Shown: in pieces, positions 1 through 64,000 of the stretch
How the letters are laid out: each line of letters opens with the position of its first letter
How positions within the stretch are numbered: the stretch's first letter is position 1
From: Cryobacterium sp. Y82
Lineage (GTDB): Bacteria > Actinomycetota > Actinomycetes > Actinomycetales > Microbacteriaceae
Reading direction: 5' to 3'
Assembly (NCBI RefSeq): GCF_002929495.1
Contig: NZ_PJJJ01000035.1
Coordinates: 186,270 to 250,269 of the forward strand
DNA: 64,000 nt
Program-made: the position numbers and the translations under genes
The notes under the pieces: generated by a model
What the model was told of the DNA's origin: nothing
The model's input: only the letters and a program-made list of their open reading frames with translations
Database searches by the model: none

Positions 1-474
1 CACAAACAGCTGCTGGATCGCCGGCATGTTCGCGCGGGCCTGGATGCCGAGGTCTTCAGGGTGCACCGGGACCTCGCGCCACCCGATGATGGTGAGGCTT
101 TCTTCGTCGGCGATGAGACTGATGGCACGTTTGATGGCGGTGCGAGCGGTTGGGTCGGTCGGCAGAAAGACGTTTCCGACGGCGTACTGCCCGACCGGGG
201 GAAGAGCGAACTCTGTGACGGCGCGCAGAAAAGCATCCGGTATTTGGGTGATGATACCGGCGCCGTCACCGGTACCGGCATCGGAGCCAACCGCACCACG
301 GTGTTCCAGGTTGCGTAGGGCATCGAGGGCCTGGGTGATGATGTCGTGTCCGGCGGTGCCCCGCAAGGTCGCCACCATGGCCAGGCCGCACGCGTCGCGC
401 TCGGCCGCCGGGTCGTACAAACCGGATGCTTCGGGCATGTTGCTGAAGCGGGAGTAGAGAGGTTTCTGCGCCAT
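1..474 (-). CDS. gltB: Glutamate synthase large subunit, N-terminal part (cut by window edge)
   Basis: This is the first 158 codons of the large subunit of NADPH-dependent glutamate synthase, which makes two glutamates from glutamine and 2-oxoglutarate. The ATG at 474 has a GAGGA-type ribosome site about 9 nt upstream. Residues 25-35 (ERDACGLAMVA) carry the class II glutamine amidotransferase nucleophile, Cys29, so the first 28 residues look like the propeptide that the family removes to expose this cysteine. RNLEHRGA and the GDGAGI segment that follow are also typical. The FMN and iron-sulfur domains lie beyond position 1. It follows lgt on the same strand, separated by a probable terminator, so it may have its own promoter in 475-536. 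Confidence 0.95.
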   Translation of the reverse strand, partial: MAQKPLYSRFSNMPEASGLYDPAAERDACGLAMVATLRGTAGHDIITQALDALRNLEHRGAVGSDAGTGDGAGIITQIPDAFLRAVTEFALPPVGQYAVGNVFLPTDPTARTAIKRAISLIADEESLTIIGWREVPVHPEDLGIQARANMPAIQQLFV

Positions 475-536
475 TGAGACCGTCCTCACGAGATGACTGG
501 CAGGAAGGGACGACGCTGGCCCGAAGGAGAAGTGCG

Positions 537-586
537 AAAAACTGTAACCGTCGCCCTGTTCGGGTCAAGCCCATCAGCGGGCGACG
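537..586 (-). terminator. Probable intrinsic terminator after lgt
   Basis: Read on the minus strand, arms CGTCGCCC (586-579) and GGGCGACG (556-549) can pair around a 22-nt loop that contains a smaller GGGC/CCCG stem. A run of five T follows at 541-537. It starts about 35 nt after the lgt stop, so it could end the trp-lgt transcript before gltB. The long loop makes it imperfect. Confidence 0.5.
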
Positions 587-621
587 CTATGTGTGTGTCA
601 GCTGGATGCAGCGACGTGACT

Positions 622-1632
622 CTACAGACGCGAAGCGCTCGTGCTTGTGGCGGGAGCCTCGGGTGATTCGGTGCGTTCATCGGCATCATCGCTCTGATTC
701 GCGGAGCTTTGATCAAGATCATCCGAATCACTGTCCTCCGATTCTACCCCAGCGTCCGACCCGATCCATTCCCGACCGGGAACATACGGACTCGGCTCCA
801 GCCCCGGGTGGCGCTGACGCTGCACGAGAATGATGACCAGACCGAGCGCGATGGCGGCCAGAGCAGCCCAGACGTTGGTGCGGATGCCGAAGTAGATCTC
901 GCTCGGGTCGATGCGAATCGACTCAAAAAAGCTGCGCCCGAATCCGTACCAGATGAGGTACGCACCCAGGGTCTGACCGAACCGCAGACGGAATTTACGT
1001 TCGAGGTAGAGGATGACCGCCACACCGAGCAGGTTCCAGATGATTTCGTAGAGAAAAGTCGGGTGGAACAGCGTGCCGGACGGCAGCCCGACCGGAAAGG
1101 CAACATTGCTCGATTCGATTTCGAGGCCCCAGGGCAGGGTCGTCGGCAGGCCGAACAGTTCGTGGTTGAACCAGTTGCCGAGCCGACCGGTGGCCTGCGC
1201 GACCAGCAGCGCGGGCGCGACGGCGTCGGCGAACGTCCAAAAGCGGATGCCCGCCAGTCGGCAGCCGATATAGGCGCCGACGGCGCCACCGATCAGCGAA
1301 CCGAAGATAGCATTGCCGCCCTCCCAGATGTACAGGGTGCGCAAGAGGTCAGCGCCCTCAAAGAAGTAGTCGCCCGGGTGGGTGAGCACGTGGTACATTC
1401 GCGCCCCGACAATGCCGAGGGGCACCGCCCAGAGGATGATGTCGAGTACAACTCCCGGCTCCGCGCCACGCTTGGTCAGGCGACGGGAGGTGATGATGGT
1501 CGCCAGGATGATACCGGCCAGGATGCACAGCGCGTAGGCGTGGATGCGGAACGTGGCGAGATCGAAAAAGTGGAGGTCGAAGAAACTCCACTCCGGACTC
1601 GGGATGCTCGCGCTCAGAAGACTCAAAGACAC
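622..1632 (-). CDS. lgt: Phosphatidylglycerol--prolipoprotein diacylglyceryl transferase
   Basis: Lgt is an integral membrane enzyme that moves the diacylglyceryl group of phosphatidylglycerol onto the lipobox cysteine of prelipoproteins, the first step of lipoprotein maturation. The protein has 336 residues and several hydrophobic segments. The family signature is visible at 149-161 (GRLGNWFNHELFG, with Arg150 and Asn153), and the later YGFGRSFFESIR contains the second conserved Arg. The start is GTG at 1632, with GAAAGG upstream. From about residue 290 the tail is highly acidic and Ser/Asp/Glu-rich (SEDSDSDDLDQSS), which is extra to the catalytic core and probably cytoplasmic. It lies 81 nt after trpA, probably in the same transcript. 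Confidence 0.96.
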   Translation of the reverse strand: MSLSLLSASIPSPEWSFFDLHFFDLATFRIHAYALCILAGIILATIITSRRLTKRGAEPGVVLDIILWAVPLGIVGARMYHVLTHPGDYFFEGADLLRTLYIWEGGNAIFGSLIGGAVGAYIGCRLAGIRFWTFADAVAPALLVAQATGRLGNWFNHELFGLPTTLPWGLEIESSNVAFPVGLPSGTLFHPTFLYEIIWNLLGVAVILYLERKFRLRFGQTLGAYLIWYGFGRSFFESIRIDPSEIYFGIRTNVWAALAAIALGLVIILVQRQRHPGLEPSPYVPGREWIGSDAGVESEDSDSDDLDQSSANQSDDADERTESPEAPATSTSASRL

Positions 1633-1713
1633 CTAGGTACTACCTTTCATCGTGACTCACGTCACTTGGGGCGAATCGATCGATCGCCTCGAACAATTAA
1701 GTGTAAAGCGCGT

Positions 1714-2538
1714 CTAGGAGGCGAGACGAATATCGCGCGCACCGGCGGCGAGTTCACCAGCCAGGCGGGCTACGGCGGGTACTCCCCCATCGGTCAGCGC
1801 TTTCACGAGCGCGGAACCAACGATGGCGCCGTCGGCGTAACCGAGGATTTCGCGCACCTGCTCGGGCGTGGAGATGCCCAGGCCGACGCACGCGCTCGTG
1901 CAGCCGACCGCGCGCAAGCGCTCCACGAGGATGCGGGCGGCCGCGTCCACACCGGCGCGAGCGCCGGTCGTTCCCATCGTCGAGACGGTGTACACGAATC
2001 CGCGGCTCGCCTCGATCGCCTGCACCAAGCGGGCGTCCGACGACGACGGTGCAGCCAGGAAGACCCGGTCGAGGTCGGCGCGAACGCTCGCCGCCATCCA
2101 GTCGTCGGCTTCGTCGGGAATGAGGTCGGGCGTGATCAGTCCGGCACCGCCAGCGGCGCGCAGGTCGTCGGCGAATCGTTCGACGCCGTACTGCACGACC
2201 GGGTTCCAATAGGTCATGACCAGCACGGGGGCATCGACCTGTGCGGTGATGGCCCTGATCGCCTCGAACCCGTGGCGCAGCTTGAACCCGTTGGCCAGGG
2301 CCTGCTGGGTGGCCGCCTGAATGACAGGACCGTCCATCACCGGGTCGGAGTACGGCAGGCCGAGTTCGATAATGTCGACGCCGTTGGCGACGAGCGCCAC
2401 CGCAGCGTCGATGCTGTCGTTCAGCGTGGGGAAACCGACCGGAAGGTAGCCGATGAGGGCTCCCCCACCCTCGGAGCGCCGGCGGGCGATGGCCTGTTCG
2501 ACCGTGCTCACAGCGTCGCTGGTGATGGGAGTCGTCAT
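1714..2538 (-). CDS. trpA: Tryptophan synthase alpha chain
   Basis: TrpA cleaves indole-3-glycerol phosphate to indole and glyceraldehyde 3-phosphate and channels indole to TrpB. The protein has 274 residues. The motif [15 protein letters not shown] carries catalytic Glu58 and Asp69 (equivalents of E. coli Glu49 and Asp60). The C-terminal phosphate site is visible around VGLGIST and [18 protein letters not shown] is typical of actinobacterial TrpA. Its ATG overlaps the trpB stop by 4 nt (ATGA), the usual sign of translational coupling for the two subunits of one complex. Confidence 0.98.
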
Positions 2539-3746
2539 GACTGTTCCGCGCCTTCGTCGAGCAGATCGAAGTACCGACCGGCTGTTTCCATGTCTTTATC
2601 ACCGCGACCGCTGAGGTTGACCAGGATGGTCGCCTCCGGGCCGAGTGCGCGACCCAGCGCGAGGGTACCGGCGAGGGCATGGGACGACTCGATCGCCGGA
2701 ATGATGCCCTCGGTGCGGCTCAGCAGCCGCAGGGCGCTCATCGCCTCGTCGTCGGTGATGGGCATGTAGGTCGCCCGGCCGATGCTGGCAAGCCAGGCAT
2801 GTTCCGGCCCGACACCTGGATAGTCAAGCCCCGCAGAGATGGAATGGGATTCGACGGTCTGCCCGTCTTCGTCCTGCAGCAGCATGCTCCGGGCACCGTG
2901 GAGTACTCCGGGACGGCCTTTGGTGATGGTGGCGGCGTGGCGTGGCGTGTCAACGCCGTCACCGGCCGCCTCATAGCCAAATAGTGCGACGGTCGGATCG
3001 TCGAGGAACGCGTGAAAAATACCCATGGCATTCGAGCCGCCACCAACACAGGCGGTGACGGCATCCGGCAGGCTGCCGGTCAGATCAAGAACCTGCTGAC
3101 GGGCTTCCTCTCCGATGATTTTTTGAAAGTCGCGCACCATGGCGGGGAACGGATGCGGTCCGGCTACGGTTCCAAAGATGTAATTGGTGGTCTCGACGTT
3201 GGTGACCCAGTCGCGCATGGCATCGTTGATGGCGTCCTTGAGCGTGCGCGAGCCGGTCTTAACCGGAACGACCTCGGCACCGAGCAGACGCATCCGTGCG
3301 ACGTTGAGGGCCTGACGTTCCGTGTCGACTTCGCCCATATAGACAACGCACTCTAACCCGAACAGAGCGGCGACGGTGGCCGTGGCCACCCCGTGCTGGC
3401 CGGCCCCGGTTTCGGCGATCACGCGGGTCTTACCGATGCGTTTGGTGAGCAGTGCCTGTCCGAGGGCGTTATTGATCTTGTGGGAACCGGTGTGATTGAG
3501 ATCTTCACGCTTGAGGATGATGCGGGCGCCGCCGGCGTACTCGGCGAATCGCGGCACCTCCGTGATGATGGAGGGGCGACCGGTGTAGTCGACGTGCAAC
3601 TTCATCAAGGCCGCAGCAAAGGCTGGATCGTTCTTGGCGAGTTCGTATTCCGCCGTGAGTTCATCGAGCGCCGCCACGAGCGACTCGGGCACGAACCTGC
3701 CGCCGAAGTCACCGAAATAGGGGCCGGGCTGTGTACGTAGAGACAT
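2535..3746 (-). CDS. trpB: Tryptophan synthase beta chain
   Basis: TrpB condenses indole with serine to form tryptophan in a PLP-dependent reaction. The protein has 403 residues, the normal length. HTGSHKINN contains the PLP-binding Lys90. ETGAGQHG and the glycine-rich phosphate loop [10 protein letters not shown] are intact. The N-terminal [14 protein letters not shown] is the classic TrpB1 start. The gene begins exactly where trpC stops (trpC stop at 3747-3749) and overlaps trpA by 4 nt, so trpC, trpB and trpA appear to form one translationally linked unit. Confidence 0.98.
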
Positions 3747-4517
3747 TTAAACCGCCAAAAACTCAGAGAGGGTTCGGATAGGATCGCTCGTGACGAGCGC
3801 TTCGCCCACGAGAACGACATCGGCGCCAGCGCCGCGGTAGTGCGCCACGTCGGCGGCCGTCTTGACAGCGGATTCGGCGACTCGGATAACACCGGACGGG
3901 ATTTTGTCGGCGAGAGTGCCGAAGAGGTTCTGGTCAAGTTCAAAAGTAGACAGGTTGCGCGCGTTGACGCCGACCAGGCTCGCGCCGATGTCGAGTGCGC
4001 GGCTGACTTCGTCGCCACTGTGCGTTTCGACCAACGCAGTCATTCCGAGCTCGCGAATGAGATCGTGCAGCGAGAGCAAAGTGGCTTGATCGAGCGCGGC
4101 CACGATGAGCAGCACAAGGTCGGCGCCGGCCGCGCGGGCTTCGAACACCTGATACGGCGTGCCGATGAAGTCCTTACGCAGGATAGGAATGTTTACCGCT
4201 GCCCGCACCTGCTCGAGGTCGGTCAGTGAGCCCTGAAAACGGCGACCCTCGGTGAGTACGCTGATAGCGCTCGCCCCACCCGTCTCATAGGACACTGCCA
4301 GGCCTGCCGGGTCCGTGATGGACGCCAGGGTGCCACGGCTCGGACTGGCCCGCTTGATTTCTGCGAGAATCTTGACCCGCACAGTGGGGGCCAAGGCGGC
4401 CAATGCATCGAGAGCGGGCGCGTGGGCGCGCGCCGCAGCCTCCACTCTTGCGAGCGGACGAGTGAGAAGGCGCTGATCGGCGTCAGAGAGCGCACCAGCG
4501 AGAAGTTCTTGGAGCAC
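3747..4517 (-). CDS. trpC: Indole-3-glycerol-phosphate synthase
   Basis: TrpC closes the ring of CdRP to give indole-3-glycerol phosphate, the substrate of TrpA. The 256-residue protein is monofunctional, with no TrpF domain; this fits actinobacteria, where the PriA/HisA isomerase usually supplies the TrpF step. Signature motifs are ILAEIKRASPSRG (catalytic Lys), LRKDF and VGVNARNL, with VAESAVKT and VLVGEALV near the C-terminus. The start is GTG at 4517; the upstream ribosome site is weak. Neither trpD nor trpF is found in this cluster. Confidence 0.97.
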   Translation of the reverse strand: MLQELLAGALSDADQRLLTRPLARVEAAARAHAPALDALAALAPTVRVKILAEIKRASPSRGTLASITDPAGLAVSYETGGASAISVLTEGRRFQGSLTDLEQVRAAVNIPILRKDFIGTPYQVFEARAAGADLVLLIVAALDQATLLSLHDLIRELGMTALVETHSGDEVSRALDIGASLVGVNARNLSTFELDQNLFGTLADKIPSGVIRVAESAVKTAADVAHYRGAGADVVLVGEALVTSDPIRTLSEFLAV

Positions 4518-4536
4518 CAGGTCTCAGCGCCGCCGG

Positions 4537-4758
4537 TTAGTGCTCGGCCGACGTGGCGCTAACGCCGTAGCCGACTTTGCCGAGTACGTAGCCGACGATG
4601 AGCCCGGCTATAAGCAACCCGAAGGAAGCCCAGACGAGCCAGGCGAGACTAAAGAAGAATGCTGTGGTGCCGATGGTAAAGGCAGCCAGCATGATGATGA
4701 CCGCGATCCAGGCCGCCGGGGAGTGGCCGTGTCCGGGATCTGACAGATCGATGCTCAT
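4537..4758 (-). CDS. HGxxPAAW family small membrane protein
   Basis: This 73-residue protein has the motif HGHSPAAW at residues 10-17, followed by two hydrophobic segments (about 16-37 and 39-61). The family is named after the motif and is commonly found in actinobacteria between the Trp-associated membrane gene and trpC, exactly as here. Its function is unknown; membrane location and the conserved neighbourhood are the only clues. It lies 19 nt upstream of trpC and 74 nt downstream of the previous gene. Confidence 0.85.
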   Translation of the reverse strand: MSIDLSDPGHGHSPAAWIAVIIMLAAFTIGTTAFFFSLAWLVWASFGLLIAGLIVGYVLGKVGYGVSATSAEH

Positions 4759-4832
4759 GGTTCTCCTCGTAAATACGTAAACACTGTATGCGTTGACAAG
4801 CAGGTCAAGTCTAGCGGAGCGACAGCGCGCCC

Positions 4833-5528
4833 TCAGCGAGCGGTCGGGTCTTCGCCGCGACTGAGGTCGTCCCAGTCGCCAACGGAGTCAGCCGGCGCAG
4901 GCTCGGTCGACGCATCGCTGGTCACCGCCGGCGGAGGCTCGGTCGACGCATCGCTGGTCACCGCGGAAGCTGGCAGGGAACCGTCGGGGTCGGCAACCGG
5001 CTCAAACCGCACGGCCTGGTATTTGCGAGTCGGCCCGGGCCAGCGTGCGCTCGTCACGATGACGGCAACACCGGTCGCCGCCATAATGACAGCGGCGCCC
5101 ATTGCGACGAACGGCCACGGGGTAACCACCGTGCCGAGAACGCTCAACTGAATGGATTCGTGTCCGGCAATTCCGGTCGCAGCAGTGACCGCAGCGGCAC
5201 TGGCCTGAGACGGGTCCTCGACCGCGAGGTATGCGGCCAGAAAGACCGAGAACCCGAGGAGAACCTCAAGCGCGCCGAGCACGACCCTGATGAGGCGACC
5301 GGCGATGGTGAGGGCAGCGGAGAGGGCGAACCCGGAAAGGGCCAGCGCCGTCAGTGCCGGTGCGGCGATGGCTCCGTCGATCTCGAGCACCTGGCTGCCA
5401 GCGTCGGGCAGTGCCACTTCGGCGTGCACCCAGACCTGCGTCCACGCCAGCATTGCCAGGGCACTCGCGCCCAGAATGGTGAGAATGAGTACGAGTTTGA
5501 GGCGACGCGCGGGCATCCGTTCGTTCAT
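4833..5528 (-). CDS. Trp biosynthesis-associated membrane protein
   Basis: The 231-residue protein has four hydrophobic segments (about 12-32, 54-74, 82-102 and 133-160) and a long hydrophilic tail. In actinobacteria a membrane protein of this kind sits directly after trpE (family often named Trp_oprn_chp). Its biochemical role is not known. Its ATG overlaps the trpE stop by one base (TAATG at 5530-5526), which implies translational coupling. The tail contains an exact-looking 12-residue duplication, AVTSDASTEPPP then AVTSDASTEPAP, from a tandem 36-bp DNA repeat, then ends in acidic and Arg residues. Confidence 0.85.
   Translation of the reverse strand: MNERMPARRLKLVLILTILGASALAMLAWTQVWVHAEVALPDAGSQVLEIDGAIAAPALTALALSGFALSAALTIAGRLIRVVLGALEVLLGFSVFLAAYLAVEDPSQASAAAVTAATGIAGHESIQLSVLGTVVTPWPFVAMGAAVIMAATGVAVIVTSARWPGPTRKYQAVRFEPVADPDGSLPASAVTSDASTEPPPAVTSDASTEPAPADSVGDWDDLSRGEDPTAR
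4891..4962. repeat. Tandem 36-bp duplication inside the Trp-associated membrane gene
   Basis: Two adjacent 36-bp units, 4891-4926 and 4927-4962, differ at one base (c or g at unit position 8). The unit length is a multiple of three, so the reading frame is kept and 12 residues are duplicated in the hydrophilic tail. Near identity suggests a recent slippage event, and copy number may vary between strains. Confidence 0.9.
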
Positions 5529-7084
5529 TAGAACACTCGCCGCATCGCGTTGGCGATGGCGACGGCGCGCAAGGGGGCTGCCGCTTTGTTCTCTGACTCC
5601 TGGTACTCGGAGGCCGGGTCGGAATCGGTGACGACGCCGCCGCCGGCCTGTACCCGGGCGATGCCGTCCTTGATGGTGGCGGTACGGATGGCGATGGCAA
5701 GGTCGGCGTCGCCGGCGAAGCCGAAGTAGCCCACCACTCCCCCGTACACGCCACGCTGAGCCGGTTCGAGAGCGTCGATGATCTCGAGCGCCCGCGGTTT
5801 CGGAGCGCCCGACAGGGTGCCGGCCGGAAAAGTGGCACGGAAAACATCGATCGCGGTCTTGCCGGCGACCAGGTTGCCCTCGACCGAGGACACCAGGTGC
5901 ATGATGTGGCTGAACCGTTCAATGCGCATGAATTCGGTCACTTCGACCGATCCAGCCGTGCAGACTTTCAGCAGGTCGTTGCGGGCGAGGTCGACGAGCA
6001 TGAGGTGCTCGGCACGTTCCTTGGGGTCTTCGGCCAGCTCGATCGCGTAGTCGGCGTCGGCATCCGGCGTTGTGCCGCGTGGTTTCGAGCCGGCGATCGG
6101 GTGGGTGAAGACGCGTTGGTCTTGTACCTTGACGAGCGCTTCGGGCGAGGACCCGACGATCCAGTACGGGTCTCCCTCCGCCGTTTCGAGACTGAGCAGG
6201 TACATGTATGGGCTCGGGTTGAGGCTGCGCAGCACGCGGTAGACGTCGATGGGGTGTGCGGTGCAGACCTGGTCGAAGCGCTGGGAGATGACGACCTGAA
6301 ACACGTCGCCGTCGACGATGTGCTGTTTGCCAACATTGACGGCGGCAAGAAAATCGTCTCGCGTGGTGCGGTTGCTCGGCGCGCTCGGTGCCTGCAGGTC
6401 AACCTCAGCCAGCCAGGCTTCTCCGGGCGCGGCAAGTCGGGTTTGCAGTGAATTCAGGCGTGCCGTCGCGTCAGCCCAGAGCTGCTCGGGGGTGTCGGCG
6501 CCGTCGTTGAGCACGTTGGCGATGAGTTGCACGGTTCCGTACTTGTGGTCGAGAACGACGAGGTCGGCGACGAAGCTAAACGACTGGCCTGGCACCTCGT
6601 AGTCGGCCGGCGGCTGGTGCGGCAGGCGTTCGATCTGGCGAATCGCCTCCCAGCCGATGAAGCCGACCAGTCCTCCCGTGAGCGGGGGGTGCTCGGGCAG
6701 CCGCGGCGTCTGCCAGCGTTCGAACAGGTAGGCCAGAGCGTCGAGGGGTCCGAGTTCGGCTGCGGAGCCGAGCGCACGCTCGGTGGAGAGGCCGTAGTCG
6801 ATCCACCGGGTGTCGTCGCCCTGTTGGGTGAGCACACCGAACGAGGAGACACCGATAAAGGAGAACCGGGACCAGATTCCGCCCTGTTCGGCGGACTCCA
6901 GCAGAAAGCTGCCCGGCAGTCCGTCGGCCAGTTTTCGATAGATGCCAACGGGGGTCTCACCGTCTGCGAACAGTTCACGGATCACCGGAATGACCCGGTG
7001 CTCCCCGGTTAACGCATCAAACTGGTCGCGCGTCGTCGAACCGGCCGTACGGGAACCGGTTGCGACGGGGGTACTATCGGTCAT
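5528..7084 (-). CDS. trpE: Anthranilate synthase component I
   Basis: TrpE converts chorismate to anthranilate, using ammonia from the glutamine amidotransferase subunit (TrpG, not in this window). The protein has 518 residues. The N-terminal LLESAEQGG is the LLES tryptophan-feedback site, so allosteric inhibition is probably retained. The catalytic chorismate-binding domain shows HPIAGSKPRG, PAGTLSGAPKPRA and YGGVVGYFGF. Its ATG at 7084 overlaps the hisI stop by 4 nt (ATGA), so there is no room for a trp leader peptide or attenuator directly upstream. Transcription must come from within or upstream of the his genes. Confidence 0.98.
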   Translation of the reverse strand: MTDSTPVATGSRTAGSTTRDQFDALTGEHRVIPVIRELFADGETPVGIYRKLADGLPGSFLLESAEQGGIWSRFSFIGVSSFGVLTQQGDDTRWIDYGLSTERALGSAAELGPLDALAYLFERWQTPRLPEHPPLTGGLVGFIGWEAIRQIERLPHQPPADYEVPGQSFSFVADLVVLDHKYGTVQLIANVLNDGADTPEQLWADATARLNSLQTRLAAPGEAWLAEVDLQAPSAPSNRTTRDDFLAAVNVGKQHIVDGDVFQVVISQRFDQVCTAHPIDVYRVLRSLNPSPYMYLLSLETAEGDPYWIVGSSPEALVKVQDQRVFTHPIAGSKPRGTTPDADADYAIELAEDPKERAEHLMLVDLARNDLLKVCTAGSVEVTEFMRIERFSHIMHLVSSVEGNLVAGKTAIDVFRATFPAGTLSGAPKPRALEIIDALEPAQRGVYGGVVGYFGFAGDADLAIAIRTATIKDGIARVQAGGGVVTDSDPASEYQESENKAAAPLRAVAIANAMRRVF

Positions 7085-7446
7085 GCCATCGGCCTGTCCA
7101 TGGTGATTGCGCCCAGGTCGCGCCCGTCAAAGCACGTGTGCGTGCCAGTGTGACAGGCGGCTCCGACCTGGTCGACCTGCACGAGCAGGGTGTCACTATC
7201 GCAGTCGAAGGCGGCGGACTGCACGTACTGGGCGTGGCCGGAAGTGTCGCCCTTCCGCCAAAATTCCTGCCGGCTGCGCGACCAGAAGGTCACGCGTCCC
7301 GAGGTGAGGGTGCGGCGGAGCGCTTCCCGGTTCATCCACCCGAGCATGAGCACCTCACGGGTGTCCCACTGCTGGATTACGGCGGGAAGCAGCCCGTCGT
7401 CACTAAATACAGCGGCGTCCAGCTGATCGGTAAGTTCCTTGGTCAT
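7081..7446 (-). CDS. hisI: Phosphoribosyl-AMP cyclohydrolase
   Basis: HisI opens the adenine ring of PR-AMP, the third step of histidine synthesis. The 121-residue monofunctional enzyme shows WSRSRQEFWRKGDTSG and the metal-site cysteines in DCDSDTLLVQVDQVGAACH and CF. The PR-ATP pyrophosphohydrolase (hisE) is a separate gene here, as usual in actinobacteria. Its ATG overlaps the hisF stop by one base (TGATG) and its stop overlaps the trpE start. Confidence 0.97.
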   Translation of the reverse strand: MTKELTDQLDAAVFSDDGLLPAVIQQWDTREVLMLGWMNREALRRTLTSGRVTFWSRSRQEFWRKGDTSGHAQYVQSAAFDCDSDTLLVQVDQVGAACHTGTHTCFDGRDLGAITMDRPMA

Positions 7447-8207
7447 CAGCGCACCAGCATTCCGGCGTCGGCGAGCTCACGCTTGACGTCGCCTATGGTC
7501 AATAGTTCATTGTGAAAAACGGATGCCGCGAGAACGGCATCCGCACCGGCTCGAATCGCCGGCGGAAAGTGCTCCAGGCGCCCAGCGCCACCGGAGGCGA
7601 TCACCGGAACCCGACTGTTGGTTCGCATGAGCGCGATAAGGTCGGTATCGAATCCGGCCTTCGTGCCGTCGGCATCGATCGAGTTGACCAGGAGTTCCCC
7701 GGCACCCAGCTCGATCGCCTGCCGGGCCCAGGCCACGGCATCCAGGTCGGTCTCGGTACGGCCACCGTGCGTGGTGACGACGAAACCGCTCTCCGTGCGT
7801 TCGGATCGTTTGACGTCAAGGCTCAACACGAGCACCTGGGCGCCAAACCGGTCGGCGATTTCAGCGATAAGAGCCGGGCGGGCAATGGCCGCGCTGTTGA
7901 CGCTGACCTTGTCGGCGCCGCTCGCCTGCAGCCGGGAGACGTCTTCGACGGTGCGGATGCCGCCGCCGACCGTCAGCGGAATGAACACTTGCTCAGCGGT
8001 CGCGCGCACCACGTCATAGGTCGTCGAGCGGTTGTCCACCGTGGCGGTGACATCGAGGAAGGTGAGTTCGTCGGCACCCTGCTCGTAGTAACGTCGCGCC
8101 AGCTCGACCGGGTCGCCGGCGTCGCGCAGATTCTGAAAGTTGACGCCCTTAACGACGCGACCGTTGGCCACGTCGAGGCAGGGTATGACGCGCACACTCA
8201 AACTCAT
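7446..8207 (-). CDS. hisF: Imidazole glycerol phosphate synthase, cyclase subunit
   Basis: HisF, with HisH (not in the window), makes imidazole glycerol phosphate and AICAR from PRFAR. The 253-residue TIM barrel has both catalytic aspartates, Asp12 in [15 protein letters not shown] and Asp131 in VLSLDVKRS, plus the phosphate loops GGGIRT and ASGGAG. The start is ATG at 8207, with a GAGGAGA-type ribosome site. The gene lies 21 nt after hisG. Confidence 0.98.
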
Positions 8208-8228
8208 GCGAGTTCTCCTCTCGCCGGT

Positions 8229-9068
8229 TTACAAACGGGCGTTGTGGATGGTGGTGACCAGGATGGCCCTGGCCCCAAGGGCGTAGAGGGCATCCATCAC
8301 GTTGTTCATATCGAGCCGGGCGATCATGACGCGCACGGCGGCCCACTCCGGGTCGTGAAGGGAGGAAACAGTCGGGGATTCGATGCCGGGCGCGAGCGCT
8401 GCGGCAGCATCGAGCAGGGCTACCGGGATGTCGTAGTCGAGCAGCACGTACTGGCGTGCCACGAGCACGCCCTGGAGGCGGCGCAGCAGGGTGTCGATTC
8501 CGGCCTTGTCGCTGGTGGAGCTGATCAGTACGGCGGTGGACTCGAGGATGACCGGTCCGAAGATTTCGAGGCCGGCTTTGCGCAGGGTCGTCCCGGTGGA
8601 GACGACGTCGGCGACGGCATCCGCTACCCCGAGCTGAACGGCAGATTCGACCGCGCCATCGAGTTCGACCAGGTCGACGGTCACGGAGTGCGTGGCGAGG
8701 AAGCGTTCCACCAGGCCCGGGTAGCTCGTCGCGACGCGCAGACCGTCGAGGTCTTTCAGCTCGGTGAAGCGCCCGGCCGGCCCGGCGAACCGAAAGGTCG
8801 AGTCGCCGAAGTCGAGGGCGGCGATCTCCACGGCTTTCGAGTGCGAGTCGAGCAGCAGGTCGCGGCCGGTGATGCCGACGTCGAGCGCGCCTGATCCGAC
8901 GTAGGTGGCGATGTCGCGGGGGCGAAGATAGAAGAATTCGACGCCGTTTCGCGGATCGGCGGTGACGAGGTCACGTGGATCGCGCCGGCCGGTATAGCCG
9001 GCTTCAGCCAGCATCTGCGCGGCGGTTTCAGACAACGAGCCCTTGTTGGGCACGGCAATTCTCAGCAT
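8229..9068 (-). CDS. hisG: ATP phosphoribosyltransferase, long form
   Basis: HisG catalyses the first, feedback-controlled step of histidine synthesis, joining ATP and PRPP. I start it at ATG 9068 (MLRIAVPNKGSL), which has an AAGAGAG ribosome site 7 nt upstream; a reading frame extending to 9095 adds only unconserved residues. The 279-residue length and the C-terminal part after about residue 205 (VLLDYDIP, then the ALYALGARAILVTTIHNARL end) fit the long HisG form with a regulatory C-terminal domain, so no HisZ is needed. The PRPP loop is DVVSTGTTLRKAGL. Confidence 0.96.
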   Translation of the reverse strand: MLRIAVPNKGSLSETAAQMLAEAGYTGRRDPRDLVTADPRNGVEFFYLRPRDIATYVGSGALDVGITGRDLLLDSHSKAVEIAALDFGDSTFRFAGPAGRFTELKDLDGLRVATSYPGLVERFLATHSVTVDLVELDGAVESAVQLGVADAVADVVSTGTTLRKAGLEIFGPVILESTAVLISSTSDKAGIDTLLRRLQGVLVARQYVLLDYDIPVALLDAAAALAPGIESPTVSSLHDPEWAAVRVMIARLDMNNVMDALYALGARAILVTTIHNARL

Positions 9069-9140
9069 GGGGATACTCTCTTGGTTTTTTAACATACGAC
9101 TATTGAGTGAATTCGAGCCAGCGTCGAACGCCGGCGTGGG

Positions 9141-9404
9141 TCACAAATGTCGGTAAATGTCGGCCGGAGAGAGGCCCTTGGCGATCATCATGACCTGCAG
9201 GTGGTACAGCAACTGGGAGATTTCAGCGGAGGTTTCGTCGTCGCTTTGAAACTCGGCGGCCATCCAGACTTCGGCGGCTTCCTCAACAATTTTCTTGCCG
9301 ATGGCGTGCACGCCGGCGTCCAGTTCGCGTACGGTACCGGAGCCCTCTGGACGGGTGGCGGCCTTGTCGCTTAGTTCTACGAAAAGGTCATCGAATGTTT
9401 TCAC
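9141..9404 (-). CDS. hisE: Phosphoribosyl-ATP pyrophosphatase
   Basis: HisE hydrolyses PR-ATP to PR-AMP, the second histidine step. The 87-residue helical protein has the MazG-like metal site [13 protein letters not shown] and the [18 protein letters not shown] segment. The start is GTG at 9404, which overlaps the rpe stop (GTGA), so translation is probably coupled to rpe. A 72-nt gap to hisG contains a weak GC stem (GCCGGCG/CGCTGGC) but no clear terminator. Confidence 0.96.
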
Positions 9405-10084
9405 AACTCTAGGTTACCCGCCCCGTGACGGTGGCTGGCCGCGCGCTCCCGCAGCAGGCCGATCTGGGCGGCGGGATTCTCGGCCCCAAACACGCTGGAA
9501 CCAGCCACAAAGGTGTCGGCGCCGGCCAAAGCGGCAATTTCGATCGTCTGCTCGGTGATGCCGCCGTCGACCTGCAGCCAGACGTCGAGGCCGGTCTTTT
9601 CGACGGCAGCGCGGAGCTGCTCGAGCTTCGGCATGGTCGATTGCATGAAGCTCTGGCCGCCAAAACCCGGCTCGACTGTCATTACGAGCACCTGGTCGAA
9701 TTCGGAGAGCAGTTCGAGATACGGCGCAACATCAGTGCCCGGTTTCAGGGCGATGCCAGCGCGCGCGCCGATCTGCCGCAGCCGACGGGCCAGAGCGATG
9801 GGCTCGGTCGTGGCCTCAGCGTGGAAGGTCACCGAGTAGGCGCCGGCCTCGGCATAGCCCGGCGCCCAACGCTCGGGATCCTCGATCATCAAGTGGATGT
9901 CCAGCGGCAGCGGCGACACCTGCTGCAGGCGTTCGACCATTCCCAGCCCGAAGGTGAGGTTTGGAACGAAGTGGTTGTCCATGATGTCAACGTGCACGAG
10001 GTCGGCAGAGCGGATGCGGGAAAGCTCGCTCTCAAGGTTGGCGAAATCGGCGGCGAGGATGCTCGGATTGATGCGGTTAGCCAT
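9401..10084 (-). CDS. rpe: Ribulose-phosphate 3-epimerase
   Basis: Rpe interconverts ribulose 5-phosphate and xylulose 5-phosphate in the pentose phosphate pathway, and so influences the supply of ribose 5-phosphate and PRPP for the histidine genes that follow. The protein has 227 residues, with [52 protein letters not shown] and VDGGIT as family motifs. It overlaps hisE by 4 nt. It is the first minus-strand gene after a divergent plus-strand gene, so the promoter of the his-trp string probably lies in 10085-10163. Confidence 0.97.
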
Positions 10085-10127
10085 CCACTCAGCCTATCGA
10101 GCCAGAGCTCGGCGCGTGGTTGCCTCA

Positions 10128-10149
10128 GGACCGTGCCGCGGGACGGTCC
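10128..10149. promoter_or_regulatory. Inverted repeat in the rpe/DUF2809 divergent spacer
   Basis: Perfect 7-bp arms GGACCGT (10128-10134) and ACGGTCC (10143-10149) flank an 8-bp spacer in the 79-bp divergent gap. It ends 14 bp before the plus-strand ATG at 10164. It could be an operator or a leader hairpin; nothing in the sequence identifies a partner protein. Confidence 0.4.
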
Positions 10150-10163
10150 CCTATCCTCAAGGG

Positions 10164-10604
10164 ATGGAACGCTCGGAATCCCCGTATTCGCGTGGGACGA
10201 GACCCGCGTCGAGGAGCAGACGGAGCCTCCTGGCTTCCGGCGCTGTCATCACGGGCATGGGGTTGACGGTTCATTTCACCAACAATGGACCGGTCGGTGA
10301 TTTCGCTGCCGACGCTCTGTACGCGGTGCTGACCTACCTGGCCGTTTCGTTCATCGCTCCACGCTTTCGACCTCAGGTCAGTGCAACGATCGCCTACTTG
10401 GTTTGCGTGACGATCGAGGCAGCCCAACTATCCCCAGGGCCGGCTGCCCTGGCCGATGTCTTTCCGCCGGCCAGACTCATTCTCGGCACGACGTTTGCGC
10501 CCGTGGATCTCCTCGCCTATGCCGTGGGGGTGTCAGCCGCCCTGGTCTGCGACAGGCTCATTCCACGACGCCGCACGCGATCGATCCGGCCAACCGCCAG
10601 GTAG
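10164..10604 (+). CDS. DUF2809 family membrane protein
   Basis: The 146-residue protein has four hydrophobic segments. The pattern GDFAADALYAVLTYL, a VCVTIEAAQL segment, and FAPVDLLAYAVGV near the end match the DUF2809 family as I know it (small membrane proteins of unknown function). I start at ATG 10164, since the reading frame further upstream lies opposite rpe and adds unlike sequence. A CAAGGG element lies just before the start. It stands alone on the plus strand between rpe and a degenerate region. Confidence 0.75.
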   Translation: MERSESPYSRGTRPASRSRRSLLASGAVITGMGLTVHFTNNGPVGDFAADALYAVLTYLAVSFIAPRFRPQVSATIAYLVCVTIEAAQLSPGPAALADVFPPARLILGTTFAPVDLLAYAVGVSAALVCDRLIPRRRTRSIRPTAR

Positions 10605-10683
10605 CAGCTACGGAATGCGCTCGTGCAAGCGGCACTCACCGTGGTCGAGGCGCCACAATCTACATCCGCGCTAGTCGACCTTG

Positions 10684-10720
10684 CCGAGACCTCCACGTGC
10701 ACGACGTGGCGCGGTCTCGG
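10684..10720. repeat. Strong composite hairpin
   Basis: Outer arms CCGAGACC (10684-10691) and GGTCTCGG (10713-10720) and inner arms CCACGT (10693-10698) and ACGTGG (10704-10709) form a 14-bp stem with a small asymmetric bulge and a 5-nt loop. No T-run follows on either strand. It lies just past the stop of the minus-strand relic and may be its old terminator, or a small palindromic repeat. Confidence 0.6.
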
Positions 10721-10743
10721 CGTCGTACACGTGGGGCGGGCGC

Positions 10744-10988
10744 CTACTTTTCCCAGTTGGGTTTTTCGGCAGGGGTGGCAGCGCGGTTTTGGCCGGCGGG
10801 GCGCCAGGTTTGGGTGGGGTCGAACACGGGGGCCCGGAGACCCCGGGCCGGCCGTCTCGCATGGTGATATCCGAGCCGGAGGTCTCGATACTTTCACGCC
10901 CGGCGTTGCAGAGCAGCACAGCATTGTCCATATCGGCGGGTCCGCCCGTGCGCCGGGGCCTCACCGGGCGCAGAGCCGTCCGGTGCAT
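10744..10988 (-). pseudogene. Relic of a DUF222/HNH endonuclease-type gene (C-terminal end)
   Basis: The minus strand encodes GGPADMDNAVLLC then SDITMRDGRP in one frame, and, shifted by one base near a run of five C at 10828-10832, DPTQTWRPAGQNRAA ending in TAG at 10746-10744. This order resembles the end of the DUF222-HNH proteins common in Microbacteriaceae (GGPT.xDN.VLLC..HH...... then a Trp/Pro-rich tail). The HH pair expected after LLC is missing (LLCNAGRESIETSG) and there is no upstream DUF222 domain. It therefore looks truncated, frameshifted and catalytically dead. The assignment rests on motif memory, not on a search. Confidence 0.6.
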
Positions 10989-11243
10989 TATGAAAAAAAC
11001 CTGAAATTGAGTGCAAACTTGCTCAAAGAAAGAACCTCCCCGACCCGGCCTTAGTGCGAGTTATCGATCAAATTTTCGAAAGTACCAGGAGCTATGCACA
11101 AGGCAGAAACAAGGAGACGTCGAGCATAGAGTTCCTCGCACTGCCGCGCGGCGCTCCGAGCACCCGGTGCACCGCTGCTCGACACTGGGCAGCATGCTTG
11201 GTCATCGCTCGGGGCGCATTTCGTGCTGTTGAAATCGTGTTAT

Positions 11244-11269
11244 CGTTTATCGTTATGTATCGACAAACG
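11244..11269. promoter_or_regulatory. Candidate operator upstream of the DUF2975-HTH pair
   Basis: Arms CGTTTATCG (11244-11252) and CGACAAACG (11261-11269) are inverted repeats matching at 8 of 9 positions, separated by TTATGTAT. The site is AT-rich in a GC-rich genome and lies 67 bp before the DUF2975 start. An extra half-like TTATCG sits at 11240-11245. The neighbouring HTH protein is the obvious candidate to bind it, which would give autoregulation. Confidence 0.5.
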
Positions 11270-11336
11270 TTATGGCGTAAGGGTCCAGCATGATGATGAT
11301 TCAACACGACACGAAGAACTCTGAAATGACACGCTG

Positions 11337-12107
11337 ATGGCGGCTCTAACCTGGTGGGCTGCTCTCCTCGTCTTACTCGTGCTCGGCACCATAGCGACCG
11401 TCGTGGTAATCGAACGTCGATCGGGATCTCGACCGGGCACCGATGTCGGCCCCACCAAGGCGGTGCGGGTCACCAGAATCATCGCGATCCTCTATGCGGT
11501 GGTGACGGTGTTCGGAACTGTAGCCGACGCCCTGCAACGGCTACTCAGCGACGCTGTGAGTGTGCGGCTGCCCGTCAAGCCATTCTGGCCCGGCCTGCCG
11601 AACACGGTTGAGGTCACGGGGACGACCGCCGACGTTGTGGGTGGAGGGTTCGACCACGCTGTGGTGACCGTGGCAGGGCTGGACACTGCCACCCGCGTCT
11701 GGCTGGCAGCCGGCGACGCGCTTCAGGGAGCGACGAACGTTGTGATCGCTGTCGTTGTTGTTATGCTCTGCACGAGCATCATCAGGCTGGATCCGTTCCG
11801 TCCGGCACTGACCCGCGGCATCAACCTGACCGCGACCTCGATCATCGTCGGCGGCCTCGGCTGGCAGGTGTGTGATGCTGTCGCGGGCGGCCTCGCCTCC
11901 TCTCAGGTACTCAGGGCAACCGGGTGGAGTCTGGACACAGCCGAGATCGACTGGACTGACATTCGTCAGGTCATCGGGCTGCCGATGGCAGGCCACGAAT
12001 GGACTCTGGATTTCTGGCCGATCTGGGTGGGCCTGGCCCTGTTCGCCGTAGCCGCGGTATTTCGATACGGGCAGAAGTTGCAAAGAGACTCCGACGGGCT
12101 CGTCTGA
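11337..12107 (+). CDS. DUF2975-like membrane protein
   Basis: The 256-residue protein has about five hydrophobic segments (5-25, 45-66, 128-148, 160-182 and 221-242) and a central extracytoplasmic-looking part. The pairing with a tiny Cro/C1-type HTH protein encoded directly downstream is the hallmark arrangement of DUF2975 proteins, and the topology fits; similarity is only moderate. The ATG at 11337 has no clear ribosome site; an in-frame stop at 11322 prevents a longer start. The stop overlaps the next ATG by one base (TGATG). Function is unknown. Confidence 0.65.
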   Translation: MAALTWWAALLVLLVLGTIATVVVIERRSGSRPGTDVGPTKAVRVTRIIAILYAVVTVFGTVADALQRLLSDAVSVRLPVKPFWPGLPNTVEVTGTTADVVGGGFDHAVVTVAGLDTATRVWLAAGDALQGATNVVIAVVVVMLCTSIIRLDPFRPALTRGINLTATSIIVGGLGWQVCDAVAGGLASSQVLRATGWSLDTAEIDWTDIRQVIGLPMAGHEWTLDFWPIWVGLALFAVAAVFRYGQKLQRDSDGLV

Positions 12108-12340
12108 TGCCCGCGGTTCCCGATGAGGACTCCGGCATTCATTGCCGGCTCGACGAGCTCCTCGAGCAGCGTGGCATGACCCTGACGCGGCTCAGCTCCC
12201 TCGTGGGCGTCAGCATCGTCAACCTGTCGGTGCTGAAGAACGACCGAGCCAGAGCCATCCGCTATTCAACCCTGCGGGCGATCTGTGATGCGCTCGACTG
12301 CGATGTCGGAGATCTGCTGGTGGTGGGACCGAGCCCCTGA
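12107..12340 (+). CDS. Small Cro/C1-type HTH transcriptional regulator
   Basis: The 77-residue protein is essentially a single helix-turn-helix domain: RLDELLEQRGMTLTRLSSLV, then VSIVNLSVLKND, then LRAICDALDCDVGDLLVV. This is the YozG-like xre family that accompanies DUF2975 membrane proteins. Its start codon overlaps the stop of the membrane gene (TGATG), so both are made from one transcript. By analogy with such pairs it probably represses its own operon, perhaps through the palindrome at 11244-11269. Confidence 0.85.
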   Translation: MPAVPDEDSGIHCRLDELLEQRGMTLTRLSSLVGVSIVNLSVLKNDRARAIRYSTLRAICDALDCDVGDLLVVGPSP

Positions 12341-12430
12341 CAGCGGATGCCCGCATGACCGCGCCTGATCTCGGTAGCCACTACGGTAGCGGGCGTAGCG
12401 CGCACCCGTTTCGGGAGCGCGCATCCGCTG
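12341..12430. repeat. Perfect 10-bp inverted repeat flanking the gap between the HTH gene and rsmB
   Basis: CAGCGGATGC (12341-12350) follows the HTH stop codon immediately, and its exact complement GCATCCGCTG lies at 12421-12430, 19 nt past the rsmB stop. The 70-bp spacer is GC-rich. It could form a large stem that terminates convergent transcripts, but no T-run is present. Both arms contain the octamer GCGGATGC, which recurs through the window. Confidence 0.5.
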
Positions 12431-12448
12431 GTCTGGGCGGCGGGGCGC

Positions 12449-13933
12449 CTACTCGTCGGAGCGCTGCAGCAGAGTGATGAACATGGCGTCGGTACCGTGG
12501 CGGTGCGGCCACAGTTGCACGCTTCCGGTGTCGGCGGGCAGGTCGAGGTTCGCCGCACTGAAGGACTGCACGACGGCCGCGGTGTCGAGCGCCGTCACGG
12601 CGCCGCCGGCCTTACGCACGGCGAGGGCGACGATCGCCCGCGTCTCCGCGATGTGCGGTGAGCAGGTGACATAGGCGAGGATGCCGCCGGGCTTGAGCGC
12701 GAGCAGTGCCGCATCGATGAGTCCGGACTGCAGGCCAGCGAGGTCAGCGACGTCCTTGGGTTGCTTGCGCCAACGCGCCTCGGGTCGGCGCCGAAGGGCA
12801 CCAAGGCCGGTGCAGGGGGCATCAAGCAGAATGCGGTCGAAGGTTTCCGGGTGCGATTGGCCGATGGTGGTGCCGTCGATTTCCCACACCGGAATTGGCT
12901 CGGGGAGGGCCTCAAGAGCGGTGCGCACGAGCGTCGCCCGGGCGGGAACGAGCTCGTTGGCCACGAGAACGGCTCCCCCGGCGCGTGCCTCGGAGGCGAG
13001 CAGGGCGGCCTTGCCACCGGGTCCGGCGCAGAGGTCGAGCCACCGCTCCCCCGCAACGATCGGCCGGGCGCGGCTCAGTGCCAAAGCGGCGATCTGCGAT
13101 CCTTCATCTTGCACTCGAATGCGACCCGCCGTCGCCGTCACCAAGTGGTATGGGTCTCCGGAGTCCAACACGAATCCGACCGGCGAGAATTCATCGGAGA
13201 GGCCCAGCCGTTCGCGGTCGGCGTCGGTGGCGAGGCCGGGCAACGCAACCATATTGACCTTCGCCGCCATATTGTCGGCGGCGAGCAGATCGGCCAGCTC
13301 ATCTTCGTGACCTTCGGCACGCAGGGCCTGCCGAAAGGCCCGCACGATCCAGGCCGGATGGGAGTATTCGGCGGCGAGCCGGTCATCGACGTTGACCGCA
13401 CCTTCGAGCACCCGGCCACGCCATTCCTCGGCGCTCGATCGGGAGATGGTGCGTAGGACCCCGTTGGTGAAACCGGTCGCGGAACGTGAGCCGACCTGCT
13501 TCGCGAGCGAGACGGATTCGTTAACCGCGGCGTGGGTCGCGACGCGGGTCGCGAGCAGTTGGTGGGCGCCAAGTCGGAGCACATCGAGAATGGCCGGATC
13601 GATGGCGCTGACCGGTCGGTTAGCAGCGAGGGCGATCACACGGTCGTAGAACCCCTGCATGCGCAGGGTGCCGTAGGTGAGCTCGGTCGCGAGGGCGGCA
13701 TCCGCCGTATTAAGGGCGGCGCGTTGAATGCGGGTCGGCAGCAGCAAGTTCGCGTACGCGTCGGATTCCCGCACGGCCGCGATCACCTCGTAGGCAATGC
13801 GTCGCGCCGGCTGCACGAAGTCGGCGGGGGCCTGGCGGGACCGGGCCTTGCCCGACGGTTCCGAGTCGGCCGCGCGGGCCGAGTTAGCCCGGGCCGAGTT
13901 AGCCCAGGCCGAGTTAGCGCGATCGTCACTCAT
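12449..13933 (-). CDS. rsmB: 16S rRNA m5C967 methyltransferase
   Basis: RsmB methylates a cytosine in helix 31 of 16S rRNA using SAM. The 494-residue protein has an N-terminal NusB-like RNA-binding domain (about 55-190) and a Rossmann methyltransferase domain with CAGPGGKAALLA (SAM site), DAPCTGLGALRRRPEARW (PC motif) and VTCSPH (TCS motif with the catalytic Cys). I choose ATG 13933, which overlaps the fmt stop by 4 nt (ATGA). The frame is open to 13969, but that start would overlap fmt by 40 nt. The N-terminus contains NSAWANSARANSARA, from a 15-bp tandem repeat. Confidence 0.95.
   Translation of the reverse strand: MSDDRANSAWANSARANSARAADSEPSGKARSRQAPADFVQPARRIAYEVIAAVRESDAYANLLLPTRIQRAALNTADAALATELTYGTLRMQGFYDRVIALAANRPVSAIDPAILDVLRLGAHQLLATRVATHAAVNESVSLAKQVGSRSATGFTNGVLRTISRSSAEEWRGRVLEGAVNVDDRLAAEYSHPAWIVRAFRQALRAEGHEDELADLLAADNMAAKVNMVALPGLATDADRERLGLSDEFSPVGFVLDSGDPYHLVTATAGRIRVQDEGSQIAALALSRARPIVAGERWLDLCAGPGGKAALLASEARAGGAVLVANELVPARATLVRTALEALPEPIPVWEIDGTTIGQSHPETFDRILLDAPCTGLGALRRRPEARWRKQPKDVADLAGLQSGLIDAALLALKPGGILAYVTCSPHIAETRAIVALAVRKAGGAVTALDTAAVVQSFSAANLDLPADTGSVQLWPHRHGTDAMFITLLQRSDE
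13877..13921. repeat. Three tandem 15-bp units at the start of rsmB
   Basis: Units 13877-13891, 13892-13906 and 13907-13921 share GGCCGAGTTAGCSCR and differ only at the last bases. They encode repeated ANSAR/NSAWA pentapeptides in the unstructured N-terminal tail before the NusB-like domain. Because the unit is a multiple of three, copy changes would not break the gene. Confidence 0.85.
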
Positions 13934-14847
13934 GATGCCATCACCGATTCTGTTGCCACTCCGCGCCACCAGTCGTTCGCACTCATTGCTGTCTTTCCGG
14001 CCGGTTGCACGCGAAGCAGAACCAGGGGTTCGCTCGCTGTGCCCACCAGCACGATCTTTTCGCGCTGCACAATACTTCCGACAGGCAGGTTGGGTTGGTC
14101 GACACTGGGTGCGACCTCGAGAAGTTTCAGTACCGCGCCGTTCACGGTGGTGAACGCACCCGGCTCCGGGGTCACACCGCGAATATGGTTATAAACGGAT
14201 GCTGCCGGTCGGCTGAAATCGATCCGCGCGTCGTCCCGCGCGAGTTTGGGCGCGAGCGTAACTTCCCCGGTCTGCGCCACGGCCAGGGCAGTGCCAGCGG
14301 CGAGCTCAGAAACTACCCGCAGAAGCAGATCGGCGCCGCTGTGGCTAAGCTCCTCGAGAAGTATGCCCGAAGTGGAATGCGCGCCGAGCGGCCGGGAAAA
14401 ACTGCCGAAAACGTCGCCGGCATCGAGTTCTGGTACCAGTTGGAACACTGCGGCGCCGGTGAGTTCATCACCGGCGATGACGGCGCGCTGTACCGGGGAG
14501 GCCCCCCTCCAGCGCGGCAGGAGAGAAAAGTGCAGGTTGATCCAACCGAGACGGGGAACGGAGAGCAGGGGCTCGCGCACAATGCCGCCGTAGGCGACGA
14601 TGACGCCGAGGTCGGGGTGCTGGGCCCGGATGGTCTCGGTCGCCGGAGCGTCAAGCCGGTTGGTCTTCAGCACCGGATAGCCCAGCTGCGTCGCGGCCTG
14701 CCCGACCGGCGACGCGGTGAAGGTGCGCTTGCGCCCGAGCGGGGCATCCGCTCGAGTGATCACGGAGACAATCTCGTGATCGGAGCTGGCCAGGGCAGTG
14801 AGGCTGGGCAGCGCGACCTCGGGCGTGCCGGCAAAGACGAGTTTCAT
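13930..14847 (-). CDS. fmt: Methionyl-tRNA formyltransferase
   Basis: Fmt formylates initiator Met-tRNA with 10-formyl-THF. The 305-residue protein has MKLVFAGTPEVALPSL at the N-terminus and catalytic Asn and His in INLHFSLLPRWRGASPVQRA, with the catalytic Asp in the PELDAGDVF loop. The C-terminal domain (from about 205) binds tRNA. It starts immediately after the priA stop (TAA then ATG with no gap) and overlaps rsmB by 4 nt, forming priA-fmt-rsmB, an order common in actinobacteria. Confidence 0.97.
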   Translation of the reverse strand: MKLVFAGTPEVALPSLTALASSDHEIVSVITRADAPLGRKRTFTASPVGQAATQLGYPVLKTNRLDAPATETIRAQHPDLGVIVAYGGIVREPLLSVPRLGWINLHFSLLPRWRGASPVQRAVIAGDELTGAAVFQLVPELDAGDVFGSFSRPLGAHSTSGILLEELSHSGADLLLRVVSELAAGTALAVAQTGEVTLAPKLARDDARIDFSRPAASVYNHIRGVTPEPGAFTTVNGAVLKLLEVAPSVDQPNLPVGSIVQREKIVLVGTASEPLVLLRVQPAGKTAMSANDWWRGVATESVMAS

Positions 14848-16902
14848 TTAGATCAGCTCCGGGTCGTCGAATCGAACTTTAAGTGTAGGTGCCGGTTGGA
14901 ACGAACCCGACTTCGGCTTGCGGCGTTTGGCGGCGTTCCGCACGACCGCCGCCTTGAGCGCGTGGGCCACTTCATCGCCGCGGGCGTAGCCGAACCGAAC
15001 GACCGCACGCACCAGGGGGGCCTCGGTATCGACCGGGCCCAGTATGTCGAGGCCTGCCACCGCGCCGAGATCGGCGAGGGCAGCGTCGACGTCGGCGGCG
15101 GTGCCGGTAACCGAAGCGACACGCACGGCCGGCGGAAACCGCAACTGGCGCCGGTCGGCAAGTTCGCTCGCGGCGAAGATATCCGGCCGCCAGGAGTTGA
15201 GTGCCCGGGCGAGGCCACCGCCAACGCCGGCGAGCAGCACGGGAGCGCCGGGCGCGGCGAGGGCGGCCGCGTTGGCCCACCAGCGCAGGCAATCCTCAGC
15301 GACGCGCAACGATTCACGGGCGAGCATCCGCTCTCCGTCGAGGATGAGGATGGCACGGTAACCGCCGGTCGGCACCGGTTCGGCGCCCCGGGTGGCAATC
15401 ACGAGAGCCGGCTGGGCTCCGAGAGTCTGAATCGTGTGTTCTCCGTCGGCGACGATCACCCGTGCCCCCGGAAAGGCGCGGCCGAGTTCTTCGGCGGTGC
15501 GCCCGGTGCCAAGGGTGACGACGCGCAGCTTGGTTCCCGTGCAGTGCGTGCAGGTCCAGCCGGCAGCGAGGGCGCCGCACCAGCGGCAGGACGGTACCGC
15601 CGACGCGGATTTGAGCCCGAGCGGGCCCTGGCAGTGGGTGCAGCGGGCGGCTTTCTTGCAGGTTTGACAGGCCAGCATGGGCGCGTAGCCGGGGCTGGCG
15701 ACCTGCACGAGCACCGGTCCGTGGGCGAGTGCCTCCCGGGCGGCCTGCCACGCGGCCGACGGGATACGGGCCACGCGGGCCTGCTGGTCGGGCTCAGACT
15801 GATAGTCGGTGGGAATAATGCGCGGGTGCCGATCGGCGGCCGGACTCACTTCGGCGAGATACCCGAGTTCAACCAGGCGCTGGGTTTCGACGCTGCGCGA
15901 GTGCCCGAGCAGTACGAGGCCGCAGTCGCTGTCTTGTTGCCGTACGAGGGCCGCGTCCCTGGTGTTCACGTATGGGCTCAGCGGTTCGGTGTAGAGCGGG
16001 TCGCCGTCGTCCCAGACGGCAATGAGGCCGAGCTCGTGCGCCGGGGCGTACACGGCCGACCGGTTACCGAGAATGATGCGCGGGACGGGTTCGAGACAGG
16101 CCAGAAAGGCCCGGTACCGATCCGGGTTCGGCTGGCGGGCATCGACCCGGCAGAGCGGCACCGTCGGTGCGAGTTGGTCAAGGACTGCCTGCACCTGGTC
16201 CTGGTCACGAAAGTCGGGCACGCAGAGAATAGCGCTCTGCCCGGTACCGACCGTGGCCACGGCGAGTTCGGCCAGGGTCTGCGCCCAGCGGCCGACGGTG
16301 CGCCCGTCGGCCAGTTGTACGAGTTCGGGGATCGCAGCCACGGCAACGCGGTGGTGTTCCATGATGGCGCTGTCGAGGCGACCGGTCGGGTAGCCGACGA
16401 AAGCGGGTGTTGCCAAAACGATCGCGGCGGGTGGCGTCGTCGGGGCCGCGGTCGTGCTCAAATCGGCCCGGTTGCCGAGCTCAGAGATGACGACCCGCGC
16501 GGCCAGCCAGGCTTTTTCCACGCGCACCTGCCGCGGTGGTACCGCGAGTCGGATGATGTCACTCGCGTTCCCGGCGGCGCGATCCGCCAGACGGCGAGCC
16601 AGTGTCCAGACGGCTGGCGTGAGCACCACGGCAGTCGACACTAGGGAGTCGAGCGGGCTGAGTGCGCCGCGGAAGGCGACATCCGTTTCACGGGCGGATT
16701 CCGAGCGCACTGCTCGCGGATCAAACAACTCGATCACATACGCGTCGACGACGCGCCCACCGGAGCGAAACGGCACCTTGACGCGCATGCCGGCCGCCAC
16801 CTCGCCCACCAGTTCGGCCGGTACGCCGTAGTCGAACAGGTGGTCCAGTTGCGGCAGGGGGGACTCGATCAGCACCCGTGCGACGAGGCCGGAGTGCGTC
16901 AT
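14848..16902 (-). CDS. priA: Primosomal protein N' (PriA), helicase motifs degenerate
   Basis: PriA restarts stalled replication forks. I start it at ATG 16902 (MTHSGLVARVL), 13 nt after metK; the frame runs on upstream inside metK but as a shadow. The 684-residue protein keeps the N-terminal DNA-binding domain (LPQLDHLFDYGVP) and eight zinc-site cysteines at 412, 415, 421, 424, 439, 442, 451 and 454. The Walker A position (about 195-205, expected GSGKT) reads LADGRTVG, and the DEEH position (about 296-300) reads WDDGD. This loss is known for actinobacterial PriA, so it probably acts as a structural loader, not as a helicase. Confidence 0.93.
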   Translation of the reverse strand: MTHSGLVARVLIESPLPQLDHLFDYGVPAELVGEVAAGMRVKVPFRSGGRVVDAYVIELFDPRAVRSESARETDVAFRGALSPLDSLVSTAVVLTPAVWTLARRLADRAAGNASDIIRLAVPPRQVRVEKAWLAARVVISELGNRADLSTTAAPTTPPAAIVLATPAFVGYPTGRLDSAIMEHHRVAVAAIPELVQLADGRTVGRWAQTLAELAVATVGTGQSAILCVPDFRDQDQVQAVLDQLAPTVPLCRVDARQPNPDRYRAFLACLEPVPRIILGNRSAVYAPAHELGLIAVWDDGDPLYTEPLSPYVNTRDAALVRQQDSDCGLVLLGHSRSVETQRLVELGYLAEVSPAADRHPRIIPTDYQSEPDQQARVARIPSAAWQAAREALAHGPVLVQVASPGYAPMLACQTCKKAARCTHCQGPLGLKSASAVPSCRWCGALAAGWTCTHCTGTKLRVVTLGTGRTAEELGRAFPGARVIVADGEHTIQTLGAQPALVIATRGAEPVPTGGYRAILILDGERMLARESLRVAEDCLRWWANAAALAAPGAPVLLAGVGGGLARALNSWRPDIFAASELADRRQLRFPPAVRVASVTGTAADVDAALADLGAVAGLDILGPVDTEAPLVRAVVRFGYARGDEVAHALKAAVVRNAAKRRKPKSGSFQPAPTLKVRFDDPELI

Positions 16903-16915
16903 GACCGCGCCGGTT

Positions 16916-18109
16916 TCAGAGGCCGGCGGCGCTACGCAGGTCGTCGACCTTGTCGAGGCGCTCCCAGGTGAAGTCGGGCAGCTCCCGGCCGAAGTGCCCG
17001 TACGTCGCCGTCTGCGCGTAGATGGGACGCAACAGGTCAAGCGAGTGGATGATTGCTGCCGGCCGCAGGTCGAACACCGCGCGGATAGCCGCGGTGATCT
17101 CCTTATCGGGCAACACACCGGTGCCGAAAGTTTCGACATACAGGCCAACCGGAGAAGCCTTGCCGATCGCGTAGGCGACCTGCACCTCGAGGCGTTCAGC
17201 CAGGCCGGCTGCGACAGCATTCTTCGCGACCCAGCGCATGGCATAGGCGGCAGACCGGTCGACCTTGGACGGGTCCTTGCCGCTGAACGCACCGCCGCCG
17301 TGGCGGCTCGATCCGCCGTAGGTGTCGATGATGATCTTGCGACCCGTCAGGCCGGCATCGCCCTGCGGGCCACCGATTTCGAAGCGTCCCGTGGGGTTGA
17401 TCAGGGTCGTGAGCGACGAGGAATCGAGGTCGATCAGGTCGAGAACCGGACGAATCACGAGTTCTTCAACCTCGAGGCGCAACTGCTCGGTGGACACCGA
17501 GGGTGCGTGCTGGGTTGACACCACGACGGTTTCGACGGTGCGCGGAATGATTCCGTCATAACCGATGGTGACTTGGGTCTTGCCGTCGGGCCGCAGGTAA
17601 TCGAGTTCGCCGCTCTTGCGCACGAAGGCGAGGCGTTCGGCCAGGCGGTGGGCGATCCAGATGGGGATCGGCATGAGTTCGGGGGTCTCCCGGGTGGCGT
17701 AGCCGAACATAATGCCTTGGTCGCCGGCGCCCTGCCGGTCGAAGTCATCGAGGCTGGACTGTTCGCGCGTCTCGAAGGCGTTGTCGACGCCCTGGGCGAT
17801 ATCGGGCGACTGCCCACCGATGGAGATTTCGACCCCGCAGGATCGGCCGTCGAACCAGACGTCCGAGGAGTCGTAGCCGATGTCGGTGATGCACTTGCGC
17901 ACAATCGACGGAATTTCGACATAGGCCTCGGTGGTGACCTCGCCGGCCACGTGTACGAGCCCCGTGGTGACGAGCGTCTCGACGGCGACCCGGCTGTGCG
18001 GATCGTCGGTGAGCAGCGCGTCGAGAATGCTGTCGGAGATCTGGTCGCAGATCTTGTCGGGGTGACCTTCGGTGACTGATTCCGAGGTGAAGAGGCGAAG
18101 ATCGCTCAT
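16916..18109 (-). CDS. metK: S-adenosylmethionine synthetase
   Basis: MetK makes SAM from ATP and methionine. The 397-residue protein has the typical start [20 protein letters not shown], the ATP motif [12 protein letters not shown] and the P-loop-like [16 protein letters not shown]. Length is normal. The 74-nt leader back to the coaBC stop is too short for a SAM riboswitch and shows none. Its product is the methyl donor for the rsmB methyltransferase encoded in the same cluster. Confidence 0.99.
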
Positions 18110-18183
18110 CTGGCCCGTCTCTGTTTACTAAAAAACGTAGTTTTGAATGAAAACGTAGGAGTTGTTGCCTGTCGCAGCGGACG

Positions 18184-19410
18184 CTAGCCGATCAGGTCAA
18201 GTATGCAATTGGCCACCGACACTTTGCTTCCGGAGGCCTCATTCACTATAACTCCGTGGCGATCGAGCACCGTCACGGTGTTACGTTCCGTGCCGAAACC
18301 GGCGCCCAGGCCCACCCGGTTCACGACCAGGTAGTCACACCCCTTGCGGGAGATTTTGGCGCGGCCGAGCGCGAGCAGCTGATCGGCATCCGTTTCAGTC
18401 TCCGCGGCGAAGCCGATGATCAGCTGCCCCCGTCGGCGCGAAGCAGAGAGGCTGGCCAGAATGTCGGGATTTCTGACAAGTTGCAGGGTGAGGGTGTCCC
18501 CCACGGCTTCTTTCTTGATTTTGCCGAGCTGCACGGTTTTGGGTCGATAGTCGGCCACCGCAGCGGCCATGATGATGACGTCGGCCGATTCGGCCGCGAG
18601 TGTCATGGCCTCGTGCATCTCCAGGGCGCTGTTGACCACGACGGTGGTGACGCTGGTCGGCACCGGCACTTCGAGGTTGGCGGCTACCAGGGTGACGTGA
18701 GCTCCCCGGGCCAGCGCAGCCTGAGCGAGTGCGACGCCCTGCTTTCCGCTTGACCGATTGCCAAGAAACCGCACCGGGTCGAGCGGTTCCCTGGTGCCAC
18801 CGGCGCTGATCAGCACCCGGCGACCGGTGAGATCGTGCAGAGCGGATGCCGCGGGCTCAGAGGCCAGCTGCCGTCGGTCGAGCACAGCCAAAGCCACCGC
18901 CACGACGGTCTCGGGCTCCTCCATGCGCCCAGCACCGGTATCGGTGCCGGTGAGGCGGCCGACGCCGGGGCCGACGATGGTGACGCCGCGCGATCGTAGT
19001 GTGGCGACGTTGGCGACCGTGGCCGCGTTGTTCCACATTTCGGTGTGCATGGCCGGAGCGATCACAAGCGGCGCGGTGCTGGCCAGAATCGTGTTGCCGA
19101 GCAGGTCGTCGGCGAGGCCGGCGGCGAGTTTGGCGATGCTGTTCGCCGTTGCCGGAGCGACGACGATGAGGTCGGCGCCCTGGCCGATGGCGACGTGACG
19201 AACCTCGGCGACGCCCTCGTAGAGATCGGTGTGCACCGGGTTACGCGAAATCGCTTCCAGGGTCGGCTGGCCCACGAAGCGCAGGGCAGCCGCGGTGGCG
19301 ACGACGTGCACCGCGTCGCCGTTCAACACGAAAGCGCGCACGATGTTGACTGCCTTGTACGCCGCGATGCCGCCGGTGATACCGACGACGATCGTGCGAG
19401 GTGTCTTCAT
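18184..19410 (-). CDS. coaBC: Phosphopantothenoylcysteine decarboxylase / phosphopantothenate--cysteine ligase
   Basis: This bifunctional flavoprotein performs two steps of coenzyme A synthesis. The N-terminal CoaC half (about 1-190) has GGIAAYKAVNIVRAF, the catalytic His in EVRHVAIGQGAD and the PAMHTEMWNN loop. The C-terminal CoaB half has ISAGGTREPLDPVRFLGNRS and AAAVADYRP. Where E. coli CoaC has the ACGD cysteine of the substrate-recognition clamp, this protein reads GRLTGTDTGAGRM, with no Cys. The same Thr-Gly form occurs, as I recall, in mycobacterial CoaBC. It follows rpoZ by 24 nt, the standard actinobacterial order. Confidence 0.96.
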   Translation of the reverse strand: MKTPRTIVVGITGGIAAYKAVNIVRAFVLNGDAVHVVATAAALRFVGQPTLEAISRNPVHTDLYEGVAEVRHVAIGQGADLIVVAPATANSIAKLAAGLADDLLGNTILASTAPLVIAPAMHTEMWNNAATVANVATLRSRGVTIVGPGVGRLTGTDTGAGRMEEPETVVAVALAVLDRRQLASEPAASALHDLTGRRVLISAGGTREPLDPVRFLGNRSSGKQGVALAQAALARGAHVTLVAANLEVPVPTSVTTVVVNSALEMHEAMTLAAESADVIIMAAAVADYRPKTVQLGKIKKEAVGDTLTLQLVRNPDILASLSASRRRGQLIIGFAAETETDADQLLALGRAKISRKGCDYLVVNRVGLGAGFGTERNTVTVLDRHGVIVNEASGSKVSVANCILDLIG

Positions 19411-19434
19411 CCTGCGCGCTTAGGGTGGGGTGTT

Positions 19435-19695
19435 TTAGGCCTCGACGATCGGGCGGGAGACGAGCTTGTCGTCGTTGATCTCGCGCAGCGCAACCGAAAG
19501 CGGCTTATCTTCGACGGTTGAGTCGACGAGCGGTCCGACGTTGTCGAACAGGCTGCCTTCGTGGAGGTCGGCGTAGTAGTCGTTGATCTGGCGCGCACGC
19601 TTGGACGCGAAAATCACGAGGGCATACTTCGAGTCGACCTTGGACAGCAGGTCGTCGATGGGCGGGTCAATGATGCCAGTGGGCTTGTTCGCCAT
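19435..19695 (-). CDS. rpoZ: RNA polymerase omega subunit
   Basis: Omega helps assemble and stabilise RNA polymerase around beta-prime. I start at ATG 19695 ([17 protein letters not shown]) because TAGGAG lies at the right distance upstream, although the frame is open to 19791. The 86-residue length and the segments [21 protein letters not shown] and [10 protein letters not shown] are typical. It sits between gmk and coaBC as in other actinobacteria. The 116-nt gap to the gmk stop may contain an internal promoter. Confidence 0.95.
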
Positions 19696-19811
19696 TGGTG
19701 TCACACTCCTAATAAAGCACGGCCTGGGGCCTGTGCGAATCTGTTGTTGAACGAGTACATGGAAAGGGCAAACGCGTCGCAGGACACGCAAGAAATCAGT
19801 AGAAACGGGCG

Positions 19812-20741
19812 CTAAGATATGCCGGATGCAGCGCGGATCTCCATCAAGTCTACGACCTCACGAGCGGCGTCGCCGACATCGTGGTTGATTACGCGATAAT
19901 CGAACTCGCTCTGAGCTGCTAATTCTAGTTTTGCGGTCTCCAGACGGCGAGCTTGTTCCGCCGCGTCTTCGGTGCCGCGGCCGATCAGGCGGCGCACCAG
20001 TTCCTCCCAGCTCGGTGGCAGGAGGAAGACGAGGCGGGCTTCCGGCATGGCCCGTCGAACGGCGCGAGCGCCCTGCAGATCGATTTCGAGGAGCACGCTG
20101 TTACCTGCAGCGATGGCGTCGTCGACCGGCCCGCGGGGGGTGCCGTAGCGGTAAGCGTTGTGCACTTTGGCCCACTCGAGCAATTCGCCAGCCCTGATCA
20201 TTCCATCGAACTCGTCATCGGAGACAAAGAAGTAGCTGACTCCCTCAATCTCTCCGGGGCGCGGCGCTCGGGTCGTCGCTGAAACGGAGAGCAACACGTC
20301 AGGGTAGTTCTCGCGAATGTAACCGGCAACAGTTCCCTTGCCGACGGCAGTGGGGCCAGCCAGAACGATGAGTTTGGAGTCGATAGCGCTATGCCGCAGG
20401 GTTGGCCGTTCAGAGAGAAAATCGCGCAGCCGATCGCGCTGGTGACGGCCGAGCCCGCCGAGGCGTTTGGACGGCGAAATCTCCAACCGGTGAATGATGC
20501 GCTGCATCTTGGTCACGCCGATGGCTGGAATACTCACGAGCAGCTCGGTCACTCGCAGCCGGCCCTCCACTCCGATCGGGTCCGCAATCGCTGCGGCGAG
20601 CACCTCAAGCGCGGTACGTTCACCGGAGGCGACCTCAGCCTTGACGTGAGCGCGAGCGCGGCGGGCCGCAACAGCGGCGCGCGAGGCAGCCACCCGGTCG
20701 ACTTCGGGCGGGGTTGGACGATTTTCAGCCACGAACGGCAC
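19812..20741 (-). CDS. gmk: Guanylate kinase with fused N-terminal mIHF-type DNA-binding domain
   Basis: The C-terminal half (about 122-309) is guanylate kinase, phosphorylating GMP/dGMP: P-loop GPTAVGKGT at 129-137, then [13 protein letters not shown] and [11 protein letters not shown]. The first ~111 residues are not part of Gmk. They match the actinobacterial integration host factor: [23 protein letters not shown], then [21 protein letters not shown], against the mIHF pattern of Arg-rich helix, ALLEALPKVG and LEIAPTRRLRGLG. In mycobacteria a separate mihF gene lies between pyrF and gmk, so this looks like an in-place fusion. GTG 20741 overlaps pyrF by 17 nt; GTG 20732 is an alternative start. 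I see no internal start with a good ribosome site. Confidence 0.93.
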
Positions 20742-21635
20742 CTACCTCGGCTACTCGGCGCTCAATGGCTTCTTCGATTCGGTGGGGTCCGGCCGAGAGC
20801 ACACTGCGCGATTCACTCACGATAACCCCATCGGCGTATCCGCCATATATCGAGATCAGATCCATAATATTCCCCCCTTGATGTCCGAAGCCCGGTGCGA
20901 GCACGGGTGTTCGAAATTCGGTCGGCGTCTGGTGCACGTCAATGCCAAAGACGGCCAGGTCGAGAGTGGCTCCCAGCACGACACCGATCGACCCGAGACC
21001 GGGCGCTACCCCAGCGGATGCTGCACCCCCGATGGTTCCGCTGGTGCAACCGTTCCGCTCTCCGACCTCATCGAGAATGGCGCGGGCGACACTCGAACCG
21101 GCGTGGCTTCCCTCGGCCACGATAGCTTTTTGAATGTCCGCGGCCTCGGGGTTGGACGTCGCCGCGAGCAGGAAGACACCCTTACCGTGTGCAGCCGCGA
21201 GACTGAGCGACGAATCAAGCGAACCGACACCCATGTACGCGGCCAGGGTGAGGGCATCCACTTCGAGCGGGGAACCGGGAGAGAGCCAGGCCTCGGCATA
21301 GGCCAGCGCGCTCGTGCCGAGGTCGCCGCGTTTGGCGTCGCCGATCACGAGGAGACCGGCGTGCCGGGCGTCGGCGAGCACCCGTTCGAGTGCGACGAAA
21401 CCGGCCGAACCGAAACGTTCGTAGAAGGCGACCTGCGGTTTGACCAGGCCGACCCGGCCGGCCGCAGCGGCAACAACCGCGCGGCCGAACGATTCGGCGC
21501 CGGCGGCCGTGTCGGGTAGGTTCCACTCGCGCAGCAGCCAGGAATGCGGGTCGATGCCCACGCACAGCTGGCCTTGTGTGGCGAACACGCCGGCGAGTCG
21601 GTCGCCGAAGGAGACGACCGGCTCAGCCGACACCG

Positions 21636-21639
<4 letters not shown>
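20725..21639 (-). CDS. pyrF: Orotidine 5'-phosphate decarboxylase, long (type 2) form
   Basis: PyrF decarboxylates OMP to UMP, ending de novo pyrimidine synthesis. The 304-residue length, the [12 protein letters not shown] start and the [11 protein letters not shown] motif with the catalytic Lys identify the type 2 family typical of actinobacteria. APGFGHQGG is the phosphate-binding loop. The start is GTG at 21639, overlapping the carB stop (GTGA). It is the last pyr gene before the mIHF-Gmk fusion, with which it also overlaps. Confidence 0.97.
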
Positions 21640-24922
<3,283 letters not shown>

Positions 24923-24923
<1 letters not shown>

Positions 24924-26203
24924 TATTTGGTTTCTCCTGCTGTGCCGCGCTGCGAAGCCAGCACAACGTCTCTGAATCGATCGAACAAGTGGTTGGCGTC
25001 GTGCGGGCCAGAGGCGGCCTCCGGGTGGTATTGCACCGAAAAAGCGTTGATGTCGAGGCAGCGAATGCCTTCGACCACCTGGTCGTTGAGGCTATAGTGG
25101 CTCACTTCCACGCGTCCGAAGCCGGCGCGCGAGTCGTGTACGCCTTCGATAGGCATGTCGACGGCGAATCCGTGGTTCTGCGAAGTGATCTCCACCCGTC
25201 CGGTGGTCTTGTCGAGCACGGGCTGGTTGATGCCCCGGTGCCCGAACGGCAGCTTATAGGTGCGAAACCCGAGTGCCCGGCCAAGCAACTGGTTGCCGAA
25301 GCAGATACCGAAGTAGGGAATGCCCGCACGGAGCACCTCCTGCAGCAGGGTGACGTGGGCGTCGGACGCGGCCGGGTCACCGGGTCCGTTGGAGAAGAAC
25401 AGGGCAGAGGGCTTCAAGGAGAGAACGTGCTCTGCGGTGACCGACTGCGGCAATACGAGTACCTCGAACCCGCGCTCGGCGAGGTAGGTCAGCGTGCTGG
25501 TCTTCACCCCGAGGTCGAGGACGGCGACCGACCCGATGCGTTCGCCCTGGGCGGGAATCGAGAAGGGTTCGACGGTCGAGACCTCGAAGGAGAGGTTGCG
25601 GCCGCGCATGGCCGCGCCGGAGAGCACGCGTTCGAGCTGTTCGCTGTCGGACAAGCCGAACAGGTCGCCCGAGAAGATGCCGCTCTTCATCGCGCCCTTC
25701 GAGCGGATGTGGCGGGTGATCGCCCGGGTGTCGATGCCGCTGATCCCGACGACGCCGTTTGCTTCGAGGTCGTCGTCGAGGGTGCGGGTGGCACGATGAT
25801 TTGAGGCGATCCGCGCCGGTTCCCGCACGATGAAGCCGGCCACCCAGATCTGGCGGGACTCCATATCCTCGTCGTTCATTCCGGTGTTGCCGATGTGCGG
25901 GGCAGTCATAAGCACGATCTGCCCGGCGTAGGACGGGTCGCTCAGGGTCTCCTGGTAGCCGGTCATGCCGGTAGCGAAGACGATCTCGCCGAGCGTCTGG
26001 CCCTCGCTGCCGTAGCGGCGGCCCACGAAGCGGCGGCCGTCTTCCAGAACGAGTACGGCCGGGCCGGGGCGGTCGGTAACCGAGAAGGTGCTACTCCGTT
26101 TAGGCGATACACCGGCGGCGGATGCGACGGCGTCGGTCGGTGAGGCATCCGTTGGAACAGCCTGGATTGCTTCTGCCTGGTCTGGAGCGGTCGAGTCGGG
26201 CAT
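24923..26203 (-). CDS. carA: Carbamoyl-phosphate synthase small chain
   Basis: CarA is the glutaminase subunit that feeds ammonia to CarB. I start at ATG 26203 ([12 protein letters not shown]), with a GAGG ribosome site 8 nt upstream and the preceding stop 1 nt away; this gives 426 residues. The first ~45 residues form an Ala/Thr/Pro-rich extension before the conserved core begins at [13 protein letters not shown]. The class I amidotransferase triad is visible: Cys in [10 protein letters not shown] and His/Glu in [14 protein letters not shown]. Confidence 0.96.
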
Positions 26204-26204
26204 G

Positions 26205-26744
26205 TCAGGCCTCGCTTTCATCTTGATGGGCCGTGGCGGCAATGGTTCGAATCGTGTCGACGAGGCGAGCACGATCATTCGGATCGATGATGCGAAAGAA
26301 GCTGTCAACGGCGCGGCGGTCGTCGGGCCCGGAAGCGCTACCCGTGGCCAGACGCCAGCTCAGGCGCACCAGGCCATCGGTTTCGACCACCCGGTCGATG
26401 GCCACCTGGGCCGCACCAACCGCGTCGATAGCACTGCCGGGAATGAACACCGGCTGGTTACCATCGAGGTCGAGCGTTACGCCGGCCTCGGTCACGGTGA
26501 CAGCGGCGCGGGCACGAAAGCCCAGCCCGCCAATGGCCAGGCGCTCAAGGGGCGCATCGCGGGGGGTGGTCGCCACATAATAGGTCTCGGCACCGGCCAG
26601 TGCGGCTCCGGAATTATCCGGCATCGGATAGCCGGCGGTGAGAGCGGCATCGCGTCGACTGCGCTTTCGCCAACTGCGCCACATAAGAACGAGAACGCCG
26701 AGCAGAACAAGCCCTGTGATGATGGCGGGAATGGACCTATCCAT
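26205..26744 (-). CDS. Single-pass membrane protein with PH-like domain, pyr-cluster conserved hypothetical
   Basis: The 179-residue protein has one N-terminal membrane segment (about 6-22) followed by basic residues (WRKRSRRD), so the rest is probably cytoplasmic. The soluble part (about 50-175) has alternating strands and ends in an amphipathic helix, resembling the bacterial PH-like domain. A gene of this type sits between pyrC and carA in many actinobacteria, including Mycobacterium. It overlaps pyrC by 8 nt. No role in pyrimidine synthesis is known to me; conserved position is the main clue. Confidence 0.75.
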
Positions 26745-28104
26745 GGGTGACTACTCCGCTCGCGTGGCCGGCTATCTCGAGGCTGCTGCGAACCGCGCCG
26801 TCGAGCATCGTGGCGTAGCCACGATGGAACGTTGCTCGCACGTCGCCGGGCAGCGTCATCGACAGATACGGCGAGTTCGAGCTCGTACCGGCCAAGTCGG
26901 CGCGGCCGAATACTCGGGTCGCTGCCGGATCGTAGAGCGCCAGTTCGGCCGGTGAACCGACCGCGATCGGGTTACCCTGACCGGCAAGGCGCCCGATACG
27001 GGCCGGAGTGCGCGACAGAACGCGTTCGATGTCGGCCCAGTCGAGCAGCCCGGTCGCGACAACGGCGGCATGCACGACCGAGAGTGCCGATTCCAGCCCG
27101 ACCATGCCATTGGCGGCGGCATCCCACTCGCAGTCCTTGCTTTCAACCGGATGCGGTGCGTGGTCGGTTGCGACGATGTCGATCGTGCCGTCGGCGAGTC
27201 CGGCGCGCAATGCCTCGACGTCTTCGCGGGCTCGCAGCGGCGGATTCACCTTGAACCGGGCATCATAACCGCGCACGAGGTCTTCGGTCAGCAGCAGGTG
27301 GTGCGGCGTGACCTCGGCCGTCACGTTGATGCCGCGAGCCTTGGCCCAGCGGATCACGTCGACTGAGCCGGCCGTGGAGACGTGACAGACGTGCAGGCGG
27401 GAGGCGACGTGTTCGGCCAGCAGGACATCGCGGGCGATAATCGATTCTTCGGCGACGGCCGGCCAGCCGATGAGACCGAGCTCACCGGAGAGGGCACCCT
27501 CGTTCATTTGAGCTTTTTCGGTGAGGCGTGGTTCCTGAGAGTGCTGCGCGATGACTCCGTCGAAGGCTTTGACGTACTCGAGGGCACGGCGCATAAGGAG
27601 CGGGTCCGAGACGCAGAATCCGTCGTCCGAGAACACCCGCACGCGAGCCCTGCTCGATGCCATGGCTCCGAGTTCGGCGAGCTGGTTGCCGGCCAGGCCA
27701 ACGGTGACGGCACCGATCGGCTGAACGTCAACGTAGCCGGCGCTCTCACCGAGGGCGAGTACCTGCTCGACCACCCCGGCAGTGTCCTGGGCCGGCAGGG
27801 TGTTGGCCATAGCGAACACACTCGTGAATCCGCCCCGGGCAGCAGCGCGGCTGCCGCTCAGCACGGTTTCGCTGTGCTCGTAGCCGGGTTCGCGCAGGTG
27901 GGCGTGCAGGTCGACCAGTCCGGGCAGTGCGATGAGCCCGTCGGCGTCGAGCACGCGCGCGCCGCTCGCAGACAGGCCGATTCCAAGCTCGGCGATTCGT
28001 CCATCAGCGAGACGAATGTCGGTGCGCGTTCCGTTAGGCAGGGTCGCGCCGCGAATGAACCAGCTTTCGTGCCGTTCGTGTTGCTGTAATCCGTCAATCG
28101 ACAT
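26737..28104 (-). CDS. pyrC: Dihydroorotase
   Basis: PyrC cyclises carbamoyl aspartate to dihydroorotate. I start at ATG 28104 ([12 protein letters not shown]), which overlaps the pyrB stop by 11 nt; the frame open to 28167 is inside pyrB. The 455-residue protein is the longer class I type. Zinc-site motifs [13 protein letters not shown] and [11 protein letters not shown] are complete, and VNPPLR lies between them. This is the third enzyme of the pathway, placed directly behind the second (pyrB). Confidence 0.97.
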
Positions 28105-29056
28105 TCTTCGTTTCCTTCCGATCACCGGATAAGAGCAGGTAGAGCGCGGCCATCCGCACGGAGACACCGTTCGTGACCTGTTCGAGTACGGTCGAGTTCG
28201 CGGAGTCGGCCGCCGCCGAAGAGATCTCCAGGCCGCGATTCATCGGGCCGGGGTGCATAACAATGCTAGCCGGACCGAGTCGGCCAAATCGCGCGTCGTC
28301 AAGTCCCCAGACCCGGGAGTATTCGCGGCTGCTCGGAAAAAACGCTGCGCTCATCCGTTCGGTCTGGATGCGCAGCATCATGACCACGTCGGGGCCGGCA
28401 TCGATCGCATCATCGAGGTCAAAGCTGAAGCGAGCCGGCCACAGTGCGGTGTTACTCGGCAACAGGGTGGGTGGGGCGACGAACGTGACCTCCGCGCCGA
28501 GGGTGGTGAGCAGCCAGAGGTTGGAGCGGGCCACTCGGGAGTGCAATACGTCGCCGACGATGGTGACGCTGACCCCGTCGAGGCCCCGGCTACGGGAAGC
28601 CTGGCCGTGGATGCGGCGGCGGATGGTGAAGGCGTCGAGCAGGGCCTGGGTCGGATGCTCGTGGGTGCCGTCACCGGCGTTGATGATGCCGGCGTCGATC
28701 CACCCGCTCGCAGCGAGCACGGCGGGGGCGCCGGAGGCTGGGTGGCGAATGACGACGCCGTCCGCACCGATTGCGGCGAGGGTCTGGGCGGTGTCTTTCA
28801 AGCTTTCACCCTTCGACACGCTCGATCCCTTGGCGCTGAAGTTGATCACGTCAGCGCTCAGTCGCTTCGCCGCGGCCTCAAAGGAAATGCGGGTGCGGGT
28901 GGAATCTTCGAAAAAGAGGTTCACGACGGTCTTGCCGCGCAGGGTCGGGAGCTTTTTGACCTCACGCTCGGCGACATCGGCCATGTCTTCGGCAATGTCG
29001 AGCAGACTGATGGCCTCGTCGCGGCCAAGGTCCTTGGTGGAGAGAAGGTGCCTCAT
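28094..29056 (-). CDS. pyrB: Aspartate carbamoyltransferase catalytic chain
   Basis: PyrB joins carbamoyl phosphate and aspartate. The 320-residue protein has the carbamoyl phosphate motif [13 protein letters not shown] and the aspartate-side [29 protein letters not shown] marks the second domain. No pyrI regulatory chain is encoded nearby. Its ATG overlaps the pyrR stop by 4 nt (ATGA), so PyrR-dependent control of pyrR translation should extend to pyrB. Confidence 0.98.
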
Positions 29057-29595
29057 CGGTCACTCCCGCCGTCGATCGAGACGAATTCGTCACCGTCGAT
29101 CTCTTCAAGGTGCACGTTGATGCGCTCGTCGGTCGCTGAGGGCAGGTTTCGACCGACGAAGTCGGCGCGAATCGGCAACTCACGATGGCCGCGATCAACG
29201 AGAACGGCCAGACGCACGATGTTCGGGCGGCCGTGGTCGCCGAGCGCGTCGAGAGCGCTGCGGATGGTACGACCCGAATACAGCACGTCGTCGACGAGCA
29301 CGACAGTAGCATCGTCGATGCTGCCAGGAACTTCAGTGCGAGAGGGGGTGCGGGTACGGCCATGGGCGAGATCGTCACGATAGAGCGTCACGTCGAGCGA
29401 TCCGACCCGCAGCGCGGTTGCCGTTGGCTCGATCCGTTGAATGATCTCCGCGATGCGGCGGGCGAGTATCACCCCCCGTGTCGGGATGCCGAGAATGACG
29501 AGGTTGTCCGGCCCCCGATTGGACTCCAGGATCTCGTGAGAAATTCGAGTCAACGCGCGGGTGATGTCAGCTTGGGTGAGCACGGTGTGCGCCAA
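29053..29595 (-). CDS. pyrR: Pyrimidine operon regulator PyrR
   Basis: PyrR binds pyr mRNA when UMP is high, and in many bacteria also has uracil phosphoribosyltransferase activity. The 180-residue protein has the PRPP loop [19 protein letters not shown]. The best start is TTG at 29595: it follows a perfect AAGGAGG by 7-8 nt, and the residues after it ([22 protein letters not shown]) align with the family start. GTG at 29583 is the alternative. A hairpin with a PyrR-binding-loop sequence lies directly upstream, so the operon is probably controlled by its own product at the level of translation. Confidence 0.95.
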
Positions 29596-29602
29596 ATGCC
29601 GA

Positions 29603-29609
29603 CCTCCTT
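29603..29609 (-). promoter_or_regulatory. Ribosome binding site that fixes the pyrR start
   Basis: AAGGAGG on the minus strand is an almost perfect anti-SD match. Its spacing to TTG 29595 is 7 nt, against 19 nt to the later GTG, so it supports the TTG start. It abuts the PyrR-type hairpin, so ligand-bound PyrR could cover it. Confidence 0.8.
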
Positions 29610-29611
29610 CC

Positions 29612-29627
29612 CCGTCTCACAGGACGG
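29612..29627 (-). promoter_or_regulatory. Probable PyrR-binding hairpin in the pyr leader
   Basis: The mRNA reads CCGUCCUGUGAGACGG: a 5-bp stem CCGUC/GACGG with the loop CUGUGA. It contains UCCUGUGAG, which fits the core UCCNGNGAG of the PyrR binding loop known from Bacillus and from mycobacterial pyr leaders. It ends 2 nt before the ribosome binding site of pyrR. No terminator/antiterminator pair follows, which favours translational repression, as reported for mycobacteria. Confidence 0.7.
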
Positions 29628-29662
29628 ATCATTAAAGGATGTCTGATTAGCTCTACCTTAGC

Positions 29663-29697
29663 CGGTGGTGCGCCGGGCTCACCACACCACCACCGGT
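29663..29697 (-). terminator. Hairpin terminator after the DsbA-like gene
   Basis: Perfect 9-bp arms CCGGTGGTG and CACCACCGG enclose 17 nt, 29 nt past the stop of the DsbA-like gene. No U-run follows, which is common for actinobacterial terminators. It isolates the pyr operon, whose promoter would then lie between about 29630 and 29660. Confidence 0.6.
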
Positions 29698-29725
29698 TCA
29701 CACTCACGAGTAAGAAGGACGGGAG

Positions 29726-30709
29726 TTAAAAAGCAGCGGCGACGAAGCCAGAGAATTCGGCGATATCGGTGAGGCTGCCGGTGTACGGTGCGCCGTCAAC
29801 AAGCACGGTCGGGGTGCCTTTCACGGACGCGATCTGAGAACCGTCGATCGGCCCCATCAGTGCCATCGCGGTATTGTGCTGCGACCAGCCCTGGTAATCC
29901 CCGGCTTCGGCACAGCCGACGATGCTGACCGCGCCGGGTGCGAGGTCTGCGAGTTCCCGATTACTGAGCCCGGAAGTTGCCTCGAGCGGCTGGTTGGCGA
30001 ACAACGCTGACAGATAGTCGAGTGTCTGATCCGGGTTCAGCGTGGCCTGGCAGGTCAGCGCCGCGGATGCTCGACTGGAGTAGTTCGTGCCCTGCGAGAC
30101 TCGGTCGAGAAAGGTGAGCGAGTGCACCCGGAGCGTGGTGACGCCGCTCGAAACGCCCGCGGCCAACAGCTCTCCGTTGGTCTCTTCGAACTGGGCGCAG
30201 AACGGGCACATCGGGTCGATGTATTCGTCGACAATGACGGCGCCGGTACCGAATTCGAGATAGCCGCCGTCGAAGTTGGCGGCGCCCAGCTGACCGGTCG
30301 GCAGCGGGGCCGTTGATTCCATCGGCGCCGACGATTCCGACGAATCAGCTGGCGCCGAGGACGTCAGGCCTGCATTCAGCGCGATGAAGAACGCTCCAAC
30401 AGCCGAAGCGAACACGATCAGCAACACCACAAGGATGGCTGTCACAGCAACGCGGACGTACCCGATGATGAGACCGGCCAGCGCAAATCCCCGGCCGAGT
30501 TCTCCGCGTGCGCGAATCTGCCCGAGCGCGATGTGCCCCGTGATTATTGCAACGAGACCGATGAAGAACGACGATGCGAACGACAAGATCGCCAGGGTAT
30601 TGGTCTTCGGTACGGTCACAAAAGGAACGGCCGGCCCCGGCAGCGGCGGCGCATACGGGTTGGGCTGAAGCGGCTCGTCGAGGGAGCCATTCGGTCCGAA
30701 GCTATCCAT
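29726..30709 (-). CDS. Membrane-anchored DsbA-like thiol-disulfide protein with DUF4190 domain
   Basis: The 327-residue protein has three parts: a Pro-rich cytoplasmic N-terminus, a DUF4190-type pair of membrane segments (about 37-60 and 82-110, with ITGHIALGQIRARGELGRG between them) and an extracellular thioredoxin-fold domain. The latter has the active site DPMCPFC (Cys168, Cys171) and the cis-Pro loop GTPTVLVDG. It probably oxidises or isomerises disulfides in exported proteins. The start at ATG 30709 has CAGGAAC upstream; the frame is open to 30754. It lies alone between nusB and pyrR, followed by a terminator. Confidence 0.88.
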   Translation of the reverse strand: MDSFGPNGSLDEPLQPNPYAPPLPGPAVPFVTVPKTNTLAILSFASSFFIGLVAIITGHIALGQIRARGELGRGFALAGLIIGYVRVAVTAILVVLLIVFASAVGAFFIALNAGLTSSAPADSSESSAPMESTAPLPTGQLGAANFDGGYLEFGTGAVIVDEYIDPMCPFCAQFEETNGELLAAGVSSGVTTLRVHSLTFLDRVSQGTNYSSRASAALTCQATLNPDQTLDYLSALFANQPLEATSGLSNRELADLAPGAVSIVGCAEAGDYQGWSQHNTAMALMGPIDGSQIASVKGTPTVLVDGAPYTGSLTDIAEFSGFVAAAF

Positions 30710-30771
30710 GTTCCTGTCCTTCGGTGACGCCCTGGCGCACCCGGCGCTAGCCAAACCTGCCGGTCGGGTCG

Positions 30772-31191
30772 TTAGGCAGACGGCGCGGTTTGAGCGATTT
30801 TGCCGAGCAGTCCATTGACGAAACCGGCCGAGTCATCCGTTGAGAGAATCTTCGCGGCCTCGACGGCTTCATCGATTGCGACGGCGTGCGGCACAGCGTC
30901 GTTGTAGAGGATCTCCCAGATACCGATGCGCAGAATAGCGCGATCGATGTTGGGCATGCGGGCGAGCGACCAGCCCTGCGAGTAGGTCTCGATCAGTTCG
31001 TCGATCTCTTCGCGGTGGTCGACGACCCCGTCGACGAGCTCACGAGCGTACAGCCAGGAGACGAGACGAGCGGGTTCACTCGCTGCACGCTCGGCTTCTG
31101 TTGCGAGCGACTCCGGAATGGTGATCTGGCGCACATCCGCTGCGTACAGGATATCGATGGCGCGCTTGCGAGCCTTGGTACGTGCGCTCAT
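30772..31191 (-). CDS. nusB: Transcription antitermination factor NusB
   Basis: NusB binds boxA RNA with S10 (NusE) and supports rRNA antitermination. The 139-residue all-helical protein starts [18 protein letters not shown] and ends with the conserved [12 protein letters not shown]-type segment (here [23 protein letters not shown]). Its ATG overlaps the efp stop by 4 nt (ATGA). The efp-nusB pair is a standard actinobacterial arrangement. Confidence 0.97.
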
Positions 31192-31751
31192 TCGTTGACG
31201 CGGCCGAGGTAGTCGCCGGTGCGGGTGTCGACCTTGACCTTGGTGCCCTGCTCCAGGAACAGCGGAACCTGAATTTGGTAGCCGGTCTCCACGGTGGCGG
31301 GCTTGGTGCCGCCGGTGGAGCGGTCGCCCTGCAGGCCCGGCTCCGTGTAGGTGATTTCCAGGGTGACAGATGCCGGCAGCTCCACGTACAGCGGGTTTCC
31401 GTTGTGCAGTGCCACGGTCACGGCCTGGTTTTCGAGCATGAAGTTGCTCGCATCGCCCACGACCGCGGCGGAGACGGTGATCTGATCGTAGTCGGCCACG
31501 TCCATGAAGACGTAGGCGTCTCCGTCGTTGTAGAGGTACTGAAAGTCGCGACGATCAACGTTTTCGGTCTCGATCTTGGCACCGGCGTTGAACGTGCGGT
31601 CAACGGTTTTGCCCGAGACGACGTTCTTCATCTTGGTGCGAACGAAGGCACCACCCTTGCCCGGCTTGACGTGCTGAAACTCGACGACGGCCCAGAGCTG
31701 GCCATCCATGTTGAGTACGACGCCGTTTCTGATATCAGCGGTAGAAGCCAT
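31188..31751 (-). CDS. efp: Translation elongation factor P
   Basis: EF-P relieves ribosome stalling at proline runs. I start it at ATG 31751 ([14 protein letters not shown]); the frame open to 31922 is unlike the family. The 187-residue protein has [14 protein letters not shown], with Lys32 at the tip of domain I, and the three beta-barrel domains of normal length, ending in the conserved [11 protein letters not shown]. The ribosome site is weak (GGAAC). It overlaps nusB by 4 nt. Confidence 0.97.
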
Positions 31752-31812
31752 GGGAGGGGTGTTCCGTTCAATTGATAAGGTGCGCGGGTGCAAATGGCAC
31801 CCTGACAAGTCT

Positions 31813-31844
31813 AGGTGCCGAAGCCTCAGGCGCCAAAGGCACCT
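31813..31844. terminator. Hairpin between aroQ and efp
   Basis: Arms AGGTGCC (31813-31819) and GGCACCT (31838-31844) pair around an 18-nt loop, just past the aroQ stop. On the plus strand TTTTC follows, but both neighbours are on the minus strand, where no U-run follows. It may be a terminator for aroQ or part of the efp leader. Confidence 0.4.
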
Positions 31845-31860
31845 TTTCGGCCCTGCGTCA

Positions 31861-32292
31861 CTAAGTGGTGACGAAGTCCAGGGCCAGCCGGTAGGAGTCA
31901 AAGCCAAGACCGGCAATGACACCGGTCGCGATGGCGCTCACCACACTCGTGTGGCGGAACGTCTCACGAGCGTGCGGGTTCGAGATGTGCACCTCGATCA
32001 GCGGCAGACCCGCCTTGGAGACGAGGGCAGCGGCATCTCTCAACGCGTAGCTGTAGTGCGTGAACGCTGCCGGATTCAAAATGACCGGCATCCGCTCGTC
32101 AACGGCTTCGTACAGCCAGTGGATTAGCTCAGCCTCGTCGTCGGTCTGCCGCAGGTCGATCGTGACCCCGTCCCGAGCGGAGGCGACGAGCAGCTCGCGC
32201 AGGTCGTCCAGGTTCGCCGACCCGTACACGTCAGGCTCGCGACTACCCAGGCGACCGAGGTTGGGACCGTTCAGAACCAGCACTGTACTCAT
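31861..32292 (-). CDS. aroQ: 3-Dehydroquinate dehydratase, type II
   Basis: AroQ converts 3-dehydroquinate to 3-dehydroshikimate. The 143-residue type II enzyme has [19 protein letters not shown] with catalytic Tyr23, [15 protein letters not shown], and His102 in [11 protein letters not shown]. It is the step between AroB and AroE, and those genes lie about 4 kb away on the same strand with the aldehyde dehydrogenase module between them. In related genomes aroB and aroQ are often adjacent, so the module may be an insertion. Confidence 0.97.
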
Positions 32293-32341
32293 CCACTCAG
32301 CCTAGGCCGTCCCCGTGCGGCTGCCTCGTCGGCGCTGCCCA

Positions 32342-32740
32342 TCAGGGAGCGAGAACGGCTACGCCGTCATCGTGAGCGACGAACAGGCCGGTAATTCGCA
32401 TGAGCTTGCCGAAGGACTCCGTCAACTCCACGGCCCAGGCCTGGTCTGGGGCAGTGCGGGCAGCTGACCCCGGTCGTTCCAGGGTCACTATGAGGCTGCC
32501 TCCCGGAGCGTCACTGGCCAAAATTTCGTTGATCTTCACGGCAAACGGTCGCACCGAACCAGGTTCGGGCCGAAGCGGAATGCCGTCGATGGGAATCAGC
32601 AGCGAAAGCTGTTGCCCGTGAGCGTCGAGAACCATGAGCCAGAGCTGGCGGCGGATGGCGTGGCCGATCAGGTCGAAAACCCGTGCCCTGGCCTGCACCA
32701 CCGTAGTCACGGGCGGAGCGTCGTCGATGTTGATTGTCAT
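32342..32740 (-). CDS. Conserved-looking hypothetical protein
   Basis: I do not recognise this 132-residue protein. It has no signal peptide or membrane segment. An N-terminal helix (VVQARARVFDLIGHAIRRQ) is followed by alternating strands (LWLMVLDAHGQQLSLLIPI, GSLIVTLERPG, AWAVELTESFGK) that suggest a small alpha/beta fold. The clear strand pattern, codon use like its neighbours and ATG start at 32740 support a real gene. It lies 49 nt upstream of aroQ on the same strand. Confidence 0.65.
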   Translation of the reverse strand: MTINIDDAPPVTTVVQARARVFDLIGHAIRRQLWLMVLDAHGQQLSLLIPIDGIPLRPEPGSVRPFAVKINEILASDAPGGSLIVTLERPGSAARTAPDQAWAVELTESFGKLMRITGLFVAHDDGVAVLAP

Positions 32741-32776
32741 CTGCTCAGAATGTACGGATCCAGCGGTCGCGAATGG

Positions 32777-32785
32777 TTATCCACA
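32777..32785 (+). other. Isolated DnaA-box sequence
   Basis: TTATCCACA matches the consensus DnaA box exactly, in the divergent gap (32741-32967) between the hypothetical gene and the GAF regulator. It is alone here, so it is not an origin. It may titrate DnaA or be chance. Confidence 0.4.
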
Positions 32786-32901
32786 GGAATTTTGTGAACC
32801 CGCTCCGCTGTGGGTATCTTCCGGCGGGCGTCCGGTCGTCGTCGGCGTCACGGTTCGGTTCGGGCTGTTTGATGCCAGCACACCGCGGTGCGGCAGGGCC
32901 C

Positions 32902-32941
32902 TAGAATGAAGTTCCGACGGCGGCCGCGTCAGCCGCGGCCG
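32902..32941 (+). promoter_or_regulatory. Possible promoter -10 and leader hairpin of the GAF regulator
   Basis: TAGAAT at 32902-32907 resembles a -10 box, though no good -35 is seen. It is followed by a perfect 8-bp stem CGGCCGCG (32921-32928) and CGCGGCCG (32934-32941) with a 5-nt loop. The strong GGAGG ribosome site lies 12 nt further on at 32954-32958, so the stem would sit in the leader. Confidence 0.35.
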
Positions 32942-32967
32942 ACCACTGCTAACGGAGGCAGACGCTG

Positions 32968-34332
32968 ATGGGACACGGCTTGAAAAGTACGTCGTCAATT
33001 CCGACCGGCCCAGCGCGTGAGAATCTGCTCGCCCTCGAACGAGCCCACGAATCCGCCGTCACAGACCGCATCTTCCAGTCCGGTGTGCGCCAGCTCGTGC
33101 AGGATTCCTGGCAGCGGTCCCTCTCGCTCAGCCTCGACCCCGGGAGCGTTGCACCCGAGCGGACACTGACCGATACCGAACTGCGCAACCTGCGCAACCA
33201 GCATCCGCTTGCCGCTGTGTTGCCCGTCGTACACAACCTGCTGATTCGCCACGCCCTCGATGCTGAGTTACTCGTTGCCATCGGCGACGAATCCGGCCGG
33301 TTGCTCTGGATCGACGGCGACCGGGTGCTGCGCCGCCAGGTCGAGGAAATGCTGTTCGTCGAGGGGGCCGACTGGTCGGAAAAGCGGGTCGGAACCAGCG
33401 CCCCCGGTACCGCCCTGGCTCTGGACCGCGGCATTCAGATTCGGCGGGCCGAACACTTCAACGCCCTCGCGCACCCGTGGAGCTGCACGGCCGTACCCAT
33501 CCACGACCCAGACACCGGCAAAATCCTCGGCGTGATTGACATCACCGGCGGCGACCAGGCAGCCGCACCGCAAACACTCCCCCTCGTTGAAGCAGCTGTC
33601 GCCGCGATGGAGGCCGAGTTGCGCATCCAGCGCCTCGGCCAGCCGAAGTCTTCACCGCCCGCCCACCGATCGCTTATATCACTTCCGACAAGCGTGCCGC
33701 GCCTCGCGCCGGCCGGTCTGAGTGTGCTCGGCACCGATCACGGCCAGCTGTATTGCGGCGGCAACACCGTGGATGTCTCGCCCCGCCACACCGAGATTCT
33801 TACGCTTCTGGCCTGGCACCGCGAAGGACTTTCCGCCGATCGTCTGGCCAGCTATCTTTTTGATCTGGACCCAGCGGTGGAAACGCTGCGCGCCGAAATG
33901 GTTCGGGTACGCAAGGTCCTCGCCCTCCTCGACCCTCCGATCACGATCACCTCCCGCCCGTATCGGCTGGAATCGCGGCTCGAACTCGACGCCCAACAAG
34001 TGCTGGCTTTTCTGGAACGCGGCGCCCACCGGGTGGCTCTCGGCGCCTACCGCGGCGCTGTACTCCCGGGATCGTCAGCTCCCGGGATCATTGAAATTCG
34101 TTCAGAAGTGAGCAGCCGACTGCGCGAGGCGATGCTCGCGGATGCGTCGGTCGACCTGCTGCTCACCTACGCGCGTACCGAAGAAGCCACCTGGGATACC
34201 GAAGTCTGGCGGGCCTGCCTCGAGCTGCTTCCGGCCCGATCGCCCAAACGTGCAACGGTCGTGGCGCATCTGGCCCGCATCGAAGTCGAAATCGGTGGCC
34301 ATCGCAACATTTCGCAACGTTCCCGCTTCTAG
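32968..34332 (+). CDS. GAF-domain transcriptional regulator of the aldehyde dehydrogenase module
   Basis: The 454-residue protein begins with an AcoR-like region ([21 protein letters not shown], then a GAF sensor at about 75-215 with ATGTALA-like [21 protein letters not shown]). Instead of the AAA+ and sigma-54 domains of AcoR it carries a winged-helix segment at about 265-330 ([31 protein letters not shown]) and a helical C-terminus. Such proteins are usually encoded beside aldehyde or alcohol dehydrogenase genes in actinobacteria. The GAF domain may sense the aldehyde or a related metabolite, and the downstream gene is the likely target. Start ATG 32968 has GGAGG 9 nt upstream. Confidence 0.82.
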
Positions 34333-34388
34333 AATCGGATCAGGCCGCAGGTTTGCGTGCCCGACACCGTCGTCGAAATAGGAGTGAC

Positions 34389-35912
34389 ATGACCGTTTAT
34401 TCAGTCCCAGGAACACCCGGCTCCAAAGTTACCTTCAAGTCCCGGTACGAGAACTGGATCGGCGGGGAATGGGTCGCCCCCGTCAAGGGCCAGTACTTCG
34501 AAGACATCACCCCCGTCACCGGCAAGCCGTTCGCCGAAGTTGCTCGCGGCACCGCCGAAGACATCGATCTGGCGCTCGACGCCGCCCACAAGGCCGCTCC
34601 CGCCTGGGGTAAGACCAGCCCGGCCGAGCGCGCATCCGTGCTGAACAAGATCGCCGACCTCATCGACGCCAATGTCGAGATGCTCGCCGTCGCCGAAACC
34701 TGGGACAACGGCAAGGCGGTGCGCGAAACCATCAACGCTGACATTCCCCTCGCCGCCGACCACTTTCGCTACTTCGCGTCGGCGATCCGAGCCCAGGACG
34801 GCGACCACGCTCAGCTCGACGGCGACACGGTCTCGTACCAGTTCCACGAGCCGCTCGGCGTCGTCGGCCAGATCATTCCGTGGAACTTCCCCATTTTGAT
34901 GGCCGTCTGGAAGCTTGCCCCCGCACTCGCCGCCGGCAATGCGATCGTTCTCAAGCCGGCCGAGCAGACCCCGGTCTCGATTCTCGTACTGATGGAGCTC
35001 ATCGGCGACATTCTCCCCCCTGGAGTGGTAAACGTGGTCAACGGTTTTGGCCTCGAGGCCGGCAAGCCGCTCGCTTCAAGCAACCGCATCCGCAAGATCG
35101 CCTTCACCGGGGAGACCACAACCGGACGCCTGATTCTGCAGTACGCCTCGGCCAATATCATCCCGTCGACCGTCGAGCTCGGCGGCAAGAGCCCGAACAT
35201 CTTCTTCAGCGACGTTGCAGAAGAGAAGGACGCCTTCTACGACAAGGCCCAGGAAGGCTTCGTGCTGTTCGCCTTCAACCAGGGTGAGGTCTGCACGGCT
35301 CCGAGCCGGGCGCTCCTGCAGAAGCCGATCTACGACAGCTTCCTCGGCGATGCGGTCACCCGGGCCAGGAAGATCATCCAAGGCAACCCGCTCGACACGG
35401 ACACCCAGATGGGCGCACAGGCCAGCAACGACCAGCTCGAGAAGATCCTGTCGTACATCGACATCGGCACCAAGGAGGGCGCAAAGCTGGCGCTCGGCGG
35501 CGAACGTGCCGATCTTGGCGGTGACCTCACCGACGGCTACTACGTGCAGCCAACCATTTTCGAAGGCCACAACAAGATGCGCCTGTTTCAGGAAGAGATC
35601 TTCGGACCGGTCCTGGCCGTGACGAGTTTCACCGATTACGACGATGCCATCTCCATCGCCAACGACACCATCTACGGCCTCGGGGCGGGTGTCTGGTCGC
35701 GCAACGGCAACGTCGCCTACCGGGCGGGCCGCGATATCCAGGCCGGCCGGGTCTGGGTGAACAATTACCATGCCTACCCGGCTGGGGCGGCATTCGGCGG
35801 TTACAAGAGCTCCGGCATCGGCCGCGAGAACAACAAGCTCGCACTCGGTCACTACCAGCAGACCAAGAATCTGTTGGTTTCCTATTCCGAGAACAAGCTC
35901 GGCTTCTTCTAA
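34389..35912 (+). CDS. NAD-dependent aldehyde dehydrogenase (acetaldehyde/ExaC-like)
   Basis: The 507-residue enzyme oxidises an aldehyde, probably acetaldehyde, to the acid. Motifs are complete: [13 protein letters not shown] (cofactor site), general base Glu264 in ELGGKSP, nucleophile Cys302 in [12 protein letters not shown], and the [23 protein letters not shown] end. [11 protein letters not shown] and the closely linked DUF779 gene are typical of the ExaC/AcoD/AldB-like branch. I start at ATG 34389 because AGGAG lies 4 nt upstream, although the frame is open to 34353. It lies 56 nt after the GAF regulator and is followed by a strong terminator. Confidence 0.93.
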
Positions 35913-35974
35913 ACCGATCAATCTGGCCCGCGGCGTAGTTCCATCCAGTGGGAGTTGGCTGTAGGGCTGGTCCG

Positions 35975-36014
35975 GGGGCTGCCGACGACGTAACGTCGTA
36001 GGCAGCCCCTTTTT
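35975..36014 (+). terminator. Strong intrinsic terminator between the aldehyde dehydrogenase and DUF779 genes
   Basis: GGGGCTGCC (35975-35983) pairs with GGCAGCCCC (36001-36009), and inside it ACGACG pairs with CGTCGT, with one mismatch; TTTTT follows at 36010-36014. This is the most canonical rho-independent terminator in the window. It ends 29 nt before the DUF779 ATG, so it should reduce or stop read-through into that gene. Confidence 0.85.
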
Positions 36015-36043
36015 ATCAACGCCCGTTTATTGGAGGTCAGTCA

Positions 36044-36529
36044 ATGTCGACACCCACCATCACCGCCTCGGTCACGATCGCTGGCGAAACCGTTCCCCGC
36101 GTCGAACTCACCCCGGTCGCGGTCGATCTGCTCCGGAGCCTGTGGGAGGAGCACGGCCCCCTCATGTTCCACCAGTCCGGCGGATGCTGCGATGGCAGTT
36201 CACCGATGCTGTTCATGGCGGGCGAGTTCATCACTTCTGATCAGGACGTTCGCCTCGGCCAGTTCGATATCGCTCCGGCCAATGAGCCCAGCCAGCCCCT
36301 CGATTTCTGGATGTCGGCTGAACAGTTCAACTACTGGAGCCATACCTTTCTCACCGTCGACGTCGTACCCGGTCGGGGCAGCGGCTTCAGCGCCGAAGCC
36401 CCTCGCGGTGTGCGCTTTCTCATCCGCTCCGAGCTCATGACCACGATGACCCCGTTTGCCGGCTCGGCCGAAACCGACACGGTACAAGAGGATGCCGTAG
36501 CCACCCCCTCGAAGGCTGTTCCAGCCTGA
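36044..36529 (+). CDS. DUF779 protein, aldehyde dehydrogenase partner
   Basis: The 161-residue protein carries the DUF779 signature MFHQSGGCCDGSSPMLF, with a paired cysteine that could bind a metal or thiol adduct. DUF779 genes are habitually next to acetaldehyde-type dehydrogenases; their role is not established. The first ~130 residues fit the family, and the last ~30 are an Ala/Thr/Val-rich extension. ATG 36044 has GGAGG 8 nt upstream. A strong terminator precedes it, and its stop is only 3 nt from the convergent aroB stop. Confidence 0.88.
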   Translation: MSTPTITASVTIAGETVPRVELTPVAVDLLRSLWEEHGPLMFHQSGGCCDGSSPMLFMAGEFITSDQDVRLGQFDIAPANEPSQPLDFWMSAEQFNYWSHTFLTVDVVPGRGSGFSAEAPRGVRFLIRSELMTTMTPFAGSAETDTVQEDAVATPSKAVPA

Positions 36530-36532
36530 GGG

Positions 36533-37651
36533 CTACTGGCCGATGGCTTGGTATGCGCTGAACAACAGGGAGGCGTCCGGGCCTTCGAGGATGGTGGGCT
36601 TGCCCACATCGTCGAGCACGACGAAGCGCAGCATGCCGCTGCGTGTCTTCTTATCGCGCTGCATCGTGGCGAGCAGGGTAGGCCAGCGGCCGACCGGATA
36701 GCCGGTGGGCAGGGTCAGCGACTCGAGAATGCTGCGGTGCCGATCGACGACCTCCATCGGGAGCCGGCCACTCAGGGCAGCGAGCTCGGCCGCGAACATC
36801 ATGCCGACGGCAACGGCCGCGCCATGACGCCAGCCGTACCGTTCGGCGTGCTCAACGGCGTGGCCAAGGGTGTGGCCGTAGTTGAGGATCTCCCGGAGGC
36901 CGACTTCCTTGAAGTCTTCCCCCACGATGCGGGCTTTCATCGCGATGGACAGTTCGATCAGCCGGCGAAACTCGGGGGTGGTCGGGTCGGTGGCGCGGTC
37001 GACATCCGCTTCGATGATGTCGAGAATTTCGGGAACCTGAATGAAGCCGGCCTTCACGATTTCAGCGAACCCGGCCAGGATTTCATTCTTCGGCAGCTCA
37101 GCGAGCAGGTCCAGGTCGCAGAGCACCGCGGCGGGCGCGTAGAAGGTGCCGACGAGATTCTTGCCCTCGGCGGTGTTGATCCCGTTCTTGCCGCCGACGG
37201 CGGCATCGACCATGCCGAGCACACTCGTGGGAATCTGAACGAGCTTCACACCGCGCAGCCAGGTGGCGGCGACGAAGCCAGCGAGGTCGGTGACTGCGCC
37301 GCCGCCAAGTCCGATCACGGCGTCGGTGCGGCTGAAATCGGATTGACCCATCACGCCCCAGCAGAACGCTGCGACCTCGACGCGTTTGGCGGCCTCGGCG
37401 TCGGGAATCTCAGCGAGCAATACTTCAGAATAGGTTTCGAGCAGGTTGTCCCGCAGTGCAACGGCGCGGGCGCCGACGGTGGAGGTGTGCACGATGAGTA
37501 CTTTGTTGACGCCGCTGCCCAGCTGCTCGGCGACGGTAGTGACCAGGCCACGCCCCACTTGCACCGGATAGCTATCAATCCCGGTCACGGTGATTACGGT
37601 GGTTGCGGGCTGCTCGGTCATCTCGGTCATTCTGAAAATCTCACTCATCAT
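36533..37651 (-). CDS. aroB: 3-Dehydroquinate synthase
   Basis: AroB cyclises DAHP to 3-dehydroquinate using NAD and a metal. The 372-residue protein has GLGGGAVTDLAGFVAATWLRG (NAD site) and DAAVGGKNGINTAEGKNLVGTF; the metal-binding residues in NYGHTLGHAVE are present. ATG 37651 overlaps aroK by 11 nt; ATG 37630 or 37621 would also be possible and would avoid an unconserved N-terminus. It is the last gene of the aroE-aroC-aroK-aroB string. Confidence 0.97.
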   Translation of the reverse strand: MMSEIFRMTEMTEQPATTVITVTGIDSYPVQVGRGLVTTVAEQLGSGVNKVLIVHTSTVGARAVALRDNLLETYSEVLLAEIPDAEAAKRVEVAAFCWGVMGQSDFSRTDAVIGLGGGAVTDLAGFVAATWLRGVKLVQIPTSVLGMVDAAVGGKNGINTAEGKNLVGTFYAPAAVLCDLDLLAELPKNEILAGFAEIVKAGFIQVPEILDIIEADVDRATDPTTPEFRRLIELSIAMKARIVGEDFKEVGLREILNYGHTLGHAVEHAERYGWRHGAAVAVGMMFAAELAALSGRLPMEVVDRHRSILESLTLPTGYPVGRWPTLLATMQRDKKTRSGMLRFVVLDDVGKPTILEGPDASLLFSAYQAIGQ

Positions 37652-38162
37652 TTCTTTCTTGTACCCAGTTCACGATTTCGTCGGCTATGCCGCTGATGGG
37701 TCGGTTGGAGGTGTCCAGGCAAATCGTCGCGAGGCCCTCATAGATGGGGCGACGAATGTTGTAAATGCGTTCCCAGTCGGTGCTGCCCCCCGCCAGTAGC
37801 GGCCTTTTGCTGCCGCCCAGACGCGCCTGCACTGCCGCGGTCGTGACACTGAGGTAGACAACCGTCGCGTCTTCGAGATCGGACTGGGTGTCGGCATTCA
37901 GCACCGCTCCCCCGCCGAGCGACACGATGGCTGGCTCGCCGAGAGCCCAATCGACGGCTTCGCGCTCGATGATGCGAAAATATTCTTCGCCCTCACGAGC
38001 GAAGATCTCGCCAATCGGACCGTAGCGTTCAACGATGCGTTTATCGGTATCGATGAAGGGTACATTCAGGCCGCGCGCCACTCGACGACCGATCTTGGTT
38101 TTACCGGCGGCCATAGGCCCGATGAAGACGATCGGCAGCAGCGAGTTGCGCAGACTCAGCAT
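37641..38162 (-). CDS. aroK: Shikimate kinase
   Basis: AroK phosphorylates shikimate at O3. The 173-residue protein has the P-loop GPMAAGKTKIG, the DTDKRIVE motif (shikimate Asp), GGGAVLN and the LID Arg in SKRPLLAG. I start at ATG 38162 (MLSLRNSLLPIVFIG); the frame continues upstream inside aroC without family likeness. It lies 19 nt after aroC and overlaps aroB. Confidence 0.97.
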   Translation of the reverse strand: MLSLRNSLLPIVFIGPMAAGKTKIGRRVARGLNVPFIDTDKRIVERYGPIGEIFAREGEEYFRIIEREAVDWALGEPAIVSLGGGAVLNADTQSDLEDATVVYLSVTTAAVQARLGGSKRPLLAGGSTDWERIYNIRRPIYEGLATICLDTSNRPISGIADEIVNWVQERNDE

Positions 38163-38181
38163 CGCTCTGGCCGAAAACTCG

Positions 38182-39390
38182 TCACAGTGTCGCGTCGCTT
38201 GACGCACCCGTGCGCAGGTTGGCGGGAATGTTGGCCAGATACGACTGAAGGTTGCGACGGGTTTCTCCGATCGAGTCGCCGCCGAACTTCTCGAGCACCG
38301 AATTCGCGAGCACGAGCGCCACCATGGCCTCGGCGACGACGCCGGCGGCCGGGACCGCACAGACGTCGGAGCGTTGGTGGTGCGCCGCTGCCGGCTCGCT
38401 CGTGGCCACGTCGACCGTGCGCAGTGCCCGGGGAATCGTGGCGATCGGTTTCATGCCGGCGCGAACGCGCAGCACCGTGCCGGTGCTCATACCCCCCTCT
38501 GTGCCGCCGGCCTTGTCGCTGACGCGCTGAATCACGCCATCCGCTTGCACGAGTTCGTCGTGCGCATCGGACCCGCGACGGCGGGTGGTCTCGAAGCCGT
38601 CACCGACCTCGACGCCCTTGATCGCCTGGATACCCATGAGGGCAGCGGCGAGCTGCGAATCGAGACGGCGGTCCCAGTGCACGAATGACCCGAGGCCTGG
38701 GGGAAGGTTGTAGGCGAGCACTTCGACGACGCCGCCGAGAGTGTCACCTTCATCGTGCGCGGCATCCACTTCAGCGACCATTAAAGCGGATGTCGCGGCG
38801 TCGAAACAGCGCAGCAAGTCGGCGTCAAGGGCGTCGACGTCGCCGGGCTGCGGCAACGGCGTGCCCTCTGGCACGCGCACCGGTCCAATGGCGATCGTGT
38901 GGCTGACCAGATGAATCCCCAGCTCGTTTAGAAAGGACCTGGCAATGGCGCCAAGCGCCACCCGTGCAGCGGTTTCCCGAGCGCTGGCACGCTCCAGTAC
39001 CGGGCGGGCTTCGTCGAAGCCGTATTTCTGCATGCCGGCCAGGTCGGCGTGACCGGGCCGCGGCCGGGTCAGCGGCGCCCCACGGCCGCGGGTGATCGTA
39101 GCTGGGTCCACCGGTGCTGCACTCATCACGTCGACCCACTTGGGCCACTCCGAGTTGCCAATGCGCAGCGCGACCGGGCCGCCCAGGGTGAGCCCGTGCC
39201 GCACTCCCCCGGAGAGGGTGAGCTCATCCTCTTCAAATTTCATGCGCGCACCACGGCCGTAGCCGAGCTTTCGGCGCGCCAGATCGAGGCGGATCGAATC
39301 AAGGGTGACCGGAATTCCAGCGGGCAAACCCTCGACGATAGCGATGAGTTCGGGGCCGTGAGATTCTCCGGCAGTAAGCCAACGAAGCAT
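38182..39390 (-). CDS. aroC: Chorismate synthase
   Basis: AroC makes chorismate from EPSP with reduced FMN, supplying TrpE encoded about 31 kb further on. The 402-residue protein has the signature [39 protein letters not shown] and the C-terminal [17 protein letters not shown]. Length matches the actinobacterial type. AGGAACC precedes the ATG, which is 5 nt after aroE. Confidence 0.98.
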
Positions 39391-39395
39391 GGTTC

Positions 39396-40274
39396 CTATC
39401 TTTCCACAGCATCGCGGGGGCCAGTGTCGCGGGTCAGCGCACCGCGCATGGCCGCGAGCACGGACGGCTCGTCTGGCAACGGTTCAAACGGGTCACCGGT
39501 GACGAAGACCCGCACCTGGATGAGCGCCTGATGCAGCAGCATTCCGAGGCCGTTTACCACTGTGCCCCCTGCCGCCTGCCACGAGGTGGCGACCCCACTC
39601 GGCCACGGTGAGTACGCGACGTCGAACAAGACGGCACGTTCGCGCAGTTCGAGCGGCAGCGGCACAGGCAGCACGGTTCCTCCCGGCAGGGTGCTGATCA
39701 CGACGTCGCTGTCGACCCGGCTCACCCTGCTGAAATCCTGCAGGTCAACGACCACGCCCAGCGTCCGGCCAAGCTCGACCAGTGGCTGCGCTTTGGGTGC
39801 GTCCCGCATAAGCACCGTGACGAATTCGGCTCCGAGTTCTGCTGCCGCCATAAGAGCGGATGCCGCCGTCGCGCCCGCTCCGAGCAGGGTCACGTGCGTC
39901 GCCCGGGTGACTCCACTTTCGGCGAGGGCGCGAACCAGACCCGCAACATCCGTATTGAAGCCGCTCAGTGTGGCGCGCCCCTTGACCCGGCGCAGCAGCA
40001 CGGTGTTGACCGAACCGGTCAACTGGGCAACCCGGTCGCAGTCGTCGATGAACGGCAGAACCTCCTGCTTGAGCGGCATCGTGAGTGACAAACCTCGCCA
40101 TTCCGGCTCAAGCTTGCTCAGAAACATGGCCAGGGAGCCCGATTTGACCTCTACGGCATCGTACGACCAATCGAGGCCCAGCCGCCCGTAGGCGGCTCGG
40201 TGCAGCAGCGGCGAACGGGAATGCTTGATCGGCGAACCAAGCACCGCGAGCCGATTCGAAGTCAGGCTATCCAT
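39396..40274 (-). CDS. aroE: Shikimate dehydrogenase
   Basis: AroE reduces 3-dehydroshikimate with NADPH. The 292-residue protein has [19 protein letters not shown] (substrate-binding Ser), LTMPLKQEV with the catalytic Lys, and [10 protein letters not shown] with the catalytic Asp; the nucleotide loop is [10 protein letters not shown]. It overlaps the mltG stop by 8 nt. The mltG-aroE-aroC order is typical of actinobacteria. Confidence 0.96.
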
Positions 40275-41631
40275 ATTCGGGATGCTCCCTCATCCAGTTC
40301 TGCCAGACCACGACCGCCGCGTCGTGCTCGACCACTGTCGTAGAGAAGACCGTCTCTCGGGTATCGAGGTTGACTGTCACGAAGAACAGCCAAGACCCGT
40401 CGGCCGGGTGCAGGGCGGCGTCGATAGCGACGTCGCCCGGGTTCGAGATGGGACCGACGAGCATGCCCGGATGCACGTAGGTGTTGTAGGGATTGCCGGC
40501 ATCGCCGCGTTCGGCGTTGGTCGTGGTCACGAGATGGGTCTTGCCGGTGCCGTAGGCGACGGTCGCGTCGGACTGCAACAGGCCGCTCTCCCATTGCGCC
40601 GGATCCAGCCGGTTTAGGAAAACCCTCGACACCTTGTAGAAGTCGTCGCTCACCCCGGCCTCACGCTGAATCAGCGAGGCAAGAACGATCGTCGACCAGC
40701 GATCAGCAACGGCGACTCCGGCAGAGTCGAGGGCCTCATACTGCCGGTCCACCATCGCCTGCAGAACGACCTGTGCGGTGTCCCCCGGCGAGAACGTGTA
40801 CGTGGCAGGAAAGAGAAAACCCTCGAGCGTGGTAGCTTCGGGCGGCAAACCAAACGAGCCTACGTTGGCCGCAGCGGCCTGCAAGTCGGCGAGAGGAATG
40901 TCAGTGCCCTCGGATATCGACTGCAGCACGTCAACCGCCGCGGTTCCCTCCGGAACGACGACGGCCTGGCTGAGTCGCGTACCGTCAGCGAGCAGCGCAT
41001 CCAGGGCTGTGCTCGCGACCATTTTAGTCTTCAGCTGATAGGCACCGGGCTGGAACACCGGCTCCGGAGTGGCCTGTAGCAGAAGCGTGTAAAACGCATC
41101 GAAGCTCTTCACGACGCCCCGATCTACGAGGGTGCTGGTGATGTCCGAGCCACCGTCACCACCGTGAATCATGACGACGACGTCCTCACCGGAGGCTGCT
41201 TCTTCAGTCGTGAAATCGGCGGGCCCCTGTGTGGCCGCGATGATTTGCGAGATGGGACCTTTGAGAAAGAAGTAGCCCCCGGCCACGAGCACAGCCAGCA
41301 CGACCATGACGATGAGGCAGCCCCAGGCACCCTTATGGCTGCGCTTTTCTCGCGGAGGCTCGTCGGCCAGGAGCGAGCGTCGGTCTGCTCTCCCGCGGCC
41401 GGAGTCGCCGCTCTCGTGCGCCGTCCGAAAGTCGGTGCCAACGGTCGTGGGCTCGACTGACTCGCTCGCCCATGGAGGCACGAGCGCTCCGTCTGTCGCG
41501 ACGGTAGCAGGATGCGGTGCGGCCTGGCTCTCTCCCGCGGCTGCTTGTTCCGCCGCGGCCTCCGCTGCGGCGTGTTGCGCGCGCAATTGCCGACGGCTCG
41601 GCAGGGGCTCTTCCGGGGTAGAAGTCGGCAC
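40267..41631 (-). CDS. mltG: Endolytic murein transglycosylase MltG
   Basis: MltG cuts nascent peptidoglycan strands at the membrane and sets glycan length. The 454-residue protein has an Ala/Glu-rich cytoplasmic N-terminus, one membrane anchor (about 103-123) and the extracytoplasmic YceG domain. The catalytic Glu is in LASLIQREAGVSDDF, followed by LQSDATVAYGTG and YVHPGMLVGPISNPG. The start is GTG at 41631, 2 nt after ruvX. A long charged cytoplasmic tail is usual in this group. Confidence 0.94.
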   Translation of the reverse strand: MPTSTPEEPLPSRRQLRAQHAAAEAAAEQAAAGESQAAPHPATVATDGALVPPWASESVEPTTVGTDFRTAHESGDSGRGRADRRSLLADEPPREKRSHKGAWGCLIVMVVLAVLVAGGYFFLKGPISQIIAATQGPADFTTEEAASGEDVVVMIHGGDGGSDITSTLVDRGVVKSFDAFYTLLLQATPEPVFQPGAYQLKTKMVASTALDALLADGTRLSQAVVVPEGTAAVDVLQSISEGTDIPLADLQAAAANVGSFGLPPEATTLEGFLFPATYTFSPGDTAQVVLQAMVDRQYEALDSAGVAVADRWSTIVLASLIQREAGVSDDFYKVSRVFLNRLDPAQWESGLLQSDATVAYGTGKTHLVTTTNAERGDAGNPYNTYVHPGMLVGPISNPGDVAIDAALHPADGSWLFFVTVNLDTRETVFSTTVVEHDAAVVVWQNWMREHPEYG

Positions 41632-41633
41632 GG

Positions 41634-42104
41634 TTACGGCCTCTCTGTCGGTTCGACGGGCGACCCTGGCGGCCGCCCCGAGGCACGCTCGCTGTCGAGC
41701 GCGTGTTGCAGAATAATAGTCGCAGCCACCTGGTCAATGACTGGCCGCTGAGTTTTCGCAGACCGACCGGACGCCCGCAACGCCGACTGCGCCGACACGG
41801 TCGAGAGTCGTTCGTCGACCAAACGCACCGGCACGTCCAGAATTTGCTTGAGCCGCGCAGCGAAATTGATGGCGTCGTCGGTCGATGCGGTCACGCTTCC
41901 CGACAAAGCGAGGGGCAGACCGACGATGACTTCGACCGCTTCGAGCTCGACCACCACAGCCCGGATGCGGACGAGGTCGGTCAGTCCGGCCAGGTCGCGG
42001 GCAACGGTTCCGACCGGTGTCGCGAGCATGCCGTGGTTGTCGCTGCGGGACACGCCAATGCGCACCTTGCCGACGTCGACGCCGATACGCACCCCTGAAC
42101 GCAT
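41634..42104 (-). CDS. ruvX: RuvX/YqgF family RNase H-like nuclease
   Basis: RuvX is a putative Holliday junction resolvase that also takes part in 16S rRNA 5'-end maturation. The 156-residue RNase H-like protein has the first catalytic Asp in GVDVGKVRIGVS, VGLPLALSGS, VRLVDERLST and the final Asp in VIDQVAATIILQ. It has 2-nt gaps to both alaS and mltG, so alaS-ruvX-mltG is a compact operon. Confidence 0.93.
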   Translation of the reverse strand: MRSGVRIGVDVGKVRIGVSRSDNHGMLATPVGTVARDLAGLTDLVRIRAVVVELEAVEVIVGLPLALSGSVTASTDDAINFAARLKQILDVPVRLVDERLSTVSAQSALRASGRSAKTQRPVIDQVAATIILQHALDSERASGRPPGSPVEPTERP

Positions 42105-42106
42105 CG

Positions 42107-44761
42107 TTAGCGACTGATCGCCGCGACGACGGCCTGCAGCGCGGCCGGGATGGCGTCGCCGTTGGGGCCGCCTCCCTGCGCGAGGTCGTCCTTGCCGCCA
42201 CCGCCACCGCCGAGAATTCCGGCAACGGTCTTGGCGAGGTTTCCGGCCTTGTGGCCGGCGTCTCGAGCGGCCGTGTTGGTGGCGACGATCACAACGGGCT
42301 TGCCCGCGGCAATGGCGGAGAGCGCCACGACGACCGCGTCGGTGCCGAGGCGCTCCCTGGTCGCGAGAGCCAGCACACGCACATCGTCAGGGGAGCCGAG
42401 CACGCCGAGGTCTTCGGCGACAACGGTTACGGCGCCGACCCGGCGCGCCGTTGTCAGCAGGGGGGGAACCCGGTCGGTCAGGGCGCGGGCTTCGAAGGCA
42501 GCAATCTTCTTCTCAGCCGCCTTGAGGCTCGTTACAAGGTCGCTGATGCGTTCCGGCAGCTGTTCGCGCGGCGTTTTAAGGCTTGACGTGAGCTGCGAGA
42601 CGAGGGTTCGTTCGGCGGCGAGATCACGGAAGGCCTCAAGGCCGACCAGAGACTCGACGCGACGGTTGGTCGATCCGACCGAGGCTTCACTGATGAGGTT
42701 GATCATGCCAATCTCAGCGCTGCCGGATACGTGGGTTCCGGCGCAGAGTTCACGCGACCAAGGGCCGCCAATGTCAACAACGCGCACGACATCGCCGTAC
42801 TTCTCGCCGAACAGCGCCATGGCGCCGAGCGCTTTCGCTTCGGCGATAGGCAGTTCCCGCGTGGTGACCGGCAGGTTGTCGCGAATGGCGTTGTTGGAGA
42901 TCTCTTCGATCTCGGCGCGGGTCGCCGGCGATAGTGCCTGGTTCCAGGAAAAGTCGAGTCGAAAGAACCCAGCCTTATTATAGGAGCCGGACTGGTGGGC
43001 GTTGGGGCCGAGAACCTGCCGCAGGGCGGCGTGCAGCACGTGCGTTCCGGAGTGCGCCTGACGGGCACCGCGGCGCCAGCTCTCGTCGACAACGCTCGTG
43101 GCGCGCTCGCCCACGCCGACCTCACCGGAAAGCACCAGCACTTTGTGGCTGATGAGGCCCCTGACCGGCTTCTGCACGTCAAGCACCTTGAGCTCGTAGC
43201 CGGCCCCGACGATGAGGCCGGCATCCGCTTCTTGCCCGCCGGATTCGGCCCAGAGCGCGGTCTCGGCAAGAATAACCTCGGCTGTTTGACCGGCAACCGC
43301 GCTCGTGACGGACTCGCCGTCGACGATGAGGCCGAGCACGCTGGACTCATTCTGCAGGTCGTCATACCCGGTGAAGACGGTCTCGCCGAGGGCACGGAAC
43401 GCGCTGTAGACGCCGAGGTCGGCGAGTGTCGTCTTCTTGGACTTGGCGTCGGCCTTAGCCAGGGTGCGCTGCTTCGTCATGAGCACGTCGAAGGCATCAC
43501 GATTCACGCTGAGGCCAGCTTCTTCGGCAATCTCGAGGGTGATCTCGATCGGGAACCCGTAGGTGTCGTGCAGCAAGAACGCGGTCGGGCCGGCCAGTTC
43601 GGTCTTGTTGGCCTTTTTGGTCTTCGCGACGGCCAGATCGAGCACGGCGCTGCCGCTTGCGAGGGTGCGCAAAAAGGTTTCTTCTTCGGCAAAGGCGGCC
43701 TGGCTGATGCGCCCGAAATCGCTCTCCACCTCGGGGTAAGCGGCACTCATGGCGTCACGCGAGGCGGGCAGCAGTTCGGGCAAGCTTACGGTGTCGACGC
43801 CGAGCAGGCGCATGGCGCGCACGCTGCGGCGCAGGAGGCGCCGGAGGATGTAGCCGCGACCTTCGTTGGACGGCATGACACCGTCGCTCATCAGCATGAG
43901 GGAGGAGCGCACGTGGTCGGCGACGATGCGCATGCGCACGTCATCGTCGTGGTCGGCGCCGTAGCGGCGGCCAGAGAGTGCTGCGGCGCGATCGAGTACC
44001 GGGCGCACCTGATCGATTTCGTACATGTTCTCGACACCCTGCTTGAGAAAGGCGACGCGTTCAAGGCCCATGCCGGTGTCGATGTTCTTCTTCGGCAGGT
44101 CGCCAAGAATCTGAAAGTCGCTTTTGCCGGTGCTCTCGCCGCGCAGGTACTGCATGAAGACGAGGTTCCAGATCTCGACATAACGGTCATCGTCGGTGGC
44201 CGGACCGCCGTCGGCTCCGTACGCTGGGCCTCGATCGAAGAAGATCTCCGAGCAGGGGCCAGCCGGTCCGGGCTGGCCGGTGGACCAATAATTGGATTCC
44301 ATGCCGAGGCGCTGGATGCGGTTGTCCGGCACGCCGATCGCCCGCCAGTAACGGTAGGCCTCGTCGTCATCGAGGTAGATGGTGACCCACAGGTCGCTTT
44401 CGCGAAAACCGAAGCCGCCCTGGTTCTCCGGGGTCGTGAGCAGCTCCCAGGCGAAGCCGATGGCTTCTTCCTTGAAGTAGTCGCCGAAGCTGAAGTTGCC
44501 GTTCATCTGAAAGAAGGTGCCGTGCCGGGGTGTTTTGCCGACCTCTTCAATATCGTTGGTGCGGATGCATTTCTGCACGCTCGTGGCGCGCGGATATGGT
44601 GCCGGAACGAGCCCGGTGAGGTATGGCACGAACGGCACCATGCCGGCCACGGTGAAAAGAAGGGTGGGATCGTCGCTCACCAGTGACGCGGACGGCACAA
44701 CGGTGTGTCCACGATCGGCGAAAAAGTCGAGCCAGCGCCCGCGAATGTCAGCAGTCTGCAT
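42107..44761 (-). CDS. alaS: Alanyl-tRNA synthetase
   Basis: AlaS charges tRNA-Ala. I start at ATG 44761 (MQTADIRGRWLDFFADRGH); the frame runs further upstream without family likeness. The 884-residue enzyme has catalytic motifs in ATSVQKCIRTNDIEEVG and the editing-domain zinc sites HSGTHVLHAAL and CAGTHV. The C-Ala domain ends with the glycine-rich GILGGGGGGKDDLAQGGG near the C-terminus. It is the usual full-length form. Confidence 0.99.
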   Translation of the reverse strand: MQTADIRGRWLDFFADRGHTVVPSASLVSDDPTLLFTVAGMVPFVPYLTGLVPAPYPRATSVQKCIRTNDIEEVGKTPRHGTFFQMNGNFSFGDYFKEEAIGFAWELLTTPENQGGFGFRESDLWVTIYLDDDEAYRYWRAIGVPDNRIQRLGMESNYWSTGQPGPAGPCSEIFFDRGPAYGADGGPATDDDRYVEIWNLVFMQYLRGESTGKSDFQILGDLPKKNIDTGMGLERVAFLKQGVENMYEIDQVRPVLDRAAALSGRRYGADHDDDVRMRIVADHVRSSLMLMSDGVMPSNEGRGYILRRLLRRSVRAMRLLGVDTVSLPELLPASRDAMSAAYPEVESDFGRISQAAFAEEETFLRTLASGSAVLDLAVAKTKKANKTELAGPTAFLLHDTYGFPIEITLEIAEEAGLSVNRDAFDVLMTKQRTLAKADAKSKKTTLADLGVYSAFRALGETVFTGYDDLQNESSVLGLIVDGESVTSAVAGQTAEVILAETALWAESGGQEADAGLIVGAGYELKVLDVQKPVRGLISHKVLVLSGEVGVGERATSVVDESWRRGARQAHSGTHVLHAALRQVLGPNAHQSGSYNKAGFFRLDFSWNQALSPATRAEIEEISNNAIRDNLPVTTRELPIAEAKALGAMALFGEKYGDVVRVVDIGGPWSRELCAGTHVSGSAEIGMINLISEASVGSTNRRVESLVGLEAFRDLAAERTLVSQLTSSLKTPREQLPERISDLVTSLKAAEKKIAAFEARALTDRVPPLLTTARRVGAVTVVAEDLGVLGSPDDVRVLALATRERLGTDAVVVALSAIAAGKPVVIVATNTAARDAGHKAGNLAKTVAGILGGGGGGKDDLAQGGGPNGDAIPAALQAVVAAISR

Positions 44762-44831
44762 GGTGTCCGTAGCTTTGATGGTGCATGAGTGTGGTGGTGC
44801 GAAAGACGAAGGTTCTTTTTTGACCGGATGC

Positions 44832-45041
44832 TTATGGCGCGGTAGGCGTCGACGCGTCGCCGAGCGCGGCGTGCAGCTCTGCCTCGCGCTGCCGATAGCC
44901 CTCGGAAATAGCCTCGCCGAACTCGCGGGCCTTGGTGTCGAGTTCGGTGAAGAACTGCTTGCCTTGCTGGGTCTTGTTGACCTCATGGGCCACCACGAAG
45001 CCCGCGGCGACGCCGATGACCAACCAGATGACGTTCTTCAT
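44832..45041 (-). CDS. Small membrane-anchored hypothetical protein
   Basis: The 69-residue protein has one N-terminal membrane segment (about 4-19, IWLVIGVAAGFVVAHEV) and a charged, helical, possibly coiled-coil tail (FFTELDTKAREFGEAISEGYRQREAELHAAL). ATG 45041 has a good GGGAGAAG ribosome site. It lies between the DUF948 gene and alaS; small YtxH-like proteins are often found here in actinobacteria. Function is unknown. Confidence 0.75.
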   Translation of the reverse strand: MKNVIWLVIGVAAGFVVAHEVNKTQQGKQFFTELDTKAREFGEAISEGYRQREAELHAALGDASTPTAP

Positions 45042-45123
45042 TGCACTTCTCCCTGAATCTGCCTAGCCGTAGCTATCCATAAGTCGGGCGCGAAAATATC
45101 AGCGCCGAATCCAGAGTAGCCGG

Positions 45124-45495
45124 TCAACCCCGATTACGCCGAGGCCGCGGCCGCCCGGCGCGAAAGGCCGCCCGCACGCCGGCAGAGAACCCAGCGAGTT
45201 TGATGAGCGGTCCACCAACCGTCGCGGCGAACAACGCGACGAGTGCTGAAACGTTACCTGTGGCATCCGCTACGTTGCTCGTGATGGTGTCCACCCGAGC
45301 CAGTTGCTGGTTGGCACCGCGAATGGCATCGGTCGTCTCGGTCAGCATCGGGGTGATTCCGTCGCTGAGTTCGTGGATGGCCGCGGTGGTCTCATCGAAC
45401 ACCCGGCCCAATTTGACCATCGGTACAGCAATGACCGCGACCAGAATCGCGAACACGCCGGCAGCGATGAGACCGGCAATATCTCCACCTGACAC
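45124..45495 (-). CDS. DUF948 family membrane protein
   Basis: The protein has one membrane segment near the N-terminus (MSGGDIAGLIAAGVFAILVAVIAVPMVKLG) followed by a helical, coiled-coil-like region with ATDAI/RVDTI repeats and a basic tail (RAGRPRPRRNRG); this is the DUF948 pattern. I choose GTG 45495 (123 residues): it has GGAG 5 nt upstream and matches the family start. A TTG at 45543 is in frame but lies inside the rpsD terminator. Function is unknown. Confidence 0.82.
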   Translation of the reverse strand: MSGGDIAGLIAAGVFAILVAVIAVPMVKLGRVFDETTAAIHELSDGITPMLTETTDAIRGANQQLARVDTITSNVADATGNVSALVALFAATVGGPLIKLAGFSAGVRAAFRAGRPRPRRNRG

Positions 45496-45541
45496 GGTGA
45501 CTCCACTCAGTTCGATCGGCTCCTGGGGAGCGCGGGTATAC

Positions 45542-45574
45542 AAAAAGGACGGATCACCCTGAGGTGATCCGCCC
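45542..45574 (-). terminator. Intrinsic terminator of rpsD
   Basis: On the minus strand GGGCGGATCACC pairs with GGTGATCCGTCC (one mismatch) around a 4-nt loop and is followed by TTTTT. It lies 56 nt past the rpsD stop. This is a canonical rho-independent terminator, so DUF948-alaS genes must have their own promoter or rely on read-through. Confidence 0.85.
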
Positions 45575-45629
45575 TTCAGCGTACCGGTTTCGAGCAGCCC
45601 GAAGGCGATTGAGATCCGGTCAATGCGAG

Positions 45630-46259
45630 CTATCGAGCTGCGTAGTACTCCACGACGAGCTGAACTTCACAGGTCACGGGAATCTCGATGCGCTTCGGGG
45701 CGCGCACGAGGCGGGCCTGAAGCTTGTCGAGCTCAACCTCGAGGTACGGCGGGAGCTTGGGAAGCAGGTCGACGTGTCCGCCGGCTGCTGCAACCTGGAA
45801 GGGCTCCATGCCCTCGCTGCGAGCCTTGACGTGCATGAGCTGGCCCGGCTTCACGCGGAAGGAGGGCCGGTCAACGAGCTCTCCGTCGACGAGGATGTGA
45901 CGGTGCACGATCATCTGACGAGCCTGAGCCGTGGTACGGGCAATCGCGGAACGAACGAGGAGGGCGTCCAGTCGGGTCTCAAGGATCTCGACGAGGTTCT
46001 CACCGGTCAGTCCCTGGCGACGACGAGCCTGCTCGAAGGCAATCTTGAGCTGGGCTTCGCGGATGCCGTACTGGGCGCGTAAGCGCTGCTTTTCGCGGAG
46101 GCGTACGGCGTAGTCAGAATCGGTCTTGCGCTTGGTACGGCCGTGCTCACCGGGTGCGTAGGGGCGCTTCTCGAGGAAGCGGGCTGCCTTCGGCGTGAGG
46201 GCGATGCCCAGCGCGCGCGAAAGGCGAGTTTTACTGCGGGTACGTGACTTGGTAGACAC
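45630..46259 (-). CDS. rpsD: 30S ribosomal protein S4
   Basis: S4 nucleates 30S assembly. The 209-residue protein has the conserved KPYPPG-like KRPYAPGEHGRTKRK, LREKQRLRAQYGIREAQLK and the S4 RNA-binding domain LETRLDALLVRSAIARTTAQARQMIVHRHILV. GTG 46259 has AAGGA upstream. It stands alone between rarA and the DUF948 gene, as in other actinobacteria. The 199-nt upstream gap (46260-46458) should hold its promoter; I see no tRNA or clear structured leader there. Confidence 0.98.
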   Translation of the reverse strand: MSTKSRTRSKTRLSRALGIALTPKAARFLEKRPYAPGEHGRTKRKTDSDYAVRLREKQRLRAQYGIREAQLKIAFEQARRRQGLTGENLVEILETRLDALLVRSAIARTTAQARQMIVHRHILVDGELVDRPSFRVKPGQLMHVKARSEGMEPFQVAAAGGHVDLLPKLPPYLEVELDKLQARLVRAPKRIEIPVTCEVQLVVEYYAAR

Positions 46260-46458
46260 GGTTTCCTTTCAATCGGACTCAATAACAGGGATACCAGGGC
46301 GAGTGCGTATAGCTACAGCACTGCGTCATGGGAGATCAGAGGATTGGGTGCCACGGGAAGTTCGGCTACAGAACGATTCCCCTCCAAACTGGAAACGGAC
46401 GCAGCCGCATGCCGAAACCAGTTGTAGGCGAAGACAAGGCTAGCACACGGACGCACCG

Positions 46459-47799
46459 TTACTGATTGCGCACTATTCTGCGGATTTTGAGCAGGCGCGC
46501 AGAAATGTCGCGTTCGTGGCCGTGCTCGGTCGGCTCGTAGTAGCGGGTGTTTTTCAATTCGGTCGGCGGATACTGCTGGGTGACCACGCCGAGCGCGTCG
46601 TTGTGCGGGTATACGTACCCCTTGCCGTGACCGAGTCGTTTAGCGCCGGGGTAATGCGCGTCGCGCATGCCCTTGGGCACTCGGCCCATCTTGCCGGCCC
46701 GCACGTCGGCGATCGCCGCATCAAGCGCCATGTAGGCCGCGTTGGACTTGGGCGCAGTTGCGAGGTGTACGACTGCCTGGGCCAGGGGTATGCGGCCCTC
46801 GGGCATGCCGATTAGTTGCACGGCGTCGGCGGCGGCTACAGCGATGAGGAGCGATTGCGGGTCGGCCATGCCGATGTCCTCGGAGGCGAGAACGATGATG
46901 CGGCGGCAAATGTACCGCGGATCTTCGCCGGCCTCGATCATTCGCGCCAGGTAATGCAGTGCAGCGTCGACGTCACTGCCGCGCACCGACTTGATGAACG
47001 CACTGATCACGTCGTAGTGCTCGTCACCATTCCGGTCGTAACGAAGCAAGGCACGATCAACGGCGAGCGAGACGATATCGGTCGTGATGACGGGCTTGCC
47101 GGTCGCTCCGGGTTCCAGCGTCGACTCCGCTGAAACGGATGCCGCCTCCAGCGCGGTCAGCGCCCGCCGGGCGTCACCAGAGGCGAGGCGGATGAGCGCA
47201 CCGCGGGCTTCGGGGTCCAGCTCAAACCGGTCGGCCAGGCCGCGCGTGTCGATGACGGCGCGGTCCACAACAATGCCGAGGTCGTCGTCACTGAGCACTT
47301 CGAGGGTGAGTAAGAGAGAACGCGACAGCAAAGGAGAAATGATCGAGAATGATGGATTTTCGGTGGTCGCGGCGACCAGAATGACGACACCGTTCTCGAC
47401 TCCCGGCAACAAGGTGTCCTGTTGAGCCTTGGAAAAGCGGTGGATCTCGTCAAGAAACAGCACCGTCGCGAGGCCATACAAATCGCGGTTGGTGCGGGCA
47501 TCTTCCATCACCTGCCGCACGTCACGTACGCCGGCCGTCACAGCGGACAGCTCGACGAACCGCCGCCCTGAGCTGTGCGCTATGGCCTGCGCGAGCGTGG
47601 TTTTTCCGGTACCGGGCGGTCCCCACAAGATGACCGACACGCTGCCGCGCTCCCCGGTCTTGTCGCTCGCGAGGCTCACCAGCGGGGAACCCGGCGTCAG
47701 CAGGTGGCGCTGGCCGGCGACCTCGTCAAGTGTTTTTGGGCGCATTCGTACGGCGAGGGGGGCCTGCCCGCTGTGCAGACCCGGTTGAGCATCCGACAT
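46459..47799 (-). CDS. rarA: Replication-associated recombination protein A (RarA/MgsA)
   Basis: RarA is a clamp-loader-like AAA+ ATPase acting at blocked replication forks. I start at ATG 47799 ([19 protein letters not shown]); the frame extends into the divergent gene without likeness. The 446-residue protein has [15 protein letters not shown], Walker [12 protein letters not shown], Walker [16 protein letters not shown] and sensor ATTENPSF. The tetramerisation tail ([18 protein letters not shown]) is complete. It is divergent from the cyclophilin gene. Confidence 0.97.
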
Positions 47800-47907
47800 T
47801 CTTACAGCGTAGTTTGTGCGTAGAGTTCTACGAGGTCGGGAGCACGAGGCGCCTGATTGCTTTTTGTTCGGTCGTCGCCAATCCCGACGGCCCTGGAGGG
47901 GTTCCAA

Positions 47908-48702
47908 GTGGCTTCGAATTACAAGCTCGAGCGTGCGGCACGTGAAGAGCGCGGACGCGTTCGTTCCTACCAAGCCAGACGGGCCGTGCACGAGCACCAG
48001 AAAAAGCGTCGCGTGCGGGACAATCTCATCGCCGGGGGCGGGCTGCTGGTCGTACTGACCCTCATCGTGGTCGCGCAGGTGTTCTACTTTGACGGCGGAC
48101 CAGGCACTCCGGCAGCAACCACCGCGGCCACCGACACCCCGACCACGCCGCCGACCGCTGCCGCCGGTGCCAATTCGGGTGTGGTGCCCGCCAGCACGCT
48201 GGCCGAAGGTCGCGCCTGGACCGGCACCATGACCCTCAACGACATTCCGGTCGGATTCGAGCTCGATGGTGCTCTGGCACCGCAGGCAGTTTCGTCGACC
48301 ATCAAGCTCGTTCAAACCGGGTTTTACAACGGGCTCACCTGCCACCGCCTAACGGTGGAGGGTATTTTCGTGCTGCAGTGCGGCGACCCGGTGGGTGATG
48401 GCACCGGTGGCCCCGACTACAGCTACGGACCGGTGGAGAATGCCCCGACCGACGACGTTTATCCAGCAGGGACCCTCGCCATGGCGCGTTCCGGCAACGA
48501 CGGCTTCTCCAACGGCAGCCAGTTCTTCATCGTCTACGAAGACAGCACCATCCCCGCCGATAGCGCGGGCGGTTACACAGTGCTTGGCCGGGTCACGAGC
48601 GGCCTCGACCAGATCAAGGCCGAGATCACGGATGCTGGAATCACTGCAGGCGGCGCCTCGCCCGTCGTGCCGACCACCATTATGGGCATAACAGTTCAGT
48701 AG
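47908..48702 (+). CDS. Membrane-anchored cyclophilin-type peptidyl-prolyl isomerase
   Basis: The 264-residue protein has a basic cytoplasmic N-terminus with [16 protein letters not shown], one membrane segment (about 43-61), a Pro/Thr/Ala linker and an extracellular cyclophilin domain from about residue 105. Catalytic features are [17 protein letters not shown] (the Arg follows the His) and [10 protein letters not shown]. It probably helps folding of exported proteins. The start is GTG 47908, with GGAGGGG upstream. Its usual neighbours relA, DUF349 and rarA are all here. Confidence 0.92.
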
Positions 48703-48812
48703 GATCAATCGACCCGCCTGCGCTATTGCAATAGGCTTATCAGGGTATTTCCTGGCTCCGCACTCTTTACTCCCGCGGATCCACACACAACAACTCAGCA
48801 AAGGTGAGGCTC

Positions 48813-50045
48813 TTGACTACGACAGATCAGCAACCATGGGGTCGCGTAGACGAAACCGGCACGGTTTACGTGCGCGAAGCCGATGGCGAACGCGCCGTCG
48901 GCCAATACCCGGATGCCACTCCGGAAGAGGCCCTGGCCTACTTCGAACGCAAGTACGTTGAGCTCAACGGGCAGGTAACCCTGCTCGAACAGCGCGCGAG
49001 GGGGGGCGCTCCGGCCGCGGACATCGCCAAGTCGGTCTCCAACCTCACCGTCGCCGTTGCCAACGCCAACGCCGTCGGCAATCTTGCCGCACTGGCCGAG
49101 CGTCTCGGTGCCCTCGGCGGGGCCGTCAGTGAGCTCACCGAGCAGCAAAGCATCGAGACCAAGGCCGCATCCGCAGCCGCCGTCGCTGAGCGGGCCGAGA
49201 TCGTGACCGAGGCGGAGCGTCTTGCCGCCGAAGACCCGGCGAAGACGCAGTGGAAGCAGACCAGCGCCGCTCTCGACGTCCTGTTCGCCAAATGGCAAGC
49301 ACACCAGCACGACGCCCCGCGCATTCCCAAGGGGGAGGCCAACGACCTCTGGAAACGCTTCCGTGCCGCACGTACGACGATCGAGCAGAACCGCAAGGCG
49401 TTCTTCGCCGAGCTTGACAGCGCTCACAAAGACGTTCGCACCAAGAAGCAGCATCTGATCGAACAGGCGGAGGCCCTCGCTCCGCAGGGTGCCGATGGCG
49501 TCTCAGCATACCGAAACCTGCTCGACGAATGGAAGAAAGCCGGCCGTAGCGGCAAGAAACAGGACGACGCCATGTGGGCCAAGTTCAAGGCCGCCGGCGA
49601 CGTGCTCTACTCGGTCAAAAGCGAAGTCGAAGCTCAGGACAACGAGGAATTCTCCGCGAACCTCGTACTCAAGCTCGAACTGCTGGCCGAGGCCGAAACC
49701 CTGCTGACCACGAGCGACCGCAACGCCGCGCGTGACACGCTCACCGTGATCCAGCGCAAGTGGGATGACATCGGCAAGGTTCCCCGGGACCAGGTCAAGC
49801 CGATTGAGGACCGTCTTCGCAAGGTGGAAGCCGTCGTGCGCAAACTCGATGACGACCATTGGAAGCACAATAACCCGGAGACGAAGGCACGCACCGAGGG
49901 CCTGGCCGGCCAGCTGAACGACGCGATCGCCAAGCTCGAGGCTGAGCTGACCCTGGCGCAGAAGGGGCAAAACGCCCGCGCCATCAAGGACGCCACCGAA
50001 GCGCTCGAGGCCCGTAAGGCCTGGCTGAAGGCGATCGGCCAGTAG
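48813..50045 (+). CDS. DUF349 domain protein
   Basis: The 410-residue protein is highly charged and almost all helical, with at least four DUF349 repeats marked by spaced Trp residues (e.g. QWKQTSAALDVLFAKWQ, DLWKRFRAARTTIEQN, LLDEWKKAGRSGKKQDDAMW). The conserved start is PWGRVDETGTVYVRE. I choose TTG 48813, since AAGG lies 8 nt upstream; GTG 48804 would add three residues but has no ribosome site. Function is unknown; it follows the cyclophilin gene and ends at a strong hairpin. Confidence 0.88.
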   Translation: MTTTDQQPWGRVDETGTVYVREADGERAVGQYPDATPEEALAYFERKYVELNGQVTLLEQRARGGAPAADIAKSVSNLTVAVANANAVGNLAALAERLGALGGAVSELTEQQSIETKAASAAAVAERAEIVTEAERLAAEDPAKTQWKQTSAALDVLFAKWQAHQHDAPRIPKGEANDLWKRFRAARTTIEQNRKAFFAELDSAHKDVRTKKQHLIEQAEALAPQGADGVSAYRNLLDEWKKAGRSGKKQDDAMWAKFKAAGDVLYSVKSEVEAQDNEEFSANLVLKLELLAEAETLLTTSDRNAARDTLTVIQRKWDDIGKVPRDQVKPIEDRLRKVEAVVRKLDDDHWKHNNPETKARTEGLAGQLNDAIAKLEAELTLAQKGQNARAIKDATEALEARKAWLKAIGQ

Positions 50046-50059
50046 CAAAGCGGCAGGGC

Positions 50060-50090
50060 CTCCCGCGGAGTTATACACACTCCGCGGGAG
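50060..50090 (+). terminator. Terminator hairpin of the DUF349 gene
   Basis: CTCCCGCGGAGT (50060-50071) and ACTCCGCGGGAG (50079-50090) form a perfect 12-bp stem with a 7-nt loop, 15 nt past the DUF349 stop. Only a weak T-run follows (TTCACACTTT). The loop and the base after it contain one of two DnaA-box-like sequences. Confidence 0.7.
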
Positions 50091-50107
50091 TTCACACTTT
50101 ATCCACA
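50071..50107 (+). other. Two DnaA-box-like sequences
   Basis: TTATACACA (50071-50079) and TTATCCACA (50099-50107) both fit the DnaA consensus TTATNCACA and lie in the same orientation, 28 bp apart. They sit in the gap before the AbiEi-like gene; the first overlaps the terminator loop. There is no AT-rich unwinding element or dnaA/dnaN gene nearby, so this is not oriC. It may be a DnaA titration or regulatory site. Confidence 0.4.
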
Positions 50108-50157
50108 GATCGTCCTCCTTTGGGCCTCTGAGTGGGTAGGACCGTCACTCTGGTGGC

Positions 50158-50766
50158 ATGACGAATTCAGCGGGACGACCGCTCAGCATAAACGACCTGC
50201 CGCTCACCGAGCTCTACAGCGCCCGCCTCGACGGACAGGTCTTCCAAGTCGCCGATTCCTGGTGCGTGATTGATGAGATAGACGGATGCGATACCCGCGC
50301 TATCGCCGCCAGCCAGCTGGTCCCGCCCCGCGCCATCGCCGAACAACTCACCGCCGCGTGGATCTACGGCGTCGCACCGGAGCCGCGTCGCCACCAGTTC
50401 TGTGTGCTGATCAGCGCGCGCGCCACCGCAGTGTGGTCTCCGCGGGCACAGGTGCGTGAAATCGTGCGCTCTCCCGACGATGTTCGCACCATCTCGGGGG
50501 TACGAGTTACCACGCCCCTGCGCACCGCGGTCGATCTCGCGCGCTACACGCCCGGCACTGCGCCGGCCGCGGGACTCACAGCCCTGTTGGCCCGCCTTTT
50601 GCACTACGGCGAATACCCCGATGTCGCGGCCGCCATTCGCCTCTGCAAACGAGGCAGCCCCGCCCACGGCACCCTCGCCGTGGCGCGATTGGCAGCCGTC
50701 ACGGCTCCCCTGCAGGCCTTGCGCCTACAGTGCCTGCGGGGTGCCGCGCCCATCACCGCGGGTTAG
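50158..50766 (+). CDS. AbiEi antitoxin-like protein
   Basis: The 202-residue protein has AAWIYGVAPEPRRHQFCVLIS, then VREIVRSPDDVRTISGVRVTTPLRTAVDLAR, the pattern of the C-terminal part of AbiEi-like antitoxin proteins (SAAWLHG, then GV.VTSP.RTLLDLAR). The usual N-terminal winged-helix domain is not obvious, and no AbiEii nucleotidyltransferase toxin is encoded next to it. It may therefore be a domesticated family member. Its stop overlaps the convergent relA stop by 4 nt (50763-50766). Confidence 0.65.
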   Translation: MTNSAGRPLSINDLPLTELYSARLDGQVFQVADSWCVIDEIDGCDTRAIAASQLVPPRAIAEQLTAAWIYGVAPEPRRHQFCVLISARATAVWSPRAQVREIVRSPDDVRTISGVRVTTPLRTAVDLARYTPGTAPAAGLTALLARLLHYGEYPDVAAAIRLCKRGSPAHGTLAVARLAAVTAPLQALRLQCLRGAAPITAG

Positions 50767-53018
50767 CCGTCGCTAACCCGGTACACATCGTAAACGGCAT
50801 CAATGCGACGCACGGCGTTCAGCACGCGGTCGAGATGGGTAGTATCGCCCATTTCGAACACGAAGCGGCTAAGCGCCAGGCGAGCGCTGGAGGTGTTGAC
50901 CGTGGCCGAGAGAATGTTTACGTGGTGCTCCGACAACACCCGGGTGACGTCGGAGAGCAGCCCGGAACGGTCGAGAGCTTCAATTTGTATGTGTACGAGG
51001 AACAGGCTCTTGGAGGTGGGCGCCCACTCGACCTCGATCATGCGCTCGGGTTCTTTGAGCAGCGACTGCACATTGTGGCAGGCCGCCTGGTGTACCGAGA
51101 CGCCAGCGCCACGAGTGACGAAGCCGACGATCTTGTCGCCGGGCACTGGAGTACAACACCGGGCCAGTTTGACCAGGATGTCGGGCGCCCCGCGCACGAG
51201 AACTCCCGAATCTCCATTGCGGGTGGTCTGCGTCCGCCCCCGCGCGGCGACCGGAAAATCATTGTTGTCGTTGTCTTCGATGCTCTGCACCGAGGAGACA
51301 ACCTTTTCGAGCACGGACTGGGTCGAAACGTGACCCTCACCAACAGCGGCATAGAGCGCCGAGACGTCTTCGTACTTGAGCTGGGCCGCGACCTCCGCGA
51401 AGGAGTCCTGGTTCATCAGCTTCTGCAGGGGGAGGTTCTGCTTGCGCATCGCGCGTGCAATGGCGTCGCGGCCCTGTTCGATAGCTTCGTCGCGGCGTTC
51501 TTTCGTAAACCATTGCCGGATCTTGTTGCGAGCCCTGGGGCTCTTGACGAAATTCAGCCAGTCTTTGCTCGGGCCAGAGTCAGGGTTTTTCGAGGTGAAC
51601 ACCTCGACGACGTCGCCGGTGATGAGCTCGTTCTCGAGCGGTACCAGTCTGCCGTTGACTTTGGAACCCATGGTGCGGTGGCCGACCTCGGTATGCACCG
51701 CATAGGCAAAGTCGACCGGCGTTGCACCGGAGGGCAGGCCAATGACGCGGCCTTTCGGCGTGAATACGTAAACTTCCTTGGCGCCGATCTCATAACGCAG
51801 GGAGTCGAGGAACTCTCCCGGGTCGGCCGTTTCGGCCTGCCAGTCAGAGATGTGCGCGAGCCACGCCATATCGGTGTCGCTCTGGGGACCTGGCCCGCCG
51901 GCACTTTTGCCGTTGACCTGTTCCTTATACTTCCAGTGCGCGGCAACTCCGAACTCAGCACGCTGGTGCATCTCGGTGGTGCGAATCTGAATTTCCACAG
52001 CGCGACCGCTGGGGCCGAGCACGGTCGTGTGCAGGGACTGGTACAGGTTGAACTTCGGGGTGGCGATGTAGTCCTTGAACCGACCGGGCAGCGGCGTCCA
52101 CCGGGCGTGGATGGAACCCAGAACCGCGTAGCAGTCCCGCACGGAATTCACGAGAACGCGAATACCGACGAGGTCGTAAATCTCATCGAACTCACGGCCG
52201 CGCACGACCATCTTCTGATAGATCGAGTAGTACTGTTTGGGTCGCCCGGCGACTTTGCCGCGAATTCGTGCCGATTTGAGATCGTTGTTGATGGTGTCGA
52301 TGACCTGCTGAACGAACTCTTCACGCTGCGGCGTGCGCTGCTTGACCAGACTTTCAATTTCGGCGTACAGCTTGGGGTACAGCACCGCAAAAGAAAGGTC
52401 TTCGAGTTCCCATTTGATGGTCTGGATTCCGAGACGGTGCGCGAGGGGCGCGTAGATTTCCAAAGTCTCTGTAGCTTTTCGCACTGCGGATTCATTGGGA
52501 ACGAAGCCCCAAGTGCGCGCATTGTGGAGTCGGTCGGCGAGTTTGATGATGAGTACCCGAATGTCTTTAGACATTGCGACGATCATCTTACGTACGGTCT
52601 CGGCCTGGGTCGAGTCGCCGTATTTCACCTTGTCGAGCTTGGTGACCCCATCCACCAGCATCGCAATTTCATCGCCGAAGTCGGCCCGCAGGGCGTCGAG
52701 GGTGTATTCCGTGTCCTCCACGGTGTCGTGCAGCAAAGCAGCAGCGATGGTCTTGGTACCGATACCGAGATCAGCCAAAATCTGCGCCACGGCGACGGGG
52801 TGGGTGATGTACGGCTCGCCGCTCCGACGCAGTTGACCGTCGTGTGCTCGCTCGGCGGCGGTATACGCGCGCTCGATGATCGACAGATCAACCTTTGGGT
52901 GATTCAGCCGTACCGTCTTGATCAAGCGATCGACGGCACCGGCAGGCTGCGCCCGGGAGAATATGCGCGGAACTAAACGGCGCAGCGACGCCGGAGAGGG
53001 GGTCGTCGTGTCCGTCAT
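50763..53018 (-). CDS. relA: Bifunctional (p)ppGpp synthetase/hydrolase
   Basis: This Rel enzyme makes and degrades (p)ppGpp in the stringent response. The 751-residue protein has an intact HD hydrolase domain (ITHPVAVAQ, LLHDTVEDTEY), a synthetase domain (GREFDEIYDLVGIRV, GRFKDYIATPKFNLYQSLHT), a TGS domain (YVFTPKGRVIGLPSGATPVDFAYAVHTEVGHR) and a C-terminal ACT domain. As both catalytic halves are complete, it is probably the only long RSH protein. ATG 53018 lies after a 173-nt gap; apt, often found between secF and relA in actinobacteria, is absent here. Confidence 0.97.
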   Translation of the reverse strand: MTDTTTPSPASLRRLVPRIFSRAQPAGAVDRLIKTVRLNHPKVDLSIIERAYTAAERAHDGQLRRSGEPYITHPVAVAQILADLGIGTKTIAAALLHDTVEDTEYTLDALRADFGDEIAMLVDGVTKLDKVKYGDSTQAETVRKMIVAMSKDIRVLIIKLADRLHNARTWGFVPNESAVRKATETLEIYAPLAHRLGIQTIKWELEDLSFAVLYPKLYAEIESLVKQRTPQREEFVQQVIDTINNDLKSARIRGKVAGRPKQYYSIYQKMVVRGREFDEIYDLVGIRVLVNSVRDCYAVLGSIHARWTPLPGRFKDYIATPKFNLYQSLHTTVLGPSGRAVEIQIRTTEMHQRAEFGVAAHWKYKEQVNGKSAGGPGPQSDTDMAWLAHISDWQAETADPGEFLDSLRYEIGAKEVYVFTPKGRVIGLPSGATPVDFAYAVHTEVGHRTMGSKVNGRLVPLENELITGDVVEVFTSKNPDSGPSKDWLNFVKSPRARNKIRQWFTKERRDEAIEQGRDAIARAMRKQNLPLQKLMNQDSFAEVAAQLKYEDVSALYAAVGEGHVSTQSVLEKVVSSVQSIEDNDNNDFPVAARGRTQTTRNGDSGVLVRGAPDILVKLARCCTPVPGDKIVGFVTRGAGVSVHQAACHNVQSLLKEPERMIEVEWAPTSKSLFLVHIQIEALDRSGLLSDVTRVLSEHHVNILSATVNTSSARLALSRFVFEMGDTTHLDRVLNAVRRIDAVYDVYRVSDG

Positions 53019-53140
53019 AGTCTCACCTCGTACTTCACGCCCTGCGGAGATACGCGGGCGGGTGTGCGTAGTGTCAATTATGCCGGTTCTGCGAGGGTTG
53101 CCCTTACGCCCCCAGCGATCATGTGTCGATCACACGACGA

Positions 53141-53168
53141 AGCGGCCAGCCCGAAAGGGCTGGCCGCT
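53141..53168. terminator. Hairpin terminator after secF
   Basis: AGCGGCCAGCCC and GGGCTGGCCGCT form a perfect 12-bp stem with the GAAA tetraloop (TTTC on the minus strand), 24 nt past the secF stop. No U-run follows, as is common in actinobacteria. It separates secDF from relA, whose promoter should lie between 53019 and 53140. Confidence 0.75.
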
Positions 53169-53191
53169 CTACATCACAGAGATTCCTGCAA

Positions 53192-54205
53192 CTACGCCGT
53201 AACGCTCTCCGCGGTCGGAGCTGAAGCCTTGGCGCGCGCGGCGAGGGCCTTCTTGTCGTGTTTACGAATGACATCCTCACCATTTCGCAGCTGGGCATAC
53301 ATCGGTGACGCGATGAAGATGGTCGAATAAGTGCCGACCAGGATTCCGATGAGCAGAGCGAGCGAGATGTCGCGCAGGGTGCCGGCGCCCAGAACGAATG
53401 CACCGATGAACAGAATGGATGCCACGGGCAGGGCCGCCACGACGGAGGTGTTGATGGAACGCACGAGCGTCTGATTGACGGCGAGGTTCACCGACTCAGA
53501 GAAGGTTCGGCTTGAGCCTGACCCATCGAAATTCGTATTCTCGCGAATCTTGTCGAAAACAACGACGGTGTCATAGAGCGAGTACCCAAGGATCGTGAGA
53601 AACCCAATTACTGCCGCCGGCGTGATTTCAAAACCGGTTATCCCATAGAAGCCCGCAGTGATCACGAGGTCGTGCAGCAGGGCGACCATGGCTGCCACGG
53701 ACATCTTCCAGGTGCGGAAGTAGATCGCCATGATGATTCCGGCCAGCACGAGGAACACGACCAGGGCACGAAGAGCCTGCCCGGTGATGTCCTGCCCCCA
53801 GGTCGCACCGATAAACGAGGTGGCAACCTCACGGACTGGAACGTTGTAGCCAGCGGCGAGAGCGTCACGCACCCCCGTGGTCTCTGCTTCCGAGAGCTGA
53901 TCGGTCTGGATCCGCACACCGTCAGAGCCGACGGTGGAGACCTTCGGCACGGCGTCTGGAACAACACTCGCGACGGCATCCGTTGCCGTGGTCTCCGACT
54001 GGCTGGTCGTCTGCGAGACAACGAACTCGCTGCCCCCGGTGAATTCGATACCGAAAACGAAACCGCCGCGCAACAGGAACGGACCGACCAGGGCGATGAG
54101 GACCATTCCTCCGGCGATCAAGTACCAGAGCTTCCGACGCCCGACGATATTGAGCGAACGAGCGCCCGTGTAGAGGTCATTTCCAAATTTCGAGAAGCTG
54201 GCCAT
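53192..54205 (-). CDS. secF: Protein translocase subunit SecF
   Basis: SecF works with SecD to drive late steps of Sec export using the proton gradient. The 337-residue protein has GIEFTGGSEF in the first periplasmic part and six membrane segments, with GYSLYDTVVVFDKIRENT as the conserved SecF motif in the second half. ATG 54205 overlaps the secD stop by one base (TGATG). A basic tail (KHDKKALAARAKASA) follows the last segment. Confidence 0.97.
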   Translation of the reverse strand: MASFSKFGNDLYTGARSLNIVGRRKLWYLIAGGMVLIALVGPFLLRGGFVFGIEFTGGSEFVVSQTTSQSETTATDAVASVVPDAVPKVSTVGSDGVRIQTDQLSEAETTGVRDALAAGYNVPVREVATSFIGATWGQDITGQALRALVVFLVLAGIIMAIYFRTWKMSVAAMVALLHDLVITAGFYGITGFEITPAAVIGFLTILGYSLYDTVVVFDKIRENTNFDGSGSSRTFSESVNLAVNQTLVRSINTSVVAALPVASILFIGAFVLGAGTLRDISLALLIGILVGTYSTIFIASPMYAQLRNGEDVIRKHDKKALAARAKASAPTAESVTA

Positions 54206-55926
54206 CAGGAATCCTTCCTGTCCGTCGATCGTTCAGTGCTGGTGCTCACGAGCTCTGAGGCTTTACGCTCGGCGATGGTTTGTCGCTTCGCTGCCTCTTT
54301 GCTCGAGGAAGAGACCTTGGAAGCCGACACCGACGCGGACGGCTCAAATCGGGCCCGTCCGCGGTAGACGGCCCCGAGCGCGCGCGGATCCAGCCCGCTG
54401 AGTTTGTGGCCCTCATTGAAGAACTTCGTCTGAGCGACCAGCTGCAGCATCGGGTGGGTGAACAAACTGACCACGAGCAGGTCGACGATCGTCGTGAGGC
54501 CAAGCGTCAGCGCGAAACCGCGCACGTTGCCAACGGCGAGCACGAACAACACGGCAGCGGCAAGAAAATTGACGACGTCAGAGGCGACGATGGTACGGAG
54601 AGCCCGCTTCCAGCCAGCTTCGACCGAGGACTCCAGCCCGCGACCGTCGCGCAGCTCATCACGAACACGTTCGAAGTACACGATGAACGAGTCGGCAGTG
54701 ATACCGATAGCCACGATCAAACCGGCTACACCGGCCAGGGACAGGCGATAGCCGTCGCGCCAGGACAAAATGGTGATGAGCAGATACGTGATCACCGCAG
54801 CCACGCCTAGAGACGCAACCGTGATCATCCCGAGAAGACGGTACTGGGCGAGCGAGTACAGGACGACGAGGATCAGACCGATCAGGCCGGCGATCAGCCC
54901 ATTGAGGAGTTGCGTCGACCCGAGCGTCGCCGAAATGGTGTCCTGGCTTTGCACGGTGAAGCTGATCGGAAGGGCACCGAACTTGAGCTGGTCTGCCAGC
55001 GCTTTTGAACTGTCCTGATCGAATGACCCGGTGATCTGTGGCTTGCCATCGAGGATGGCGGCCTGGGTGGTCGGGGCAGAGATGACATGGCCGTCGAGCA
55101 CGATTGCAAACTGGTTCTGCACACCGGTGAGGTCGAACAACCGGGTGGTGACGTCAGCGAACTTCGAGGTTCCATCATTGTTGAAGACGATATTGACGGC
55201 CCACTCGCCCGTGGTTGCGCCGTTTTGCGTCGTTTGTTGGCCATTGGTCGCGTCGGCGATTGTGGACCCGTCCACCTCGACCGGACCGAGGATGTACTTG
55301 ACGGATCCATCCGTTTCGCAGGTGATCAGGGGCCGGTTGGCCGGCGCCACATTGGTGGAGTTGATTTTGCTGCAGTCGAAGGCGTCGTACTCTGCCTGGA
55401 GTGCGGGGGTGACGTAGTTGAGGTCGCTTGCGTTGGTCGGTGCGACGGCGGGAGTGGTCGACAGGCTCGGATCGACGGGAGCTTGCGGCGTCGGTGTTGC
55501 GGTGCCGTCAGCACCGACGGTCTGGCCGGACGGTTGACCGGCGACGAGCACCGCCCGAAACTCGAGCTTTGCCGACGACTTGATACGTTCCAGGGTGGCG
55601 TCATCGGGGGTACCGGGAATCGATACGACGATGTTTCGTCCGCCCTGAGTATTGACCTCCGCCTCGGAGGCACCAGAGGAGTTCACACGCTGGCGGATGA
55701 TACCGACCGCTTCGCCCAACTGTTCAGAGGTAACCGTCGCACCACTCTCAACTTGCGGGGCGAGAATGATCTGCGTTCCGCCCGCGAGGTCAAGGGCCAG
55801 TTTCGGCGTCCACGATCCGTTCTGGGTAAACACGCCAAAAGCGTTGAGGGCGATGAGGGCGACGATAATCACGCCAAGCCAGGTCAGGGATCGCCAGGCC
55901 TTCTTGACCGGAGAGGACTTAGCCAC
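54205..55926 (-). CDS. secD: Protein translocase subunit SecD
   Basis: SecD is the large partner of SecF. The 573-residue protein has the conserved LALDLAGGTQIIL motif after the first membrane segment, a large periplasmic region (about 60-350) with a Thr/Pro/Ala-rich insert (TPTPQAPVDPSLSTTPAVAP), and membrane segments with ADSFIVYFERVRDELRDG. The C-terminal tail is Ser/Lys-rich. It is followed directly by secF and preceded by yajC with a hairpin in the gap. Confidence 0.97.
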   Translation of the reverse strand: MAKSSPVKKAWRSLTWLGVIIVALIALNAFGVFTQNGSWTPKLALDLAGGTQIILAPQVESGATVTSEQLGEAVGIIRQRVNSSGASEAEVNTQGGRNIVVSIPGTPDDATLERIKSSAKLEFRAVLVAGQPSGQTVGADGTATPTPQAPVDPSLSTTPAVAPTNASDLNYVTPALQAEYDAFDCSKINSTNVAPANRPLITCETDGSVKYILGPVEVDGSTIADATNGQQTTQNGATTGEWAVNIVFNNDGTSKFADVTTRLFDLTGVQNQFAIVLDGHVISAPTTQAAILDGKPQITGSFDQDSSKALADQLKFGALPISFTVQSQDTISATLGSTQLLNGLIAGLIGLILVVLYSLAQYRLLGMITVASLGVAAVITYLLITILSWRDGYRLSLAGVAGLIVAIGITADSFIVYFERVRDELRDGRGLESSVEAGWKRALRTIVASDVVNFLAAAVLFVLAVGNVRGFALTLGLTTIVDLLVVSLFTHPMLQLVAQTKFFNEGHKLSGLDPRALGAVYRGRARFEPSASVSASKVSSSSKEAAKRQTIAERKASELVSTSTERSTDRKDS

Positions 55927-55948
55927 CTATGAACTCAGCTTTCTGTTG

Positions 55949-55974
55949 GCGCCCACGCCATAATGCGTGGGCGC
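55949..55974. promoter_or_regulatory. Hairpin in the yajC-secD gap
   Basis: GCGCCCACGC (55949-55958) and GCGTGGGCGC (55965-55974) form a perfect 10-bp stem with a 6-nt loop, only 23 nt upstream of the secD ATG. No U-run follows. It may be a partial terminator after yajC or a leader structure that tunes secD expression. Confidence 0.5.
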
Positions 55975-56041
55975 GCCGCGTGTTGCAGTACGTGCGTTGT
56001 TTTACTGTGGTGCCAAGCGAGTATTGCGTAAAAATTAGAAA

Positions 56042-56428
56042 CTACGCGTCACCCTTTTTGGGCTGGTCCGTGGTGTCGGTGTCGACATCGGCAACGCGCT
56101 GGCCGAATTCCGGCTCGGTGAGCGAGTCGATGCTATCAACACTGGAGTCCTCGGGGACATCGGCCACTACCGGCTCCACCACACGGGCGATGGTCTGACG
56201 GTGGATTTCGACAACGACGCCGGGGGCGATCTGCAGTTCGACCTTGTTGGCCTCTTCATCGATGGCGATGATGGTACCGTACATGCCGAAGTTGGTCATA
56301 ACGTCGGCGCCGGGAACCATGGTGGCCTGCAGTGCTTCCTGGTCTTTCTTGCGCTTACGGCCATTGCGGAACATGAAGAAGACGAGAACGGCCAAAACGG
56401 CCAACATGACGAGAGTCAATGAATCCAT
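56042..56428 (-). CDS. yajC: Preprotein translocase subunit YajC
   Basis: YajC associates with SecDF. The 128-residue protein has one N-terminal membrane segment (about 5-20), the basic FRNGRKRKKDQEAL stop-transfer region, and the conserved GADVMTNFGMYGTIIAIDEEANKVELQIAPGV-type small domain, which matches the family. The acidic C-terminus (DVPEDSSVDSIDSLTEPEFG) is variable. It is encoded between ruvB and secD, the standard place. Confidence 0.95.
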   Translation of the reverse strand: MDSLTLVMLAVLAVLVFFMFRNGRKRKKDQEALQATMVPGADVMTNFGMYGTIIAIDEEANKVELQIAPGVVVEIHRQTIARVVEPVVADVPEDSSVDSIDSLTEPEFGQRVADVDTDTTDQPKKGDA

Positions 56429-56480
56429 AAAGCGGTATTACCTTTCGATTGCGGCACGGGTGGCCGAAGCTTGTGATGAG

Positions 56481-56496
56481 GCCCGCTTGTGCGGGC
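56481..56496. terminator. Small hairpin between ruvB and yajC
   Basis: GCCCGC and GCGGGC pair perfectly around TTGT, 45 nt past the ruvB stop and 52 nt before the yajC start. There is no U-run. It may be a weak terminator that separates ruvCAB from yajC-secDF. Confidence 0.4.
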
Positions 56497-56541
56497 AGAT
56501 ACCTTCTGGACTAAGGCTATAGACAGATGGACCAAATTGAA

Positions 56542-57591
56542 TTATAGATCAAGAAGGGTCGCACTGCCCTGAGGAGGGGTCAGACCGAAATGTTGCCACG
56601 CTGCGCTCGTGGCAACCCGCCCTCGCGGGGTGCGCGTGAGGAAGCCTATCCTTACCAGGAACGGCTCGACGACCGCCTCCACCGTTTCGGACTCTTCACC
56701 GACCGACACGGCCAGGGTGTTGAGCCCCACCGGCCCTCCCCCGAACCGGGTCAAAATGATCTTCATGACTTCACGGTCGAGGCGGTCGAGACCGATCGCA
56801 TCGACGTCATACAGCTCGAGTGCCGCGTGTACCGCCGCAATGTCGGCCGCTCCCCCGTGCACGAGCGCATAGTCACGGACCCGGCGCAGCAGGCGGTTCG
56901 CGATGCGCGGTGTGCCGCGGCACCGTCCGGCGATCTCGGCCAGGGCATCTTTTTTGATCGGCAGGTCGATTAAAAGTGCTGCACGAGCCAGAACTTGTTC
57001 GAGCTCGCTCTCAGCGTAGAACTCGAGATGGGCTGTGAAACCGAATCGGTCGCGCAAGGGGTTCGGCAGCAGACCGGAACGGGTGGTGGCACCGACCAGG
57101 GTGAACGGGGCCAGGTCGAGCGGAACCGAAGTAGCACCGGCGCCCTTGCCGACCATAATGTCAATGCGAAAGTCCTCCATGGCGAGGTAGAGCATCTCTT
57201 CGGCGGAACGTGCCATGCGGTGGATCTCGTCGATAAAGAGCACCTCGCCGGGCACCAGGGAAGAAAGCACGGCCGCGAGGTCGCCGGCGTGTTGAATGGC
57301 TGGACCACTCGACATGCGCAGCGGACGGTTACCCTCGTACGCGACGATCATGGCCAGGGTGGTCTTGCCGAGGCCGGGAGGACCGGCCAGGAGGATGTGA
57401 TCGGGTGTGCGATTCTGCATCGTTGCGGCGGTCAGCAGCAGCTCTAGCTGCCCACGAACCTTTTTCTGGCCGACGAATTCGGCCAGACTCACCGGGCGCA
57501 AGGCCCCCTCGAAGGCAAGCTCTGACTCGCTTTCAAGCGAGGGGTCGACCAGTTTGACGACGGAGTTTTCGATGTCAGGATCGGTTGTCAC
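56542..57591 (-). CDS. ruvB: Holliday junction helicase RuvB
   Basis: RuvB is the hexameric AAA+ motor of Holliday junction branch migration. The 349-residue protein has [12 protein letters not shown], Walker [14 protein letters not shown], Walker [10 protein letters not shown], sensor GATTRSG, and the C-terminal winged helix with [14 protein letters not shown] 57591 overlaps the ruvA stop (GTGA). The order ruvC-ruvA-ruvB is intact. Confidence 0.99.
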
Positions 57592-58256
57592 GAGCGAGAC
57601 GTTCCGTTGCTCGCGGCGGCTGCAGAGCCGGTAGCGTGGTGCGCTGCCGGGCCCAAACGTCCGAGTGCCAGCCGGAGCACAGCGGCAACCGCCGGCGGCG
57701 CGGAGTCTGTACCGGCGGCATCCGCCAGCTCGGACAGGGTTTCGTCGACCGCCTCGGCCGCGATCCGCTCCGACCAGCCGAGGCCGATCAGGGCAGCCTG
57801 CACGCTCGCAGCGACCGATCGGACCCCGGGCTGGCGGGTCGGCGTGCTCGCGGCCGTGACGGCGAGTTTGCCGGCCAAGGAAAGCACGATGAGTTTTGCG
57901 GTTTTCGGTCCGATGCCGCTGACCTTGCGGAAGACGCCGTCGTCATCGCCGGCGACAGCCTGCGCGATCTGGTTAGGGGTGAGTACTGCAAGCACGCCGA
58001 GAGCGGACTTGGGGCCTACACCGGTCACACCGACGAGCAGTTCAAAGACCTCGAGTTCGTCACCGGTGGAAAAGCCATAGAGCGTGAGGGAATCCTCCCG
58101 CACGATGAGGATGGTCACCAGCCGGGCTTCCTCGTTGATGCGCAGGCCGAGTGCTATGGCCGGCGTCACCTGCACGGCGAGGCCGACTCCGCCGACCTCG
58201 ATCACGACGGTTGAGCCGACGGCTGAAAGGACAAGGCCACGTACGGAAGAGATCAC
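57588..58256 (-). CDS. ruvA: Holliday junction branch migration protein RuvA
   Basis: RuvA binds four-way junctions and loads RuvB. The 222-residue protein shows the N-terminal OB fold ([25 protein letters not shown]-type start), the helix-hairpin-helix pair ([17 protein letters not shown] and [14 protein letters not shown]) and the C-terminal RuvB-binding helices. GTG 58256 overlaps the ruvC stop (GTGA). An Ala/Pro-rich linker precedes the third domain. Confidence 0.97.
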
Positions 58257-58879
58257 CGCTTAAGACTACGGGGCACCGCCGACACCGCTGGTACCAATCC
58301 TCGTTCGGCATCGCGCCACGCCTTCTGTGCCGGGGTGAGGGCAGCGGGCGTGACGGTGGACGCTTTCACCGACGTTACGGTAGGCAGCGTGCCACCAGAT
58401 GCCCCGGTACGCCAGGCGTGGCAGATCGCGAGGGCGAGGGCATCCGCTGCGTCGGCTGGTTTGGGAATCTCGGTTAGCCCAAGGATGCGGGCGACCATTG
58501 TGCCGACCTGCTTTTTATCGGCGGCACCGTAGCCGGTGATGGCGGCTTTCACTTCGCTCGGGGTGTGCAGGGTCACCGGCAGGCCGCGCTTCGCGGCGAG
58601 CAGCAGGGCGACCCCGCTGATCTGCGCGGTGCCCATGACGGTGCGCACGTTGTGCTGGGCGAAGACGCGTTCAATGGCAATAAATTGCGGCCGATGGCGG
58701 TCGAGCATGTCTTCCAGACCCTCGGCCAGTAGCAGCAGCCTCTGCTCGAGGGGCAGGTCGGGTGCGGTGCGCAGCACGGTCACGTCCACCAGGCGAGCTG
58801 AGCGGTTACCCTCGACGTCGACCACGCCTACACCGCAGCGGGTGAGACCCGGGTCGATGCCGAGAACCCGTACCGCCAT
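58253..58879 (-). CDS. ruvC: Crossover junction endodeoxyribonuclease RuvC
   Basis: RuvC cuts Holliday junctions. The 208-residue protein has Asp9 in [12 protein letters not shown], the second acidic residue in [10 protein letters not shown], and the final pair in [15 protein letters not shown] longer C-terminal tail (from about 160) is present, as in other actinobacterial RuvC. It starts 4 nt after the yebC stop, so yebC-ruvC-ruvA-ruvB form one unit. Confidence 0.97.
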
Positions 58880-58883
58880 CGAA

Positions 58884-59648
<765 letters not shown>

Positions 59649-59776
59649 ACATCTCCCGTTGTTGTGCTCGATCGTTCACTGTGGTGCAGCAGGTGCCGGC
59701 GGCCCGTGGCCAATTGGCCGTAATGCGGCGAGCGGCGGCAGTGCGTGGTCGGTGCACGCTTAGGCGCCGAATCAGT

Positions 59777-60331
59777 CTATCCCGCAGTGACTTCCAGCAG
59801 CTTGTGCAGGGTATGCAGGTTGCGGGTGGTCGTCGTGTCGCGGTACTTAAGTTTGGCACTCTTCTTGCTGAAAGCACTCTTGATCCCGACCGACTTGCGA
59901 ACCTCCCAATACAGCACACCGTGGCCGAGTTCGATGCGTTCCTCGGCGACCTCAAGTTCTTTGCGGTGCCCGGCAAGCTCGCTGAGATGACCAGGATCCG
60001 AGGAAAACATCACATACGGATGCCAGCCGTCGCGGCCCGCGTCGAAGGGGTACGCGCGAACGATCCGGTCGAGCGATTCAGCGTCGACGAGCACAATCCA
60101 CGCATCGTACTCAAACCGAGCGGTCAGAGCCCCCTCGATGCGGGCCTTGAGGGCGGCGGCATCCGCTTTATCAACGAGCGGACTGTCGATGCTGAAGATC
60201 ACATTGCCACTCGCCAACACCGTTTTGACGTCGGTGTAGCCGAGTTCGTGAAATGTGTCGGCAAGATCGGCCATGGTTATGGTGATGCCGTTGACGTTGA
60301 TGCCACGGAGTAGTGCTACGTAACGGGTCAT
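59777..60331 (-). CDS. DUF1697 domain protein
   Basis: The 184-residue protein starts TRYVALLRGINVNGITITMADL and has YTDVKTVLASGNVIF, the DUF1697 signature; the end SKKSAKLKYRDTTTTRNLHTLHKL is also typical. Function is unknown. I start at ATG 60331; the frame is open to 60391 but adds unlike sequence. It lies between pdxT and yebC, which are adjacent in many actinobacteria, so it may be a lineage-specific insertion. Confidence 0.9.
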   Translation of the reverse strand: MTRYVALLRGINVNGITITMADLADTFHELGYTDVKTVLASGNVIFSIDSPLVDKADAAALKARIEGALTARFEYDAWIVLVDAESLDRIVRAYPFDAGRDGWHPYVMFSSDPGHLSELAGHRKELEVAEERIELGHGVLYWEVRKSVGIKSAFSKKSAKLKYRDTTTTRNLHTLHKLLEVTAG

Positions 60332-60406
60332 CGTTGACCACCGGTTGTCTGAGTCATGTCTGAACCCTAGCCACACTCTCGCGCCCGGCACAATTGAGCC
60401 GACTAC

Positions 60407-61048
60407 TTACCGGGCGGCAGCAACCAATTTCTGTAGAAAATACTGGTGAAAACGATATTCGCCGGTGATTTCCGGGTGAAAAGAGGTTCCGAGCAGGTTG
60501 CCCTGCTCGACGGCGACGCAGCGCCCGTCGTCGAGGCTGGCCAGCGCGGTCGCCCGCGCACCGATGGTCTCCACGACCGGCGCTCGAATGAACACGGCGT
60601 GCACCGGCTCCTGACCGAGCGCGGGAATGTCGAGGTCGGTCTCAAAAGAGGCCGTCTGCGAGCCGAAAGCGTTGCGGCGCACTGCGATGTCAAGTCCGCC
60701 GAAACCCTGCTGGCCGTTCATGCCGTCGAGAATCGTGTCGGCAAGCATGATCAGGCCGGCGCAGGTGCCGTAGACCGGCAGGCCGCCCCGGATAGCAGCC
60801 CGCAACGGCTCGGCGAGGCCGAACGTGCGAGCCAGCTTGTCCATGACGCTCGATTCGCCGCCCGGAATGACCAGACCGTCGATTTGGTCGAGTTCTTCCG
60901 GGCGACGCACCAGATAGACGTTCGCTCCGAGTTTGCGCAACACCTGCGCGTGCTCGCGAAAATCCCCCTGAAGGGCAAGCACCCCGACCCGCAGCCCTGG
61001 CGGTACAGCGGTTTCAGCCGGTCGGGTGCCCACGGAGAGAATCGCCAC
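60407..61048 (-). CDS. pdxT: Pyridoxal 5'-phosphate synthase glutaminase subunit
   Basis: PdxT releases ammonia from glutamine for PdxS. The 213-residue protein has VGVLALQGDFREH, GLVIPGGESS, nucleophile Cys96 in YGTCAGLIMLA, and the His-Glu pair in SFHPEITGE. GTG 61048 gives an N-terminal extension of about 18 residues before the conserved core; a shorter start at GTG 61033 is possible. It lies 11 nt after pdxS. Confidence 0.97.
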   Translation of the reverse strand: MAILSVGTRPAETAVPPGLRVGVLALQGDFREHAQVLRKLGANVYLVRRPEELDQIDGLVIPGGESSVMDKLARTFGLAEPLRAAIRGGLPVYGTCAGLIMLADTILDGMNGQQGFGGLDIAVRRNAFGSQTASFETDLDIPALGQEPVHAVFIRAPVVETIGARATALASLDDGRCVAVEQGNLLGTSFHPEITGEYRFHQYFLQKLVAAAR

Positions 61049-61059
61049 GAACGGCCCGG

Positions 61060-61962
61060 CTACCAGCCGCGGCTGGCGAGGCGGTGCGGCGCGGGAATGT
61101 CGGACACGTTGATGCCGACCATGGCTTCACCGAGGCCGCGCGAGACATCCGCGATGACCTTGGCGTCGTCGTAGAACGTGACCGCCTTGACGATGGCCGC
61201 AGCGCGTTGCTCGGGGTTGCCCGACTTGAAGACGCCGGAGCCGACGAACACGCCGTCAGCGCCGAGCTGCATCATCATGGCGGCGTCAGCCGGGGTGGCT
61301 ACGCCTCCGGCGGTGAACAGCACGACGGGCAGCTTGCCGGTCGAGGCGATCTCGGCGACGAGCTCGTACGGTGCCTGCAGTTCCTTGGCCGCAACATACA
61401 GTTCGTCGCGGCTCATCGAGGTGAGGCGCTTGATCTCGCCGTTGATGGTGCGGATGTGCTTGGTGGCTTCGGAGACATCGCCGGTGCCAGCTTCACCCTT
61501 GGAACGGATCATGGCCGCGCCCTCGGTGATGCGGCGAAGCGCCTCGCCGAGGTTGGTGGCGCCACAAACGAAGGGAATGGTGAAGTTCCACTTGTCGATG
61601 TGGTTCAGGTAGTCGGCCGGGCTGAGCACTTCGGACTCGTCGATGTAGTCGACGCCGAGCACCTCAAGAATTTGGGCCTCAACGAAGTGGCCGATGCGGG
61701 CCTTCGCCATGACCGGAATGTTGACCTCGGCGATGATGCTGTCGATGAGGTCGGGGTCGCTCATGCGGGCCACGCCACCCTGTGAGCGGATGTCGGCGGG
61801 AACGCGTTCGAGAGCCATGACGGCGACAGCGCCGGCGTCTTCAGCAATACGAGCCTGGGCAGCGGTGACGACGTCCATGATGACGCCGCCCTTGAGCATT
61901 TCGGCGAGTCCGCGCTTGACGCGGCTCGATCCGAACTGCTCGGCGGAGGTTGATTCAGTCAT
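61060..61962 (-). CDS. pdxS: Pyridoxal 5'-phosphate synthase subunit PdxS
   Basis: PdxS builds PLP from ribose 5-phosphate, glyceraldehyde 3-phosphate and ammonia. The 300-residue TIM barrel has [17 protein letters not shown] with the catalytic Asp30, Lys87 in VMAKARIGH, and [10 protein letters not shown] with the second Lys. ATG 61962 has AGGA 8 nt upstream. The product is the cofactor of TrpB encoded in the same window. Confidence 0.99.
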
Positions 61963-62064
61963 AGCTATAATCCTATTCCTTGCGCGGTGGTGGTCTGGTC
62001 GGCGGCGGGTGCTATGACGCGGAAAGACTGGGTGCGCCCCAGCACACAGTAATTGTTCATCGGG

Positions 62065-62673
62065 TTAGCGGGGCGCTGCAGCCGCGGTCGTGGCACCAGG
62101 CCAGCCCTCGGCAATGTCGCGACGCACGTCGCCGAGCAGACGCGGAATAGCTTTGGTGCCGGCGATGATGGGAAAGAAGTTCGAGTCGAGGGCCCAGCGT
62201 GGCACGATGTGCTGGTGCAGGTGCTCGGCGATACCGGCCCCGGCGATGCGCCCCTGATTCATACCGATGTTGAATCCGTCACAGTTCGACACGTTGGTGA
62301 GCACCCGCATCGCGATCTGGGTGAGCTCGCCGATCTCGGCGATCTCTTCCGGTGTGGCCTGGTCGTAGGTGGCGACATGCCGATACGGGCAGACGAGCAC
62401 GTGGCCGCTGTTGTACGGAAACAGGTTGAGGAGTACATAGGCGTGGGTGCCGCGCGCCACGATCAGCGCTTTCTCGTCGTCCAGACTCGGAGCGATGCAG
62501 AACGGGCAGTCATCCGGGTGCGGCTGTTGCCCATCCTGGATGTAGACCATCCGATGCGGTGTCCAGAGCCGTTGGAAGGCGTCCGGAACCGAAGCGAAGT
62601 CGGCAGCGGTTTCGCTCGCACGCCCGTCGCCAGCGTCCGACCCGCGCAGCCGATCGGCCGGGATTCCCATCAT
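62065..62673 (-). CDS. HIT-family protein, Ap4A-phosphorylase-like
   Basis: The 202-residue protein has the HIT motif HLHQHIVPRW and DDCPFC near residue 50, with an N-terminal extension that includes LWTPHRMVYI. The same family member next to thrS in mycobacteria acts as an Ap4A phosphorylase. Aminoacyl-tRNA synthetases can produce Ap4A, so linkage with thrS is sensible. It begins 1 nt after thrS. In mycobacteria pgsA and pim genes follow it; here pdxS follows after 102 nt. Confidence 0.9.
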   Translation of the reverse strand: MMGIPADRLRGSDAGDGRASETAADFASVPDAFQRLWTPHRMVYIQDGQQPHPDDCPFCIAPSLDDEKALIVARGTHAYVLLNLFPYNSGHVLVCPYRHVATYDQATPEEIAEIGELTQIAMRVLTNVSNCDGFNIGMNQGRIAGAGIAEHLHQHIVPRWALDSNFFPIIAGTKAIPRLLGDVRRDIAEGWPGATTAAAAPR

Positions 62674-62674
62674 G

Positions 62675-64000
62675 CTAGGCCTGTGCCTCGGCCGCGATCA
62701 AGGCAACCGGGCTCGTGGTGACCTGCGCGCGGTTCTTGATCGATTCCACGATGAGACGCACCGCCTCCTTGATCGGCACCCCATTTTGCTGCGTGCCGTC
62801 GCGGAAGCGAAAGCTCACCGCGCCGTTGGCCTGGTCATCCTCGCCGACGATGAGCTGGTAGGGCACTTTCGCCTTGGTGTGCGTGCGGATCTTCTTTTGC
62901 ATGCGGTCGTCGGAATGGTCGACCTCAGCGCGCACGCCGACCTTCTTCAAAGTTGCGATCACGTCATCGAGGTACGGACCGTACTGCTCGGAGACGGGGA
63001 TGCCGACAACCTGTACCGGGGCTAGCCAGACGGGGAATGCCCCGGCGTAGTGCTCGGTGAGCACGGCGAAGAAGCGTTCGATCGAGCCGAACAGGGCGCG
63101 GTGGATCATGACCGGGCGTTGGCGGCTGCCGTCGTTCGCGGTGTATTCGAGGTCGAACCGTTCTGGCAGGTTGAAGTCGAGCTGAATGGTCGACATCTGC
63201 CAGGTACGCCCGATGGCGTCCCTGGCCTGCACCGAGATCTTGGGACCGTAGAACGCCGCCCCGCCCGGGTCGGCGACCAGGTCGAGACCGGATGCCTCGG
63301 CGACCTCACGGAGCGTCTCAGTGGCTTCGTCCCAGGCGTCGTCACTGCCGACGAACTTCTTTGGGTCTTTCGTGGACAGTTCGAGGTAGTAGTCTTCAAG
63401 GCCGTAATCGGCGAGCAGATGCAGCACGAAATTGAGGGTGCTCGTGAGCTCCTCTTTCATGCCTTCCTTGGTCGTGTAAATGTGGGCGTCGTCCTGCGTC
63501 ATACCGCGCACCCGGGTGAGCCCGTTGAGCACCCCGGACTTCTCGTAGCGGTAGACCGAGCCGAATTCGAACAGGCGCATCGGCAGGTCGCGGTAGCTGC
63601 GGCCACTCGACTTGAAGATGAGGTTGTGGAACGGGCAGTTCATCGGCTTGAGGTAGTAGTCGACGCCCTGGCGGGTGACATGGCCGCTATCGTCACGTTC
63701 CTCGTCGAGGTGCATCGGCGGGAACATACCTTCGCGGTACCAGTCGAGGTGGCCCGAGGTTTCGAACAGGGTCGACTTGGTGATGTGCGGCGAGTAAACG
63801 AAGTCGTAGCCGGCTTCAACGTGGCGCTTGCGGGAGTAGCTCTCCATCTCCTGTCGAATAATGCCGCCCTTGGGGTGGAACACGGCCAGGCCGGAACCGA
63901 TCTCTTCCGGAAAGCTGAACAGGTCGAGTTCGGCGCCAAGCTTGCGATGATCGCGCTTGGCGGCCTCTTCCTGGCGGGTTTGGTAGGCGCGTAGTTCGTC
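62675..64000 (-). CDS. thrS: Threonyl-tRNA synthetase, catalytic and anticodon-binding part (5' end outside window)
   Basis: The last 441 codons of ThrS are present; the frame is open to 64000 and begins [20 protein letters not shown], so the N-terminal TGS and editing domains lie outside. The class II core shows [12 protein letters not shown] (motif 1 region), [12 protein letters not shown] with the zinc Cys, [15 protein letters not shown]...[13 protein letters not shown] (motif 2), and [20 protein letters not shown] (motif 3). The C-terminal anticodon domain ends at the stop at 62675. It probably starts the thrS-HIT-pdxST transcript. Confidence 0.99.

Follow-up and report, generated by a model that had tools for sequence, protein, structure and literature searches.

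The three plus-strand genes between aroQ and aroB in Cryobacterium sp. Y82 look like an ethanol/acetaldehyde-oxidation cassette, consisting of a GAF regulator, an ExaC dehydrogenase and a DUF779 protein. We consider it probable that these genes form the acetaldehyde-oxidizing branch of a regulon for ethanol oxidation, with DUF779 as a thiol or metal accessory. In this explanation the regulon, composed of the regulator, a GCAAC-repeat operator, ExaC, AdhP and DUF779, is the strong part, as judged from sequence comparisons, and what DUF779 does chemically can only be guessed at.

Genes of the cassette and their place at the aro locus

In the window, i.e. the whole 64,000-nucleotide stretch that was analyzed, the regulator gene (32968..34332, plus strand, 454 aa) is followed by the dehydrogenase gene (34389..35912, plus strand, ATG at 34389, 507 aa) and the DUF779 gene (36044..36529, plus strand, 161 aa). 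The flanks on the minus strand are aroQ (31861..32292, PF01220, 167.2 bits) and aroB (36533..37651, TIGR01357, 340.7 bits vs a cut-off of 305). A 132-aa gene between the cassette and aroQ (32342..32740, minus strand) belongs to the flank and adjoins the cassette in many relatives. The GAF domain of the regulator (33.4 bits vs 22.4), the dehydrogenase and DUF779 (PF05610, 135 bits vs a gathering cut-off of 25) all scored over their Pfam or NCBIfam cut-offs, which bore out the preliminary description of an aldehyde-oxidation module of three plus-strand genes between minus-strand aroB and aroQ.

By family match the dehydrogenase is an ExaC-class acetaldehyde dehydrogenase, as NF050026 matched over the whole length with 926.9 bits vs a curated cut-off of 900; the nearest solved chains were 9fm9 and 9koi. 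The catalytic Cys302, assigned by position, is shared with the family and is the only cysteine of the window's enzyme, whereas residue 304 is Cys in most relatives (CTC) and Ala in the clade of the window. Between the dehydrogenase and DUF779 lies a terminator-like hairpin followed by a T run (35975..36014, plus strand, z -4.8, 17-nt arms with 94% complementarity); relatives also have a hairpin at this place. A sigma70-promoter/terminator scan of the window called neither this hairpin nor the operator described below.

The cassette had been described as interrupting a core gene block, implying a recent insertion. A recent foreign origin would agree with the situation outside Cryobacterium, where the cassette stands away from the aro genes (48 loci, 45 genera), and with its orientation in the window, which is unlike that of the flanks. 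However, DUF779 is present in 49 of 57 Cryobacterium genomes (one of these contributed just the DUF779 gene, on a short contig), and there the cassette is found at or beside the aroB-aroQ site. In the outer clades it runs in the direction of the aro genes and in the clade of the window it is inverted in place; in a tree of the genus (leaving out L077 and L078) the inverted clade appears nested within the codirectional one. Moreover, two Cryobacterium genomes without DUF779 have decayed cassette remnants at the aro site. A recent insertion is therefore highly improbable, and the implied interruption did not hold. Since the cassette lies at or beside this site in the Cryobacterium genomes with DUF779 and stands elsewhere in other genera, the place is special to Cryobacterium and old within the genus. 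No convincing inverted repeats that might account for the inversion were found at the cassette edges.

The regulator and the predicted GCAAC-repeat operator

According to a structure model, the regulator appears to combine a sensor of the DhaR type with a SARP module, in which, as in AfsR, a winged helix is coupled to BTAD. The predicted sensor part (33085..33669, plus strand, residues 40-234) aligned to DhaR(N) in VIA-align with Z 23.4 and an rmsd of 2.5 (191 aligned). The SARP-like module, an OmpR-type winged helix with a BTAD-like part (33697..34311, plus strand, residues 244-448), has its fold in common with AfsR SARP (Z 15.2 and 14.7, the former over residues 247-445) and EmbR (Z 13.8), but it follows a DhaR-type sensor and is unmatched by Pfam BTAD. 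DhaR and AcoR activators share the sensor part but carry an AAA+ sigma54 domain in the place of this module, and no Pfam match to that domain was found in the window's regulator or its relatives. Hence the AcoR-like sensor and the absence of AAA+ noted in the preliminary description stood, and the winged helix proposed there gave way, by the model, to a whole SARP module.

At E up to 0.1, Trans_reg_C (PF00486) was matched in 24 of 48 regulator relatives and not in the window's regulator, and BTAD (PF03704) in none of the 48; the regulator alignment A3 was built from the window's protein plus 47 of the 52 regulator frames. In the accessible text of PMC10663231 SARPs are defined, as a working definition, by Pfam matches to OmpR (PF00486) and BTAD (PF03704), GAF domains in histidine kinases and SARPs are treated separately, and a GAF-SARP protein does not figure. 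The window's regulator falls outside this Pfam-based definition, and by model it has a winged helix followed by BTAD. Literature searches reaching few subscription papers returned nothing on SARP and GAF together with aldehyde dehydrogenase, or on SARP and ethanol utilization.

Upstream of ExaC we found a direct repeat, GCAAC-N5/6-GCAAC, located 11 nt 5' of a TANNNT box. In the window this predicted operator-promoter (34304..34335, plus strand) has GCAAC at 34304-34308 and 34314-34318 and a -10-like TAGAAT at 34330-34335, which shares TAG with the stop codon of the regulator. The repeats were present in 131 of 150 upstream regions of full-length dehydrogenases, as compared to 0/150 on the reverse strand of these regions, 0/141 upstream of the regulator gene and 18/3000 random windows of the same loci. 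A search of 57 whole Cryobacterium genomes for the strict pattern gave 69 exact matches, spread over 42 genomes (15 had none), vs 3 for the pattern read backwards. All 69 were accounted for, as 45 precede ExaC or ExaC-like copies (one decayed) and 24 precede AdhP. In the window's own 3.69-Mb genome the site upstream of ExaC is the sole exact match.

SARP activators typically use direct repeats that keep a set phase with the -10 box, and this style is also seen at exaC: in 126 of the 131 repeat-bearing regions the first TANNNT follows at exactly 11 nt, the GAF-SARP protein being the presumed binding partner. Against the regulon, the strict operator is missing at 24 of 148 dehydrogenases, at 14 of which the regulator is nonetheless present. 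A doubtful alternative is that the GCAAC repeats are bound by a different regulator and that the GAF-SARP protein has other targets; in its favour, outside Cryobacterium the regulator occurs at seven loci that lack a strict site, and one further locus has the site but no regulator. Against this reading stands, besides the SARP-like phasing, that site presence tracks the regulator, as 84 of 91 loci outside Cryobacterium with the regulator had the operator vs 1 of 11 without it (Fisher p 9e-9, uncorrected for kinship). Two duplicates, L174 and L217 (of L040 and L034), were omitted from the counts based on 148 dehydrogenases and 84/91 loci and are retained in those of the 150 upstream regions, of repeats at unlinked DUF779 genes and of cysteine covariation.

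Our preferred reading is that the GAF-SARP protein would sense acetaldehyde or a related small molecule, bind the GCAAC repeats and recruit RNA polymerase in SARP fashion, a route that would stand in for the sigma54 route of AcoR and DhaR. ExaC would then convert acetaldehyde to acetate, and the hairpin may hold the level of DUF779 below that of ExaC.

DUF779: genomic company and fold

The repeat is also found at DUF779 genes that stand alone. Among 19 DUF779 genes without ExaC nearby, 13 had the repeat within 250 nt, as compared to one of the remaining 157 DUF779 genes (within 160 nt). At these unlinked genes only the repeat holds; no such agreement was found for the -10 part. All 17 ExaC loci fetched from genomes with unlinked DUF779 genes gave a match to the regulator; the DUF779 frame was not recovered at L343, L345 and L346, and the wider surroundings were read at the other loci. 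The presence of this switch upstream of AdhP and of stand-alone DUF779 genes thus appears to tie DUF779 to alcohol metabolism, as far as sequence patterns can tell.

It had been claimed that DUF779 keeps strict company with this class of dehydrogenase. The tie itself persisted, as ExaC was found elsewhere in 16 of 16 searched genomes with unlinked DUF779; strict adjacency did not, since 19 of 80 named loci lacked ExaC in the fetched stretch. In a sample of 198 genomes across the phylum, ExaC was present in all 13 genomes with strong DUF779, 4 of the 17 genomes with ExaC were without DUF779, and 8 genomes had weak DUF779 relatives only and no ExaC. The control genomes of E. coli, Caulobacter and C. 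glutamicum likewise have ExaC and no DUF779. Where ExaC and DUF779 are separated by a long gap, 16 of 20 such gaps hold an AdhP-like gene, recognized by motif. A search of the window's own genome at E<1e-80, run without a positive control and hence of little weight, gave no AdhP, and the substrate in this strain may therefore be something other than ethanol.

Pairs in which the dehydrogenase directly precedes DUF779 were also seen on plasmids of Azospirillum, Variovorax, Ruegeria and Deinococcus and in Rv0458-Rv0459, where Rv0459 is presumably a DUF779 protein. The plasmid pairs differ from the window in having other regulators and, near the Variovorax and Ruegeria pairs, PQQ alcohol-oxidation genes. 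Rv0458-Rv0459 is treated in PMC11895460, as far as the accessible text goes.

Model and profile comparisons suggest that DUF779 is likely a distant HesB/IscA homologue. HesB-type chains filled the nine best rows against solved structures at Z 4.3-6.3, and the row after them had Z 2.4; among the nine are 9a4q, 1nwb and 2apn, which we take to be HesB/IscA family members. These scores are modest, as the aligner's own note cautions that a Z below 8 can reflect no more than a shared arrangement. Foldseek gave a best E of only 5e-3, and a sequence search of solved chains returned only an S-layer chain (E 0.29-0.44). In hhalign the DUF779 profile matched HesB with probability 94.3 (E 1.1e-7, 93 columns) when a wide hand-picked alignment was used (A5, 16 sequences, omitting L266, L270 and L274, the last without the twin cysteines) and with probability 62.6 for a narrow alignment, vs 0.4 for the control. 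The other alignments were A2, built from the window plus 52 of the 80 named loci, and A4, with 23 of 29 extracted HesB frames. PF01521 itself had no match in the window's DUF779 at E up to 1, and the best relative (L267) reached 18.5 vs 26.3 bits.

DUF779 thus shares with the A-type carriers (PF01521) the fold, a colinear profile match, the GGC loop and a GF....P end. The twin cysteines Cys48-Cys49, within HQSGGCCDGS (residues 43-52), align at the place of the HesB GGC-loop cysteine and are conserved in 175 of the 176 main-set frames; the one without them is broken. The metal or thiol chemistry proposed for them would fit this HesB/IscA-like setting. Both cysteines together are absent from the remote relatives L274 and L282.

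A third cysteine (SSPMC) is found in most DUF779 proteins, is Leu in the window and is lost in several branches. Covariation of this position with ExaC residue 304 was considered and rejected: within Cryobacterium the loss is confined to genomes whose ExaC carries Ala304, but in plasmid copies from Sphingobium, Tsukamurella and Helicobacter the DUF779 cysteine is missing and ExaC retains Cys304. Cys304 as a mark of DUF779 dependence was rejected likewise, as CTC also occurs in ExaC of the four inspected genomes without strong DUF779.

Possible roles of DUF779

We propose that DUF779 may act as a small accessory protein with thiol or metal chemistry, helping to sustain or aid the oxidation of aldehydes, for example by protecting or reactivating the active-site cysteine of ExaC or by buffering the aldehyde. 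No functional study of DUF779, and nothing that brings HesB and a domain of unknown function together with acetaldehyde and an aldehyde dehydrogenase, was found in literature searches covering few subscription papers.

A true A-type carrier that loads metal or an iron-sulphur cluster into a metalloprotein of alcohol metabolism would fit the HesB/IscA fold, the profile match and the position of the twin cysteines. A database entry also lists DUF779 under Fe-S cluster biogenesis, with SUPFAM as source (PMC12828279, accessible text). In contrast to the three-cysteine site of A-type carriers, DUF779 has the twin cysteines in the loop and no C-terminal CxC (0/175 frames after the loop; the HesB profile match ends before the CxC, and some tails have a single Cys), and the third loop cysteine is lost in several branches. 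To our knowledge neither ExaC nor AdhP is an Fe-S enzyme, and we regard a true carrier as unlikely.

Equally unlikely, in our view, is a scaffold or channelling part that unites the dehydrogenase with acetate activation. It would agree with a 760-aa protein of a Sphingobium plasmid, encoded behind ExaC and AdhP, in which DUF779 (residues 30-123) is fused N-terminally to a complete acetyl-CoA synthetase, and the acs gene near the Variovorax pair. However, a single such fusion was seen, acs was annotated in just 2 of the 12 plasmid loci examined (from 88 plasmid records), and DUF779 can be far from ExaC. More speculative still, DUF779 could be a thiol relay on a HesB fold whose twin cysteines pick up either acetaldehyde or the acyl moiety held as a thioester on ExaC, and pass it on, in the extreme form by direct hand-over to the fused acetyl-CoA synthetase. 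If true, an iron-sulphur-assembly fold would have been turned into a carbon carrier or aldehyde guard, under a new DhaR-SARP class of regulator.

Taken together, the links by fold, promoter and fusion narrow the function of a widespread family to a few roles in alcohol metabolism that can be tested, and the promoter link to ExaC and AdhP holds even for unlinked DUF779 genes. The GCAAC operator offers a one-pattern tool to find the regulon, and the DhaR-SARP regulator with its phased operator suggests that actinobacteria have rebuilt a sigma54-type sensor for sigma70-type promoters.

The cassette at the aroB-aroQ site

The analysis confirmed the three plus-strand genes proposed in the preliminary description to lie between aroB and aroQ: a GAF regulator of 454 aa (32968-34332), a dehydrogenase of 507 aa (34389-35912), identified as ExaC by 926.9 bits against a curated cut-off of 900, and a DUF779 protein of 161 aa (36044-36529). 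On the minus strand beside aroQ is a gene for a 132-aa protein (32342-32740) without a Pfam or NCBIfam family match, and in many other Cryobacterium genomes this gene also stands between the cassette and aroQ.

DUF779 was present in 49 of 57 Cryobacterium genomes including that of the window, and the other 48 loci (L-numbers) were fetched and compared with it. All placed the cassette at or by the aroB-aroQ region, several of the stretches including aroB and ending before aroQ; the short contig L078 carries DUF779 by itself, adjoining the 132-aa gene. L032-L052 carry the cassette opposite to the aro genes, L053-L077 and L079 in line with them. In a tree built on dehydrogenase and regulator from 46 of the 48 loci, 9 loci from other genera and the window, all inverted members formed one clade nested within the codirectional ones, and therefore one inversion in place would be the simplest reading of the orientation. 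Across 45 further genera of the family, DUF779 was preceded on its own strand by a dehydrogenase match at all 48 loci fetched (truncated in L147, broken in L155); these stretches, mostly of 14 kb, gave no match to an aro gene. Two of the eight Cryobacterium genomes without DUF779 (L120 and L122) retain decayed pieces of regulator and dehydrogenase at the site, and no cassette genes were matched there in the other six. Sequence comparison thus argues that the placement is a genus feature, old within Cryobacterium and later lost in places. The cassette is very probably not a new arrival in the aro block.

In a close relative (L118, about 3900-11860) approximately 8 kb of other DNA replaces the cassette between aroB and the 132-aa gene. 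Additional ExaC-like genes or pieces stand in tandem at the aro site in L035, L040, L047 and L048.

Regulator architecture and a predicted operator

Structure comparison with an AlphaFold2 model of the regulator (pLDDT 91.6) assigned residues 40-234 to DhaR(N) (Z 23.4, rmsd 2.5, 191 aligned) and residues 244-448 to a SARP module (AfsR, Z 15.2 and 14.7; EmbR, Z 13.8). The sequence profile, with DhaR at E 1.4e-15 and winged helices of the OmpR/PhoB type, agrees with this assignment, and the AcoR-like sensor with winged helix suggested earlier appears in the model as a DhaR(N) sensor with a SARP module. At E up to 0.1, GAF was matched in 35, Trans_reg_C in 24 and BTAD in none of 48 aligned regulator members. 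To our knowledge no named family has this layout, and none was found in the portions of the literature covered by our searches.

Of 150 full-length dehydrogenase genes, 131 are preceded by the repeat GCAAC-N5/6-GCAAC, and for 126 of these the first TANNNT starts exactly 11 nt past the second repeat. As controls, the repeat itself was seen in 0/150 on the reverse strand, 0/141 upstream of the regulator gene and 18/3000 in random windows from the same loci. The predicted operator-promoter of the window (34304-34335, plus strand) ends in a -10-like TAGAAT, the TAG of which is also the regulator stop codon. The strict pattern, repeat with TANNNT at 11 nt, has a single match in the 3.69-Mb own genome, and 69 matches in 42 of 57 Cryobacterium genomes, as compared to 3 when read backwards. 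When traced, 24 of the 69 lie upstream of AdhP (one matched as two pieces; the family name of one rests on NF006940) and 45 upstream of ExaC or an ExaC-like copy, comprising 39 main aro-locus copies, 3 more sites there, the window, the decayed copy in L120 and L398 on a split contig. The pattern is absent at 7 Cryobacterium loci bearing regulator and ExaC. Additional operator sites at the aro site were seen in L040, L042 and L047. Outside Cryobacterium, 84 of the 91 regulator-bearing loci have the site vs. 1 of the 11 lacking the regulator (raw counts, kinship ignored).

DUF779: fold, cysteines and company

A likeness to IscA was noticed from the DUF779 sequence ahead of fold comparison, and HesB-type proteins were the top structure matches of the model (pLDDT 87.8). 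The scores were modest, with a best Foldseek E of 5e-3 and VIA-align Z of 4.3-6.3 for nine HesB-type chains (next row 2.4), where the aligner's note cautions on Z under 8. Independently of the model, the DUF779 profile was colinear with HesB proteins over 93 columns (probability 94.3, E 1.1e-7); a narrow alignment was weaker (62.6; control 0.4), and the remote DUF779 L267 matched PF01521 at E 0.0024, below cut-off. The GGC loop falls at the same place, and the C-terminal CxC of HesB proteins, before which the alignment stops, was found in 0/175 DUF779 frames, some tails having single cysteines. The twin Cys48-Cys49 is carried by 175 of the 176 frames (the remaining one is broken) and by all 16 chosen wide members; it is missing in L274 and the Azoarcus relative L282. 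The third Cys (SSPMC) is missing in most of the inverted clade, and also elsewhere. On the basis of SUPFAM, a published database (PMC12828279) assigns DUF779 to Fe-S cluster biogenesis, and therefore the link by fold is only partly new.

Of the ExaC-DUF779 gaps of 60-220 nt, 43/46 in Cryobacterium, 23/27 in the family and 8/12 others were predicted to hold a stable hairpin (z below -2). A recount under a common gap rule gave 36/38, with 3/27 aroQ-EFP and 10/27 regulator-ExaC gaps as controls. In the gaps shown the sequences vary and the long stem persists; a TTTT run follows the clade (15/21 inverted vs. 0/25 codirectional gaps, 60-220 nt). We infer that the hairpin sets a lower DUF779 level.

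The strict company of DUF779 with the dehydrogenase, as first described, did not hold, as ExaC was not matched at 19 of 80 named DUF779 loci over stretches of up to 8 kb each side (shorter on short contigs). ExaC over cut-off was found elsewhere in all 16 searchable genomes of this kind (L221, L229 and L244 left out), and all 17 fetched ExaC loci from genomes with unlinked DUF779 had a regulator match; in the L288 genome a second DUF779 adjoins ExaC. Of these 19 DUF779 genes, 13 have the GCAAC repeat no more than 250 nt upstream; among the other 157 DUF779 genes it lies within 160 nt only for L251, with ExaC 5.4 kb away. Of 198 sampled actinobacterial genomes, 13 have strong DUF779 (100 bits or more), and every one of these is among the 17 with ExaC over cut-off; 8 others have weak relatives only and no ExaC. 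Two weak relatives (L267, L271) lie directly behind an aldehyde dehydrogenase of another class, and L266 follows a partial one at a distance of about 0.7 kb; 5/8 had none in 1.5-kb flanks.

Of 12 opened plasmid records, 11 had an ExaC match within 6 kb of DUF779; annotation gave AdhP for 3 of the 12, PQQ alcohol-oxidation genes for 2 and acs for 2. Sphingobium RSMS encodes a fusion protein in which DUF779 is joined to a complete acetyl-CoA synthetase. An AdhP-like gene, recognised by motif, stands in 16/20 long ExaC-DUF779 gaps, mostly in Arthrobacter and kin. The Azoarcus plasmid relative (L282, 5992-6372), without an ExaC match within 6 kb, lies beside a truncated haemoglobin and an OsmC-YcaO protein, and in Deinococcus (L275) the dehydrogenase-DUF779 pair adjoins cyanophycin synthetase and cyanophycinase genes. 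The literature portions searched held no functional study of DUF779; in Azospirillum, overproduction of the sigma factor RpoE6 is reported to raise DUF779, an aldehyde dehydrogenase and PQQ-related proteins (PMC12826043).

Taken together, the most likely working scheme is an acetaldehyde-sensing regulator, activation through the GCAAC repeats and DUF779 as accessory, with ligand, binding and DUF779 chemistry putative. The sensor would respond to acetaldehyde or a related ligand, and the SARP module would bind the GCAAC repeats and recruit polymerase to the promoter of ExaC, as well as to AdhP and unlinked DUF779 in related genomes; DUF779 may assist aldehyde oxidation via thiol or metal chemistry. 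Relatives have AdhP under the same operator and none was found in the own genome (E<1e-80), and the aldehyde source of the window's species may differ from that of its relatives.
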